Shown here: positions 1 to 64,000 of the stretch, piece after piece | Position numbering within the stretch: the first letter of the stretch is position 1 | How the letters are laid out: every line of letters starts with the position of its first letter | Assembly: GCF_004137085.1 (NCBI RefSeq) | Contig: NZ_QYBC01000017.1 | Location: forward strand, 1-64,000 | Length of the DNA stretch: 64,000 nt | Direction of reading: 5' to 3' | Origin: Lichenibacterium ramalinae | Lineage (GTDB): Bacteria > Pseudomonadota > Alphaproteobacteria > Rhizobiales > Beijerinckiaceae | Notes under the pieces: model-generated | The model's input: only the letters and a program-made list of their open reading frames with translations | The model's database searches: none | Told to the model about the DNA's origin: nothing | Position numbers and translations under genes: made by a program

Positions 1-104
1 GGCATTCTTGTGGATGTTCATCCGGTCCCTCCCTTGGGGCTGAAGCGTCGCAACCTCAGCTTCCTCGGTTCGGATCGGATGGACAACCTATGGAAAGCTC
101 ACAG

Positions 105-207
105 CTAGAGCAGTATCGGCTTTCCCGGAGTCGCCCTCGCGACTCGGAGCCGATGACACTGCTCTCGAACCGGAACTGGGGCGACTTGCCGAAGGCGGAA
201 GCGCTCT
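105..207 (+). repeat. Dispersed intergenic repeat, copy A
   Basis: Non-coding stretch just beyond the 3' end of gspJ. It opens with ctagagcagtatcggctttc, contains a 6-bp hairpin (gagtcg/cgactc), and closes with a module at 176-207 of the form ctgggGCGacttGCC...gcgctct. The same layout recurs at 11262-11352 and 15487-15700. The copies are clearly related but diverged, with no open reading frame shared among them. It may be a fossil of a small mobile repeat or a structured 3'-end element. Confidence 0.55.
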
Positions 208-243
208 CGGCGCGAGCCCGCCCGCGCCGGCGGACCGGGCCCG

Positions 244-888
244 TCACGGCACGCCGGCGGTCCCGGCCTTGCGGGCGACGGCCGGCGCGCGTGCCGCGAT
301 CGGCAGCAGGACGGGTCCGGCCGGCACCGGTGTGCCGGTCCCGGCCCGCGCCGGGACGGCCGAAAGCTCGACGGCCAGCGGCATGCCGTCGGTCGGGGCC
401 CAGTCCCGCCTTCGCGTTCCGTCCGGGGCGACCTCGACGAGCCTGAGGCGGAAGGGGCCGTCGAGCAGCGTCGCCGTGGCGCCGCCGACCTCGCGGTCGA
501 AGGCTTCGGGATCGAAGCGGCGGCTGCGACGGACCAGGGCGGCGCCGGCCGGCGAGGCGCGGACCTCGTAGCGCACCGTTTCGAGTCCACCGGCATCGCC
601 GAGCGCCGGCCGCACGAAGGCGATGGCGTCGGGACCGGCCCGGAACGCCGCCGCCGCGCCGCCGTCGGGGCCGAGCCCGTAGGGGACGGCCTGGGCGAGG
701 TCGTCGCCGAGCCGGCCGATGGCCTGCATCCAGCCGTCCGCCGCCTCGACCGTGGCCTCGCCCCGCCCCCAGCGGGCGGCGAGGCGGCCGGCCAGGGGCA
801 GCACCACGGCCACGAGGGCGCCGGTCACCACCAGGGCCGCCAGGACTTCGATCAGGGTGAACCCCGCCCGGGGGTCAGCGCGACGCAT
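244..888 (-). CDS. gspJ: Type II secretion minor pseudopilin GspJ
   Basis: Encodes a 214-residue protein with a short basic leader (MRRADPRAG) followed by FTLIEVLAALVV, the class III prepilin signal: cleavage after Gly9, then Phe+1 and Glu+5, then a hydrophobic helix to about residue 30. The rest is a variable periplasmic domain. GspJ forms the tip complex of the T2SS pseudopilus with GspI and GspK. It is last in the minus-strand order E-F-G-H-I-J, and its start overlaps the gspI stop by 14 bases, implying translational coupling. The J assignment rests on gene order and size; pseudopilin identity rests on the signal. Repeat copy A lies just downstream. Confidence 0.85.
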   Translation of the reverse strand: MRRADPRAGFTLIEVLAALVVTGALVAVVLPLAGRLAARWGRGEATVEAADGWMQAIGRLGDDLAQAVPYGLGPDGGAAAAFRAGPDAIAFVRPALGDAGGLETVRYEVRASPAGAALVRRSRRFDPEAFDREVGGATATLLDGPFRLRLVEVAPDGTRRRDWAPTDGMPLAVELSAVPARAGTGTPVPAGPVLLPIAARAPAVARKAGTAGVP

Positions 889-1390
889 CGTCGATCCGCA
901 GCGCGTCGAGCTTCAGGCGGCGGCCCGCCGGCGTCCGCACCGAGACCGACACGCGCCGCAGCACGACGTCGGCGGGCGCGGCCTCCGGCGACGCCCCGGC
1001 GAAGCCCTTCGGCGCCGCGATGCGGATGGCGGAGGGCGTGGCATCCGGCTTGAGGTCGTTCGCCGCTTCGTCCTGGCCGGTTCCCCCCGGCGCCGGCGCC
1101 ACGTCCGACGGCAGCTCCAGCAGGGTGACGGACGTGGTGCTGCGGTCGGCGGCGTAGCCGAGCTGGCGGGCGTCGGGCGGCAGCGCGCCGCCGGCCGCGA
1201 CGTCGCGCGCCAGGGTGATGCCAGAGACGACGTCGAGCGGCATGCGCGCCGCGCTCCAGGCCCCGGCGAGGGCGCGGGCCAGCGTCGGCAGGAGGAGGCC
1301 CGCCACCACGAGGGCGACCAGGGCCTCGACGAGGGTGAAGCCGCGGCGCCGGCGCGCCCGGCGCTCAGCCGCCGGCGACGATGTCGACAT
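875..1390 (-). CDS. gspI: Type II secretion minor pseudopilin GspI
   Basis: Encodes 171 residues. A strongly basic leader (RRARRRRG) precedes FTLVEALVALVVAGLLLP, so the prepilin peptidase site (Gly|Phe, Glu+5) and the N-terminal helix are intact. The remainder is a short, poorly conserved globular part, as is usual for minor pseudopilins. It overlaps gspH upstream by 26 bases and gspJ downstream by 14. Its position between H and J, plus the size, favours GspI, which bridges GspJ and GspK at the pseudopilus tip. H/I/J identity cannot be settled by motif alone. Confidence 0.82.
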   Translation of the reverse strand: MSTSSPAAERRARRRRGFTLVEALVALVVAGLLLPTLARALAGAWSAARMPLDVVSGITLARDVAAGGALPPDARQLGYAADRSTTSVTLLELPSDVAPAPGGTGQDEAANDLKPDATPSAIRIAAPKGFAGASPEAAPADVVLRRVSVSVRTPAGRRLKLDALRIDDASR

Positions 1391-1832
1391 GGCCGTCGGC
1401 CCAGTTGACGCGCGCCCGCAGCACCCGGTCGCCGCGCGCGAAGCGGAGCACCGCCCCGCAGCCCGAGCCGTCGGGCCGGAACAGCACGGCGGCTTCGCCG
1501 CCGCCGTCGCGGCAATTGCCGCCCGCCGACAGGCTGAAGGCCACGTCGCCCGGGATGGCGACGGCGGCGGTGCCCGCCGTGAGGCGCCTGCGGCCGGCGT
1601 CGAACCTGGCCGCCACGGGATGCCCCGTCACCAGGGCCGCGGTGCGGGCGTCGCGGAGCAGGGCGGCGCTGGAGCCGACGAGGGCGGCCAGGCGCGCCTG
1701 CGTGGTGCCGGCCGCCACCAGCGGATAGGCGAAGGACAGCAGCAGCAGGGCGATCACCAGGGTGGCGACGGCCTCGATGAGCACGAAGCCGGCCCGCCGA
1801 TCAGTAGCTGGCGATCTGGTTCGCCCCGCCAT
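1365..1832 (-). CDS. gspH: Type II secretion minor pseudopilin GspH
   Basis: Encodes about 155 residues from the ATG at 1832, chosen because it puts the prepilin leader (RRAG|FVLIEAVATLV) near the N-terminus; an upstream start would add an implausible 27-residue Pro/Arg-rich leader. Glu+5 is present. The C-terminal half has paired Cys residues (NCRDGG and GSGCGAV) that could form a disulfide. GspH is the minor pseudopilin lying above the tip complex. The start overlaps the end of gspG by 32 bases, so translation of the two is probably coupled. Confidence 0.82.
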   Translation of the reverse strand: MAGRTRSPATDRRAGFVLIEAVATLVIALLLLSFAYPLVAAGTTQARLAALVGSSAALLRDARTAALVTGHPVAARFDAGRRRLTAGTAAVAIPGDVAFSLSAGGNCRDGGGEAAVLFRPDGSGCGAVLRFARGDRVLRARVNWADGHVDIVAGG

Positions 1833-2280
1833 CGGCCTCGCCTCCCTTGCCGCCGGGGCCGTTGGAGGTGATGTCGTAGGGCCTCCCGTTCCCGCCCGGC
1901 GCCCTGTAGGCATAGGGGTTGTTCCAGGGGTCCTTGGGGACGGCCGTGCCCTTGATGTAGGGGCCGCCCCAGCCCTGCACGCTGGCGGGCCGGGTATTCA
2001 GCGCCTGCAGGCCCTCCTGCGTCGTCGGGAAGCGGCCCGCATCGAGGAAGAAGAGGTCGAGGGCGTTCTTGAAGCTCTCGATCTGGATGTGGGCGGTGCG
2101 CACCTTGGCCTCCGCCAGCTGGCCGAAGACGCGTGGCGCCACGAGGCCCACCAGCAGGCCGATGATGGCCAGCACCACCAGCATCTCGACCAGCGTGAAG
2201 CCGGCCTGCCGCGCCGCGACCCGCCGCAGCCGGCCGGCGCGGTCGCGCAGCGCGACCCCCTTGTCGGTCGTTCCGTCCAT
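1801..2280 (-). CDS. gspG: Type II secretion major pseudopilin GspG
   Basis: Encodes 159 residues from the ATG at 2280. A basic leader (RRVAARQAG) precedes FTLVEMLVVLAIIGLLVGLVAP, the best prepilin signal in the operon. It is followed by the highly conserved GspG segment with AGRFPTTQEGLQAL, GWGGPYIK, PKDPWNNPY and a C-terminal NGPGGKGGEADG loop of the kind that binds calcium in this family. GspG builds the periplasmic pseudopilus that pushes substrates through the secretin. It lies 17 bases after gspF. Confidence 0.95.
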   Translation of the reverse strand: MDGTTDKGVALRDRAGRLRRVAARQAGFTLVEMLVVLAIIGLLVGLVAPRVFGQLAEAKVRTAHIQIESFKNALDLFFLDAGRFPTTQEGLQALNTRPASVQGWGGPYIKGTAVPKDPWNNPYAYRAPGGNGRPYDITSNGPGGKGGEADGGANQIASY

Positions 2281-2297
2281 GCCCGCCTCGCTTCCCG

Positions 2298-3491
2298 TCA
2301 CAGGACCGCCTGGTTGACGCTGACCAGCGCCGACATGATCGTCACCATGAGGCCGCCGATCAGCCCCGCGATGACCAGGATGGCCGTGGGCCCGATGACG
2401 GCCGCGAGGCCGTCGAGCCGCTTCTCCAGTTGAACGGCGTAGAGGTTTCCGGCCTCGCCCGCCACCTTGGACAATTCGCCCGTCTCCTCGCCGATGCGGA
2501 CCATGCGCACCGCGACGGGCGGCAGCAGCGTGACGGTGCCGAGCGCCTCGTGCAAGCGGCCGCCGCGGCGGACGGCATCGCCCACCGTGGCCAGCATCGC
2601 CCGCCCCTCGGCGCCGACCGCGTCCTGCAGCACCTTGAGGGCTTCGGTCAGCGGCACGCCCTGGCCGAGCAGCACCGACAGGTTGGACAGGAACCGGGCG
2701 GTCCGCCACAGCCGCCAAACGCCCGCGATCCCCGGAACCCGCAGGAAGGCGGCGAAGAGCGCGGCCCGCACGGACGCGGTGCGCCAGGCGAGGAAGCCCG
2801 CCAGGAACAGGGCGGCGAGCCCGGCTTCGAGGTTGGTCTCGTTGGCGATCAGCCCGTCCGACAGGGCTAGGACGAAGCGCACCAGGGCGCCGGGGTCGCT
2901 GCCCGAATCGGCGAACAGCCCCGAAAAGTTCGGGATGACGTTGACGAGGAAGAACACCAGCACGCCGACCGCCGACACGATGAGGAAGGCCGGATAGCGC
3001 AACGCCCCCGTCACCTTCTCGCCGAGGTGGTGCGAGCGTTCGCGCTGCGCCGCCACGGCGGCGAAGACCCCGTCGAGGTCCCCGGTGGCGTCCGCCACCT
3101 TGGCCATGGCGACGATGTCCTGGGTGAAGACGCCGGGGTGGCGTTCGAGCGCCTGGACGAAGCTCGCGCCGCCCAGCACCTCCCGCCGCACCGCCAGGAC
3201 GATGCGGCCGAGGCGGGCCGGCTGGCCCTGCGCGCTGAGCGCCAGCGCCTCGTCGAGCGGCAGGCCCGAGCGCAGCATGAGGGCGAGTTCGCCGAGGAAC
3301 CGGGTGATGGCGCGCGGGCTCGGGGCCGAGGACAGCAGGCCGTCGCCGTCCTCCTTCAGCCGGTCGAGCGACTGCAGCATGATGCCACGGGTGCCGAAGT
3401 CGGCCGCGGCGGCGGCCGCGTCCGAGGCTTCGAGCTCGCCCGCGAGGCTGCGCCCGTCCGGGCCCACGGCGGTGTAGCGGAAGCGGGGCAT
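2298..3491 (-). CDS. gspF: Type II secretion inner-membrane platform protein GspF
   Basis: Encodes 397 residues, the normal length. It begins MPRFRYTAVGPDGRSLAGELEA, a typical GspF start, and carries two T2SSF repeats (about residues 65-190 and 265-390), each ending in hydrophobic segments (near 165-190, 215-235 and 365-390). The signature RIGEETGELSKVA lies in the second repeat. GspF anchors the GspE ATPase and organises the inner-membrane assembly platform. It is 40 bases downstream of gspE and 17 bases upstream of gspG in the same operon. Confidence 0.95.
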   Translation of the reverse strand: MPRFRYTAVGPDGRSLAGELEASDAAAAAADFGTRGIMLQSLDRLKEDGDGLLSSAPSPRAITRFLGELALMLRSGLPLDEALALSAQGQPARLGRIVLAVRREVLGGASFVQALERHPGVFTQDIVAMAKVADATGDLDGVFAAVAAQRERSHHLGEKVTGALRYPAFLIVSAVGVLVFFLVNVIPNFSGLFADSGSDPGALVRFVLALSDGLIANETNLEAGLAALFLAGFLAWRTASVRAALFAAFLRVPGIAGVWRLWRTARFLSNLSVLLGQGVPLTEALKVLQDAVGAEGRAMLATVGDAVRRGGRLHEALGTVTLLPPVAVRMVRIGEETGELSKVAGEAGNLYAVQLEKRLDGLAAVIGPTAILVIAGLIGGLMVTIMSALVSVNQAVL

Positions 3492-3531
3492 CAGCCCGGG
3501 CCCCGGCGTGCCATGCGGGACGGGAAGCCGC

Positions 3532-5214
3532 TCACCGCAGCGCCGCCACGCGGAACACCTCGTCGACGGAGGTCACGCCTTCGAGGCAGCGTGCCTTGCC
3601 GTCGTCGACCAGCGTCGCCATGCCGCCGGCGATGCCGGCGCGCTCGATGGCGGCGTCGTCCGCGCCGCCGAGGATCTCCCGCCGCACGGCCTCGGTCACC
3701 TCCAGGCATTCGAAGATGGCCCGGCGGCCGCGATAGCCGGTGCCGCCGCAGCGCTCGCAGCCCACCGGCTCGAAGATCGCCGTGCCGGGCGCGAGGCCCA
3801 GGCCGACGATGCGGGGGTTGCGCTCGGCGTCGCTCGGCCCGACCGTCACGGGCCGGCGGCAGTCGACGCAGAGCGTGCGGATCAGCCGCTGGCCCACTAC
3901 GGCCGACAGGGTGGAGGCGATGAGGTAGCGCTCGACGCCGATGTCGACGAGGCGCGTCACCGCTGCCGCGGCCGTGTTGGTGTGGAGCGTCGTCAGCACG
4001 AGGTGGCCCGTGAGGGAGGCCTGCACGGCGATCTTGGCGGTCTCGGGATCGCGGACCTCGCCCACCATGATGACGTCGGGGTCCTGGCGCATGAAGGCGC
4101 GCAGCGCGGTGGCGAAGGTGAGCCCCACGGCGGGGCGCACCTGCGACTGGTTCACGCCGGGGATCTCGTATTCTACCGGATCCTCGACCGTGAGGATCTT
4201 GCGGGTCGAATCGTTGAGCGAGGCCAGCGCGGCCGTCAGCGTGGTGGTCTTGCCCGAGCCGGTCGGGCCCGTGACCACGATCATGCCGTGCGGCTGGGTC
4301 AGCTTGTCGGTCAGCACCGACCGGTCCCGGGCGTTGAAGCCGAGGTCGGCGAAGGCCACGAGGCGGCCGCCGCGGTCCAGCAGGCGCAGAATGGCGGCTT
4401 CGCCGCGCGTGGTCGGCATGGTGGCGACGCGCACGTCGAAGTCGCGCGACCGCACCGTGATGCGCATGCGCCCGTCCTGGGGCTGGCGGTGCTCGGCGAT
4501 GTTGAGCCCCGCCAGGATCTTAATGCGGGACACGAGCGCGCGGGCGGGTGCGGCCCGTGGCGCCGGGATGACGCGCAGCACGCCGTCGACCCGCACCCGC
4601 ACCTGCACGTCGCGGCCGAGCGGCTCGACGTGGATGTCGCTGGCGCGCAGCGCCACGGCCTGGTCGAAGACCTCGTCGAGGGCCCGCACCACCGGGGCGC
4701 CGCTGGCGAGGTCGCGCAGGCTGTCCGAATTGTCGCCGGCGTCCTCGCCCCGCCCGGCCTCGCCCGCCCCGTCCGTGCCCTCGCCCGCCTCGGCCCGCAC
4801 CGCGGCGTCGAGCGCGATCTCGACGTCCTCGAAACTGGCGATCTCGAGCGTGACGGCGCCGCCGAGCGTCACCGCCACGGCGTCGATGGCGTCGGCATCG
4901 AAGGGGTCGGCGGCGGCGAGGCGGGGCGATCCGTCGGCATCCCGGTACGGAAACAGGCCGACCTCGTGAAGGAAGGGGACCGAGAACTCGCCGGCCAGCG
5001 ACGTGCCGCGCCGCATCGCGTCGAGGCTGGCGCGGGGCAGGCCCTCGGTGCGGGCCATCAGGTCGGCGAAGGCCGCCGGCGTCAGCCGCGACGCCGCGAG
5101 GAAATGCTTGCCCCAGGACACGCGCCCGCCCGCCCCGGCGCGAGTCGGTTCGGCCTGGGCGGCCGCCAGCAGCCCGCCGTTAACCATTTTCTCAGCAAAG
5201 GCCCTGTGGTCCAT
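3532..5214 (-). CDS. gspE: Type II secretion ATPase GspE
   Basis: Encodes 560 residues. The N-terminal domain (about 1-150) is followed by an Asp/Gly-rich linker near 142-165 and the secretion ATPase core: ASDIHVEP (191-198), Walker A GPTGSGKT (about 316-323), Walker B region DPDVIMVGEVRDPE (about 378-391), and the His box TGHLVLTTLHTN. A tetracysteine zinc element is intact (CVDC at 449-452, CERC at 486-489). GspE is the cytoplasmic hexamer that powers pseudopilus growth. It is the first gene of the minus-strand operon, divergent from gspD. Confidence 0.96.
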   Translation of the reverse strand: MDHRAFAEKMVNGGLLAAAQAEPTRAGAGGRVSWGKHFLAASRLTPAAFADLMARTEGLPRASLDAMRRGTSLAGEFSVPFLHEVGLFPYRDADGSPRLAAADPFDADAIDAVAVTLGGAVTLEIASFEDVEIALDAAVRAEAGEGTDGAGEAGRGEDAGDNSDSLRDLASGAPVVRALDEVFDQAVALRASDIHVEPLGRDVQVRVRVDGVLRVIPAPRAAPARALVSRIKILAGLNIAEHRQPQDGRMRITVRSRDFDVRVATMPTTRGEAAILRLLDRGGRLVAFADLGFNARDRSVLTDKLTQPHGMIVVTGPTGSGKTTTLTAALASLNDSTRKILTVEDPVEYEIPGVNQSQVRPAVGLTFATALRAFMRQDPDVIMVGEVRDPETAKIAVQASLTGHLVLTTLHTNTAAAAVTRLVDIGVERYLIASTLSAVVGQRLIRTLCVDCRRPVTVGPSDAERNPRIVGLGLAPGTAIFEPVGCERCGGTGYRGRRAIFECLEVTEAVRREILGGADDAAIERAGIAGGMATLVDDGKARCLEGVTSVDEVFRVAALR

Positions 5215-5357
5215 GGCGGCGGAGGTCCGAGTGAACTGGACAGCATCGCAGCGTTACTCTAGCGTTAACATCCTCGTCTAGTAGGAAAAAACTAGGGCCT
5301 GCGAGGCGGCGAGGCCGGCGAAATGTCGCTGTCCACGAACTAGTTTGGAATCGATGC
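5215..5357. promoter_or_regulatory. Divergent intergenic region gspE / gspD
   Basis: A 143-base gap separating the two divergent T2SS operons. It is markedly more AT-rich than its surroundings around 5255-5300 (runs such as gttaac and gaaaaaac) and must hold both promoters. A plausible ribosome-binding GGA sits 8-10 bases upstream of the TTG start of gspD. No convincing -35/-10 pair or operator could be fixed by eye. Confidence 0.5.
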
Positions 5358-7688
5358 TTGACAATCACGGTTTCACCTCATTCGGCCCGCCGTCGGTTAC
5401 TTCGGGCCGTGGCCTCGGTCGTCGTGGCTGCGGGTGTCGCCGGATGTGACGGGCCGGGCTCGCCGAACCTCGCCGCCGTGGCGCCGGCCGACAACATCCC
5501 GGCGGTGGATTTCGCGGCCCGCGGCCCCGTGCCCGGCGGCCGCTACGGCAACGTGACGGGGTCGCCCCGCCAGGGCGCCGAAGTGTTCCGGGGCTCGGCA
5601 CCCGTGTCGGGACCGGTGCCGGCCGCCACCAGCGCCGTGGCGGTGCCGGGCGTCGCGGTGCCGGGCGGGGACGCCGAATCCGCCGTGGCGGTGGCCGACG
5701 GCAGCATCGTGCCGGCCGGCAACGGCTACCAGCTCAACTTCGAGAACGCCGACGTCGGTGCGGTGTCGAAGGCGATCCTGGGCGACATCCTCAAGGCCAA
5801 CTACCTCGTCGACAAGCGCGTGGTGGGGCAGATCACCCTCACGTCGTCGCAGCCCGTGCCGCGGGCGAGGCTGGTGCCGCTGCTCGAGACCGCTCTCGCC
5901 TCGCTCGGCGCCACCGTGGTCAAGGACCAGGACCTGTACCGCGTCGTGCCATCGGCCGACACCGGCGGCATCGGCCCCGTCACGGGGCGGGATGTCGGCG
6001 AAGGCTATGGCACATCCGTCATCACGGCCCGCTACATGCCGGCCGCCAACCTCGGCAAGCTGCTCGAAGGCTTCGGCAGCCGGCCGGGGTCGATCAAGAC
6101 CGACCCCGGCACCAATCTCGTCATCATCTCGGGCACGGCATCGGAGCGCCGCGCCGCCATCGAGGCGGCCGCCACCGTCGACGTCGACTGGCTCCGGTCG
6201 AAATCCGTCGCCATCCTGCCGGTGGCCAATGCCGCGCCCGACACGATCATCAGCGAACTCAACCGCATCATGGACAGCGGCGAGGGCGGCATGGCCCAGG
6301 GCGCCATCCAGCTCCAGCCGATGAGCCGCATGAACGCCGTGCTGGCGGTGGCCCGCACCGCGCAGGGCATCGACATGGTGCGCCGCTGGGTGGCGCGGCT
6401 CGACCGCGGCGACAGCGCGGCGGCGGGCGTCAAGGTCTACAAGCTGCAGTTCGCCCAGGCGAAAGCGGTGGCGTCGGCGTTGAACGACCTGTTCGGCGCG
6501 GGCGGCGGTGGCGGCGGGCAGGGCGATTCGGACAAGGACCAGCTCGAGCCGAGCGGCTTCGGCTCGGTCACCTCCACGGCGCCCGCGACCGGCACGGGCC
6601 GGTCCAGCGGCAGCGGCGGCGGGAACGGCGGCCTGGCGACCGGCGCGGCGTCGGGCGCCGATGCCGCCAACGGCGGCGCGGGTTCGCCCTTCGGCGTGCT
6701 GAAGGCCGCCATGGCGGGCGGCGGCGGCGGCGCCAGGGCTTCGACGGCCGACACCGACGCGTTGCGCGGCGGGGGTGGGGGTGGCGGCGCCAAGGTGCGG
6801 GTGACGGCGGACCCGAGCAGCAATTCGCTGCTGATCAACGCCAGCCCGGCCGACTACAAGCTCGTGGAACGCGCCATCCACCAGCTGGACCGCCAGCCCG
6901 TGCAGGTGGACATCGAGGCGACCATCGCCGAGGTGACGCTGACCGACCAGCTGCAATACGGCGTGCAGTTCTTCCTGCAGGGGAACCGCACCCTCGGCCT
7001 GAGCGGCGCCCAGAACCTCCAGGTGTCGAGCCTCAACACGGCGGGCCTCAACCTCCTGGCGGGCGGCCTGTCGAGCCCCCGCGTGCTGGTGAGCGCGCTG
7101 CAGGGCTACACCAACGTCAAGATCCTGTCCTCGCCCTCGCTCGTCGTGCTCGACCGGCAGCCCGCCGTGCTCCAGGTCGGCAACCAGGTGCCGATCCTCA
7201 CCCGCACCGCGCAGTCGACCGAGAACGCCCTGTCCCCGGTGGTCAACAACGTGGATTACAAGGACACCGGCATCATCCTGAACGTGCTGCCCAAGGTGAA
7301 CGCCAACGGCGTCGTAACGCTCGACATCGAGCAGCAGATCAGCGCCGTCGTTTCCACCGACTCGACCACGCTGACCCCCACCATCTCGCAGCGCCGCGTG
7401 CGCTCCTCGGTGGCGGTGGCGAACGGCCAGACCGTGATGCTGGCGGGCCTCATCAGCGACACGCGCTCGAACGACCGGTCGGGCATCCCCGGCCTCGGCT
7501 CCATCGCCTTCCTGAACGACATCCTGACGAGCCACGATTCGGCGGTGAACCGGACCGAGATCATCATCTTTATCAAGCCGCAGATCATCTCCAATGCCGC
7601 CGATGCCGAGCAGGTGACCGAGGAGTTCCACGACCGGCTGCTGTCCATGCAGCGCACGCCGGAGCGGCCCATCGTGCGCCGCTACTGA
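5358..7688 (+). CDS. gspD: Type II secretion secretin GspD, predicted lipoprotein
   Basis: Encodes 776 residues from a TTG start, the only start giving a complete signal sequence. The N-terminus MTITV..RRRLLRAVASVVVAAGVAGC ends in a lipobox (V-A-G-C, Cys30), so the mature protein should be lipidated. N0-N3 domains cover about 120-505, interrupted by a Gly/Ser-rich low-complexity insert at about 380-478. The secretin core follows (about 510-760) with VPILTRTAQ, an NVDYKDTGIILNVLPKV segment and VMLAGLISD. GspD forms the outer-membrane exit pore. A self-lipidated secretin would not need a separate pilotin; this resembles the HxcQ type of liposecretin. Confidence 0.93.
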   Translation: MTITVSPHSARRRLLRAVASVVVAAGVAGCDGPGSPNLAAVAPADNIPAVDFAARGPVPGGRYGNVTGSPRQGAEVFRGSAPVSGPVPAATSAVAVPGVAVPGGDAESAVAVADGSIVPAGNGYQLNFENADVGAVSKAILGDILKANYLVDKRVVGQITLTSSQPVPRARLVPLLETALASLGATVVKDQDLYRVVPSADTGGIGPVTGRDVGEGYGTSVITARYMPAANLGKLLEGFGSRPGSIKTDPGTNLVIISGTASERRAAIEAAATVDVDWLRSKSVAILPVANAAPDTIISELNRIMDSGEGGMAQGAIQLQPMSRMNAVLAVARTAQGIDMVRRWVARLDRGDSAAAGVKVYKLQFAQAKAVASALNDLFGAGGGGGGQGDSDKDQLEPSGFGSVTSTAPATGTGRSSGSGGGNGGLATGAASGADAANGGAGSPFGVLKAAMAGGGGGARASTADTDALRGGGGGGGAKVRVTADPSSNSLLINASPADYKLVERAIHQLDRQPVQVDIEATIAEVTLTDQLQYGVQFFLQGNRTLGLSGAQNLQVSSLNTAGLNLLAGGLSSPRVLVSALQGYTNVKILSSPSLVVLDRQPAVLQVGNQVPILTRTAQSTENALSPVVNNVDYKDTGIILNVLPKVNANGVVTLDIEQQISAVVSTDSTTLTPTISQRRVRSSVAVANGQTVMLAGLISDTRSNDRSGIPGLGSIAFLNDILTSHDSAVNRTEIIIFIKPQIISNAADAEQVTEEFHDRLLSMQRTPERPIVRRY

Positions 7689-7700
7689 GCGGGGGGCGGC

Positions 7701-8438
7701 ATGGCGAACCACGCTGCCGCGGAGGCCACGAAAGCTGCCGCGGAGGCCACGAAAGCTGCCGCGGAGGCCGAGACCGTCACGGCGGAGGCGCGGGCCGACG
7801 CTGCGGGCGAGCGCCGCGCCGCGCGGCCCGGCATGGTGGACCGATGCGCGATTCCGGCCGGCTGGGCCGTGGCTTTGGCCGCGCTCGGGCCGCCGGTGCT
7901 GTCGGCCGGGCCCGCGCCGGTGCCGGCGCTGATCCCCGCCCTGATCCTGGTCGCCGCGCTGCTCTGGTGGGTGGCGGTCGTGGTGACGGTCCGGTCTGAT
8001 CTCGCCGCCTTCATCATCCCGGACGGGGCATCCGCCGCCACCGCGGCGCTGGGTCTCGCGGTCGCCGCCGGCGTGCCGCTGCTCGGTGGCGAGGGCGCCG
8101 GGGCGGCCGTCAGCGCCGTGTCGGGCGCCGTCGCGACGGGGATCGGGGCCTTCGCGCTCTTCGCCCTGGTCGACGTCGGGTTCCGCCGGCTCGGGCGCGA
8201 CGCCCTCGGCTTCGGCGACGTCAAGCTGGCGGGGGCGGCCGCTGTCTGGCTGACGCCGGGCGCCGCCGCCCTGGCCCTCGAACTCGCGGCGCTCGGCGCC
8301 ATCGCGGCGCTGCTGGCGCGCCCGCGCGCCGGACCGCTGCGCGACACCGCCGTGCCCTTCGGCGCCTTCCTGGCGCCGGCGGCCTGGCTGGTCTTCGTGC
8401 TGGCTCCCCTGGTGCCCGACGGGATCCTGCCCCGATGA
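7701..8438 (+). CDS. A24-family prepilin peptidase (short, GspO-like)
   Basis: Encodes 245 residues. After a 40-residue Ala/Glu repeat tail come about six hydrophobic helices. The two aspartate motifs of type IV prepilin peptidases are visible: D100 in DLAAFIIPD and D173 in GFGD followed by VKLAG. The N-terminal cysteine-rich methylation domain of classic GspO/PilD is missing, so it should cleave but may not methylate. It should process GspG-K encoded around it. A later ATG at 7833 would remove the repeat tail; the true start is uncertain. Located 12 bases after gspD and overlapping gspK by 4 bases. Confidence 0.85.
   Translation: MANHAAAEATKAAAEATKAAAEAETVTAEARADAAGERRAARPGMVDRCAIPAGWAVALAALGPPVLSAGPAPVPALIPALILVAALLWWVAVVVTVRSDLAAFIIPDGASAATAALGLAVAAGVPLLGGEGAGAAVSAVSGAVATGIGAFALFALVDVGFRRLGRDALGFGDVKLAGAAAVWLTPGAAALALELAALGAIAALLARPRAGPLRDTAVPFGAFLAPAAWLVFVLAPLVPDGILPR
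7713..7769 (+). repeat. 21-bp tandem repeat (2.7 units) at the start of the prepilin peptidase gene
   Basis: The unit gctgccgcggaggccacgaaa is present at 7713-7733 and again without change at 7734-7754, followed by 15 bases of a third unit to 7769. It encodes AAAEATK-type heptads in the peptidase N-terminus. In-frame gain or loss of units would only lengthen or shorten a cytoplasmic tail. Confidence 0.9.
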
Positions 8439-9451
8439 GGGACGGCCGGCGGGGCGCCGCCCTCTTCATCGTCCTCGTGTTCTCGGCCTTCCTCGCCGGC
8501 CTCGCGGCCGTGGCGACGCGCACCGCCACCAGCGGCGCCCGGGCCGCCGCGGCCTTCGCCGACGGCGTCCGGGCCGACGAACTCGGGCGCGGCGCCGGCG
8601 CGGCCCTGGCCTACCGACTCGCGACCGGGGACGCCGCTGCGCGCCGCGGCGGGGCGGTGGCGCTCCGCCTGCCGGGCGCCGACGTCACCATCGACTACCT
8701 GTCGGAATCGGCGCGGGTCGACGCCAACCTCGCGCCCGTGGCCCTCCTCGCCGCCCTCGCGGGCGCGGCCGGGGCCGACCCGGCCGAGGCCGAGGCGCTG
8801 GAGGCGCGCGTGACCCGGTTCCGGGCCGAAGCGGCGGCCCGCGCCGCCCCGCCGCCGGCTGCCGACGGCGGCGACGCGTCCCCGGCCGGCGGGCTCGCGG
8901 CGCTTCGGGCCGCCGTCGACGCCCTCGGCCCGGCGCGCAAGCCGCCGCCGACGGCGCAGCCCGCCGCCATCCACGACACCGCGGAGGTGGCGCAGGCCTG
9001 GGGCCTGTCCGACGCCCTGGCGCGCCGCCTGCTGCCGCTGCTCACCGTGTCCAACGGCACCGCCACGGTGGACCCCGTGCTGGCGGGACGCACCGTGGTG
9101 CTGGCCCTGGTGGGCGGGGACGAGCGGGCCGACGACTACCTGCAGCGCCGCCACCAGGGCTTCGCCGACAAGGATTCGGCCCTGGCGCTGCTGCCCGTGC
9201 CGTCGCGGGACTTCGTGGCCTTCAAGGACGTGGCGTCGGTGCGGGCCGTGGCCCGCGTCAGGCTGGCGGACCGGTTCGAGCGCCGCTACGAGATGATCCT
9301 GGCGCCGCCGCCCGGCCCCGCCGCCGGCACACCGGCACCGGGGGCAGGGGCGACCCCGGACGCGTCGCCGGCCGGGCAAGACCAGGGGCAGGCACAGGGG
9401 CAGGGCCGCCGGCCCGTCCCGGTCGTCGTGGCCTGGCGCAAGCTGCCGTGA
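8435..9451 (+). CDS. gspK: Type II secretion minor pseudopilin GspK
   Basis: Encodes 338 residues. A basic leader RDGRRG precedes AALFIVLVFSAFLAGLAAV; the prepilin site lacks Glu+5, as is normal for GspK. It then has the large domain expected of the pseudopilus cap protein, with the conserved early segment YLSESARVDANLAP that matches the GspK pattern (a D-x-N motif), and a Pro/Gly/Gln-rich tail. It starts in an ATGA overlap with the prepilin peptidase. Being separated from gspG-J on the opposite strand is unusual, since K normally follows J. Confidence 0.88.
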   Translation: MRDGRRGAALFIVLVFSAFLAGLAAVATRTATSGARAAAAFADGVRADELGRGAGAALAYRLATGDAAARRGGAVALRLPGADVTIDYLSESARVDANLAPVALLAALAGAAGADPAEAEALEARVTRFRAEAAARAAPPPAADGGDASPAGGLAALRAAVDALGPARKPPPTAQPAAIHDTAEVAQAWGLSDALARRLLPLLTVSNGTATVDPVLAGRTVVLALVGGDERADDYLQRRHQGFADKDSALALLPVPSRDFVAFKDVASVRAVARVRLADRFERRYEMILAPPPGPAAGTPAPGAGATPDASPAGQDQGQAQGQGRRPVPVVVAWRKLP

Positions 9452-9461
9452 CGGGGACGCC

Positions 9462-10544
9462 ATGCTGAACACGATCCGAGGCGCCTGGACGTGGTTCGTC
9501 GAAGGGCTCGTCGAAGCGCTGCTCCGCCTCGTCGACGCCACGCGGCGGTCGGCACCGCTGCGGATCGCCCTCGGCGACGGCGCCGGCGAGGTGACCACGG
9601 CCGGCGGCAGCCGCCTCGGCCGGCTGTCGGGCGAGGGGTCCGGCTTCTCCCCGCCCGACCTCGCCCGCCGCCTGTCGGGCGGGTCCGTCGACCTCGTCAT
9701 CCCGGATGGCTGGATGCAGCGACGCCAGCTCGAGCCCGTGGCGGTAGCCAGCCGGCCGTTCCTTGACGCCTTCGTGCGCCACCAGATCGAGCGGATCACG
9801 CCCTGGCGCGTCGCCGACGCGCATTACCGCATCCTGGACCGGCCGTTGCCGGACGACCCGGCGAGGCTCGCCGTCGCCGTCGCGGTGGTGCCCAAACGGC
9901 TCGTCGCCGAGCCGCTGGCGGCCCTGCAGCCCCTCCATCTCCGGGCGGTGCGGCTGCGCTGCGCCGGCGATGTCGCGGGAGCCCATGCGATCCCGGTCGG
10001 CGGCGGGCGGCCGCAGTTCGCCGCGCGCCTGCGGGCCGGCGTCGTCTGGGGACTGGCGGCTCTGGCCCTCGCCGTCGTCGGGTCCGTGGCGGTCTGCGAA
10101 TGGCAGGCGTCCCTCGTCCGCGACGACATCGACGCCCAGGACGCGGTGCTGGCGCAGCGCAAGGCCGTCATCGCCCGGGCGCGGCGCGGCGGCGATGCCG
10201 GAAGCGAAGCCGCGGCCGGGCTCCGGGCCCTGCGCGACGGCCGCAAGCCCGCCGTCGCGGTGCTCGACGCGCTCGCGGCGGCCCTGCCCGACTCGGCCCA
10301 CCTTTCGGCGCTGTCGATCGAGGCGGACCGCCTCACCGTGGCGGGCCTGTCGACCGCGCCTTCGGCCCTGGTGCCGGCGCTGGAAACCTCCGGCGCCTTC
10401 GCCGACGTGGCCTTCGGCGCCGCCACCACCCCGGCCGAGGGCGGCATCGGGGACCGGTTCAGCCTCGAGATGCGGATCGTGCCGCCGCGCAGCGACCACG
10501 GCGTTTCGCCGCCCGATGCCGCCCGGCCGGGAACGGGACCGTGA
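9462..10544 (+). CDS. gspL: Type II secretion protein GspL-like (PilN-type)
   Basis: Encodes 360 residues. A cytoplasmic actin-like part (about 1-185, including a DAFVRHQIERITPW segment typical of GspL/PilM-like proteins) is followed by one membrane helix (about 193-212) and a periplasmic PilN/GspL domain with a coiled segment (about 213-250) and a ferredoxin-like part. GspL links the GspE ATPase to GspM in the inner membrane. It is 10 bases after gspK and its stop overlaps the gspM GTG start. Confidence 0.85.
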   Translation: MLNTIRGAWTWFVEGLVEALLRLVDATRRSAPLRIALGDGAGEVTTAGGSRLGRLSGEGSGFSPPDLARRLSGGSVDLVIPDGWMQRRQLEPVAVASRPFLDAFVRHQIERITPWRVADAHYRILDRPLPDDPARLAVAVAVVPKRLVAEPLAALQPLHLRAVRLRCAGDVAGAHAIPVGGGRPQFAARLRAGVVWGLAALALAVVGSVAVCEWQASLVRDDIDAQDAVLAQRKAVIARARRGGDAGSEAAAGLRALRDGRKPAVAVLDALAAALPDSAHLSALSIEADRLTVAGLSTAPSALVPALETSGAFADVAFGAATTPAEGGIGDRFSLEMRIVPPRSDHGVSPPDAARPGTGP

Positions 10545-11149
10545 CGGCCCGTCCCCCCCTCGTCACGCTCGGCCGTCCGCTCGGCGCCGCGCTGCTGCTC
10601 GGGCTGCTCGCCCTGGTCGGCCTGTCCGCCGTGGCGGTGGGCTGGGCCGATCTCGCCGCCGCGACGGCGGAGCGCGACGCCAAGGCCGACCTGCTCGAGC
10701 GCGGCGCCGCGGCGGGCCGCAGGGGCGGTCCCGCGAAGCTCGCCACGCCCGCCGCGGATCCCTTCGTGGCGGCGGACTCCCCGACGCTGGCGGCCGCCAG
10801 GGTCGACGCCGACCTGCGGACGCTGGCGGCGGCGTCCGGGTTGTCGCTGCGGGCGAGCCGTGCCGAGGTCAAGCCCGCCGAAACCGCGGGCACGCCCGAC
10901 CCTTGGACCCGGATCGAGGTGCAAGCCTCGGTCGAGGGGCAGAACGACGCCCTGCAGGCATTCCTGGTGAAGCTGGAGACGGGGCTGCCCGTGGTGCTGG
11001 TCGACGGCCTGTCGGTCGAGCCCGCCGAAGCCGAGGCCGGCGGCGCCGCCGACCCGCAGGCGCCGCGCCTGCACGCCAGCCTGACGCTGGCGGCCTTCTG
11101 GCGGCCGTCGCAGAAACCGGGGACCGCAGCCGCGCCGCCGACCCGCTGA
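10541..11149 (+). CDS. gspM: Type II secretion protein GspM-like
   Basis: Encodes 202 residues from a GTG overlapping the gspL stop (GTGA). One N-terminal membrane helix (about 12-33) is followed by a coiled segment (ATAERDAKADLLERG) and a ferredoxin-like periplasmic domain with a run resembling GspM (LRTLAAASGLSLRASRAEV, then IEVQASVEGQNDALQAFLVKLE). It pairs with GspL in the assembly platform. The start was chosen for the overlap and because it places the helix at the N-terminus. A perfect 12-bp hairpin follows the stop. Confidence 0.85.
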   Translation: MTARPPLVTLGRPLGAALLLGLLALVGLSAVAVGWADLAAATAERDAKADLLERGAAAGRRGGPAKLATPAADPFVAADSPTLAAARVDADLRTLAAASGLSLRASRAEVKPAETAGTPDPWTRIEVQASVEGQNDALQAFLVKLETGLPVVLVDGLSVEPAEAEAGGAADPQAPRLHASLTLAAFWRPSQKPGTAAAPPTR

Positions 11150-11156
11150 TGAAGCT

Positions 11157-11185
11157 CCGGCCCGTGTCTGGACGACACGGGCCGG
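11157..11185 (+). terminator. Perfect 12-bp hairpin after gspM
   Basis: Arms ccggcccgtgtc (11157-11168) and gacacgggccgg (11174-11185) with a 5-base loop start 8 bases past the gspM stop. No T-run follows, so it may stop transcription only partly or protect the 3' end. Confidence 0.6.
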
Positions 11186-11261
11186 ATGGAGAACGAAGCG
11201 TTTGCGGACGGCCGGCGTCGCAGTGGAACTCCGACGCCGGCGATACGAACCCCTGGGTGAC

Positions 11262-11352
11262 GGCTCCGTCGGAACCGCCTGGGCGGTTCCGAGCCGAAGG
11301 GACCGCCCTCGGTCCGCGGCTGGAGCGGGTTCGCCGAGGGCGAAAGCGCTCT
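11262..11352 (+). repeat. Dispersed intergenic repeat, copy B
   Basis: Second copy of the family seen at 105-207. It contains a perfect palindromic hairpin (ggaaccgcc at 11271-11279, ggcggttcc at 11282-11290), the block gttccgagccga shared almost exactly with copy C, and the closing module ctggagcgggttcgccgagg...gcgctct (11320-11352). It lies between convergent gspM and the ferritin-like gene and even supplies the last gene's stop codon region (ctag). With copy A it brackets the T2SS cluster in the same orientation. Confidence 0.6.
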
Positions 11353-12307
11353 AGCCGCCGGTGGCCTTGAGCAGCGCGGAGAAGCCCGGGCCGCCGTTGG
11401 CGCCTTCGGGGAAGAACACGCCCTTGGACGCGTTCACGCCGCCGTAGACGACATTGAGGACCTGGCGCGGCGTGCGGGCGAAGACGAGCCCGTTGGCGTC
11501 GGCCGGGGTGATGTTGGCCGGGGACGGGAAGCCGCCGGCGAGCGTGCTCTGGTCGGCGCCGATGGCCTGGTCGTCCTGGGCGCCCGACAGGGTGGCGCGG
11601 AGCTTGGAGATCAGGGCCGTGGCGTTGTTGAAGAACTGGTTCTGCTGGGAGAACAGCAGGGTCCGGATCGTCGCGGCATGGTAGGCCTCGACGGCCAGGA
11701 TGCTGGCGGCGGCGCCGAGGTAGGTCTTGTTGGTGATGAAGGGCGCCGCGCCGTTGTAGGCGGTGGTGCCGACGTCCTCGAAGACATAGGCGGCGAGCAG
11801 GAAGCTGAAGTCGTCGGCGTAGGGGTTGAAGCCCGACGGCAGGCCGGCGGCGGCGGCGAGGGCCGTGAAGGACGAGTCGAGCGAGATGATGGGCTCGGCC
11901 ACGGCTTTGCTGCCGAGGGCGCTCTTCAGGAAGATGACGTGGTTCTTCTCGTCGTTGGCGATCTCGGCGGCGATGTTCTGCACCACCGTGTTCTTGAACG
12001 GCACCTTGCTGCCGCCGCGGACACCGCCGCCCTGCGTGCCGATGCCGCCGGTCAGCGACGCGTCGAGGCCGACGCCGTAGACGGCGCGCTGGTAGAATTC
12101 CGCCTCGAGGTACTCGAGGTTCAAGGCGAAGTTCAGGATGGCGACGTCAAAGTCGGCGGTCTGGGCCTGGGCCTCGCCCGACGTGACGGTGGCGAGGGCG
12201 GCCAGGGCGGTGCCCATGCCGGCCGTCTTCAGGAAGGCCCGACGTCCCGCTTCGAGGTTGATGGGACGCTGGCTGCCGGCGCCGTCGTGCTGCTCTTGGT
12301 CAGACAT
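11351..12307 (-). CDS. Ferritin-like (Ferritin_2 / desiccation-related type) protein with Tat signal
   Basis: Encodes 318 residues. The Tat-type signal RRAFLKTAG (22-30) with a hydrophobic stretch ends in AQAQ near 48, so it is exported folded. The mature part is a four-helix ferritin-like bundle with candidate carboxylate/His ligands E65, E68 and E70 (EYLEAEFY), E115/E120/H123 (EIANDEKNH), E177 and E207/H210 (EAYH). This matches the Ferritin_2 family, whose members include plant desiccation-related proteins; the enzymatic activity is unknown. It sits between gspM and a GspC/N-like gene, so it is a plausible T2SS cargo (inference). Confidence 0.85.
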   Translation of the reverse strand: MSDQEQHDGAGSQRPINLEAGRRAFLKTAGMGTALAALATVTSGEAQAQTADFDVAILNFALNLEYLEAEFYQRAVYGVGLDASLTGGIGTQGGGVRGGSKVPFKNTVVQNIAAEIANDEKNHVIFLKSALGSKAVAEPIISLDSSFTALAAAAGLPSGFNPYADDFSFLLAAYVFEDVGTTAYNGAAPFITNKTYLGAAASILAVEAYHAATIRTLLFSQQNQFFNNATALISKLRATLSGAQDDQAIGADQSTLAGGFPSPANITPADANGLVFARTPRQVLNVVYGGVNASKGVFFPEGANGGPGFSALLKATGG

Positions 12308-12552
12308 GATGATCTCTTTCCCCCTGATACTTCCGTTCGGTGCGGCGTGTCCGCCCGCCACCGCTGAATGTCCGTGCCCCACACTTAGGCTAGAGCGGGA
12401 AACGCGCCCGGCAAGATGCTGGCGGAACCGCGGCTGAATTCTGTGGGGCGCGTCGCCGACCGTGGCAATTCTGCATCGGCGGCGCCGGCGTCGCGCCCGG
12501 CCCGGCGGCATGCTATGCAGGGCCGTCCGAAACCCTGTGCGGAGCCTTCCCG

Positions 12553-12996
12553 ATGCCGTCTGTCGCGATCGGCCGCGCCGTCCGGGCCGCGGCGACGAGC
12601 CTCGCCGGGGCGGCGATCGTGTCGGCCGCGCTCGCCGGCGCCGGTCCCGCGGCGGCGCGGGCCGCCGAGCCGGACGGCTTCGCCGCCATGGTGGACCGCC
12701 CCCTCTTTTCGCCGACGCGGCGCCCGCCGCCCGCACCGATCGCCATGCCGCCCGTCGCCGCGGCGCCGCCCGCCCCGCCGGCCCCGGCGATGCCCGATGT
12801 CGCGTTGAGCGGCGTCATCGCGGGCGGTGGCGGGGGGGTGGTGCTGCTGCGCCGCCCGCAGGATGCCGCGCCGATCCGCCTCCGCCTCGGCGGCCAGGTG
12901 GACGGCTGGACCCTCGCCGAGATCCGGCCGCGTGCGGTCGTGCTGCGGCGCGACGACCGCGCCGTCACGGTCGACCTCCCGGCGGCGGCGCATTAG
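12553..12996 (+). CDS. T2SS GspC/GspN-like HR-domain protein
   Basis: Encodes 147 residues: a signal/anchor helix (about 8-37), then DRPLFSPTRRPP (48-59), the hallmark of the GspC homology region also seen in GspN-like proteins, a Pro/Ala linker (60-80), and a small beta domain with LSGVIAGGGGGVVLLRR and LGGQVDGWTLAEIRPRAVVLRR. There is no PDZ domain. In the T2SS the HR domain of GspC contacts the secretin N0 domain, so this is the likely link between platform and pore. It is the only C-like candidate here, although separated from gspM by the ferritin-like gene. Confidence 0.75.
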   Translation: MPSVAIGRAVRAAATSLAGAAIVSAALAGAGPAAARAAEPDGFAAMVDRPLFSPTRRPPPAPIAMPPVAAAPPAPPAPAMPDVALSGVIAGGGGGVVLLRRPQDAAPIRLRLGGQVDGWTLAEIRPRAVVLRRDDRAVTVDLPAAAH

Positions 12997-13053
12997 GCTG
13001 GCGGCCCTCCCGCGGGACGGCGCGCGCGGAGACCGCCGCCGCCGCCGCGGGCG

Positions 13054-13521
13054 TCACAGCCCGAGGTCGCTCAGCCCGGGATGGTCGGCTGGGCGGGGGC
13101 CGGACGGCCAATGGAACTTGCGGTCCCGCTCGGCGATCGGCAGGTCGTTGATGGACGCGATCCGTCGCGCCATGAGGCCGCGCGCGTCGAAGGCCCAGTT
13201 CTCGTTGCCGTAGGAGCGGAACCAGTCGCCCGCAGCGTCGTGCCATTCGTAGGCGAAGCGCACCGCGATCCTGTCGTCCGTGTAGGCCCACAACTCCTTG
13301 ATGAGCCGGTAGTCGCGTTCGCGGTCCCATTTGCGCGACAGGAAGGCCGCGATGGCGTCCCGCCCGGCGAAGAATTCGGCGCGGTTCCGCCAAGCGCTGT
13401 CTTCCGTGTAGGCGAGGGACACGGCGGCAGGGTCGCGCCCGTTCCAGGCATCCTCGGCGCGGCGCACCTTCAGGGCGGCGGTTTCGGCGGTGAAGGGGGG
13501 CAGGGGCGGGCGCTCGGACAT
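13054..13521 (-). CDS. NTF2-like protein, DUF1348 family
   Basis: Encodes 155 residues from the ATG at 13521. The family core is clear: [36 protein letters not shown]-like [13 protein letters not shown] and [21 protein letters not shown], ending with the [15 protein letters not shown] segment. NTF2-like cone folds bind small ligands or act as small enzymes; no function is established for this subfamily. It stands alone, convergent with the GspC/N-like gene. The upstream ATG at 13602 would add 27 Pro/Arg-rich residues and was not used. Confidence 0.85.
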
Positions 13522-13753
13522 GGGGGCTCCAGGCGGGAGGGACGGCCCGATGATGGCGCATCCCGGCCGCGGGGCAAGCGGGGTGCGGGCGGGCGTTCGC
13601 ACCTTCTTAACCCTGATGGACGATGGTCGGTCATCGCTTCTCGACGCTTAACCGAATCACCCGACCCGACGCTGGAAACGACACCGCCGATCGTTGCGTG
13701 CATGGCGACGCGGTCTCTCCCCACGCCGATCGAACCGACCGCGGACCCGAGCC

Positions 13754-14173
13754 ATGGGCATCCATCCCGAATTCACGTCCTTCGAGCGCCGGTCCGCCAA
13801 CCTGGACGAGGCCCGGCGTACCATGTGGCTCTGGGCGGAGCCCATCGTCATCGACCGTGCCGTCGACGTCTACGCGCGCCTCGTCGACGAGACCGGGACG
13901 GTGGCGATGGCGCGCAAGCACTGCCGGCTGTGGCGCGCCGTTCTGCTCGAGCCGACCGCGACCGTATCGCCCGTGATCGATGACCTGCGGCGCGCCGCCC
14001 ACGGCCTCGGGCTGCCCGACACGCTCGTCGAGGACGTCAACGACCTGATCCTCGAAGAACTCGTCGACATCGTCATGAGCCGCTACCGCACGTCCCGCAA
14101 CAGCGCCAAGGCCTTCAGCATGGTGTTGATGACGGCGACCTCCTGCCTGGGCAGCGTCCGCTTTTCCGTCTGA
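13754..14173 (+). CDS. Uncharacterised helical protein
   Basis: Encodes 139 residues from the ATG at 13754; a start 60 bases earlier would add an Arg-rich leader. The sequence is predicted mostly helical (for example ARRTMWLWAEPIVIDRAVDVYARLV and TLVEDVNDLILEELVDIVMSRY), has no signal or membrane segment, and includes one His and two Cys. The family was not recognised. It could be a small all-helical sensor or adaptor, but nothing in the neighbourhood tests that. It precedes the MBL-fold hydrolase gene on the same strand by 138 bases. Confidence 0.6.
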   Translation: MGIHPEFTSFERRSANLDEARRTMWLWAEPIVIDRAVDVYARLVDETGTVAMARKHCRLWRAVLLEPTATVSPVIDDLRRAAHGLGLPDTLVEDVNDLILEELVDIVMSRYRTSRNSAKAFSMVLMTATSCLGSVRFSV

Positions 14174-14311
14174 CAATTGTCGCCTTCCACCGTCGGACGA
14201 CTTGCGCAACGCTTCGGGTTGCGCGACCATCCCGCTACGGCCGAACGAGACCGGTCTCGGACCGGCTGCCGGGTGGAAGAATGCGATCCATGGCGCGACG
14301 GTGGCTTCACC

Positions 14312-15307
14312 ATGATGCCTGAGCGGGTTGTCGGCGGGGACGATGGCCTGTCGGTGCGGTTCTGGGGGACGCGCGGCTCGCTTCCCATGCCGGGCTCCGA
14401 CACGATCGTGTACGGCGGCAACACCTGCTGCGTCGAGGTGCGGCTCGGCGACCGTCTCTTCGTGGTGGATGCCGGCAGCGGCTTCGAGGCGGCCGGGCGC
14501 GCCCTGGCGCTGCTCGGTTCCGGCTCCGGCCGGGTCGACCTTCTGCTCAGCCACCTCCATCACGACCACATTTCGGGGCTTCCGTTCTTCGCGCCCATCC
14601 TGAAGGGCCCGGGCGAACTCCGCGTCTTCTGCGGCAACCTCGGCGGCGAGAGCGCCGCGGCCGCCTTCGGCACGATGTTCGCCCCGCCGCTCTTCCCCGT
14701 GACGCTGGATGTGCTGCCGGGCCACATCGCCCACGTCGGGTTCCGCGCCGGCGAAACCCTGACCTTCGAGGACGGCGTCTCTGTCGCCACCTGCCCGCTG
14801 CGCCACCCGGGCGGCGCCACCGCCTACAGGTTCGACCACGGCGGGCGCAGCGTCTGCTACGTTTCGGACATGGAACACGTCGACACCGGCCCCGACGCGG
14901 ACGTCGTGGCCTTCTGCCGCGGCGCCGACCTCGTCATCTACGATGCGATGTTCACCGAGGCCGAACTGTCGCGGTGCCGCGGCTGGGGACATTCCACCTG
15001 GAACGCCGGCGTGGACCTGTGCCGCGCCGCGGGCGCCGAAGCCCTGGCGGCCTTCCACCACCACAAGGGCCACGACGACGCGGCCCTGGCCGCCATCGAG
15101 GCCGAACTGGCGGAGGCGCTGCCCGGCTCCTTCGTGGCGCGGGAAGGGCAGACGCTGACGTTTCCGGCGCGCCGGTCGCGGGAGGGCGGCGGGCTCGTGT
15201 CGGCGCGCGGCGGCCGGCGACGGACCGGGGAACCGCCGGAAGCGCGGCTGCCGGGCGCCCGATCGCCGGCCGGCCGCGTCAAGAACCCGCATTTCGAACA
15301 CGGCTGA
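14312..15307 (+). CDS. MBL-fold metallo-hydrolase (cyclic phosphodiesterase-like)
   Basis: Encodes about 331 residues. The start FWGTRGSLPMPG, then VYGGNTCCVEV, belongs to the phosphoribosyl-cyclic-phosphodiesterase/PDE-like branch of the beta-lactamase fold. The zinc motif HLHHDHISG lies at about 81-89; further ligands are in CPLRHPGG, SDMEHVDTG and a late histidine (HHHKGHDD). The last 45 residues are Arg/Gly-rich and look like a non-conserved tail reaching toward repeat copy C. Substrate unknown. The ATG at 14312 was preferred to a TTG at 14177 because conserved sequence begins right after it. Confidence 0.85.
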   Translation: MMPERVVGGDDGLSVRFWGTRGSLPMPGSDTIVYGGNTCCVEVRLGDRLFVVDAGSGFEAAGRALALLGSGSGRVDLLLSHLHHDHISGLPFFAPILKGPGELRVFCGNLGGESAAAAFGTMFAPPLFPVTLDVLPGHIAHVGFRAGETLTFEDGVSVATCPLRHPGGATAYRFDHGGRSVCYVSDMEHVDTGPDADVVAFCRGADLVIYDAMFTEAELSRCRGWGHSTWNAGVDLCRAAGAEALAAFHHHKGHDDAALAAIEAELAEALPGSFVAREGQTLTFPARRSREGGGLVSARGGRRRTGEPPEARLPGARSPAGRVKNPHFEHG

Positions 15308-15486
15308 CAGCGCGTGAACCGATGCCCTTCTGTTCGGAACCGAAGAGGAATTCCGCACCGATTCCGGAGGGGCTTCGGGCACGGGTCTGGTACGGTGACG
15401 AAGGTAGGGGCCGCGCCGCCGCGCCGGATGGGACGTTCGGCCGGTGTCCCGCCCTGTCGGCGGGGCGCGCCGGAACGGCGCCACAT

Positions 15487-15700
15487 GTAGAGTACGATCG
15501 GCTTTCTCCGAGTCGCCTCGGCGGTTCCAAGCCGACCGAACGGTTCTCGATCGGGAGCCGGAGCGTAGGCGCCGAAACCGCGCGCGACCGCTCGTTCATC
15601 GGCCCGACAGCCGTCTTGGGCGATGGTCCGGCGCGGCTCCGGTTTCGGTGGGGCGGTGCATTCTGGTGCTGGAGCGGGTTCGCCGGGGGCGGTGGCGCTG
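15487..15700 (+). repeat. Dispersed intergenic repeat, copy C (longer)
   Basis: Third copy of the family. It opens with gtagagtacgatcggctttc (compare copy A), has the block ggcggttccaagccga (15520s, compare copy B) and closes at 15669-15700 with ctggagcgggttcgccgggg. About 120 extra bases lie between these parts. It fills the gap between the hydrolase gene and the ClC gene. The rest of 15308-15486 shows no gene. Confidence 0.55.
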
Positions 15701-15704
15701 CGGC

Positions 15705-17492
15705 GTGATCGCAGTCGGGCGGGCCTTGTCGAAGATCGAGACGCAGATCACCAGCAGACAGCTCCCGGCCTGGCTCCGTGGCTTCGTGCGGAACCGCGAG
15801 TCCGGCCTCGTGGTGGCGGCGCTGGTGATCGGCATCGCCAGCGGCGGCCTCGTCGCCCTCATGGGCTGGATCGTGCAGCATCTGCACGAGGTCCTGTTCA
15901 ACCTGCCCGCCGGCCAGCGCCTCAGCGCGACCTTCCACGTGCCGCGGTGGCGCGCCCTCCTCATCCCGATCCTCGGCGGCCTGGTGCTGACCGGCATGGC
16001 GCGCTACGCGCGGCGCATGTCGGGCCGGCTCGCCGACGCCATCGAGGCCAATGCCCTGTTCGGCGGGCGCCTGTCGCTGACCGGCAGCCTGCTGGTGACG
16101 GCGCAGACCATCGTGTCCTGCGGCACCGGGGCCTCGGTGGGCCTCGAGGCTGGCTACGCGCAGATCTCGGCGGCCGTGGCGTCGCGGCTCGGCCTGTCGC
16201 TGGCGGCGCGGCGGGGCGACCTGCGCCTGCTCGTCGCTTGCGGCGCGGCTGGCGCCATCGCGGCGGCCTTCGGGGCGCCGCTGGCGGGCGCCTTCTACGG
16301 CTTCGAGGTGGTGCTGGGCACCTACACGGTGTCGGCCCTCGCGCCCGTCGCCACCAGCGCCCTCGTGGCGAGCCTCGTGGCCCGCAACTTCGAGGGCACG
16401 GCCTTCCTCATCCGGCCCGGTTCGCTGTCGACGCTCGGTGCCGGCGACCTCGTCCACATCGTTGCCATCGGGGTGCTGTGCGGCTTCGCCGGCATCCTGC
16501 TCATGCTGGCGGTGGCGGGGAGCGAGACGGCCTTCAAGCGCCTGCGCATCCCGGCCCCGTGGCGCACGCCCATCGGCGGCGCCATGGTGGGCGGCATGGG
16601 GATCCTGACGCCCCAGGTCCTCGGGGCGGGCCACGGCGCCATGACGATCGACCTCGTGGCGTCGCTGGCGCCGCTGACGCTGGTGGGCCTCATCCTGCTG
16701 AAGGGGACGGCCGCGGCCGTGTCGCTCGGCTCCGGCTTCCGGGGCGGGTTGTTCTACGCCTCGCTGCTCATCGGCGCGCTGATCGGGCGTCTCTATGCCG
16801 ACCTCGGCTTCCAGCTCTACCCGGACCTCGCCTTCGACCCGGACGTCGCGGCCTTGACCGGCATGGCGGCGCTCGCCACCGGCGTCATCGGCGCCCCCAT
16901 CACCATGACGGCGCTGGCGCTCGAAACCACCGGCAACTTCGCCATCACGCTGGCGGCGCTGATCGCCGTGGTGGTGTCGTCGCTCATCGTGCGCGAACTC
17001 TTCGGCTATTCCTTCGCCACCTGGCGCTTCCACCTGCGCGGCGAAACCATCCGCGGCCCGCACGACATCGGCTGGATGCGGGAGCTGTCGGTGAAGACCC
17101 TGATGCGCCCCGACGCCCGCACGGCGCCCCAGGACCTGTCGCTGCGCGAGGCGCGCCTGAAGTTCCCGCTGGGCTCGGTGAAGCATATCGCGGCGGTGGA
17201 CGGCACCGGGCGCTACGCCGGCATGGTGATGCTCGACGACCTCCACACGGCGCCGCTCGACCGCGGCGGCGACCCGCTGTCCACGCTTTGCCGCTTCACC
17301 GACCGCATCCTGCAGCCCTGGATGACGGTGCGCGAGGCGCTCGACCTCTTCGAGAAGAGCGAGGCCGACGCGCTGGTGGTGGTGGACCACGAGGCGACGC
17401 GGCGCGTCATCGGCACCATGACGGAAGCCCACGCGCTGCGGCGCTACGGCGAGGAACTGGAGCGCCTGCAGCCCGACAGCGTGCTGCGCTGA
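15705..17492 (+). CDS. ClC-family chloride channel/antiporter with C-terminal CBS region
   Basis: Encodes about 595 residues from a GTG; a TTG at 15726 is the alternative. About ten to eleven membrane segments span residues 30-450. ClC signatures are present: SCGTGASVGLEAGYAQ near the position of the GxExP filter loop, ALLFGA-like AAFGAPLAGAFYGFE, and SGFRGGLFYASLLIGALIG (GGxFxP region). The cytosolic tail (about 460-590) holds two CBS-like stretches beginning KTLMRPDARTAPQD and TDRILQPWMTVREAL. It moves anions across the inner membrane; channel versus exchanger was not decided. The start codon directly abuts repeat copy C. Confidence 0.9.
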   Translation: MIAVGRALSKIETQITSRQLPAWLRGFVRNRESGLVVAALVIGIASGGLVALMGWIVQHLHEVLFNLPAGQRLSATFHVPRWRALLIPILGGLVLTGMARYARRMSGRLADAIEANALFGGRLSLTGSLLVTAQTIVSCGTGASVGLEAGYAQISAAVASRLGLSLAARRGDLRLLVACGAAGAIAAAFGAPLAGAFYGFEVVLGTYTVSALAPVATSALVASLVARNFEGTAFLIRPGSLSTLGAGDLVHIVAIGVLCGFAGILLMLAVAGSETAFKRLRIPAPWRTPIGGAMVGGMGILTPQVLGAGHGAMTIDLVASLAPLTLVGLILLKGTAAAVSLGSGFRGGLFYASLLIGALIGRLYADLGFQLYPDLAFDPDVAALTGMAALATGVIGAPITMTALALETTGNFAITLAALIAVVVSSLIVRELFGYSFATWRFHLRGETIRGPHDIGWMRELSVKTLMRPDARTAPQDLSLREARLKFPLGSVKHIAAVDGTGRYAGMVMLDDLHTAPLDRGGDPLSTLCRFTDRILQPWMTVREALDLFEKSEADALVVVDHEATRRVIGTMTEAHALRRYGEELERLQPDSVLR

Positions 17493-17505
17493 CCTGACGG
17501 TCGGC

Positions 17506-17721
17506 TCAGGACCCGATAAGGCCCCGGCGCTTCGCCTCGCGTCGCGCCACGGCATGGACGTCGGCCGCGACATCGCCGGGGTCCTTCGGCCCGTGTCCCT
17601 CCTCGACCCGGCCGGGCATGAGGTCGCCGTCCGCCACCACGTAGGTGAAGACGTGGCCGGTGGCGGTGTGGCGCAGGCGCAGCCGCTCCGTCCCGTCGTC
17701 GAGCCATTCGATGTCGTCCAT
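17506..17721 (-). CDS. Small conserved-looking protein
   Basis: Encodes 71 acidic residues beginning MDDIEWLDDGTERLRLRHTATGHVFTYVVADGDLMPG. The alternating hydrophobic pattern of the first half suggests a small beta sheet, followed by a basic helix (VHAVARREAKRRGL). No signal or membrane segment. Family not recognised. It is convergent with the ClC gene, 13 bases away. Codon use fits the host, which supports a real gene. Confidence 0.55.
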   Translation of the reverse strand: MDDIEWLDDGTERLRLRHTATGHVFTYVVADGDLMPGRVEEGHGPKDPGDVAADVHAVARREAKRRGLIGS

Positions 17722-17848
17722 GAGCCCTCGTCCCCGCCGTCGCCGCTCTGAGGCTCCGTCAACGCCGGGCCGGGTGCGGTGTTGCAGTGGCTTGCCGCGG
17801 CGGCGGCGCGCGCGCCATCATCGGGCAACGCAGACGGGGGAGGACGCC

Positions 17849-18139
17849 ATGGCACGGACGCTGGAAGCCGATATCCTGGTGCCGACGCTGAAGGCCCTGG
17901 CGCGCCACGGCCGCATGAACGCCGCCGCCCGCCTGTCCCACCTCAGAACCGTGATGGCGCTGTCGCCGGAGGACGAGCAGGTGGGGGAGGGCGGCGAGAC
18001 GCGCTTCGCCCGCACGGTGCGCGATCAGGTGCTCAACCGCCACGAGGTCGGGAACATCGTGGCCGAGGGCTACGCCACCTACCACATCGGCGTCGGGCTC
18101 TGCATCACCGACAAGGGCCGCAAGCTCATCTCGCGGTGA
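17849..18139 (+). CDS. Small winged-helix-like protein
   Basis: Encodes 96 residues with a good ribosome-binding site (ggggagga, 7 bases before the ATG). The layout ILVPTLKALARHGRM ... RFARTVRDQVLNRHEVGN ... GLCITDKGRKLISR resembles a winged-helix fold like the N-terminal domain of Mrr-type proteins, where a terminal iTdkGr motif is common. No nuclease domain is attached. It could be a free-standing DNA-binding or adaptor protein; this is inference from pattern only. It is the last solid gene before a gene-poor stretch. Confidence 0.65.
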   Translation: MARTLEADILVPTLKALARHGRMNAAARLSHLRTVMALSPEDEQVGEGGETRFARTVRDQVLNRHEVGNIVAEGYATYHIGVGLCITDKGRKLISR

Positions 18140-18427
18140 TGGGGGCGACGTCAGGCCGGTCCGGCGCGGTCGGCGCAAGGGCGGCGGACGGATGCGTCCG
18201 GCCGGTCCGCGACGTGCCGCCCTGGCACTCACCATCCGGGCTTGCAGTGGAAGCCCGAAGGTGACGCAACGTCCTTGGCCTGGCGCGAGCGGGCCGGGAG
18301 CGTCACCGGCCGTGAAATTCCGGAGAAAATCTGACCCCGCCTTACGCGTCAAACGTGCATTAGCTTGCTATTACAACCGAATCTGTGGTTGAGTCCGATT
18401 GCCACATCATCACAGAGGAGTGATTCC
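18140..18427. other. Gene-free stretch becoming AT-rich
   Basis: 288 bases without a convincing gene. From about 18310 the composition falls well below the surroundings (gaaattccgg, aacgtgcattagc, ctattacaacc). This half probably contains the promoter of the small gene at 18428, but no clear -35/-10 pair was fixed. Confidence 0.5.
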
Positions 18428-18652
18428 ATGTCAGCCGCTTTCATCGAGCATAGGCCCAAAAGTACGGACGCTAACGCCGCTACGTCGCACTTCACCATCG
18501 TGGTCAACGGAACCGACCACGGTACCTTCCCAACCCAAAAGGCCGCCAAGGATAAGGCATGCGCGGATGGGTATCGACCCGTTCACGTTGCTCGTGTTCG
18601 GCACCTTCAGGATCGCGCTGATCCTGCCCATTTTCGCGTCGACCCGTGCTGA
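18428..18652 (+). CDS. Small hypothetical protein in AT-rich segment
   Basis: Encodes 74 residues with a strong ribosome-binding site (agaggag, 7 bases upstream). The central part SHFTIVVNGTDHGTFPTQKAA reads as a small beta hairpin plus helix, followed by GYRPVHVARVRHLQD and a terminal HFRVDPC, which has the look of a conserved motif. No signal or membrane segment. Base composition is clearly lower in G+C than the neighbours, suggesting transfer or a different selection regime. Function unknown. Confidence 0.55.
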   Translation: MSAAFIEHRPKSTDANAATSHFTIVVNGTDHGTFPTQKAAKDKACADGYRPVHVARVRHLQDRADPAHFRVDPC

Positions 18653-19055
18653 CCCACAAGTAACCCATAGGTGTTAGGTGCTGTCCGGAATTGTCCTCCC
18701 CTCAAGCAGCCGCTTCGGCAGTAAAGCATGAAGCGTAGGCAGAACCCGCCGTTAGGTTTTTCGGCCTCCGCTATTTCGGCCGCTACAGGACTTAGTCTGC
18801 TAAGGACCGAGTAACGGGGACCGAAGACGGACCGCGACAACCAACGAGACCGCTACCGCTTCGGCGGTCGCTCTCCCGCATCTTGCCCGGGCCTGTCCCG
18901 AGCATCCGCGCCGGGCGGCGGCCGGAGCGGCCTCGGAGGGCGGGCGTCATTCTCCGGCGCGCTCAGCAGCACCATCCGGCGTCGATGGCCGGGATGAAGT
19001 TTCTGCCCTGTCTTGGAGCTGCGACTTCAACCGTGAACCCGTAGAGACTGAGCAC
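18653..19055. other. Gene-free stretch with a 10-bp inverted repeat at its ends
   Basis: 403 bases without a supported gene. The 10-mer gttaggtgct occurs at 18673-18682 and its exact reverse complement at 19051-19060 (within the stop of the DUF3606 gene). The first half is AT-rich, the second half GC-rich. No coding sequence, transposase remnant or known RNA was recognised. Confidence 0.5.
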
Positions 19056-19238
19056 CTAACGCTTCTTGCCCAACTCGGCGGCGATGTCCTTCGTCAGTCT
19101 GCCCACCTTCCGATGAGCCGCCGTCAGCTGGTCCTGCGTCACGCCCCAGCGCTTCATCCAGAACTCGACCGCCTTGCGTTCCGACAGATCGAGCCGGTCC
19201 TTGTCGATGAACCCACGCTTGTCTTTAAGGCCGACCAT
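19056..19238 (-). CDS. DUF3606 domain protein
   Basis: Encodes 60 residues from the ATG at 19238, preceded by a strong ribosome-binding site (aggaggg). The whole protein is the DUF3606 domain: KRGFIDKDRLDLSERKAVEFW, then MKRWGVTQDQLTAAHRKVG and KDIAAELGKK. Members are small proteins of rhizobia and relatives, often on plasmids or islands, with no established role. It lies between an AT-rich stretch and tRNA-Ser. Confidence 0.85.
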   Translation of the reverse strand: MVGLKDKRGFIDKDRLDLSERKAVEFWMKRWGVTQDQLTAAHRKVGRLTKDIAAELGKKR

Positions 19239-19505
19239 GAGGTCCCTCCTGGGCTGGTGATAGGCGATCTCGTGACGGGCGTGACGGCGGCGCGCGACGC
19301 ATTCGGCGAGCCGGAGCGACACCTCGATCCATCCAAGCTCCAACTGCCGGCCCGCACGACGGACGGCCGGGCCCTGGTGCCGACGAAGCCCGGCAGCGGT
19401 CCAGGCCAGGTCGCCGAGCCCATCGTCCGCCGGGCTTCGGTGGCGTGGGACGCAGAGATCGGCCGTAGCCGACACGCCTGCTACCGCGGGTCTAAGGGAT
19501 CGAAC

Positions 19506-19595
19506 TGGCGGAGAGAGCGGGATTCGAACCCGCGATACGGTTTCCCGTATACACACTTTCCAGGCGTGCGCCTTCAACCACTCGGCCACCTCTCC
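19506..19595 (-). tRNA. tRNA-Ser (anticodon GGA), CCA encoded
   Basis: Reading the minus strand from 19595: acceptor ggagagg, D-arm, anticodon loop ctGGAaa in a cacgc/gtgtg stem, a long variable arm (tacggg/cccgta type) as in class II tRNAs, T-arm gcgggttcgaatcccgc, acceptor tctctcc, discriminator G, and CCA at 19508-19506. The 90-base length including CCA fits tRNA-Ser. It flanks a gene-poor stretch. Confidence 0.97.
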
Positions 19596-19794
19596 GTCCG
19601 GCGCTGAACGCCGGGCCGGCGCGTCGCCGCGCCGGTCGGCCCCCGTGTGGAGGGGCACGGGCGGGATCTAGCATCGCGGGACGGGCGAGCGCAACCGGGT
19701 GCGGCCGCTTTTACCGGCCGATCCATTCCGCTGATGCGGGGCGCTGCCGCCGGCGTATGATGCTGCGCGTGCGGGCCGCGGGCCCGGCCACCAG

Positions 19795-20127
19795 ATGCGG
19801 CGGTCCATGGTCCGGTTTCTCCTTCGCGCCCTCGGCTTCTGCCTCGTGGCGGCTGCCTTCGCGGCCCTGGTTGTCGACGGCACCCGGTCCATCGCGGGCG
19901 GGCGCCTCCTGCAATACGGGATCGGCGACACGGCGGCCTGGCTCGGCGGGGCGCCCTTTGCCGGCCTGCTCGCCGAGTTGGCCGGGGCGCCGCTGCCGGT
20001 CCGGGCGGTGGCGGGCGCGGCGCTTGCGGTGCCGGGCTGGCTGGCCAGCGGTGCGCTGGGGCTGGCGCTGCTCCATGCGGGGCGGCCGCAGGCCGCCCGC
20101 CCTGGCTTTTCGAGCCCGGCAACCTGA
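19795..20127 (+). CDS. Small inner-membrane protein
   Basis: Encodes 110 residues (a second ATG at 19807 would give 106). It has an N-terminal hydrophobic helix (about 7-27), the motif [13 protein letters not shown], and a second hydrophobic segment (about 68-92) before a polar tail. This pattern looks like a conserved Hyphomicrobiales membrane protein of unknown function. It ends 56 bases before msrA on the same strand. Confidence 0.65.
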
Positions 20128-20183
20128 CCGTCGCGGCCGGCGCTCCCTATATCGGGGACATCGCCGTTCGGAAGGATCGCGCC

Positions 20184-20840
20184 ATGCTGTTTCGCAAGAC
20201 AACCAAGCTGCCCACCGCCGCCGAAGCCCTGCCGGGCCGCCCCGACCCGCTCCCCACGCAGGACCGCCACCTCGTCCTCGGCACGCCGTTGAAGGGACCG
20301 TTCCCGGCCGGCACCGAGATCGCCTATTTCGGCATGGGCTGTTTCTGGGGCGCCGAGCGGCTGTTCTGGCGCCTGGGCCGCGGCATCGTGGCGACGGCGG
20401 TGGGCTACCAGGGCGGCGAGACGCCGAACCCCACCTACGAGGAGACCTGCACCGGCATGACCGGGCACGCCGAGGTCGTCATGGTGGCGTTCGATGCCGC
20501 TGTCGTCTCCTACGAGGCGCTGCTGAAGCTCTTCTGGGAAAGCCACGATCCTACCCAGGGCATGCGTCAGGGCAACGACGTCGGCACCACCTACCGCTCG
20601 ACGCTCTACACCACGACGCCCGAGCAGCTGGCCGCGGCCGAAGCCTCGCGGGACGCCTATGCGGCAGCGCTGAAGGCCTCCGGCAAGGGGTCGGTCACCA
20701 CCGAGATCCGGCCGGCGCCGGTCTTCTACTACGCCGAAACCTACCACCAGCAATACCTGCAGCGGAACCCCGGCGGCTATTGCAACCTCGCCGGCACCGG
20801 CGTGTCCTGCCCCATCGGGCTCGGCGTGGCGGCGGAATAA
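20184..20840 (+). CDS. msrA: Peptide-methionine (S)-S-oxide reductase
   Basis: Encodes 218 residues. The catalytic motif GCFWGAE is intact (Cys53), as are [47 protein letters not shown]-like ([13 protein letters not shown]) and [14 protein letters not shown] with the resolving-type cysteines at the C-terminus ([12 protein letters not shown]). MsrA reduces methionine S-sulfoxide in oxidised proteins. An N-terminal extension of about 45 residues (including [14 protein letters not shown]) is typical of the alphaproteobacterial form. Cytoplasmic; no signal seen. Confidence 0.97.
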
Positions 20841-20859
20841 CCGGCGGCGCCCCGGCCCG

Positions 20860-21801
20860 TCACTGCGCCAGCAGCACCTGTCGGCAGGCGGCGGGCATCT
20901 GGGCCAGCGTGATGGGCGGCTTCGGCCTGGCGTCGGGGTTGGGCCGGGGGTGGAGCACCTCCGGCTTGAACCACCAGGCGAGCGAGGCGTCGCAGCCCTC
21001 GCCCGCCGCGACGGGCGGTTGGGCGACGCAGTCCGCGTCGTCGGCCGGGCAGGCGATGCGCACGTGGAAATGGAAGTTGTGGCCCCACATGGGCCGCACC
21101 TTGGCGAGCCAGCTTCGGTCGCCGACCGCCTCGCGGCAGATCGCCTTCTTGATCGCCGGGTTGACGAAGATCCGCTCCACCTCGGGCTGCTGCGCCGCCG
21201 CCCTGATGAGCGCCAGATGCTGCGGCGTCCATCGCTCCGGGGCCACGTCGAGCCGGTCCGGCCGCACCACGTCGGTGGCCGACATGAACTCCCGCTCCTG
21301 GCGCGACAGTTCACGGTGCGGCATCGGGGTGAGCCAGATGTCGGCGTCGAGCCCCACCTGATGGGACGCGTGCCCCGTCAGCATCGGCCCGCCGCGCGGC
21401 TGCGAGATGTCGCCGACCAGGAGGCCGGGCCAGCCGTTGATGGTCGGCACCTCGCGGGAGAACCGTTCCAAGAACCCGATGAGCTTCGGGTTGCCCCAGT
21501 TGCGGTTGCGCGACAGCCGCATGACCTGCCAGGCCTCGCCGTCGATCGGCAGCGCCTGCGCCCCCGCCAGGCAGCCCTTGGCATAGAAGCCGATCGAGCG
21601 CGCCCCCAGGTCGGCGGGCTCGAGGGCGCGGCCGAAGGCCTGCTTGGCTGGCAGCGCGGGGTCGGACGGGTTCGCCAGCGGGGGCAGGGGCTGCCGGTCC
21701 AGCGTCCCCCGGTCCTGGCCGGCGGCCGGCCCCGCCGCCTGGAGGCCGGCGCCCGACAGCGCCAGCACCCACCACAGCGCCGCCTGGCCCCGTCGCGTCA
21801 T
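20860..21801 (-). CDS. mepA: Penicillin-insensitive murein endopeptidase
   Basis: Encodes 313 residues from the ATG at 21801, which begins a signal peptide (TRRGQAALWWVLALSGAGLQAAG). The MepA core follows: SIGFYAKGCLAGAQALPIDG, MRLSRNRNWGNP, the zinc motif GHASHQVGLDAD (143-154), and WGHNFHFHVRI (about 240-250). It is a periplasmic LAS-type peptidase that cuts D-Ala-meso-DAP cross-links in peptidoglycan. It ends convergent to msrA and starts 22 bases after the rppH stop on the same strand, so the two may be cotranscribed. Confidence 0.95.
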   Translation of the reverse strand: MTRRGQAALWWVLALSGAGLQAAGPAAGQDRGTLDRQPLPPLANPSDPALPAKQAFGRALEPADLGARSIGFYAKGCLAGAQALPIDGEAWQVMRLSRNRNWGNPKLIGFLERFSREVPTINGWPGLLVGDISQPRGGPMLTGHASHQVGLDADIWLTPMPHRELSRQEREFMSATDVVRPDRLDVAPERWTPQHLALIRAAAQQPEVERIFVNPAIKKAICREAVGDRSWLAKVRPMWGHNFHFHVRIACPADDADCVAQPPVAAGEGCDASLAWWFKPEVLHPRPNPDARPKPPITLAQMPAACRQVLLAQ

Positions 21802-21823
21802 GGCGCCCGGCCCCGTCCAGGCC

Positions 21824-22348
21824 TCATGTCCGCTCGGGCTCGTGGGCGCCGAGCGGGCCGAAGCTCTCGACCACGCTCTCGTAGACCTGCCGCTTGAACG
21901 GGATGATGAGCGTGGGCAGGCGCTCGATCCGCTCCCAGCGCCACGCATCGAACTCGGGTTTCAACCCGTGTTCCGGCCGGTCGATGTTGATCTCCCGCTC
22001 GTCGCCCTCGAAGCGGAAGGCGAACCATTTCTGCTTCTGGCCGCGGTAGCGCCCCTTCCAGCTGCGCCGCGACAGGTCGGCCGGCAGGTCGTAGCTGAGC
22101 CATTGCGGCACTTCCGCCAGGAACGACACCGACGACACGCCCGTCTCCTCGCGCAACTCGCGCAGGGCCGCGGCACGCGGCATCTCGCCCGAATCGATAC
22201 CGCCCTGCGGCATCTGCCACTCGTAGCCCTGGGCGGCGGGATCGACGGTGCGCTTCGAGCGGCGGCGGCCGATGAAGACCAGCCCCTCGGGGTTGAACAG
22301 GGTGATGCCCACGCAGGGGCGGTAGGCGAATTGCGGCATGGCGGACAT
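21824..22348 (-). CDS. rppH: RNA 5'-pyrophosphohydrolase RppH
   Basis: Encodes 174 residues. The Nudix box is complete at 49-71 (GGIDSGEMPRAAALREL and REETGV). RppH-specific features are present: YRPCVGITLFNPEGLVFIGRR near the start, EWQMPQGG, YDLPADLSRRSWKGRYRGQKQKWF in the middle and WERIERLPTLIIPFKRQVYE at the end. It removes pyrophosphate from RNA 5' ends and so starts decay by RNase E. Divergent from the 6S RNA region. Confidence 0.96.
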   Translation of the reverse strand: MSAMPQFAYRPCVGITLFNPEGLVFIGRRRSKRTVDPAAQGYEWQMPQGGIDSGEMPRAAALRELREETGVSSVSFLAEVPQWLSYDLPADLSRRSWKGRYRGQKQKWFAFRFEGDEREINIDRPEHGLKPEFDAWRWERIERLPTLIIPFKRQVYESVVESFGPLGAHEPERT

Positions 22349-22559
22349 CCGACGCTCGGCGGTTCACGATCTCCCTCCAATCTCGCCGATTTTCACGCCA
22401 GCAGAAGCGGAAACTTGCACGGGAGCGCATTGGAGGCTGGACGAATTGCGACGGCGATGCGACGCAGCCCCGGCCCGCCCCGGGCGACGGCGATTTGCCG
22501 GCTCCGGGGCTGGATTTCCGGCGCGCGGCGCCATAGATTGCTGTGGCGGAGCTGCGGGG

Positions 22560-22715
22560 TGCGTGAGGACTGTATTCCCGGGGCCTTATCGATTCCAACG
22601 GGAGCTGTCCCTGTTCTCGACCGTGGTCTTGAGCACACGGCGCCCACCTACGTTGTAGGTTCCCGGGATCGATATCCCACGGCCACTGCGGCCCCGCACT
22701 GTTCTCCCGCGTGCG
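22560..22715 (+). ncRNA. ssrS: Probable 6S RNA (ssrS)
   Basis: Lies directly upstream of 5-formyl-THF cyclo-ligase, the classic 6S RNA position. It folds as one long rod: closing stem cggggcc (22579-22585) with ggccccg (22690-22696), inner stem ccgtgg (22621-22626) with ccacgg (22677-22682), and a terminal hairpin acctac-gtt-gtaggt (22646-22660) with the flanking cgcccacc / ttcccggg segment. An open bubble lies between the stems. 6S RNA mimics an open promoter and binds sigma70 RNA polymerase. Ends are approximate. The remaining 22349-22560 shows no gene. Confidence 0.75.
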
Positions 22716-22746
22716 CGTTCTGCCGCGGCTATCCGCCGCGCGCCGC

Positions 22747-23337
22747 ATGAGCGCCCGCGACGCGAAGCACGAGGTTCGCGCTTCCGCCCTCGCGCGTCGC
22801 GCCGCGATCGGCCCGGAAGGCCGCTCCGTCCTCGCCGCGGCTTTGGCCCGGCACGGTGTCGAGGCGGCGCGGCGTTTGGCACCGCAGCGTCCCCCCATCG
22901 TGTCGGCCTTCCTCCCCATCCGCGACGAACCCGACACGCGTCCGCTGCTGGCGGCGCTGGCCGAGGCCGGGTTCGCCACGGCGCTTCCCGTCACGCCGCC
23001 CCGCGGCGAGCCGCTGCGGTTCCGGGCCTGGCGGAGCGGCGAGCCGCTCGCCGCCGGGCGGTTCGGCACCGCCGAGCCCGCCGCGGCGGCGCCGGAGGTG
23101 GATCCCGACCTCGTCGTCGTGCCCCTCGCCGCCTTCGACGGGCGCGGCTTCCGCCTCGGCTACGGGGCGGGCTATTACGATGGGGCGCTGGAGCGCCTGC
23201 GGCGCCTCAAGCCCGTGTTCGCCATCGGGGTCGCCTTCGCGGCCCAGGAGGTCGACACCGTGCCGACCGAACCGCACGACCAGCGGCTCGACGCCCTCGT
23301 CACCGAGCATGGCCTCATGACCTTCGGACCTTCCTGA
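22747..23337 (+). CDS. 5-formyltetrahydrofolate cyclo-ligase
   Basis: Encodes 196 residues from the ATG at 22747. Family motifs are present: an N-terminal KHEVRASALARRAAI segment, VSAFLPIRDEPDT, PLRFRAW, and the signature DLVVVPLAAFDGRGFRLGYGAGYYD spread over about 120-145. It converts 5-formyl-THF to 5,10-methenyl-THF with ATP. Its stop overlaps the ymdB start (tgatg), and it is preceded by a likely 6S RNA, the same pairing as ssrS-ygfA in enterobacteria. A start at 22711 would place the N-terminus in the 6S transcript tail. Confidence 0.93.
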   Translation: MSARDAKHEVRASALARRAAIGPEGRSVLAAALARHGVEAARRLAPQRPPIVSAFLPIRDEPDTRPLLAALAEAGFATALPVTPPRGEPLRFRAWRSGEPLAAGRFGTAEPAAAAPEVDPDLVVVPLAAFDGRGFRLGYGAGYYDGALERLRRLKPVFAIGVAFAAQEVDTVPTEPHDQRLDALVTEHGLMTFGPS

Positions 23338-24158
23338 TGCGCATTCTCTTCGTCGGCGACGTGATGGGCCGCTCCGGCCGGGCCGCCATCGCGGCGGAAC
23401 TCCCGAACCTGCGCTCGCGCTGGTCGCTCGACCTCGTGGTGGTCAACGGCGAGAACGCGGCGGCCGGCGTCGGCATCACCGAAACCATCTGCAACGATAT
23501 CCTGGCGGCGGGCGCCGATGCCGTCACGCTCGGCAACCACGCCTTCGACCAGCGCGAGGCCCTGGTCTTCATCGCCCGCCAGCCGCGCCTCGTGCGGCCC
23601 CTCAACTACCCGCCCGGCACGCCCGGCCGCGGCGCCGCGCTGGTCGACCTGCACGACGGGCGGCGGGCGCTGGTGCTCAACGTGATGGGCCGCGTCTTCA
23701 TGGACGCGCTCGACGATCCCTTCGCCGGACTCGAGCGCGAGATCGAGGCCTGCCCGCTCGGCCTCGCCTGCGACGCCGTTGTGGTGGACGTCCACGCCGA
23801 GGCGACGAGCGAGAAGAACGCCATCGGCCATGTGCTCGACGGGCGCGCCTCGCTCGTGGTCGGCACCCACACCCACATCCCCACGGCCGACCACCGCGTG
23901 CTGCCGGGCGGCACCGCCTACATGTCGGACGCCGGCATGACGGGCGACTACGACAGCGTCATCGGCGTCGACAAGGAGGAGCCGATCCGCCGCTTCGTCC
24001 AGCGCACGCCGGGCAGCCGCTACGAGCCGGCGGGCGGCCCCGCCACGCTCTGCGGCATCGCGGTCGAGACCGACGATCGCACGGGCCTCGCCGTGAAGGT
24101 CGCCCCGGTGCGGATCGGCGGCCGCCTGTCGCCGGCGCTGCCGGATTTTTGGACCTGA
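23337..24158 (+). CDS. YmdB-family metallophosphoesterase
   Basis: Encodes 273 residues of the TIGR00282 family. Metal ligands can be traced: D8 in FVGDVMGRSG, E39 in NGENAA, N66/H67 in LGNHAFD, the histidine of VDVHAEATSEK and the two in GTHTHIPTAD. Family members hydrolyse cyclic nucleotides such as cAMP in vitro and affect biofilm or sporulation in Gram-positives; the alphaproteobacterial role is unclear. It is translationally coupled to the cyclo-ligase by a one-base overlap. Confidence 0.93.
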   Translation: MRILFVGDVMGRSGRAAIAAELPNLRSRWSLDLVVVNGENAAAGVGITETICNDILAAGADAVTLGNHAFDQREALVFIARQPRLVRPLNYPPGTPGRGAALVDLHDGRRALVLNVMGRVFMDALDDPFAGLEREIEACPLGLACDAVVVDVHAEATSEKNAIGHVLDGRASLVVGTHTHIPTADHRVLPGGTAYMSDAGMTGDYDSVIGVDKEEPIRRFVQRTPGSRYEPAGGPATLCGIAVETDDRTGLAVKVAPVRIGGRLSPALPDFWT

Positions 24159-24168
24159 CGGACCGGCC

Positions 24169-25191
24169 TCAGCCCCGCATCGGCTCGGCGCGGGGCAATT
24201 CCGCCAGCGGCGCCGGCCGCGCGTGCGGGCGGCTGGCCAGCATGGAATCGATGAGCGCCAGGGCTTCGCGCCGGCCGCTGTTCGTCACCTGCTCGAAGGG
24301 CGTGAAGGTTTGCCGGAAGTCGAGCGGGGCGAAGACGTCCCGGTAGCGCCGGAGCTCGTTCGGCGTCATCGGGATGCCGCGCACGAAGGCCTTGTGGGTC
24401 GAGATGGTGGTGGCGCGGCGGCGGTCGGCGGGGTCGAGTTCGAACTTCAGCGCGTCGCCGCAGAACAGGATGCGGCGGCCCCGGTCGTAGAGGACGGTGT
24501 GGCCGTCGAAATGGCCGGCCGTGAGGTGCAGTTCCAGGCCGGGCAACGGCTCCAGCACGGCGTCGAACGGCCAGGTGACGCAGACGGCGCCCGACCAGGC
24601 GAGGTCGCCGGGGTGGAGCGCCAGTTCGGGGTCGAACCTGTCCTGCACCTGCCAGAGCGCGCCGTAGCTGTGCGGGTGCGAGGCCGCCAGCACCTGCACG
24701 CCGCCGAGGTCCGCGATGAAGGCCAGGGCTTCGGGGCTGAAGGCCGCGCAGCCCTCGAACATTAGGTTCCCGGCGGGGCCTTGCAGCAGATAGCTCATGG
24801 AGCCGATGCCGCTGACGGGCTCGTTCCAGAAGCGCCACAGCCCGGGCTCGAGCTCCTCCCAATGGCAGGGGTAGAGCGCTTGAGCCTCGGCGAGCGTGCG
24901 GAAGCTCCAGCCCGTCTGCGGCACGACGTGGCGGGCGTCGAGGCAGAGCGGGCAGGCGGGCGGCGCCTCGAAATGGCGCTGCCAGAAGCCGCAATTGTCA
25001 CAGAAGAATGCCGGCAGATCGAGCGCCCCCGCGAAGGGCAGGTAGCCGGGGCTCACGCTGGCGGGCCCGGACGGACGTGGAACGATGGGCTCTGGCGCAA
25101 GGCAGCCTCCGTGGATGATGCGCAGGACATCGGGCGCGGGGTCCCGGGCGTCCAGGGCGCCGCGCGGCTTGACAGTCGGTCGCGGCAGCAC
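24169..25191 (-). CDS. MBL-fold protein with N-terminal zinc ribbon
   Basis: Encodes up to 340 residues from a GTG; a GTG at 25056 would give 295 and is about equally likely. A zinc ribbon (CDNC ... CPLC) precedes a metallo-beta-lactamase-like domain. The first metal motif is degenerate: HPHSYGAL replaces HxHxDH. A later histidine (LTAGHFDGH) and aspartate (FCGDAL) remain. It may bind one metal or work like flavodiiron/rubredoxin-linked relatives; the function is unknown. It ends 10 bases from the ymdB stop on the opposite strand. Confidence 0.75.
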   Translation of the reverse strand: MLPRPTVKPRGALDARDPAPDVLRIIHGGCLAPEPIVPRPSGPASVSPGYLPFAGALDLPAFFCDNCGFWQRHFEAPPACPLCLDARHVVPQTGWSFRTLAEAQALYPCHWEELEPGLWRFWNEPVSGIGSMSYLLQGPAGNLMFEGCAAFSPEALAFIADLGGVQVLAASHPHSYGALWQVQDRFDPELALHPGDLAWSGAVCVTWPFDAVLEPLPGLELHLTAGHFDGHTVLYDRGRRILFCGDALKFELDPADRRRATTISTHKAFVRGIPMTPNELRRYRDVFAPLDFRQTFTPFEQVTNSGRREALALIDSMLASRPHARPAPLAELPRAEPMRG

Positions 25192-25292
25192 CTAACCACG
25201 AACACCGCGGGTCGAAGCCCGCCGTCAGCGTTCACGTCGGTCGACGCGCCATCGGCCCCCGGCTGCCCGGGGGACCAGGATCAGGCGCTCCC

Positions 25293-26483
25293 ATGACGAC
25301 GACCGCACATCCCGCCACCACCTCCTGCACCGCCCTCGCCGGCATCGGGCCGCTGTTCCCCGTGGTGTTCTGCGGCTATCTCGCGCTCGGTCTGCCGCTG
25401 CCGGCGCTGGCCCTCCAGGTCCACGACCGGCTCGGGTTCAGCGCCGTCGCGGTCGGCTGGGTCGTCGGCATCCAGTCGCTGGCCACGGTGCTGACGCGCG
25501 GCTTCGCCGGCCGGCTCACCGACACGCGCGGCCCGAAGCTCGGCGCCCTGCTGGGCCTGCCGCTAGCGGCCGTCGCCGGGCTGCTCTACCTCGCCTCGGA
25601 GGCGGTGGCGGGTCGTCCCGGCCTGAGCCTCGCGCTGCTGCTGGCCGGGCGGCTGGCGCTGGGTCCCGCCGAAAGCCTGTTCCTCACCGGCACCATGGCG
25701 TGGGGCATCGCGCGGCTCGGCCCCGCCCGCACCGGCCGCGTCATGGCGTGGCAGGGGATCGGCATCTTCGGCGCCCTGGCGGTCGGCGCGCCGCTGGGCC
25801 TCGCCGTGATGGAGCGCTACGGCTTCGCCGCGGTCGCCGCCGCCGCCGCCCTCGTGCCCTTCCTCGGCCTCCTCGTCGCCCTCGCCATCGCGCCGGAGGC
25901 CGGCATCCCGGGCCAGCGCCTGCCGTTCCGCCGCGTCATCGCCCTCATCTGGCGGCAGGGCGTCGGCCTGGGCCTGGCCGGCGTCCCCTTCGCGGCGCTG
26001 GCGGCCTTCGTCAGCCTGGATTACGCGGCCCACGGCTGGACGGGCGCCGGCCTCGCGCTGTCGGGCTTCGGCGCCGGCTACATCGCCATGCGGGTCTTCT
26101 TCGCCCATTGGCCCGACCGGTTCGGCGGCGCCCGCGTGGCGGCGGCCTCGCTCGCCGTCGAGGCGATCGGCCAGGCCGTCCTCTGGGCGGCACCGAATGC
26201 CGGGGTCGCCCTCGTCGGCGCGAGCCTCACCGGCATCGGCTTCTCGCTCGTCTTCCCGGCGCTCGGCGTCGAGGCGACGCGGCGGGTGCCGCCGCAGAGC
26301 CGCGGCCTCGCCGTGGGCGGCTTCGTGGCCTTCCTGGACCTCGCCATCGGCCTCACCGGACCCTTGGCGGGCTTCCTCGCCGCGGGGTTCGGATTCCCCT
26401 CCGTCTTCCTCGCCGGGGGGGCCGCCTGCCTGCTGGCGATCCTGACGCTCGTCGGGCAGGGCGGGGCAGGCCGGCAGGGCTGA
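25293..26483 (+). CDS. MFS transporter, YhhS/YfcJ-like
   Basis: Encodes 396 residues with twelve predicted membrane helices. The sequence VVFCGYLALGLPLPALALQVHD, then GLVIG-like GWVVGIQSLATVLTRGFAGRLTDTRGPK, GRLALGPAESLFLTGTMAWGI and RTGRVMAWQGIGIFGALAVGAPLG closely follow the YhhS/YfcJ branch of drug/sugar efflux permeases. The substrate is not known. Alone on its strand, convergent with a VOC gene 18 bases downstream. Confidence 0.9.
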   Translation: MTTTAHPATTSCTALAGIGPLFPVVFCGYLALGLPLPALALQVHDRLGFSAVAVGWVVGIQSLATVLTRGFAGRLTDTRGPKLGALLGLPLAAVAGLLYLASEAVAGRPGLSLALLLAGRLALGPAESLFLTGTMAWGIARLGPARTGRVMAWQGIGIFGALAVGAPLGLAVMERYGFAAVAAAAALVPFLGLLVALAIAPEAGIPGQRLPFRRVIALIWRQGVGLGLAGVPFAALAAFVSLDYAAHGWTGAGLALSGFGAGYIAMRVFFAHWPDRFGGARVAAASLAVEAIGQAVLWAAPNAGVALVGASLTGIGFSLVFPALGVEATRRVPPQSRGLAVGGFVAFLDLAIGLTGPLAGFLAAGFGFPSVFLAGGAACLLAILTLVGQGGAGRQG

Positions 26484-26501
26484 TCGGAAACCCTGCCGAA
26501 G

Positions 26502-26924
26502 TCAGCAGGGCAGCACACCTCCCGCTATGGCCGGTCCGCCTCGCGGTTCGATCAGGTCCCACCTGTTGCCGTACAGGTCTTCGAAGACCGCGACGACGCC
26601 GTAGGACTCGTGACGTGGCGCCTCGACGAAGCGCACACCTCGCGCCGAGAAAGCCGCGGCATCACGGGCGAAGTCGTCCGTCGTCAGGAAGAAGGCGACG
26701 CGTCCCCCCGTCTGATGCCCGACGGCGGTTTTTTGCTCGCCCGATGCGGCGTGCGCCAGGAGCAGGTTTGCGCCGCTACCGCCGGGCGGTCCCACGACGA
26801 CCCAGCGCTTGCCGCCGTCCAACGGCTCGTCGGAGATCGAGACGAACCCCAGTCGACCGACAAAGAACGCGAGAGCCTCGTCGTAATCCGCCACCACCAA
26901 TGTCACGAGTCCGATCGACGGCAT
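26502..26924 (-). CDS. VOC-fold (glyoxalase-like) protein
   Basis: Encodes 140 residues from the ATG at 26924, preceded by aaaggag. It has one VOC domain made of two beta-alpha-beta3 units: LVTLVVADYDEALAFFVGRLGF ... VVGPPGG, then GGRVAFFLTTDDFARDAAAF ... VFEDLYGNRWDLIEP. This resembles the PhnB/bleomycin-resistance-like VOC group; the substrate is unknown. Its G+C is a little below its neighbours. It is divergent from the next VOC gene (75-base gap). Confidence 0.88.
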   Translation of the reverse strand: MPSIGLVTLVVADYDEALAFFVGRLGFVSISDEPLDGGKRWVVVGPPGGSGANLLLAHAASGEQKTAVGHQTGGRVAFFLTTDDFARDAAAFSARGVRFVEAPRHESYGVVAVFEDLYGNRWDLIEPRGGPAIAGGVLPC

Positions 26925-26998
26925 GAGGGTGCGCTCCTTTGTATTAAAACCCGCCTCCGCGCGTTGGCCGACCACATCGTGAGAGACGGGACGCCCGC

Positions 26999-27379
26999 AT
27001 GAAGATCGAGAGCCTTGACCACCTCGTCCTCACCGTGGCCGACATCGAGCGGGCCTGCATCTTCTACGAGGCCGTGCTCGGCATGGAGCACGTCGAGGCC
27101 GACGGGCGCCACGCGCTGCATTTCGGCACGCAGAAGATCAACCTGCACCAGAAGGACCACACGTTCGAGCCCAAGGCCCGCCACCCGGCGCCGGGCTCGG
27201 CCGACCTCTGCTTCCTCACCGCCGTCCCCATGCCGGACGTGCTCACCCATCTCGCCCGCTGCGACGTGCCGCTGGTCGAAGGCCCGGTCGGCCGCTCCGG
27301 CGCGACCGGACCGCTGCTGTCCGTCTATGTCCGGGACCACGACGAGAACCTCATCGAGATCAGCAACCTCGTCCGATGA
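26999..27379 (+). CDS. VOC-fold protein, GLOD5-like
   Basis: Encodes 126 residues with the pattern of the short glyoxalase-domain group: ESLDHLVLTVADIERACIFYEAVLGM, HFGTQKINLHQ, PGSADLCFLTAVPMPDV, and SVYVRDHDENLIEISN with the metal-ligand glutamate near the end. Members are predicted metal-dependent lyases or dioxygenases of unknown substrate. The 9-base gap to the convergent Lrp-type gene leaves no room for a terminator. Confidence 0.9.
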   Translation: MKIESLDHLVLTVADIERACIFYEAVLGMEHVEADGRHALHFGTQKINLHQKDHTFEPKARHPAPGSADLCFLTAVPMPDVLTHLARCDVPLVEGPVGRSGATGPLLSVYVRDHDENLIEISNLVR

Positions 27380-27388
27380 GTTGACGGG

Positions 27389-27850
27389 TCAGGCGAAACC
27401 CGTGGGCAGGGCGCTGTCGTCCTTCAGGGTTTCCATCGAGATCGAGGCCGAGACGTCCGAAAGTTCGACGCGCCCGACCAGGGCCTTGTAGACCGTGTCG
27501 TAGTGCTCGACGTTGGGCAGCACCATCTTCAGCACGTAGTCGTAGTGGCCTGTCAGGCGGTGGACCTCGACGATCTCGGGGATGTCGGCGAGGGCGCGGC
27601 GGAAGGCGTCGAGCCAGTCCGCGGCGTGGCGCGTCGTCCGCACCATGACGAAGACCGTGGTGGGCACCCGCATGGCCCGCCGGTCGAGGATCGCCACCTG
27701 GCGGGCGATGTAGCCGGCCTCGCGCAGCCGGGCGATGCGGCGCGAACAGGCCGAGACGCTGAGCGCCACGCGCTCCGCGAGAACCGTCACCGACGCCTCG
27801 GCATCGCGCTGGAGCAGGGTGAGGAGCTTGCGGTCGCGGTCGTCGAGCAT
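27389..27850 (-). CDS. Lrp/AsnC-family transcription regulator
   Basis: Encodes 153 residues from the ATG at 27850. The N-terminal helix-turn-helix (LLQRDAEASVTVLAERVALSVSACSRRIARL, about 11-41) and the C-terminal RAM ligand-binding domain (VTGHYDYVLKMV-like LTGHYDYVLKMVLPNVEHYDTV) are complete. The family senses amino acids and regulates their metabolism. It is transcribed away from the Asp/Glu racemase gene across a 164-base gap, so it may control that gene (inference). Confidence 0.93.
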   Translation of the reverse strand: MLDDRDRKLLTLLQRDAEASVTVLAERVALSVSACSRRIARLREAGYIARQVAILDRRAMRVPTTVFVMVRTTRHAADWLDAFRRALADIPEIVEVHRLTGHYDYVLKMVLPNVEHYDTVYKALVGRVELSDVSASISMETLKDDSALPTGFA

Positions 27851-28014
27851 GGAAACCAATTTGCGCCGGTCAGGCCTGCAGCGCAAACGGTTGGCGCCGC
27901 CGTACGTTATCGCGCCCGGCCCTTGCACGATGCGGCGCTGGCCAAGCTGAAAACGCGCACCGTTTGTTCCGAAGCTGCGCCATGATCTCGATGGGTCAGC
28001 GCAGGAGCGACAGC

Positions 28015-28737
28015 ATGAAGACCATCGGCCTCATCGGCGGCATGTCGTGGGAAAGCACCCTCGTCTACTACCGCATGCTGAACGAGGGCGTGCGGGCCCG
28101 CCGCGGCGGGCTGCATTCGGCCGCCGTGCTGCTCCATTCGCTCGACTTCGAGTCCGTCGTCCGCCTGCAGAAGGCCGGGCGCTGGGACGAGGCCGGCACC
28201 ATGCTGGGGGCGGCCGGCGCCGGCCTGGCGCGAGCCGGCGCCGATTGCGTGCTGATCTGCACCAACACCATGCATCTCGTCTCCGAGCCGGTGGAGCGCG
28301 CCGCCGGCGTGCCGCTGATCGACATCATCGCCGAGACGGGCCGTGACATCGCCGCCGCGGGGTGCCGGCGCCCGCTGCTCCTCGCCACCCGCTACACGAT
28401 GGAGCACGGCTTCTACGCCCGGCGCATGCGGGCCGGGACCGGCATCGACGTCGTGGTGCCGGCGGCGGACGACCGCGGGCTGGTGCACGACATCATCTTC
28501 GACGAGCTGTGCCAGGGGCTTGTGCGGGAAAGCTCGCGTGCCCGGATGATGGATGTGATCGCCCGCGGCGTCGCCGCCGGGGCCGACAGCGTCATCCTGG
28601 GCTGCACCGAGATCTGCCTGCTGCTGGATCCCGGCGCGCTGCCGGTGCCGGGATTCGATTCCACGGCGATCCACGCCCGTGCGGCGCTCGACTTCGCGCT
28701 CGGCGCCGAGCGGCCCGCGCTGCGCGACGCCGCCTGA
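28015..28737 (+). CDS. Aspartate/glutamate racemase family protein
   Basis: Encodes 240 residues from the ATG at 28015, behind gcaggagcga. The YgeA-like opening TIGLIGGMSWESTLVYYRMLNE is followed by the two catalytic cysteines of PLP-independent racemases, Cys82 in ICTNTMH and Cys197 in LGCTEI. It should interconvert D and L forms of Asp, Glu or a related amino acid. It lies divergent from an Lrp-type regulator and 4 bases before a class II amidotransferase gene, suggesting a small amino-acid module. Confidence 0.92.
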   Translation: MKTIGLIGGMSWESTLVYYRMLNEGVRARRGGLHSAAVLLHSLDFESVVRLQKAGRWDEAGTMLGAAGAGLARAGADCVLICTNTMHLVSEPVERAAGVPLIDIIAETGRDIAAAGCRRPLLLATRYTMEHGFYARRMRAGTGIDVVVPAADDRGLVHDIIFDELCQGLVRESSRARMMDVIARGVAAGADSVILGCTEICLLLDPGALPVPGFDSTAIHARAALDFALGAERPALRDAA

Positions 28738-28741
28738 CCCC

Positions 28742-29548
28742 GTGTGCCGCTTCCTCGCCTACCTCGGTGCGCCGAGCCTCCTCGATCGGCTGCTCGTCAC
28801 CCCCGAGGCCTCGCTGATCGCGCAGTCGCTCGCGGCCCGCGAAGCCAAGACGGTGGTGAACGCCGACGGCTGCGGCATCGGCTGGTACGGCGAGCGCGAG
28901 GAGCCCGGCACCTATCACGGCATCCTGCCGGCCTGGTCGGACCGCAACCTCCTGTCGCTGTGCCGGCAGATCCGCAGCCCGATGTTCGCCGCCCATATCC
29001 GCTCGGCGACCTCGGGCGACGTGTCGGCGGCGAACTGCCACCCCTTCACCCACGGGCGGCACCTCTTCATGCACAACGGCCAGATCGGAGGCTACGAGAC
29101 CGTCCGCCGCCGCGTCGACGCGCTGGTCCCCGACGACACCTACGGGCTGCGGCGCGGCAACGGCGACAGCGAGGTAATCTTCCTCGCCGCCCTGGCCCGG
29201 GGCCTCGCCGAGGACCCGGTCGGCGCCATGGCGGCGACCCTGGGCGAGATCCTCGCCATCCTGCGCGGCGCCGGCATCGGCAAGCCGCTGCGCTTCGCCG
29301 CCGTCCATGCCGACGGGGCGCGGCTGCGGGCCTTCCGTTGGGCCAGCGACGGGCGGCCGCCCTCGCTCTATTGGCGGCACGAGGCCGCCGGGCGCATCAT
29401 CGCCTCCGAGCCTTTCGACGCGGGGACGGATTGGCGGTCCGTGCCGTCCGGCAGCGTGCTGACGCTCGGGCCGGACGGCGAGGAGCGCTGCGAGCCCTTC
29501 ACGGTCGATGGCGCGGCTTCGGCAGCGGTCGATGTCCGCGCCGCTTGA
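28742..29548 (+). CDS. Class II glutamine amidotransferase (EgtC/YafJ-like)
   Basis: Encodes 268 residues. The GTG at 28742 was chosen because it puts Cys at position 2 (M-C-R-F-L-A-Y-L-G), the nucleophile exposed when Met is removed in this family. Other motifs fit: NADGCGIGWYG, AHIRSATSGDVSAANCHPFTHG, FMHNGQIGGYE and LRRGNGDSEVIFLAAL. Glutaminase of the N-terminal nucleophile type; no synthase domain is fused. YafJ/EgtC relatives hydrolyse gamma-glutamyl amides. It follows the racemase by 4 bases. Confidence 0.92.
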   Translation: MCRFLAYLGAPSLLDRLLVTPEASLIAQSLAAREAKTVVNADGCGIGWYGEREEPGTYHGILPAWSDRNLLSLCRQIRSPMFAAHIRSATSGDVSAANCHPFTHGRHLFMHNGQIGGYETVRRRVDALVPDDTYGLRRGNGDSEVIFLAALARGLAEDPVGAMAATLGEILAILRGAGIGKPLRFAAVHADGARLRAFRWASDGRPPSLYWRHEAAGRIIASEPFDAGTDWRSVPSGSVLTLGPDGEERCEPFTVDGAASAAVDVRAA

Positions 29549-29718
29549 GGGCCGATGAAGGGACGCCGGTCCGCCCGCAACGGGGACGGGTCCCTCAGTC
29601 CTATCGAGAGGCGTTCCGTCGCGAGCCCGCAACAGTCGCCGAGTCTGCGCGGGCCGGGCTTGCGGCCCGGCGCCGATCCCGTCAGGAACGCGGAACGCCA
29701 CCCTCCCCGGGAGTCCCC

Positions 29719-30936
29719 ATGTCCTCGGCCGTCGCCGACGTCGCCTCGCCGTCCGCCGCTATCGTCCCGCGGCGGGATCCGCCCCGCGGCTCCTGGCTGC
29801 AGCCCGTCTCGACCGGGCTGCTCGCCGCCATCGTGGGATTCGCCTCGACCTTCACCATCGTGCTGCAGGGGCTGACGCGGGTCGGCGCGACCCCGGCCCA
29901 GGCCGCCTCGGGCCTGCTCGCCATCTGCGTGTTGCAGGGGGTGATGTCCATCGGGCTCAGCCTGTGGCGGCGCGAGCCGATCTCGATCGTCTGGTCGACG
30001 CCCGGCTCGGCCCTGATGATCGCCACGGGCCTGCCGGCCGGCGGCTATCCGGCGGCGGTCGGCGCCCTGCTGTTCGCCGCGGCGCTGATCGTCGTGGCGG
30101 GCGTGTGGTCGCCCTTCGGCCGGCTCGTCGGCGCCATCCCGAAGAGCCTCGCCGGCGCCATGCTGGCCGGCATCCTCTTCGGCCTGTGCCTCGCGCCCGT
30201 GAAGGCCATGACGGAGGTGCCGGCCCTGGCGGCCCCGATCGTCCTGGCCTGGGCGCTGGCCTGGCGCTTCGCCCGGCCCTATGCGGTGCCGGCGGCACTC
30301 CTCGTCACCATCGCCGTCGTGGTCTTCGTCGCCAAGCTGCCGCCCGGCGCCTTCGCCGGGAGCTGGCCCCAGCCGGCCTTCACGCCCCCGAGCCTCGTCT
30401 GGGCCACGCTCGGCAGCCTCGGCCTGCCGCTGTTCATCGTCACCATGGCGTCCCAGAACGTGCCGGGCCTCGCCGTGCTGCAGGCCAACGGCTACCGCCC
30501 CCGGATCGGGCCGATCTTCGTCGCCACCGGCCTCGGCTCGGCCGTCACGGCCCTGCTCGGCGGCCCGCTGATGAACCTCGCCGCCATCACGGCGGCGCTC
30601 TGCGCCGGGCCCGACGCCCATGCCGACCCCGCCCGGCGCTATTGGTCGACCGTGGTGGCCGGCCTCGCCTACGTGGCGCTCGGCCTCGGCGCGGGCGCCG
30701 CCGCCGTCCTGGTCACGGCCTCGCCGCCCCTGCTGATCCAGGCCGTGGCCGGCCTCGCCCTGCTGGGCAGCCTCGCCGGCGCCCTCGCCACCGCTCTCGG
30801 CGACGAGCGCGAGCGCCTGCCCGCCATCGTCACCTTCGCGGTCGCGGCCTCGAGCATCGTCGTCGCCGGCATCGGCGCGCCGTTCTGGGCGCTGGCGGCC
30901 GGGGGCGTGCTGCTCGCGCTGGAGCGTTGGCGCTGA
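29719..30936 (+). CDS. benE: Benzoate/H+ symporter BenE-like
   Basis: Encodes 405 residues with about twelve membrane helices. BenE-family stretches are plain: PVSTGLLAAIVGFASTFTIVLQGL, PISIVWSTPGSALMIATG, IPKSLAGAMLAGILFGLCLAP and MASQNVPGLAVLQANGY. Family members import benzoate or related aromatic acids, but no aromatic-degradation gene is nearby, so the substrate is open. A 6-bp hairpin (30945-30961) sits between this gene and convergent ubiG. Confidence 0.92.
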   Translation: MSSAVADVASPSAAIVPRRDPPRGSWLQPVSTGLLAAIVGFASTFTIVLQGLTRVGATPAQAASGLLAICVLQGVMSIGLSLWRREPISIVWSTPGSALMIATGLPAGGYPAAVGALLFAAALIVVAGVWSPFGRLVGAIPKSLAGAMLAGILFGLCLAPVKAMTEVPALAAPIVLAWALAWRFARPYAVPAALLVTIAVVVFVAKLPPGAFAGSWPQPAFTPPSLVWATLGSLGLPLFIVTMASQNVPGLAVLQANGYRPRIGPIFVATGLGSAVTALLGGPLMNLAAITAALCAGPDAHADPARRYWSTVVAGLAYVALGLGAGAAAVLVTASPPLLIQAVAGLALLGSLAGALATALGDERERLPAIVTFAVAASSIVVAGIGAPFWALAAGGVLLALERWR

Positions 30937-30975
30937 GGCCGATCCGCCCGCTGGACGGGCGCCGAGGCTCGGGAC

Positions 30976-31743
30976 CTATGCGGGTCGCTTCGCCGACACC
31001 AGGTAGTTGACGTCCGTGTCGCGCGACAGGCCCCAGCTGTTGCGCAGCGGGTCGAAGACCATGCCGGTGCGGTCGAGGAGCTTCAACCCGGCGAGGCGCA
31101 CCGGCGTGGCGATCTCGTCCGGGGTGCGGAACTGGTTCCAGTCGTGGGTGCCGCGCGGCAGCCAGCGCAGCACGTATTCGGCGCCCACGATGGCCAGCGC
31201 GAAGCTCTTGGCGGTGCGGTTCAGGGTGGACAGCACGAAGAGGCCGCCGGGGCGCACCAGCCCGCAGGCCGTCATGACGAAGGCGTCGGGGTCGGGCACG
31301 TGCTCGACGACCTCGAGAGCCAGCACGACGTCGAAGAGGTCGCCGGCCTCGGCCAGGGTTTCCGCCGTCGTCGCCCGGTAGTCCACCGCGACGCCGGCCT
31401 CGGCGGCGTGGCGCGCCGCCACCGCGACGTTGTTGGGCGCGGGGTCGATCCCGGTGACGCGGCCGCCGAGCCGCGCCAGAGGCTCGGACAACAGGCCGCC
31501 GCCCGAGCCGATGTCGAGGATCGACAGCCCGGCGAGGGGCAGGGGCGCGTCTGCTCCCACCGCGAAGTGCCGCACGATCAGGTCGCGGATGTAGCGCAGG
31601 CGGGTGGGGTTCAGGCGGTGGAGCGGCGCCATGGCGCCCTTGGGGTCCCACCAGGCGTCGCCGAGCGCGTCGTAGCGGGCGACGTCGGCGCCGTCCACGC
31701 GGGTCGCGGGGCCGTAGTCGGTGGGGGCGGTGGGTTGCGGCAT
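30976..31743 (-). CDS. ubiG: Ubiquinone biosynthesis O-methyltransferase UbiG
   Basis: Encodes 255 residues from the ATG at 31743. It shows DALGDAWWDPKGAMAPLHRLNPTRLRYI, the SAM site LDIGSGGGLLSEPLA (76-90), LEVVEHVPD, and the C-terminal LPRGTHDWNQFRTPDE with NYLVSAKR. UbiG performs both O-methylations of ubiquinone synthesis. It is divergent from lysC (136-base gap), an arrangement common in rhizobia. Confidence 0.97.
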   Translation of the reverse strand: MPQPTAPTDYGPATRVDGADVARYDALGDAWWDPKGAMAPLHRLNPTRLRYIRDLIVRHFAVGADAPLPLAGLSILDIGSGGGLLSEPLARLGGRVTGIDPAPNNVAVAARHAAEAGVAVDYRATTAETLAEAGDLFDVVLALEVVEHVPDPDAFVMTACGLVRPGGLFVLSTLNRTAKSFALAIVGAEYVLRWLPRGTHDWNQFRTPDEIATPVRLAGLKLLDRTGMVFDPLRNSWGLSRDTDVNYLVSAKRPA

Positions 31744-31879
31744 GGGGGCTGGGCTTCCGGCGGCCCGCGTTGACAATGCGGGCCGGTGCCGCCATCCATA
31801 CGCGCCCTCCGGCCCGGGGGCGAGCCCCGGCGCGCGCCGCGGACCCCGGGGCCGGTCCCGTTCCTCCTGTCCAGAGCCG

Positions 31880-33118
31880 ATGAGCCGTCTTGTCCTGAAA
31901 TTCGGCGGCACCTCCGTCGCCAACATCGATCGGATCCGCAACTCCGCCCGCCACGTCAAGCGCGAGGTCGACGCGGGCCACGAGGTCGCCGTCATCGTGT
32001 CGGCCATGTCGGGCAAGACGAACGAACTCGTCGCCTGGTGCGCCGAAGCCTCGCCGCTGCACGACGCCCGCGAATACGACGCGATCGTGGCATCGGGCGA
32101 ACTCGTCACCGCGGGCCTCATGGCCATCGTGCTGCAGGAGATGGGTGTCCAGGCCCGCTCCTGGCAGGGCTGGCAGATCCCCATCCTGACGTCGGACGCC
32201 CACGGCGCCGCCCGCATCCAGTCGATCGACGGCGGCGAGATCGTGCGCCGCTTCTCCGAGCGCCAGGAGGTCGCCGTGATCGCGGGCTTCCAGGGCCTGC
32301 ACGGCGATTCGGGCCGCATCACCACGCTCGGCCGCGGCGGTTCCGACACCAGCGCGGTGGCGGTGGCGGCCGCCATCGGCGCCGACCGCTGCGACATCTA
32401 CACGGACGTCAACGGCGTCTACACCACCGATCCCCGGGTCGTGCCCAAGGCCCGCCGGCTCGACCGCGTCACCTTCGAAGAGATGCTCGAGATGGCGTCG
32501 CTCGGCGCCAAGGTGCTGCAGGTCCGCTCGGTCGAAGTGGCCATGAACCACAACGTCAAGGTCTTCGTCCGCTCGTCCTTCGACGATCCCGCCCAACCCA
32601 AGCCCGGCACGCTGATCTGCGCCGAGGAAGACATCATGGAACAACAGGTCGTCACCGGCATCGCCTTCGCCAAGGACGAGGCGCAGATCACGCTGCGCCG
32701 CATCGCCGACAAGCCCGGCGTGGCGGCGGCGATCTTCATGCCGCTGGCCGAGGCCGGCATCAACGTCGACATGATCATCCAGGTCGTCAGCGACGACACC
32801 ACCACAACCGACATGACCTTTACGGTGCCGGGCGCGGACTTCGAGCGCGCCAAGGCGCTGCTCGCCGAACGCCGGGAGGAGATCGGCTACACGGTGCTGC
32901 AGGGCACCGACGACGTCGTCAAGGTTTCGGCCATCGGCATCGGCATGCGCTCCCACGCCGGCGTCGCGGCCCGCGCCTTCCGCGCCCTGTCCGAGAAGGG
33001 CATCAACATCCGCGCCATCACGACCTCCGAGATCAAGTTCTCGGTGCTGATCGATTCCGCCTATACCGAACTCGCCGTGCGGACGCTGCACACGCTCTAC
33101 GGGCTCGACAAGCCCTGA
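31880..33118 (+). CDS. lysC: Aspartate kinase
   Basis: Encodes 412 residues from the ATG at 31880. KFGGTSVAN (7-15) binds nucleotide; GGSDTSAVAVAAAIGA and DVNGVYTTDPR mark the kinase domain, FEEMLEMASLGAKVLQ the end of it. Two ACT domains occupy about 265-412 (ISEQVVTGI-type start through SVLIDSAYTELAVRTLH). It phosphorylates aspartate, the first step to lysine, methionine and threonine, and is usually feedback-controlled through ACT. Its downstream neighbour is ptsP. Confidence 0.97.
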   Translation: MSRLVLKFGGTSVANIDRIRNSARHVKREVDAGHEVAVIVSAMSGKTNELVAWCAEASPLHDAREYDAIVASGELVTAGLMAIVLQEMGVQARSWQGWQIPILTSDAHGAARIQSIDGGEIVRRFSERQEVAVIAGFQGLHGDSGRITTLGRGGSDTSAVAVAAAIGADRCDIYTDVNGVYTTDPRVVPKARRLDRVTFEEMLEMASLGAKVLQVRSVEVAMNHNVKVFVRSSFDDPAQPKPGTLICAEEDIMEQQVVTGIAFAKDEAQITLRRIADKPGVAAAIFMPLAEAGINVDMIIQVVSDDTTTTDMTFTVPGADFERAKALLAERREEIGYTVLQGTDDVVKVSAIGIGMRSHAGVAARAFRALSEKGINIRAITTSEIKFSVLIDSAYTELAVRTLHTLYGLDKP

Positions 33119-33329
33119 AGCTTGGTGACGGCGTGCCGATGTCTCCGAAAGCCACGACGAGTCCGTAGCGTTCACAGCGGGCATCCAGGCACGGGGGCGC
33201 GACATTCACAGGCCCTGAGCCGGCGCCGCCCGATGCGGCGCCGGGCCGTTCCCCTTGCCGGGCGGGCGACGCTCCGGGTATAGGGTCAGGGGACGGGCCG
33301 GAGCGGCCGGGCGTTTGGGGAAGCAGGCG

Positions 33330-35591
33330 ATGCGTGGCGCTCTGGCCGGACCGCGACTGCTGCTGCGTCGGCTGCGCGAAGTCATGGCCGAGCCGATCTC
33401 GGCGCAGGAACGCCTCGACAAGATCGTCGTCCAGATCGCCTTCAACATGGTGGCCGAGGTGTGCTCGGTCTACGTGCTGCACGCCGACGGCCGGCTCGAG
33501 CTCTACGCCACCGAGGGCCTGAACCGCGAAGCCGTCCACCAGACGACGATGCGCAAGGGCGAGGGCCTCGTCGGCCTCATCGCGGCCTCGGCCGAGGCGC
33601 TGGCCCTGCCCGACGCCCAGAACCACCCCGCCTTCTCCTACAAGCCCGAGACCGGCGAGGAGATCTACCTGTCCTTCCTCGGCGTGCCGATCCTGCGCGG
33701 CGGCAACACGCTCGGCGTGCTGGTGGTGCAGAACAAGGCGCGGCGGCAATATTCCGAGGAGGAGGTCGAGGCGCTCCAGACCACCGCGATGCTGCTGGCC
33801 GAGATGATCGCCGCCGGCGAACTCCAGGCCATGCTGCCCGGCCCCGCCGTGCTGCGCCAGCCGCTGAGCCTCAAGGGCTCGGCGGTGGTGGAGGGCGTGG
33901 GGCTCGGCCATGCCGTGCTGCACGAGCCGCGGGTCATCGTGACCCGGCTCGTGGCGGAGAACGTCGACAGCGAGATCGCCCGGCTGGAGGACGCCATCGC
34001 GGCGCTGCGCGAGTCGATCGACCGCCTCGTCGACCAGGGCGACGTCGCGGGGCCGGGCGAACATCGCGAGGTGCTGCAAACCTTCCGCATGTTCGCCAAT
34101 GACCGGGGCTGGCTGCGCCGGCTGCGCGAAGCCGTGATGACCGGCCTCACGGCGGAGGCCGCCGTCGAGCGCGTGCAGAGCGACACGCGCGCCAAGCTCG
34201 TGCGCCAGACCGACCCCTACCTGCGCGACCGCCTGCACGACCTCGACGAACTCGCCAACCGCCTGCTGCACCAGCTCACCGGCGAGAGCATGGTGGCGCC
34301 GCTCCACGCCCTGCCCGAGAACGCCGTCATCGTGGCCCGGTCGATGGGGCCGGCCGCGCTGCTCGACTACGACCGGTCGAAGCTGCGCGGCCTCGTGCTG
34401 GAGGATGGCGGGGCGTCGAGCCACGTCGCCATCGTGGCCCGGGCCCTCGGCATCCCGCTCGTCGGCGATGTCGCCAACGTGTCGAGCCTCGTCGAGCCCG
34501 GCGACGGGCTGATCCTCGACGGCTCGCTCGGCGTCGTCGAGGTCCGGCCGCCGTCCGACGTCGAGGCCGCCTATGCCGAGAAGGCCCGCTTCGGCGCCCG
34601 GCGGCAGGAACAATACCGCAAGCTGCGGGACGTGCCCCCGGTCACCGCCGACGGCGTCGAGATCGGGCTGCACATGAACGCCGGCCTGCTGCTCGACCTG
34701 CCGCACGTGGCCGAGACCGGGGCGGCGTCGATCGGGCTGTTCCGCACCGAACTGCTCTTCATGGTGGCGTCCCGCTTTCCCCGCATCGAGCAGCAGACGG
34801 CGCTCTACCGTTCCGTCCTCGACGCCGTCGGCGACCGGCCGGTGACGTTCCGCACGCTCGACATCGGCGGCGACAAGGTGCTGCCCTACATGGCGCGGCC
34901 CGACGAGCCCAACCCGGCGTTGGGCTGGCGCGCCATCCGCATCGGGCTCGACAGGCCGGGGCTGCTGCGCTCGCAGCTGCGCGCGCTGCTCCGCGCCGGG
35001 GGCGGCCGGGCGATGCGGATCATGTTCCCGATGATCGCCAGCGCGGCGGAATTCGACGCCGCCAAGGCCATGGTGGGCCGCGAGCTCGACGGGATGGCGC
35101 GCCACGGCCACCCCGTCCCCTCCGACCTCAAGCTCGGCGCCATGGTCGAGGTGCCGTCGCTGCTGTGGGAGATGGACGCCATGGCGCGGCGGGCCGACTT
35201 CCTGTCGGTCGGCTCGAACGACCTCATGCAATATCTGTTCGCGGTGGACCGCGACAACAAGCGCGTGGCGACGCGCTTCGACCCGCTGTCGCCCGCCATG
35301 CTGCGCGCCCTGCGGACGATCGCCGAGGCCGGGCACCGCTACGGCATCCCGGTGACGCTGTGCGGCGAGTTCGGCGGCAAGCCGATCGGCGCGCTGGCGC
35401 TGGTGGCGCTCGGCTTCCGCAACCTGTCCATGTCGGCCTCCTCGCTCGGCCCCGTGAAGGCCATGCTGCTCGGCCTCGACGCGGCCGACGCCGCGGCCTA
35501 TGTCGGGGACCTCCTGGCGTCGGAGGACGGCGCCGCCTCGCTGCGGCCCGCCCTCACCGCCTATGCGGAGCGGCACAGCCTGCCGCTTTGA
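33330..35591 (+). CDS. ptsP: Phosphoenolpyruvate-protein phosphotransferase, EI-Ntr
   Basis: Encodes 753 residues. An N-terminal GAF domain (about 20-165) precedes the enzyme I domains. The phospho-histidine site GGASSHVAIVARALGIP carries His365 (by count). The PEP-binding barrel shows IGLFRTELLF, FRTLDIGGDKVLPY, IRIMFPMI-like RIMFPMIAS, and VGSNDLMQYLFAVDRDN. EI-Ntr passes phosphate from PEP to NPr and the nitrogen/potassium PTS. The 211-base gap after lysC contains no gene. The upstream TTG/GTG options were not used since GAF homology starts after the ATG. Confidence 0.96.
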   Translation: MRGALAGPRLLLRRLREVMAEPISAQERLDKIVVQIAFNMVAEVCSVYVLHADGRLELYATEGLNREAVHQTTMRKGEGLVGLIAASAEALALPDAQNHPAFSYKPETGEEIYLSFLGVPILRGGNTLGVLVVQNKARRQYSEEEVEALQTTAMLLAEMIAAGELQAMLPGPAVLRQPLSLKGSAVVEGVGLGHAVLHEPRVIVTRLVAENVDSEIARLEDAIAALRESIDRLVDQGDVAGPGEHREVLQTFRMFANDRGWLRRLREAVMTGLTAEAAVERVQSDTRAKLVRQTDPYLRDRLHDLDELANRLLHQLTGESMVAPLHALPENAVIVARSMGPAALLDYDRSKLRGLVLEDGGASSHVAIVARALGIPLVGDVANVSSLVEPGDGLILDGSLGVVEVRPPSDVEAAYAEKARFGARRQEQYRKLRDVPPVTADGVEIGLHMNAGLLLDLPHVAETGAASIGLFRTELLFMVASRFPRIEQQTALYRSVLDAVGDRPVTFRTLDIGGDKVLPYMARPDEPNPALGWRAIRIGLDRPGLLRSQLRALLRAGGGRAMRIMFPMIASAAEFDAAKAMVGRELDGMARHGHPVPSDLKLGAMVEVPSLLWEMDAMARRADFLSVGSNDLMQYLFAVDRDNKRVATRFDPLSPAMLRALRTIAEAGHRYGIPVTLCGEFGGKPIGALALVALGFRNLSMSASSLGPVKAMLLGLDAADAAAYVGDLLASEDGAASLRPALTAYAERHSLPL

Positions 35592-35678
35592 AGCCTGTGC
35601 ACAGGCTCGCATGTCAAAGCCCGGGTGTGTCGGCGACGGCCTGACACACCCGAGCGCCCTCCTGGTCCCACGGTCGCG

Positions 35679-36758
35679 ATGCTCCCCCATTCCAAGCTCG
35701 ATCTCATCCTCCGCCGCCACGAGGAAGTCTCGGCGCGCCTGTCGGAGGGGCCCGATGCCGCCACCTTCGTGGCGCTGTCGCGCGAGCTCAGCGACACCGA
35801 CGCCCTCGTGACGGTGATCCGCGCCCACCGGGACAAGCAGGCGGAGCTCGACGGCGTCTTGTCCATGCTGGCCGAGCCGGCGCTCGACGACGAGATGCGG
35901 GCGCTGGCGGAGGGCGAGCGGGCCGAGGCCACGGAAGCGCTGGCGAGCCTCGAGACGGAGATCCGCCTGGCCCTGCTGCCCAAGGACGCCGCCGACGCCA
36001 AGAGCGCCATTCTGGAGATCCGGGCCGGCACGGGCGGCGACGAGGCCGCGCTCTTCGCCGGCGACCTGTTCCGCATGTACAGCCGCTACGCCGACCTGCA
36101 CCGCTGGAAGGTCGACGTCCTGTCGGTCAGCGAGGGCACGGCGGGGGGATACAAGGAGATCGTCGCCGAGGTGCAGGGCGCGGGGGTCTTCGCCAAGCTG
36201 AAGTTCGAGAGCGGCGTGCACCGCGTGCAGCGCGTCCCCAACACCGAGACCCAGGGGCGCATCCACACCTCGGCCGCCACCGTGGCGGTGCTGCCCGAGG
36301 CCGAGGAGGTCGACGTCGCGCTGCCCGATGCCGACGTGAAGATCGACACGATGCGGGCCCAGGGCGCCGGCGGCCAGCACGTCAACAAGACGGAATCGGC
36401 CATCCGCCTCACCCACCTGCCGACCGGCATCGTCGTCTTCATGCAGGAGGAGCGCTCGCAGCACCGCAACCGGCAGAAGGCCTTCGCGGTGCTGCGCTCG
36501 CGCATCTTCGACCTGCAGCGCCAGAAGCTCGACGACGAGCGCTCGGCCGACCGCAAGGCGCAGGTCGGCTCCGGCGACCGGTCGGAGCGCATCCGCACCT
36601 ACAACTTCCCGCAGGGGCGCCTGACGGACCATCGCATCAACCTGACCCTCTACAAGCTCGACAAGGTCATCGCTGGCGAAGCGCTCGACGAGGTGGTGGA
36701 CGCGCTGACGACCGAGCACCAGGCCGCCCAGCTGGCGGCGGCCGAGGGCGGCGTGTGA
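35679..36758 (+). CDS. prfA: Peptide chain release factor 1
   Basis: Encodes 359 residues, the standard length. The GGQ motif is in [25 protein letters not shown] (about 230), and [12 protein letters not shown] and [15 protein letters not shown] close the family profile. The region with the PxT-type UAA/UAG recognition tripeptide is near residue 185 ([18 protein letters not shown] follows). RF1 releases peptides at UAA and UAG. prmC, which methylates GGQ and commonly follows prfA, is absent here. Confidence 0.97.
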
Positions 36759-36956
36759 CGCGACATCCATCGGGCCGGTGACGGCGTGGCGGGTCGCTGA
36801 ACTTGACGGTGGAGGGTGGCGCAGCTAGTCGACCCTTGGACGTGTAAAAGTCACAGCCCGGTCGGTAGTCCGGGTGGCAAGCGCTCGTACATGGCGGCTG
36901 CCGTCAGCAGTCGGCTACCTGCGCGTCCTTTCCAAGGTCACAGGAAAGGTGCGTCT

Positions 36957-37337
36957 ATGAGACTGAACCATATCAATCTCTTCAGTTCCGATGTCGTCGC
37001 AGATCGTGCGATGTTCGAAACCTACTTCGGATTGAAGACCCTGCATATGCAAGGCGAAAATCTTGCTGTGATGCGCGATGATGCCGACATGCTGTTCGTG
37101 CTCAACACATTCGGCAAGTCAGATGGGTTTGCCTACCCGGCTAACTTCATCAAGCATCATATCGGCTTCATCCAGGAGAGCCGAGACGACGTCGATGCAT
37201 TGAATGCTCGTCTGAAAACCGACGGCTGGGATGTACAAGAGCCCAGGGAATTCCATGGAGCCTGGACGTTCTATTTCAGGGCGAAAGGTGGCTACTTCAT
37301 CGAAGTGGCCACCGACACATTCCCGCAAGACGAGTAG
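36957..37337 (+). CDS. VOC-fold protein in low-G+C segment
   Basis: Encodes 126 residues from the ATG at 36957 after aggaaaggt. One VOC domain: MRLNHINLFSSDVVADRAMFETYFGLK, NLAVMRDDADMLFVLN, then HHIGFIQESRDDVDALNARLKTDGWDV and GGYFIEVATD with a late Glu ligand. The gene is much poorer in G+C (near 50% by eye) than everything around it and uses codons such as aat, ctt and gat freely. It occupies the site just after prfA. A recent transfer is likely; substrate unknown. Confidence 0.9.
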   Translation: MRLNHINLFSSDVVADRAMFETYFGLKTLHMQGENLAVMRDDADMLFVLNTFGKSDGFAYPANFIKHHIGFIQESRDDVDALNARLKTDGWDVQEPREFHGAWTFYFRAKGGYFIEVATDTFPQDE

Positions 37338-37552
37338 AGCCCAGCTCCGGGGACGCCGCATCATCGAGCGGCGTCCTCGACTGTCGGTCGGCGAGCTTCT
37401 GTGACCCGGACCTCGCTTGTTGAGCTCCGGTCCGGCCGACGGCCGGGTCAAGCCCCTGGGATCGGACTCTGGCACGTCGCCAACCGGCCAGGACGGTTGT
37501 GCCGGCGCCGGAAACCATGGCATCTTCGACCTTTGGTCGCCGGAGCGCCGCC

Positions 37553-38167
37553 ATGGACGCCGCCACCCTCGCCGCCTTCGCGGCCGCTTTCCTGGTCTTC
37601 GCCGCCAGCCCCGGTCCCGACAACATGACGGTCGTGACCCGCACCGTCACGCATGGCGCGGCCTCCGGCATCGCCTACGGCGCCGGGACCACGATGGGCG
37701 TGCTGGCCTTCCTGGTGCTGGCGGCCTTCGGCCTGTCCGCGGTGGCGGCCGGCATGGGGACGCTGATGACGGTGCTGCGCTACGCCGGCGCCGCCTACCT
37801 GGTATGGATGGGCGTCCGGCTCTGGACGGCCTCGCCGACCATGCCGGCGCCCGGGGCGAGGGCCGGGGGGCGAAGCCTCGTCGGCACCTTCGCGACCGGG
37901 GTGGCGCTGAACCTCGGCAACCCCAAGATGCCCCTCTTCTACGTGGCGCTGCTGCCCAACATCGTCGGCCCCTCGCTGACGCCGGGGCAGGTCGGCCTGC
38001 TCGCCGCCGTGATCCTGGCGGTCGAGGTCGTCGTGGTGGGCACCCATGTCGCGCTGGCGTCGCGGGCCCGCCGCGCCCTGCGCGACCCGGCGGTGGTGCG
38101 GCGCACGAACCGGATCGCCGGCGGCCTGATGGTGGGGGCCGGCGTCGCCGTGGTGGCGACGCGGTGA
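37553..38167 (+). CDS. LysE/RhtB-family exporter
   Basis: Encodes 204 residues with about six hydrophobic helices. The family signature ASPGPDNMTVVTRTVTHGA lies at 17-36 and the second half shows FATGVALNLGNPKMPLFYVALLP. Such proteins export amino acids (lysine, homoserine, threonine). An ATG 54 bases upstream would add a polar leader and was not chosen. It is convergent with the binding-protein gene (28-base gap). Confidence 0.93.
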   Translation: MDAATLAAFAAAFLVFAASPGPDNMTVVTRTVTHGAASGIAYGAGTTMGVLAFLVLAAFGLSAVAAGMGTLMTVLRYAGAAYLVWMGVRLWTASPTMPAPGARAGGRSLVGTFATGVALNLGNPKMPLFYVALLPNIVGPSLTPGQVGLLAAVILAVEVVVVGTHVALASRARRALRDPAVVRRTNRIAGGLMVGAGVAVVATR

Positions 38168-38195
38168 GCGCCGGGCGCCGGGCCGGCGCGGCGGG

Positions 38196-40031
38196 TCACC
38201 CGCCCGGCTTCTGCCACCAGAGCTCGATCGGCGTGACGTTGTTGAAGCCGAAGAGCGGCACCGTCGCCGGCCTGCCGAGCCGGGACGCGTAGGCGATCCA
38301 CTGGTCCTCGGTGTGGAACAGCGGCACGATGTAGAAGCCCGACAGCAGCAGGCGGTCGAGCGTGCGGACGGCAGCCGTGAAACCGTCCTGCGTCTTGGCT
38401 TCGAGGATGGCCGTCACGGCGGCGTCGATGGCCGGCGAGCGCGCGCCCGGCAGGTTGAACGAGGCCGGCTGGGCGGCGGCGGCCGAGGTCCAGCGGGAGC
38501 GCTGCTCGGCCCCGGGGGAGGGCGATGCCGTCCACTGGCCCAGCATCATGTCGAAGTCGAAGCCCTGGCGCCGGCGCTGGTACTGCACCTCGTCGACGAG
38601 CCGCACCACGGCCTCGATGCCGATGTCGCGCAGGCTGTCGGAGAAGGCCAGGGCCAGGCGCTCCTGGCGGCGGTCCACCACCATGATCTCGAAGCGGAAG
38701 GGCGTGCCGTCGGCCTGGCGCATCACGGTGCCGTCGAGCCGGTCGCCGGCGGAGGCCAGCAGCGCCAGCGCGCGCCTGGCTTCGGCGCGGTCCCGCCCCG
38801 AGGCGTCGCCCGCCGGCGGCAGCCAGGAGCCGTCGAGCATGTCGGGCCGGACGGCGCCGGGGTAGGGGGCCAGGATGGCGGCCTCGTCGGCATCGGCCGG
38901 GCGGCCCGTCGAGGCCAGCGGGCTTTCGGCGAAGAAGCTCGGCGTGCGGCGATACAGGCCGCCGTAGAGGTTGCGGTTGACCCAGCCGAAATCGAACATG
39001 GCGCCCAGCGCCTCGCGCACCCGCACGTCGGCGAAGAGCGGCCGGCGCGTGTTGAAGGCGAACCCCTCCATGCCCTTCGGCAGCCGCAGGGGCACCGCCT
39101 CCTTCACGTCCCGGCCGTCCCGGATGATCGGGACGTCGTAGCCGGTGAGCCAGCGCGCCGGGTCGGTCTCGATGCGGAAGTCGCAGAGCCCGGCCTTGAA
39201 CACCTCGAAGAGGCTGTTGGCGTCGCGGTAATAGTCGATGTCGACGCGGTCGAAGTTGAACATCCCGCGGCGGCTCGGCAGGTCGGCGCCCCAGTAGGCG
39301 GGGTTGCGCTCCAGCACCAGCCTGGTGCCGGGCTCGACGGCGGCCACCCGGTAGGGCCCGCTGGCGAGGGGCGGCTTGAGGGTCGACTCGTCGAAATGCG
39401 CGGCATCGACGCCGTGGCGCGGCAGCACCGGCATGAGCCCGAGGAAGAGCGGCAGTTCGCGGTCGCCGATGCCGGCGAGGTCGAAGCGGACCGTGCGGGG
39501 GTCGGGCGTCGACACGCCCTTCACTTCGGCGAAGGCTTGGCGCTGCTGCGGGCGCCCCTTGGCCTTCAGGAGGTCGAAGGTGAACCGCACGTCGTCGGCC
39601 GTGATGGGCGTGCCGTCCGAGAATCGGGCCGCGGGATCGAGGTGGAAGGTCGCGAAGGAGCGCGCCTCGTCGGTGTCCATGCCGCTGGCGATCAGCCCGT
39701 AGAGCGTGAAGGGCTCGTCCTGGGAGCGGGCCATCAGGCTCTCGAACACCATGGTGTTGAGGCCCTGCGCGGTGGAGCCGGCCTTGAGGTTGAAGGGGTT
39801 CAGGCTGTCGAAGGTGCCGAGCAGGCAGAGCCGCAGCCGCCCGCCCTTCGGTGCCGCCGGGTCGGCATAGGGAAAGTGCGCGAAGCCTTCGGGCAGGGCC
39901 GGCGCGCCGTGCATGGCGATGGCGGGCGCGGCGCGGGCGCCCCCGGGGGCCGCGCAGGCGAGCGACGCCGCGGCCAGCACGGCGGCGGCGGCGGCTCGGG
40001 CGCGGGACTTCGACGACATGGCGAGACTCAT
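38196..40031 (-). CDS. ABC-transporter substrate-binding protein, family 5 (YejA-like)
   Basis: Encodes about 611 residues; ATGs at 40055, 40046, 40031 and 40019 all precede the signal peptide (RARAAAAAVLAAASLACAAPGG), and 40031 is taken. The mature protein follows the SBP_bac_5 plan: LLGTFDSLNPFNLK, FTLYGLIASGMDTDEARSF, FSDGTPITADDVRFTFDLLKAKG, VRVREALGAMFDFGWVNRNLY. YejA-like proteins bind peptides for YejABEF. No permease or ATPase genes lie beside it here, so it is an orphan component in this window. Confidence 0.92.
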   Translation of the reverse strand: MSLAMSSKSRARAAAAAVLAAASLACAAPGGARAAPAIAMHGAPALPEGFAHFPYADPAAPKGGRLRLCLLGTFDSLNPFNLKAGSTAQGLNTMVFESLMARSQDEPFTLYGLIASGMDTDEARSFATFHLDPAARFSDGTPITADDVRFTFDLLKAKGRPQQRQAFAEVKGVSTPDPRTVRFDLAGIGDRELPLFLGLMPVLPRHGVDAAHFDESTLKPPLASGPYRVAAVEPGTRLVLERNPAYWGADLPSRRGMFNFDRVDIDYYRDANSLFEVFKAGLCDFRIETDPARWLTGYDVPIIRDGRDVKEAVPLRLPKGMEGFAFNTRRPLFADVRVREALGAMFDFGWVNRNLYGGLYRRTPSFFAESPLASTGRPADADEAAILAPYPGAVRPDMLDGSWLPPAGDASGRDRAEARRALALLASAGDRLDGTVMRQADGTPFRFEIMVVDRRQERLALAFSDSLRDIGIEAVVRLVDEVQYQRRRQGFDFDMMLGQWTASPSPGAEQRSRWTSAAAAQPASFNLPGARSPAIDAAVTAILEAKTQDGFTAAVRTLDRLLLSGFYIVPLFHTEDQWIAYASRLGRPATVPLFGFNNVTPIELWWQKPGG

Positions 40032-40447
40032 CCGGGACGCGATCATGATGGCCATCCTGCACGGCGATGCTGGTGCGGGTGTGGCGTGATCGGCCCGGCC
40101 TCCGTCGTGCGGCTTGCAATCGCGCCCGAGATCATCGACAGAGGCGGCGGTTGCGGTGGCCCGACAACGTGTCGCCGCATTCCGCCACGAAGAGGGTCCC
40201 GACGGGCATCGGCGGCTCGATGCGGCGCGCGCCGTCCGGCGCGACCGCGCGAGACGAGGCGCCGGTGCGCGTGCCGATCCCGGGCCGGCCGAGCCGCAGC
40301 GTGCCGCGGCGTCGCCGGTCCTTCGGCCCGCAGGGGCAGGTGCCCACGCGGCCCGCGCGTCGCGGCGCCGCCCTGTCCGGGCTTGAGCGGCGGAATCCGA
40401 ACACACGCGTCCCCACCATCCCGCCTTCCACACGACGAGGACACCCC
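40032..40447. other. Gene-free divergent intergenic region
   Basis: 416 bases between the binding-protein gene and ialB. It is GC-rich throughout and contains no supported gene or recognisable RNA; it should hold both promoters. Several open frames cross it but lack ribosome-binding sites or conserved sequence. Confidence 0.5.
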
Positions 40448-41194
40448 ATGCCGATCCAGCCGATGAAACTCGGGGCCGCCGCCCTCCTGGCCGGGGCGCT
40501 GATCGCCGCCCAGGCCCAGGCCCAGACCGCCGCCCCCGCCCCGGCCGGAGCGGCCCCCCAGGGCCAGCCGCAGAACCCCAGCGGCCCCGCCCGCATCGAG
40601 ATGAAGACGGTCGAGAAGTCCAACTGGACCAAGGTTTGCCCGAAGATGCAGCCGGGCGCCAAGGAGATGTGCTTGACGACGCGCGACTTCACCGTCGCGG
40701 CCGACCAGCCGCCGCTGATCGCGCTGGCCCTCTACGACGTGAAGGGCGAGGACGCCCGCGACATCCGCCTGCTGCTGCCGAACTCGCTGTTGCTGAAGCC
40801 CGGCGTCCGGCTTTCGGTCGACAAGGGCGCGGTCGTCGACGCCTCCTATTCGCTCTGCATGCCGAACGGCTGCTTCGCCGAGACGCGGATCAAGGGGTCG
40901 TTCCTCGACCAGATGAAGAAGGGCACGACCTTCAACGTCGCCGTGAAGGGCCCGGCCAACAACGAGATCACCTTCGCGCTGCCGCTGGCCAATTTCGGCA
41001 AGGCCGTCGACGGCCCCGCCATCCCGCAGGAAGAGATCGTCAAGCAGCAGCAGGCGATGCAGGCCGAACTCCAGAAGCAGCTCGAGCAGCGGGCCGAGGC
41101 CCAGCGCAAGGCGCTCGAGAGCCAGCCCGCCGCCCCGGCTGCCGCCGGTGCCGCCCCGGCCACACCGGCTCCGGCTCCCGCCGCCAAGCCCTGA
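40448..41194 (+). CDS. Invasion-associated locus B (IalB) family protein
   Basis: Encodes 248 residues. A signal peptide (MKLGAAALLAGALIAAQAQAQ) is followed by an Ala/Pro linker and the IalB domain: WTKVCPKMQPGAKEMCLTTRD, LLPNSLLLKPGVRLSVDKG and YSLCMPNGCFAETRI with four cysteines likely paired in the periplasm. A helical Gln/Glu-rich region (EEIVKQQQAMQAELQKQLEQ) and an Ala/Pro tail end it. IalB proteins are common in rhizobia and are needed for host-cell invasion in Bartonella; the role in free-living species is not known. Confidence 0.93.
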   Translation: MPIQPMKLGAAALLAGALIAAQAQAQTAAPAPAGAAPQGQPQNPSGPARIEMKTVEKSNWTKVCPKMQPGAKEMCLTTRDFTVAADQPPLIALALYDVKGEDARDIRLLLPNSLLLKPGVRLSVDKGAVVDASYSLCMPNGCFAETRIKGSFLDQMKKGTTFNVAVKGPANNEITFALPLANFGKAVDGPAIPQEEIVKQQQAMQAELQKQLEQRAEAQRKALESQPAAPAAAGAAPATPAPAPAAKP

Positions 41195-41236
41195 TCGGTC
41201 CATCGCGCCGACCGGCGCGTCGTCGTTCACCCATGG

Positions 41237-41264
41237 AGGGGCGCGCATCTCGATGCGCGCCCCT
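41237..41264. terminator. 12-bp hairpin between convergent ialB and hspQ
   Basis: Arms aggggcgcgcat (41237-41248) and atgcgcgcccct (41253-41264) pair perfectly around a ctcg loop. It lies 42 bases after the ialB stop and 20 before the hspQ stop, fitting a bidirectional terminator. Only a short T pair follows. Confidence 0.65.
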
Positions 41265-41284
41265 TCGCCGTTCCGGCGCCGGGC

Positions 41285-41614
41285 TCAGTTCCGGGCCGTG
41301 TCCTTCGACCGGTAGGCGCCGGCCTCGGTGCGCACGAAGCTGTCGCCGATCTGCGGATGGCGCAGCGGCTCGCCGGACTCGTCGGGCAGAAGGTTCTGCT
41401 CCGACACGTAGGCGATGTATTCGGTCTCGGTGTTCTCGGCGAAGAGGTGGTAGAACGGCTGTTCCTTGATGGGCCGCACGTCCTCGGGGATGGACAGCCA
41501 CCATTCCTCCGTGTTGGCGAAGACCGGGTCCACGTCGTAGATCAGCCCGCGGAACGGATATTTGCGGTGCCGCACAACCTGTCCGATGCTGAATTTCGCG
41601 CAGAGCGCTTTCAT
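41285..41614 (-). CDS. hspQ: Heat shock protein HspQ
   Basis: Encodes 109 residues: AKFSIGQVVRHRKYPFRGLIYDVDPVFANTEEWW, then QPFYHLFAENTETEYIAYVSEQNLLPD and HPQIGDSF, all diagnostic of HspQ/YccV. HspQ is a hemimethylated-DNA-binding and Lon-specificity-enhancing protein in enterobacteria. The final 15 residues are variable. Confidence 0.95.
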   Translation of the reverse strand: MKALCAKFSIGQVVRHRKYPFRGLIYDVDPVFANTEEWWLSIPEDVRPIKEQPFYHLFAENTETEYIAYVSEQNLLPDESGEPLRHPQIGDSFVRTEAGAYRSKDTARN

Positions 41615-41954
41615 CGTGGTCTCCGTTTCTTGGCGCCGGGCGAGCCTTGCGGATCGCCGATGCAACGCTTGAACACCGCGTTCGGGTCGCGGCGCCTGCG
41701 GCTGAGGTGGTCGAGAGTGCCGCGAGCATGGATCGTGGCCCCGCCATCCGTCAACCGAGCGCCGGCGCGGCACGGGCCCTCGCGGACGCCGGCCCGGCGG
41801 GCCGCGTGCCGAGCCCTGCGCCATGCCCCCGCGGCCCGCCTCCGGCGTCCGTGCAGGCGCGCCATCGCGCCCCGACCCCTTGCCACGGCGGGCGGAATGG
41901 GGCAGATAGTGCCGGTGGCGTCCGATCGGTCCGCGGACGGGTAGGGCGCCCTGC
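41615..41954. other. Gene-free region between hspQ and tRNA-Trp
   Basis: 340 bases holding the hspQ promoter (minus strand) and the promoter of tRNA-Trp/secE (plus strand). No gene or structured RNA was recognised; the open frames present lack initiation signals. Confidence 0.5.
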
Positions 41955-42031
41955 AGGAGTGTAGCTCAATCGGCTAGAGTACCGGTCTCCAAAACCGGGG
42001 GTTGTGGGTTCGAGTCCCACCTCTCCTGCCA
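41955..42031 (+). tRNA. tRNA-Trp (anticodon CCA), CCA encoded
   Basis: Acceptor aggagtg/ctctcct (with a T-T opposition at 6-67), D-arm gctcaatcggctagagt, anticodon stem-loop ccggt-ctCCAaa-accgg, T-arm gtgggttcgagtcccac, discriminator G and encoded CCA at 42029-42031. tRNA-Trp directly before secE-nusG is the usual alphaproteobacterial order, so it is probably part of that transcript. Confidence 0.97.
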
Positions 42032-42199
42032 CTCGCGTGGTACTGCTCCCGCACACTCGCCGCGTCCCAATCTTTTCACTTGGTTCCTTCCGTCCGGGCC
42101 TCTATAGGTCGGGGCAGGGGCGCGCGGCCTGACGGTCGCGCGCCGCTCTTCATTTCGGCGCCGCGGGAGCTCCTTCCGCCCGAGCCGCCCGGACATGCC

Positions 42200-42394
42200 A
42201 TGGCCAACCCCTTCGAATTCATCCAGGACGTCCGCACCGAAGCCCGCAAGGTGACGTGGCCGACCCGGCGCGAGACCACGATCACGACCATCATGGTCCT
42301 CATCATGGTGGTGCTGGCCGCGGTGTTCTTCGTGGCCGTCGACGAGCTGATCCACTTCGTCGTGTCGCTCGTCCTCGGCTACGGGTCGGTCTGA
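42200..42394 (+). CDS. secE: Preprotein translocase subunit SecE
   Basis: Encodes 64 residues: NPFEFIQDVRTEARKVTWPTRRET (amphipathic helix and conserved KVTWPT), then one membrane segment TIMVLIMVVLAAVFFVAVDELI and a short tail. The short one-helix form is normal for this class. SecE holds together the SecYEG channel. A TTG-type start 5' was ignored as the ATG at 42200 gives the usual MANPFEFI start. Confidence 0.96.
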   Translation: MANPFEFIQDVRTEARKVTWPTRRETTITTIMVLIMVVLAAVFFVAVDELIHFVVSLVLGYGSV

Positions 42395-42436
42395 AGTCTC
42401 GCGTCCATCGGCCCCATCACCGTCGAGTCCCCGTCC

Positions 42437-42967
42437 ATGAGCATGCGTTGGTACATCGTTCACGCTTATTCGAACTTCGAGAAGAAGGTGGCCGAGTCCA
42501 TCCGTGAGCAGGCCGCCCAGCGCGGCCTCGCCGACCGGTTCGAGGAGATCCTGGTCCCGACGGAGAACTTCATCGAGGTGAAGCGCGGCCGCAAGGTGAA
42601 CTCCGAGCGCAAGTTCTTCCCCGGCTACGTGCTGGTGCGGACGGAACTGACGGACGAGATCTACCACCTCATCAAGAACACCCCGAAGGTGACGGGCTTC
42701 CTCGGCGCCGACAACAAGCCCCACCCGATCAGCGACGCCGAGGCGGACCGCATCAAGGGACAGGTCGCCGAGGGCGTCGAGCGTCCGAAGTCCTCCGTCA
42801 CCTTCGAGGTCGGCGAGCAGGTGCGGGTGTCGGACGGTCCCTTCGCGTCCTTCAACGGCACCGTCGAGGAGGTCGACGAGGGCCGCTCGCGCGTCAAGGT
42901 CGCGGTGTCCATCTTCGGGCGCGCCACGCCCGTGGATCTCGAATTCGGTCAGGTCGAGAAGCTCTGA
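42437..42967 (+). CDS. nusG: Transcription termination/antitermination factor NusG
   Basis: Encodes 176 residues. The NGN domain begins [19 protein letters not shown] and contains [11 protein letters not shown] and TPKVTGFLG. The KOW domain is at the end ([33 protein letters not shown]). NusG increases elongation rate and couples RNA polymerase to ribosomes and Rho. It lies 42 bases after secE. Confidence 0.97.
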
Positions 42968-42975
42968 CCCGATCC

Positions 42976-43021
42976 GCGCACCCCGCGAGCGGGGCGCGCG
43001 GCCGCCGGCCTCCGGGCCGGC
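42976..43021 (+). terminator. Two tandem hairpins after nusG
   Basis: The first (42976-42986 with 42989-42999, one mismatch) and the second (gccggcc at 43004-43010 with ggccggc at 43015-43021, loop tccg) start 9 bases after the nusG stop. There is no T-run. They probably mark a processing site or partial stop before rplK. Confidence 0.5.
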
Positions 43022-43129
43022 TTCACCCGTGGAAGTCAGGCCCGGTCCGCCAAGCCGGTGTCCCGCGACGCACCACGATCCTGAACGGCCCCGTCCCCCT
43101 GCGGTGCGGGGCGTCATCCGGAGTCACCC

Positions 43130-43558
43130 ATGGCAAAGAAGATCACGGGCTACATCAAGCTTCAGGTTCCGGCCGGAAGCGCCAACCCGTCGCCGCCCAT
43201 CGGTCCCGCGCTGGGTCAGCGCGGCCTGAACATCATGGAATTCTGCAAGGCCTTCAACGCCCGCACGGCGCAGATGGAGAAGGGCTCGCCGATCCCGGTC
43301 GTCATCACGGCCTTCCAGGACCGGTCCTTTACCTTCGAGCTGAAGCTGTCGCCCGTGTCGTTCTTCCTCAAGAAGGCGGCCGGCATCAAGTCCGGGTCCA
43401 AGACCCCGGGTCGCGGCACCGTCGGCCGCGTCACGCGCGCCCAGGTGCGCGAGATCGCCGAGCGCAAGATCGTCGACCTCAACTGCGCGTCGGTCGAGGC
43501 CGCGATGTCGATGGTCGAAGGTTCCGCCCGTTCCATGGGCCTCGAGGTGGTGGGCTAA
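43130..43558 (+). CDS. rplK: 50S ribosomal protein L11
   Basis: Encodes 142 residues: [59 protein letters not shown] and the end [28 protein letters not shown]11 shapes the GTPase-associated centre with L10/L12 and is needed for RelA activation. It has a 5-base gap to rplA. Confidence 0.98.
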
Positions 43559-43563
43559 CAGCA

Positions 43564-44262
43564 ATGGCTAAGATCGGAAAGCGCATCGCCGCCGCCCGCG
43601 AGGGCATCGACCGCATCAAGCTCTACGGCGTCGGCGAAGCCGTCGGCCTCGTGAAGAGCCGGTCCAAGACGAAGTTCGACGAGACCGTCGAGATCGCCAT
43701 GAACCTCGGCGTCGACCCGAAGCACGCCGACCAGATGGTCCGCGGCGTCGTCAACCTGCCGAACGGCACGGGCCGCAACGTCCGCGTCGCCGTCTTCGCC
43801 CGCGGCGCCAAGGCCGACGAGGCCCGCAACGCCGGGGCCGACGTGATCGGCGCCGAGGAGCTCGTGGCGGCTGTCCAGGGCGGCACGATCGACTTCGACC
43901 GCTGCATCGCCACGCCCGACATGATGGGCCTGGTGGGCCGGCTCGGCAAGGTGCTGGGCCCGCGCGGCCTGATGCCGAACCCGCGCGTCGGCACCGTCAC
44001 CATGGATGTCGCCGGCGCCGTCAAGGCGTCCAAGGGCGGCGCCGTGGAGTTCCGCGTCGAGAAGGCCGGCATCGTGCAGGGCAGCGTCGGCAAGGCCTCG
44101 TTCGACGACGAGAAGCTCGTCGAGAACATCAAGGCCTTCGTGGACGCCGTGACCCGTGCCAAGCCGGCCGGGGCCAAGGGCACCTACCTGCAGCGCGTCG
44201 CCATCTCGTCCACGATGGGCCCCGGCGTGAAGGTCGACCCCGCGACGCTCGGCAACGCCTGA
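43564..44262 (+). CDS. rplA: 50S ribosomal protein L1
   Basis: Encodes 232 residues with [59 protein letters not shown] and the end [20 protein letters not shown]1 forms the stalk near the E site and represses its own operon by binding mRNA in many bacteria. A 13-bp hairpin follows 24 bases downstream. Confidence 0.98.
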
Positions 44263-44286
44263 ACGGTCGTCGGACGCCTGTGACGA

Positions 44287-44319
44287 CCCCCTCCCGCGCA
44301 AAACCTGCGCGGGAGGGGG
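44287..44319 (+). terminator. Perfect 13-bp hairpin between rplA and rplJ
   Basis: Arms ccccctcccgcgc (44287-44299) and gcgcgggaggggg (44307-44319) with a 7-base loop. Only AATTC follows, no T-run. It likely ends the rplKA transcript in part, just upstream of a new promoter. Confidence 0.7.
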
Positions 44320-44326
44320 AATTCGC

Positions 44327-44354
44327 TTGGCATAGAGATGTGAAGTCTTTATGA
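44327..44354 (+). promoter_or_regulatory. Candidate sigma70 promoter for rplJL-rpoBC
   Basis: ttggca (44327-44332) and ttatga (44349-44354) are spaced by 16 bases and lie directly behind the rplA terminator-like hairpin. This fits the usual promoter placement before rplJ. It was recognised by eye only. Confidence 0.45.
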
Positions 44355-44802
44355 GGGCGGAAGGGTCCCGCGAGGGGCCTCGAAGACCGCGTCGGTCGAT
44401 CCCCTCGGGGAGATGCCGCCGCGACCTGAAGGCCGGAAGGTGCTGGAGCGATCCCGCACCCTTTCCGGCCGTGTCCTGTCCAAGACTGCAGGTGCCACAC
44501 CGTTTCCCGCCTCCCGGCTCCGGCCGGCGGCGTCGGCCCAAGGGCCTCGGGAGCGGTGGCTTGAATCCCAGGATGCCGGCCTCGTGCCGGGGTTCGACGG
44601 GGAGCCCGCATAGACGGTGAAGCCGGTTTGAGACAAGGGCCTGCGCCAGCGGGCCTTCAGATTTGGTTCGATCCTTCTGTCCGGAGGCCGAAAGGTCGCC
44701 GGGGGCAGGCACAAACTACCGGCATCTGGCGCCCCGGCGCCCGGCTTCGGTGGGGACTTTGTGCAGTCGCGGGGCTAGACTTCGCTATTCGGAGTTTCAA
44801 CT
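44355..44802 (+). promoter_or_regulatory. Long structured leader of the rplJL-rpoBC operon
   Basis: About 450 bases without a gene before rplJ. It contains a strong hairpin (ccggaaggtg near 44430 with caccctttccgg near 44457), a ggccc/gggcc hairpin further on, and the segment gcaggcacaaactaccggc near 44704. In many bacteria the L10-(L12)4 complex binds this leader to repress its own synthesis; that role here is inferred from position. Confidence 0.5.
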
Positions 44803-45333
44803 TTGGACAGAACGGAAAAGAAGGAGCTGATCGACGAGCTCAACGGAGTCTTCCAGAAGACCTCCGTCGTCGTCGTGGCTCACTATTCCGGCCTCACTGT
44901 CGCGCAGCTTCAGCGCTTGCGCAAGCAGATGAGAGAGGCCGGAGCCAAGGTGCAGGTCACCAAGAACCGCCTGACCAAGATCGCCCTCGAAGGCACGGAC
45001 GTGGCTTCCATCGGCACGCTGCTGACGGGGCCCACCATCCTGGCCTATTCGGACGATCCGGTCGCGGCGCCGAAGGTGGCGGCCGCTTTCGCCAAGGATT
45101 TCGAGAAGTTCGTCATCCTCGGCGGCGCAATGGGCAAGACCGCCCTCGACCCGAACGGCGTTCGGGCGCTCGCCACCATGCCGTCGCTCGATGAGCTGCG
45201 CGGCAGGATCGTCGGCCTCATCCAGGCGCCGGCCACGAAGCTCGCCCAGCTCACCACGGCCCCCCAGGCCAAGCTGGCGCGCGTCTTCCAGGCCTATGCC
45301 GACAAGGATGGCGCCACGCAGGACGCCGCCTGA
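44803..45333 (+). CDS. rplJ: 50S ribosomal protein L10
   Basis: Encodes 176 residues from a TTG start (ggag 9 bases upstream), the only in-frame start that gives the standard M-D-R-T-E-K-K-E-L beginning. Core: [42 protein letters not shown], a [17 protein letters not shown] segment, and a helical C-terminus that binds L12. L10 anchors the L12 stalk. A weak start may help keep L10 at the right ratio to L12. Confidence 0.97.
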
Positions 45334-45396
45334 GGCGGCTCCGACCCTGCACCCTTGATTTCACCCTTCACGAACCAGACATAGAGAATTCTCACC

Positions 45397-45774
<378 letters not shown>

Positions 45775-45828
45775 TCAGGTGAGGGTCCGCGCGGCGGCGA
45801 CCGCGCCCCTCAACTGGATCTGATGATC

Positions 45829-45853
45829 GGTCCCGGGGAGTTTCCCCGGGACC
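45829..45853 (+). terminator. Attenuator-like hairpin between rplL and rpoB
   Basis: Arms ggtcccgggga (45829-45839) and tccccgggacc (45843-45853) pair perfectly around a 3-base loop and are followed by tttccggcgtttt. It resembles the partial terminator between rplL and rpoB in other bacteria that lowers polymerase relative to ribosomal protein output. The rest of 45775-46103 has no gene. Confidence 0.65.
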
Positions 45854-46103
45854 TTTCCGGCGTTTTCCGTCTAGCCCGTCCGGACGCGCCGCATCGACGA
45901 GACGGGACCTGCCGGGGCGTGAGCCCGCGCCGGCGGTGACGCGGAACGGCCCGCCCGCACCGGACCCCGACTGGGTCGACCGGGGCTGGGGGGCTGGGCT
46001 CGGGAATTTTGGCGAGGGTCCGCACGAGCGGCGGCATCTTCGAGGCGGAGACCGGGGGCGTGCCCGGTCGGAGTTCCGCCGCACGAAAGGTACGAGGAGC
46101 GAC

Positions 46104-50240
<4,137 letters not shown>

Positions 50241-50249
50241 CGACGAAAC

Positions 50250-50288
50250 GGCGTCGACCCGAGCTCCGTACGAGCCCGGGTCGACGCC
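50250..50288 (+). terminator. 17-bp hairpin between rpoB and rpoC
   Basis: Arms at 50250-50266 and 50272-50288 pair with one mismatch around a 5-base loop (core ggcgtcgacccg/cgggtcgacgcc). It lies 10 bases after the rpoB stop with no T-run. A complete stop here would block rpoC, so a role in mRNA processing or stability is more likely. Confidence 0.6.
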
Positions 50289-50403
50289 ACCCCGGCGTGC
50301 CGCGCTCCCCGGAAGGAGCCCGGCCCGCCGCCGACGACGATGTGAGACTTTCTCCGAGGGCGTGGCCGCTCCATGCGCGCCTGCCTCGGTTCAGGAGAAG
50401 ACC

Positions 50404-54618
<4,215 letters not shown>

Positions 54619-54642
54619 CGGGACGACCCAGGCGACATGAGG

Positions 54643-54672
54643 AGGGAGGGCGCTTCGGCGCCCTTCTTTTTT
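54643..54672 (+). terminator. Rho-independent terminator after rpoC
   Basis: Stem agggcgc (54647-54653) and gcgccct (54658-54664) with a ttcg tetraloop, followed by tctttttt to 54672. This is the clearest intrinsic terminator in the window and separates rpoBC from the genes downstream. Confidence 0.92.
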
Positions 54673-54825
54673 GCCCGCGCTCCAGAGCTGGCGGGCGTCG
54701 ACGACAGGCTGGACGACGCTGGAGCTGCCGACAGCGATTCACCGCATCCGTGCACGGCGATGGAACCGCCGCTATGAACACGCGATTGTGAACCGTCCAC
54801 CGACGTCAGTCCGTTCCAGGTCTCC

Positions 54826-55269
54826 ATGCCGCTGCCAATGCACATCCAAGCCGACGCGGATGCCGACACGCACGGGCGCGCGGCGGATGCGGAGTTCCGC
54901 GCCATGCTGGCGCCCATCATGGCCGGGGCGCGGGCCCGCGGCGTGGCCGACGGGCTGGAACTGCTCGGGGTCGGCGCCGTCCTCATCGACGCCACCGGTT
55001 GCGTGCTGCATGCGGGCGAGCGAGGCCGGCGCATGATGGCGGGCTGGCTGCGCGTCGTGGAACGGCACCTCGTGGCCGAACGCCCGGGCGACGACCACGC
55101 CATCGCCGAGCTCCTCGGCAGCGCCATCGCGGGCCGGCCGACGCCGGGAGGACTGCGCCTCGGCGGCCTCGGCGGGGAGCCGTCGCTGACGGTGCGTGCC
55201 CTGGTGTTCCCGAGCGACGAGGGTTCGGCGCAACGCCTCCACGCCGTCCTCGTGCTCGACGAGACCTGA
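54826..55269 (+). CDS. Orphan PAS-like protein between rpoC and rpsG
   Basis: Encodes 147 residues. The part GLELLGVGAVLIDATGCVLHAGERGRRMM followed by a helix and then GGLRLGGLGGEPSLTVRALVFP resembles the PAS-like sensory half of LuxR-type regulators. No helix-turn-helix follows before the stop, and none is seen in the next 490 bases, so it may be a truncated regulator or a stand-alone sensor. It starts after the rpoC terminator and before the str-operon promoter. This is an unusual place for any gene. Confidence 0.6.
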   Translation: MPLPMHIQADADADTHGRAADAEFRAMLAPIMAGARARGVADGLELLGVGAVLIDATGCVLHAGERGRRMMAGWLRVVERHLVAERPGDDHAIAELLGSAIAGRPTPGGLRLGGLGGEPSLTVRALVFPSDEGSAQRLHAVLVLDET

Positions 55270-55327
55270 AACGCCCGCGGCAGGTGCATGTCGCACCAGC
55301 TTTCGGCATCGGACCTCACCAAATGCA

Positions 55328-55356
55328 TTGACGCCGTCCGACGTGGCCGTTAAAGA
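55328..55356 (+). promoter_or_regulatory. Sigma70-type promoter for rpsG-fusA-tuf
   Basis: ttgacg (55328-55333), a 17-base spacer and taaaga (55351-55356) make the best -35/-10 pair seen in the window. It would give a leader of about 400 bases before rpsG. Recognised by eye. Confidence 0.6.
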
Positions 55357-55539
55357 AGGCCAACTTTCGGCAGGCCGTAGGCACCTTTGTTTCGGGACGA
55401 CGCGTCCTGGACCCATAAGAGCCTAAACGCTGCCGGCCTCACCTGAGACCAACCTCGACCGCAGCCGCGGTCCCGGTCATCGAAAGAAGCACGAGCGTGA
55501 CGCGCCAGCGTTGCGGTCCTCTGCGTTTGGTGCGCTTGA

Positions 55540-55604
55540 GACCCGCGAGGGTCGAGAGTGCACTTTGTTTTGCACGCGTTTCGGAGGGGCCCCATCGGGG
55601 TCCC
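55540..55604 (+). promoter_or_regulatory. Three consecutive hairpins in the leader before rpsG
   Basis: gaccc-gcga-gggtc (55540-55553), gtgca/tgcac with an 8-base loop (55558-55575), and ggggcccc-atc-ggggtccc (55586-55604, 8 pairs counting one G-T). They lie within the 492-base gap 55270-55761, which otherwise holds the promoter and the rpsL relic. They could be a regulatory leader or part of the inserted DNA. Confidence 0.5.
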
Positions 55605-55690
55605 TGCGGGGCGAACGACGAAGACCTCGACGTGAGGGGCAGGCCGGTGATCAGACCGCGATGGGCGGGCTGGGGGGCAGGCACCACGTC

Positions 55691-55750
55691 CAGGGCGTGA
55701 AGGACCGCACGCCACGCCGGTCGAAGCCCGGCGCCTGGCGTCCGCAGTAA
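55691..55750 (+). pseudogene. rpsL: rpsL (S12) 3'-end relic
   Basis: The 19 codons before a TAA read [19 protein letters not shown]. The end of alphaproteobacterial S12 reads QGVKDRRQRRSKYGAKRP plus one residue; about 14 of 19 match and the stop is aligned. The relic ends 11 bases before rpsG, exactly where rpsL should be, and the rpsG ribosome-binding site (ggaaga) follows it at once. None of the S12 core (KRGVC, TTPKKPNSALRK, GEGHNLQEHS) is present upstream on any frame I could read. Confidence 0.75.
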
Positions 55751-55761
55751 GGAAGAACTCG

Positions 55762-56232
55762 ATGTCGCGTCGTCATAGCGCAGAAAAGCGTGAGATCATC
55801 CCGGACGCCAAGTACGGCGACGTGACCCTCACCAAGTTCATGAACTCGATCATGTACGACGGCAAGAAGTCGACCGCAGAGGCGATCGTCTATGGCGCCT
55901 TCGAGAACATCGAGCAGCGTCTGCGCACCGAGCCGCTGCCCATCTTCATGCAGGCCCTCGACAACGTGGCTCCGGCCATTGAGGTGCGCTCGCGCCGCGT
56001 CGGCGGCGCCACCTACCAGGTGCCGGTCGAGGTTCGCCCCGAGCGCCGCCAAGCCCTCGCCATCCGCTGGCTCATCACGGCCGCCCGCGGCCGCAACGAC
56101 AAGACCATGGTCGACCGTCTGTCGGCCGAACTGATGGACGCCGCCAACAACCGCGGCAATGCCGTCAAGAAGCGCGAAGACACGCACCGGATGGCCGAGG
56201 CCAACCGCGCCTTCTCGCACTACCGCTGGTAA
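55762..56232 (+). CDS. rpsG: 30S ribosomal protein S7
   Basis: Encodes 156 residues: [58 protein letters not shown] and the end [21 protein letters not shown]7 nucleates the 3' domain of 16S rRNA and, with S12, is normally cotranscribed. Here it becomes the first intact gene of the str operon because rpsL is missing. Confidence 0.98.
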
Positions 56233-56265
56233 GCCGGCGGTTCAGCGCCATCCGAGGATCGACCC

Positions 56266-58341
<2,076 letters not shown>

Positions 58342-58381
58342 CCTCCCCAACACGTTGAACGAAGCTTGAGAGGAGCCTGAC

Positions 58382-59572
<1,191 letters not shown>

Positions 59573-59583
59573 GAAGCCAACAG

Positions 59584-59622
59584 GTCGGGGAGCGGGGGCG
59601 CTCTGCTCCCGCTCCTACCGAC
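59584..59622 (+). terminator. Bulged 13-bp hairpin between tuf and rpsJ
   Basis: gtcgg plus ggagcggg (59584-59596) pairs with cccgctcc plus ccgac (59608-59622) with a two-base bulge and an 11-base loop. No T-run. It may reduce read-through from tuf into the S10 operon or mark an mRNA processing site. Confidence 0.5.
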
Positions 59623-59636
59623 TAAGGGACATGACG

Positions 59637-59945
59637 ATGAACGGCCAAAACATCCGCATCCGCCTCAAGGCCTTCGATCACCGTGTGCTCGATGCCTCGA
59701 CAAAGGAGATCGTCTCGACCGCCCGCCGCACCGGCGCGCAGGTTCGGGGTCCGATTCCGCTCCCCACGAGGATCGAGAAGTTCACCGTGAACCGTTCGCC
59801 CCACGTGGACAAGAAATCCCGCGAGCAGTTCGAGATCCGCACGCACAAGCGTGTCCTCGACATCGTGGATCCCACTCCGCAGACGGTTGACGCGCTGATG
59901 AAGCTCGATCTGGCCGCCGGTGTCGACGTCGAGATCAAGATCTAA
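59637..59945 (+). CDS. rpsJ: 30S ribosomal protein S10
   Basis: Encodes 102 residues from the second of two nearby ATGs (59637), which has the better spacing to aaggg and gives the standard [16 protein letters not shown] start. It contains [33 protein letters not shown]10 is also NusE, partner of NusB in antitermination. First gene of the S10 operon. Confidence 0.98.
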
Positions 59946-59996
59946 CGTCGATCCACTGCGATACGCTGTAGCGAAGTATTCTGAAGGAAATCTGAC

Positions 59997-60716
59997 ATGC
60001 GGTCAGGTGTCATCGCCCAGAAGGTCGGAATGACCCGTGTTTTCACGGAATCGGGCGAACATGTGCCGGTGACGGTGCTCAAACTCGACGGTTGCCAGGT
60101 CGTGGCGCATCGCACGGCCGAGGCTAACGGCTACAGCGCGTTGCAGATCGGTATCGGCAAAGCCAAGGTCAAGAACGTCTCCAAGGCCGAGCGCGAGCGT
60201 TTCGCCATCGCCAAGGTGGAGCCGAAGATGAAGCTCGCCGAGTTCCGGGTCGAGGCGGATCACATGATCCCCGTCGGTGCCGAGTTCCAGGCGGACCATT
60301 TCGTCCCGGGGCAGTTCGTCGACGTCACGGGCACGTCGACCGGCAAGGGCTTCGCCGGCCCCATGAAGCGCTGGAACTTCGGCGGCCTGCGCGCCACCCA
60401 CGGCGTGTCGGTGTCGCACCGCTCGCACGGTTCGACCGGCGGCCGCCAGGACCCGGGCAAGACGTTCAAGAACAAGAAGATGGCCGGCCACATGGGCGTC
60501 GACCGCGTGACCACCTTGAACCTCAAGGTCGTCCGCACCGACGTGGAGCGTGGCCTCATCCTGGTCGAGGGCGCGGTTCCGGGCGTGGTCGGCGGCTACA
60601 TCTTCGTGCGCGACGCCATCAAGAAGGCCCGCCACAAGGATGCGCCGATGCCGGGCAAGTTCCGCCTCGTCACCGCCGATGCCGCCCCGGCCGCCGAAGC
60701 CGCCGTTGAGGGTTGA
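59997..60716 (+). CDS. rplC: 50S ribosomal protein L3
   Basis: Encodes 239 residues: [65 protein letters not shown] and RVTTLNLKV. The Gln in GGRQDPG is the position methylated by PrmB in other bacteria. The C-terminus has an Ala-rich tail. It overlaps or abuts rplD. Confidence 0.98.
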
Positions 60717-60724
60717 GTGAAGCC

Positions 60725-61345
60725 ATGAAGATCGACATCACCTCCCTCGAAGGCCAGGCCGACGGCTCGCTCGAGCTCGCCGACACCATCTTCGGTCTCG
60801 AGCCGCGCCAGGACCTCATCGCCCGGATGATCCGCTACCAGCTCGCCAAGCGGCGCGCCGGCACGCATCAGACCAAGGGCCGGGCCGACATCGCCCGCAC
60901 GGGCAAGAAGCTCTACAAGCAGAAGGGCACGGGTTCGGCCCGCCACGGCTCGGCCCGCGTGCCGCAGTTCCGCGGCGGTGGACGCGCCTTCGGCCCGGTG
61001 ACGCGCTCCCATGCCCACGACCTTCCCAAGAAGGTCCGGGCGCTGGCGCTGCGCCATGCCCTGTCGTCGAAGGCCGCCGACGGCGACCTGATCGTGTGGA
61101 ACGGCGCTTCGGTGTCGGAGCCCAAGACCAAGGTGCTGAAGCAGCGTTTCGAGGCACTCGGGCTCAAGAGCGCGCTCATCATCGACGGCGCCGCCGTCGA
61201 GGAGAACTTCGCCCGCGCGGCCCGCAACATCCCGATGATCGACGTCCTGCCGATCCAGGGCCTCAACGTCTACGACATTCTGCGTCGCAACAAGCTGGTT
61301 CTCACCAAGGCTGCAGTCGACGCGCTGGAGCTGCGATTCAAATGA
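60725..61345 (+). CDS. rplD: 50S ribosomal protein L4
   Basis: Encodes 206 residues from the ATG at 60725; a TTG at 60713 would overlap rplC by 4 bases. It shows [24 protein letters not shown], the tunnel-loop [19 protein letters not shown], and [10 protein letters not shown]4 lines the exit tunnel and in E. coli also represses the S10 operon. Confidence 0.97.
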
Positions 61346-61638
61346 GCCAGGACGCCCGCCACTACGACGTGATCCTTTCCCCGGTCATCACCGAAAAGGC
61401 CACGGCCGCTTCGGACTACAATCAGGTCGTGTTCAAGGTCGCCAAGACCGCCACGAAGCCTCAGATCAAGGCCGCCGTCGAGCAGCTGTTCGACGTGAAG
61501 GTCGAAGCCGTCAACACGACGATCCGCAAGGGCAAGGCCAAGACGTTCCGCGGCTTCAAGGGTCGGCAGGCCGACCTGAAGAAGGCCATCGTGACGCTCG
61601 CGGCCGGCCACAAGATCGACGTCACCACGGGTCTCTGA
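61342..61638 (+). CDS. rplW: 50S ribosomal protein L23
   Basis: Encodes 98 residues: [44 protein letters not shown] and [20 protein letters not shown]. Its ATG overlaps the rplD stop (ATGA). L23 lies at the tunnel exit and docks trigger factor and SRP. Confidence 0.98.
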
Positions 61639-61663
61639 GCGCAGGCATAAGGAAAGACGTGCC

Positions 61664-62497
61664 ATGGCACTGAAGACATTCAAACCGGTCACGCCGAGCC
61701 TTCGCCAGCTCGTGATCGTCGACCGCAGCGGCCTCTACAAGGGCAAGCCGCTGAAGATCCTGACCGAAGGCCTGTCGAAGTCCGGCGGTCGCGGCAACAC
61801 GGGCCGCATCACGGTGCGGTTCCGGGGCGGCGGGCACAAGCAGACCTACCGCATCATCGACTTCAAGCGTCGCAAGCTCGACCAGGCTGCGAAGGTGGAG
61901 CGGATCGAGTACGACCCGAACCGCACCTCCTTCATCGCCCTGATCCGCTACCCGGACGGCGAGCCCGCCTACATCATCGCCCCGCAGAAGCTCAGCGTCG
62001 GCGACGAGGTCGTGTCGGGCCAGCAGGTCGATGTGAAGCCCGGCAACGCCATGCCGCTGGCCTCCATCCCGGTGGGCACCATCGTGCACAACATCGAGAT
62101 GAAGATCGGCAAGGGCGGTGCCATCGCGCGGTCGGCCGGCTCCTACGCCCAGATCGTCGGCCGCGACGCCGGCTACGTCTCGCTGCGCCTGTCGTCGGGC
62201 GAGCAGCGCCTGATCCACGGTGCCTGCTTCGCGACCGTCGGTTCGGTGTCGAACCCCGACCACATGAACATCTCCTACGGCAAGGCGGGTCGCCGCCGCT
62301 GGCTCGGACGGCGCCCGCACAACCGCGGTGTCACGATGAACCCGGTCGACCATCCGCACGGCGGCGGCGAAGGCCGCACCTCCGGCGGCCGTCACCCGGT
62401 CACGCCGTGGGGCAAGCCCACCAAGGGCAAGAAGACACGTACCAACAAGTCGACGGGCAAGTTCATCGTCGCCTCCCGCCACGCCCGTAAGAAGTAA
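61664..62497 (+). CDS. rplB: 50S ribosomal protein L2
   Basis: Encodes 277 residues: [44 protein letters not shown], and the catalytic-centre segment [34 protein letters not shown] including the conserved histidine. L2 is needed for subunit joining and peptidyl transfer. Confidence 0.99.
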
Positions 62498-62507
62498 GGG
62501 CTGATCC

Positions 62508-62783
62508 ATGTCACGTTCGATCTGGAAGGGTCCCTTCGTCGACGGTTACCTGCTGAAGAAGGCAGATACCGTGCGCGGCAGCGGGCGTTCCGAAGTCATC
62601 AAGATGTGGAGCCGTCGCTCCACCATCCTGCCGCAGTTCGTGGGCCTCACCTTCGGGGTTCACAACGGCCACAAGCACGTCCCGGTGACCGTCACCGAGG
62701 ATATGATCGGCCACAAGTTCGGCGAGTTCTCGCCGACCCGCACGTTCCACGGCCACGCCGCGGACAAGAAGTCCAAGAGGTAA
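62508..62783 (+). CDS. rpsS: 30S ribosomal protein S19
   Basis: Encodes 91 residues: [48 protein letters not shown] and [25 protein letters not shown]19 contacts the A-site finger in the 30S head. Ten bases after rplB. Confidence 0.98.
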
Positions 62784-62786
62784 GCG

Positions 62787-63167
62787 ATGAGCAAGCAGGC
62801 CAAGCCCCGCGCGCTCCCCGAGAACGAGGCGAAGTGCGTCGCGCGCATGTTGCGCGTGTCCCCGCAGAAGCTGAACCTCCTGGCGCAGCTCATCCGCGGC
62901 AAGAAGGTCGAGACGGCGCTCGCCGACCTCGAATTCTCGCGCAAGCGCATTTCGGTCGAGGTGAAGAAGGCGCTCGAGAGCGCCATCGCCAATGCCGAGA
63001 ACAACCATGAGCTCGACGTCGACGACCTCATCGTCTCCGAGGCCTATGTCGGCAAGGCGATGGTCATGAAGCGGTTCAGCCCCCGTGCCCGCGGCCGGGC
63101 CGGCCGGATCGAGAAGCCGTTTTCGAACCTCACGATCATCGTGCGGGAAGTCGCAGCCACGGCCTGA
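62787..63167 (+). CDS. rplV: 50S ribosomal protein L22
   Basis: Encodes 126 residues: [57 protein letters not shown] and [22 protein letters not shown], the tunnel beta-hairpin. Erythromycin-resistance changes map to this hairpin in other species; the sequence here looks wild type. Confidence 0.98.
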
Positions 63168-63179
63168 GGATTTAATACG

Positions 63180-63935
63180 ATGGGTCAGAAGGTCAATCCG
63201 ATCGGGTTGCGGCTCGGCATCAACCGCACCTGGGATTCGCGCTGGTTCGCCAGCAAGGCCGAGTACGGCAAGCTGCTGCACGAGGACATGAAGATCCGCG
63301 AGGTCCTCATGGCGGCGTTGAAGCAGGCGGCGATCTCCAAGATCGTCATCGAGCGTCCGCACCGGAAGTGCCGCGTCACCATCCACTCGGCGCGTCCGGG
63401 CGTGGTGATCGGCAAGAAGGGCGCCGACATCGACAAGCTGCGCAAGATGGTGGGCAAGGTCACGACCTCCGAGGTGGTGATCAACATCGTCGAGGTCCGC
63501 AAGCCCGAGATCGACGCCACGCTGGTGGCCGATTCGATCGCCCAGCAGCTCGAGCGCCGCGTCGCGTTCCGTCGCGCCATGAAGCGCGCCGTGCAGTCCG
63601 CCATGCGCCTCGGCGCCGAGGGCATCCGGATCAACTGCTCGGGTCGCCTGGGCGGCGCCGAGATCGCCCGCCAGGAATGGTACCGTGAAGGCCGCGTGCC
63701 GCTGCATACGCTGCGCGCCGACGTCGACTACGGCGTCGCCACCGCCAACACGGCCTACGGCACTTGCGGCATCAAGGTGTGGATCTTCAAGGGCGAGATC
63801 CTCGAGCACGATCCCATGGCGCAGGACAAGCGCGCCGCCGCGCAGGAGCATGCGCCGGGTGGCGAGCGTCGCCGCCGCGACGACGACCGCGGGGGCCGCG
63901 ACCGCGATCGCGACCGCCGGCGCGAACGGGCCTGA
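63180..63935 (+). CDS. rpsC: 30S ribosomal protein S3
   Basis: Encodes 251 residues: [23 protein letters not shown], the KH domain [49 protein letters not shown] and [13 protein letters not shown] charged Arg/Asp-rich tail (about 225-251) is typical of this class. S3 forms the mRNA entry tunnel. The last gene in the window. Confidence 0.98.
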
Positions 63936-64000
63936 CCGGTCTGTCTCTCAAAGGGGCGCGGGCCGCCGTGAGGCAGGTTCGCGCCTTCGGTGCACGTTGA
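63936..64000 (+). other. Start of the rpsC-rplP gap, cut by the window end
   Basis: 65 bases after rpsC without a start codon for rplP (L16), which is expected next. Nothing else is seen. Confidence 0.6.

Follow-up and report, generated by a model that had tools for sequence, protein, structure and literature searches.

In the genome of Lichenibacterium ramalinae, a deletion has left nothing of the native gene for ribosomal protein S12 (rpsL) but the 3' end, and an intact S12 gene of what appears to be a streptomycin-resistant type, gained at an unlinked position on contig C62, probably now supplies the protein. By our count, rpsL has been replaced in this manner in at least three lineages, and in L. 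ramalinae the remnant of the native gene is still legible. The window, the stretch of 64,000 nucleotides analysed here, belongs to a draft assembly of 5.8 Mb in 76 contigs with an estimated contamination of 1.56% (G000), and was compared with five congeners, among which G001 and G003 are the two nearest sisters. The replacing gene and its protein, along with their counterparts elsewhere, are designated S12*.

Within the window, rpoC (50362–54618, forward strand; 1418 aa) is collinear in the sisters at 91–93% DNA identity. It is followed on the same strand by a 147-aa open reading frame (54826–55269), the retained native leader of the str operon (55328–55584; 81.6% identity to G001 and 88.4% to G003) and, after an unassigned 105 bp at the deletion junction (55585–55689), the remnant of rpsL (55690–55750). 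Intact rpsG, encoding S7 (55762–56232; PF00177, E 1e-66), is 99% identical to its counterparts in G001 and G003, and fusA (56266–58341; 691 aa) is 97–98% identical to theirs; tuf (58382–59572; 396 aa), named by eye from the sequence, completes the forward-strand series. The nearest relative among the best 80 named S12 loci is Beijerinckia sp. L45, with 87.8% identity in fusA and 92.9% in S7, which probably places the organism within or near the Beijerinckiaceae.

Comparison of this junction among relatives places an intact rpsL directly before rpsG in all five congeners. The match of the window to G001 and G003 runs through the leader to 55584 and resumes at 55690, inside codon 104 of rpsL; compared with the sisters, some 72 bp of the leader and 311 bases from the start of the gene (codons 1–103) are absent. 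The 105 bp found in their place match the sisters' start-of-gene region no better than shuffled sequence does in local alignment (p 0.46 and 0.92). The remnant, comprising the last 19 codons and the stop, is diverged and carries +1 and -1 indels that cancel, and its translation aligns to QGVKDRRQRRSKYGAKRPK-stop. Local alignment of 55690–55750 to the 3' ends of rpsL scores 83 (G001) and 92 (G003), and to rpsL alone 75 and 80, against 34 and 33 for the best of 2000 base shuffles each. Native rpsL, occupying the position of the sisters' intact gene and bearing a disabling lesion, is a pseudogene, and the lesion amounts to a deletion plus a small filler rather than a large replacement. The preliminary description had recognised both the absence of rpsL from the operon save for its last 19 codons and the S12 C-terminus with its stop at 55691–55750, and on these points it was borne out; its claim that some 350 bases had been replaced by a promoter, hairpins and unrelated DNA must be given up, as most of that sequence is native leader and only the 105 bp are unassignable. 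A decayed rpsL start codon suggested by one MAFFT alignment was no better than shuffles and was dropped. Pfam, searched at E ≤ 1, gave no match for the 79-aa open reading frame terminating in the remnant.

From rpoC to the str leader, 656 bases that include the 147-aa reading frame have no DNA match outside the window. By tblastn, the product of this frame has a relative in G002 (40% identity over residues 27–146) and a 37-residue piece in G004, both encoded upstream of rpsL and on its strand; the frame, which has no Pfam family at E ≤ 1, is a resident of the genus and therefore not part of the lesion. The retained leader and junction (55328–55660) fold as RNA better than shuffled sequence (z -3.7). 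A conserved control element in the str leader is possible; within 54600–55800, Rfam gave no match and a promoter and terminator scan gave no sigma-70 site above its threshold.

A PF00164 profile search of the whole genome for an intact S12 gene returned one match, on contig C62 (62527–62898, minus strand), where S12*, the sole S12 of the genome, is encoded by 123 intact codons. By the curated TIGR00981 cut-off of 112.95 bits, this protein is a full-length bacterial uS12 (196.0 bits), as are the S12* proteins of Stappia (203.9) and of G227, a single-contig genome from another family (198.3); the native S12 of G001 and G003 scores 221.2. S12* of L. ramalinae shares 72–73% identity with congeneric S12, and each congener has a single S12, of the ordinary type. 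Contig C62 is colinear with G001 at 85–86% identity over 10.5 kb (48571–59102), in a block that ends 3.4 kb from S12*, and therefore belongs to the genus; a further segment (60368–61292) also matches G001 nearby, inverted. The sequence around S12* itself, at about 62–67 kb, matches none of the candidates scored in the five congeners over a long stretch, and no alignment of the vacant site itself was obtained. As read by eye, S12* is flanked by a CHASE2/cyclase-like gene on its upstream side and a dehydrogenase-like gene on its downstream side, with no mobile gene directly beside it, and no rpsG occurs near it on the contig. It is preceded by a promoter-like TTGACT-N17-TAACGG, also read by eye, and the promoter scan gave no sigma-70 site above its threshold beside the gene. 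Positions 1–22000 of C62, which hold AAA-type and unknown genes, have a G+C content of 0.55–0.67, compared with about 0.70–0.77 in the remainder of the contig, and are probably a genomic island, situated about 40 kb from S12*.

Across the family, 38 of 199 genomes lack an S12 profile match. True loss of rpsL was rejected for the 16 of these that were tested: 15 are also without S7, and in the other a contig ends inside rpsL. The absence of S12 in these 16 genomes is an assembly gap. Three genomes with low-scoring matches in the same scan (G067, G138, G164) are left out of this account.

S12* is distinguished by a signature of four residues, K42R, R85G, V86P and K87N in E. coli numbering. The proteins compared were 114 less three viral, that is 111 distinct sequences, of which five are S12* from three lineages and 106 are ordinary. 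All five S12* proteins bear the signature at all four columns and none of the ordinary proteins does; among the latter, K42 and R85 are found in all 106, V86 in 105 with I86 in one, and K87 in 100 with R87 in six. The columns R42, G85, P86 and N87 are the only ones that set all three kinds of S12* apart from ordinary S12. Beyond these, the S12* proteins share no exclusive residue, so that convergence would also fit the pattern. Substitutions at two of these positions, 42 and 87, cause high-level resistance to streptomycin in several bacteria: K43R and K88R in the alphaproteobacterium Agrobacterium fabrum, like K42R and K87R in E. coli, lead to streptomycin resistance (PMC10521367), and K42R and K87R are given a streptomycin MIC of >1024 (PMC4182516). 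K87N was not found in the streptomycin-resistance literature searched. A change at K42 and/or K87, by which a streptomycin-resistant S12 is recognised in sequence, is present in all five S12* proteins, and S12* would on this ground be an S12 of the streptomycin-resistant type.

Something else, whether another inhibitor of the decoding site, a toxin or a change in decoding, might instead have selected S12* and left streptomycin resistance incidental. The change across the 85–87 loop does exceed the single substitutions at 42 or 87 in the reports as far as these were accessible, and dityromycin, too, targets S12, a producer being self-protected by an altered S12 (PMC6763770). This reading is nonetheless somewhat unlikely, as exactly four columns are unique to S12* and two of them are the main streptomycin sites. 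Moreover, the five dityromycin contacts, R30, V32, R55, H76 and V78 (PMC6763770), are unchanged in S12* of L. ramalinae, and dityromycin is therefore not the agent; the protein thus lacks the changes at V32 and R55 that mark resistance to that drug.

The replacement is not confined to L. ramalinae. In 79 of the best 80 named S12 loci, rpsG lies no more than 444 bases away and residues 85–87 are ordinary; the exception is Stappia indica SN13-18, in which the signature is present and rpsG is not nearby. In S. indica, S12* is the sole S12 found; rpsG is located elsewhere, and the 1.5 kb upstream of it hold no S12. The sole S12 of G227 is likewise S12*, and the interval of about 590 bp that separates rpoC from rpsG in that genome holds no S12. 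Two further members of its genus (G933, G934) each have S12* as their single S12 match, away from rpsG, and in five of five genomes from other genera of the family an ordinary S12 adjoins rpsG. About 300 bases after S12* of G227, a gene read by eye as transposase-like is found (L148, 8303–9370).

The spread of the signature was followed with an exact DNA pattern for G-G-P-N-D-L-P-G-V, by which near variants would be missed. The pattern marks G000 and G227 and no others among 385 genomes from the class, and again this pair among 398 from the phylum; it also occurs in three of 61 genomes of the order of G227, all three being species of its genus. In the family of Stappia it occurs in 14 of 87 genomes, and all 14 genes (L165–L178) encode S12* and lie closely downstream of gyrB; within this family, the status of S12* as sole S12 is known from S. 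indica. A well-conserved promoter-like TTTGACA...CCTATA, also read by eye as TTTGACA...TATAC, precedes these genes. The 14 distinct genes encode six proteins and differ per pair by a mean of 25.8 synonymous and 2.2 replacement codons; S12* is under purifying selection in Stappia. The genomic settings of the three S12* lineages differ, and at least three replacements are therefore counted.

The preliminary description had proposed that rpsL was moved or duplicated and that the copy in the operon then decayed. An intact S12 elsewhere and a remnant in the operon agree with this; the S12 found is, however, unlike the native gene in its overall identity, its genus-marker residues and its signature. 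In a fuller alternative, S12* would descend from the resident rpsL, which after duplication or relocation diverged radically under selection at the streptomycin site, with the signature convergent in three lineages. Relative to rpsL of G003, S12* has 34 replacement and 24 synonymous codons, compared with two and 37 for rpsG on the same comparison and none and 17 for rpsL between G001 and G003. It keeps one of seven genus-marker residues, whereas each left-out congener keeps those seven (7 of 7–9), and its identity to the S12 of Brevundimonas (76.4%) and of Maricaulis (75.6%) exceeds that to the S12 of its own genus. Three lineages would, additionally, have had to reach R85G-V86P-K87N plus K42R independently. 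These observations make descent from the organism's own gene unlikely, even though some points speak for it. Only the four signature residues unite all S12*, and synonymous identity to rpsL over same-residue codons (70.5% for G001 and 72.7% for G003) is near that of rpsG (79.5% and 74.5%), and hence consistent with a recent origin.

Synonymous identity is itself a weak guide in this case. Codon agreement of S12* tracks third-position G+C, at 75.9% for Methylobacterium, 72.7% for G003 and 50.0% for G004, and the value for Methylobacterium renders the measure barely informative. An argument for recent duplication from the 82% DNA identity with G003 over 276 bases was accordingly rejected, as codon agreement neither proves nor excludes it, and a binomial test against 85% synonymous identity (p 0.0004 and 0.002) was left unused because rpsG itself reaches only 74.5–79.5%. 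In a tree with the signature columns removed, the five S12* proteins formed one clade in 0% of bootstraps, with weak placement; the approximately unbiased (AU) test, with a p-AU of 0.33, did not reject the single clade. Placing S12* of L. ramalinae with the S12 of its own genus gave a log-likelihood 1.90 higher than that of the free tree (p-AU 0.52), which favours the native gene slightly and non-significantly. The evidence on origin is thus divided, and the trees do not settle it, 123 residues being too few to decide.

No donor of S12* was found among the best 80 named genomes or among plasmid, phage and viral records. The best identity in 68 plasmid records is 73%, and 18 phage records reach at most 74.7% for a fragment and, over the full length, 68.3%. 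Viral contigs yielded six relatives, the best full-length one at 65% identity, and the signature pattern in none. Two long viral contigs from IMG/VR (L139, L140) encode a complete S12 with an extended C-terminal region and ordinary residues at 42 and 85–87. In two metagenome-assembled genomes labelled Sphingomonadales (L057, L059), S12 falls among Chitinophagaceae in the tree, and these bins are possibly mislabelled or mixed.

That native rpsL was lost in assembly and S12* lies on a contaminant contig, the misassembly reading that the preliminary description had also entertained, is very improbable: the assembly is a draft with some estimated contamination, and C62 around S12* lacks a long match in the congeners, but on either side of the junction the leader and 3' remnant match two sisters, the colinearity of C62 with G001 reaches to within 3.4 kb of the gene, no second S12 exists and the same state recurs in the single contig of G227.

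The replacement of rpsL by a gained S12* can be set out as a series of steps, whose order we infer. A cell would first gain S12*, with K42R, R85G, V86P and K87N, horizontal transfer being the likeliest route. A sensitive S12 allele is dominant to a resistant one, and rpsL counter-selection relies on this. The gained resistant S12 would thus be silent until native rpsL is lost; because resistance could show only after that loss, drug exposure would favour the deletion. Native rpsL would then be lost down to its 3' end, S12* on C62 would be expressed from its own promoter-like sequence, and the kept str leader presumably still drives rpsG, fusA and tuf. In a broader and more tentative version, S12* may be a drug-resistant-type family that enters several alphaproteobacterial lineages and displaces rpsL; silent until the native gene dies, it would make loss of the str copy obligate, and the window may capture a recent swap.

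Several known systems resemble S12* in part. Chromosomal rpsL streptomycin alleles (K42R, K87R and others) are likewise target-level changes, and S12* shares with them R at 42 and a residue other than K at 87. Those alleles are, however, point mutations of the native gene, whereas S12* is a 72–73% identical, unlinked gene with a four-residue signature whose native counterpart is lost. In AM-2504, a natural S12 variant protects the ribosome, which its authors regard as the first case of a mutated ribosomal protein conferring self-resistance (PMC6763770). That S12 is altered at 32 and 55 rather than at 42 and 85–87, and the accessible part of the report describes no replacement of a native gene by an unlinked one, as seen here. 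Orthologous displacement of ribosomal protein genes (PMC3151239) similarly involves an essential single-copy gene displaced by a distant ortholog; S12* differs in its readable native remnant, its unlinked position and its recurrent drug-site signature, with transfer being likely rather than observed. The berninamycin cluster is flanked by duplicates of core genes, rpsL, rpsG, fusA and tuf among them, with a suspected role in resistance (PMC9290621). These are extra copies, in contrast to S12*, which is the sole S12 and has no such cluster seen beside it. The literature searched yielded no description of S12 being replaced repeatedly by a protein with this signature; as it includes few subscription papers, this counts as weak evidence of absence.

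In the usual view, rpsL is a marker present in single copy and inherited vertically, and S12-based streptomycin resistance arises by point mutation of the resident gene. If the reading given here is true, recurrent replacement by an unlinked signature S12 would add target replacement as a third route, whole genera would be intrinsically streptomycin-resistant, and the rpsL-rpsG-fusA-tuf arrangement would have been broken without loss of the operon.
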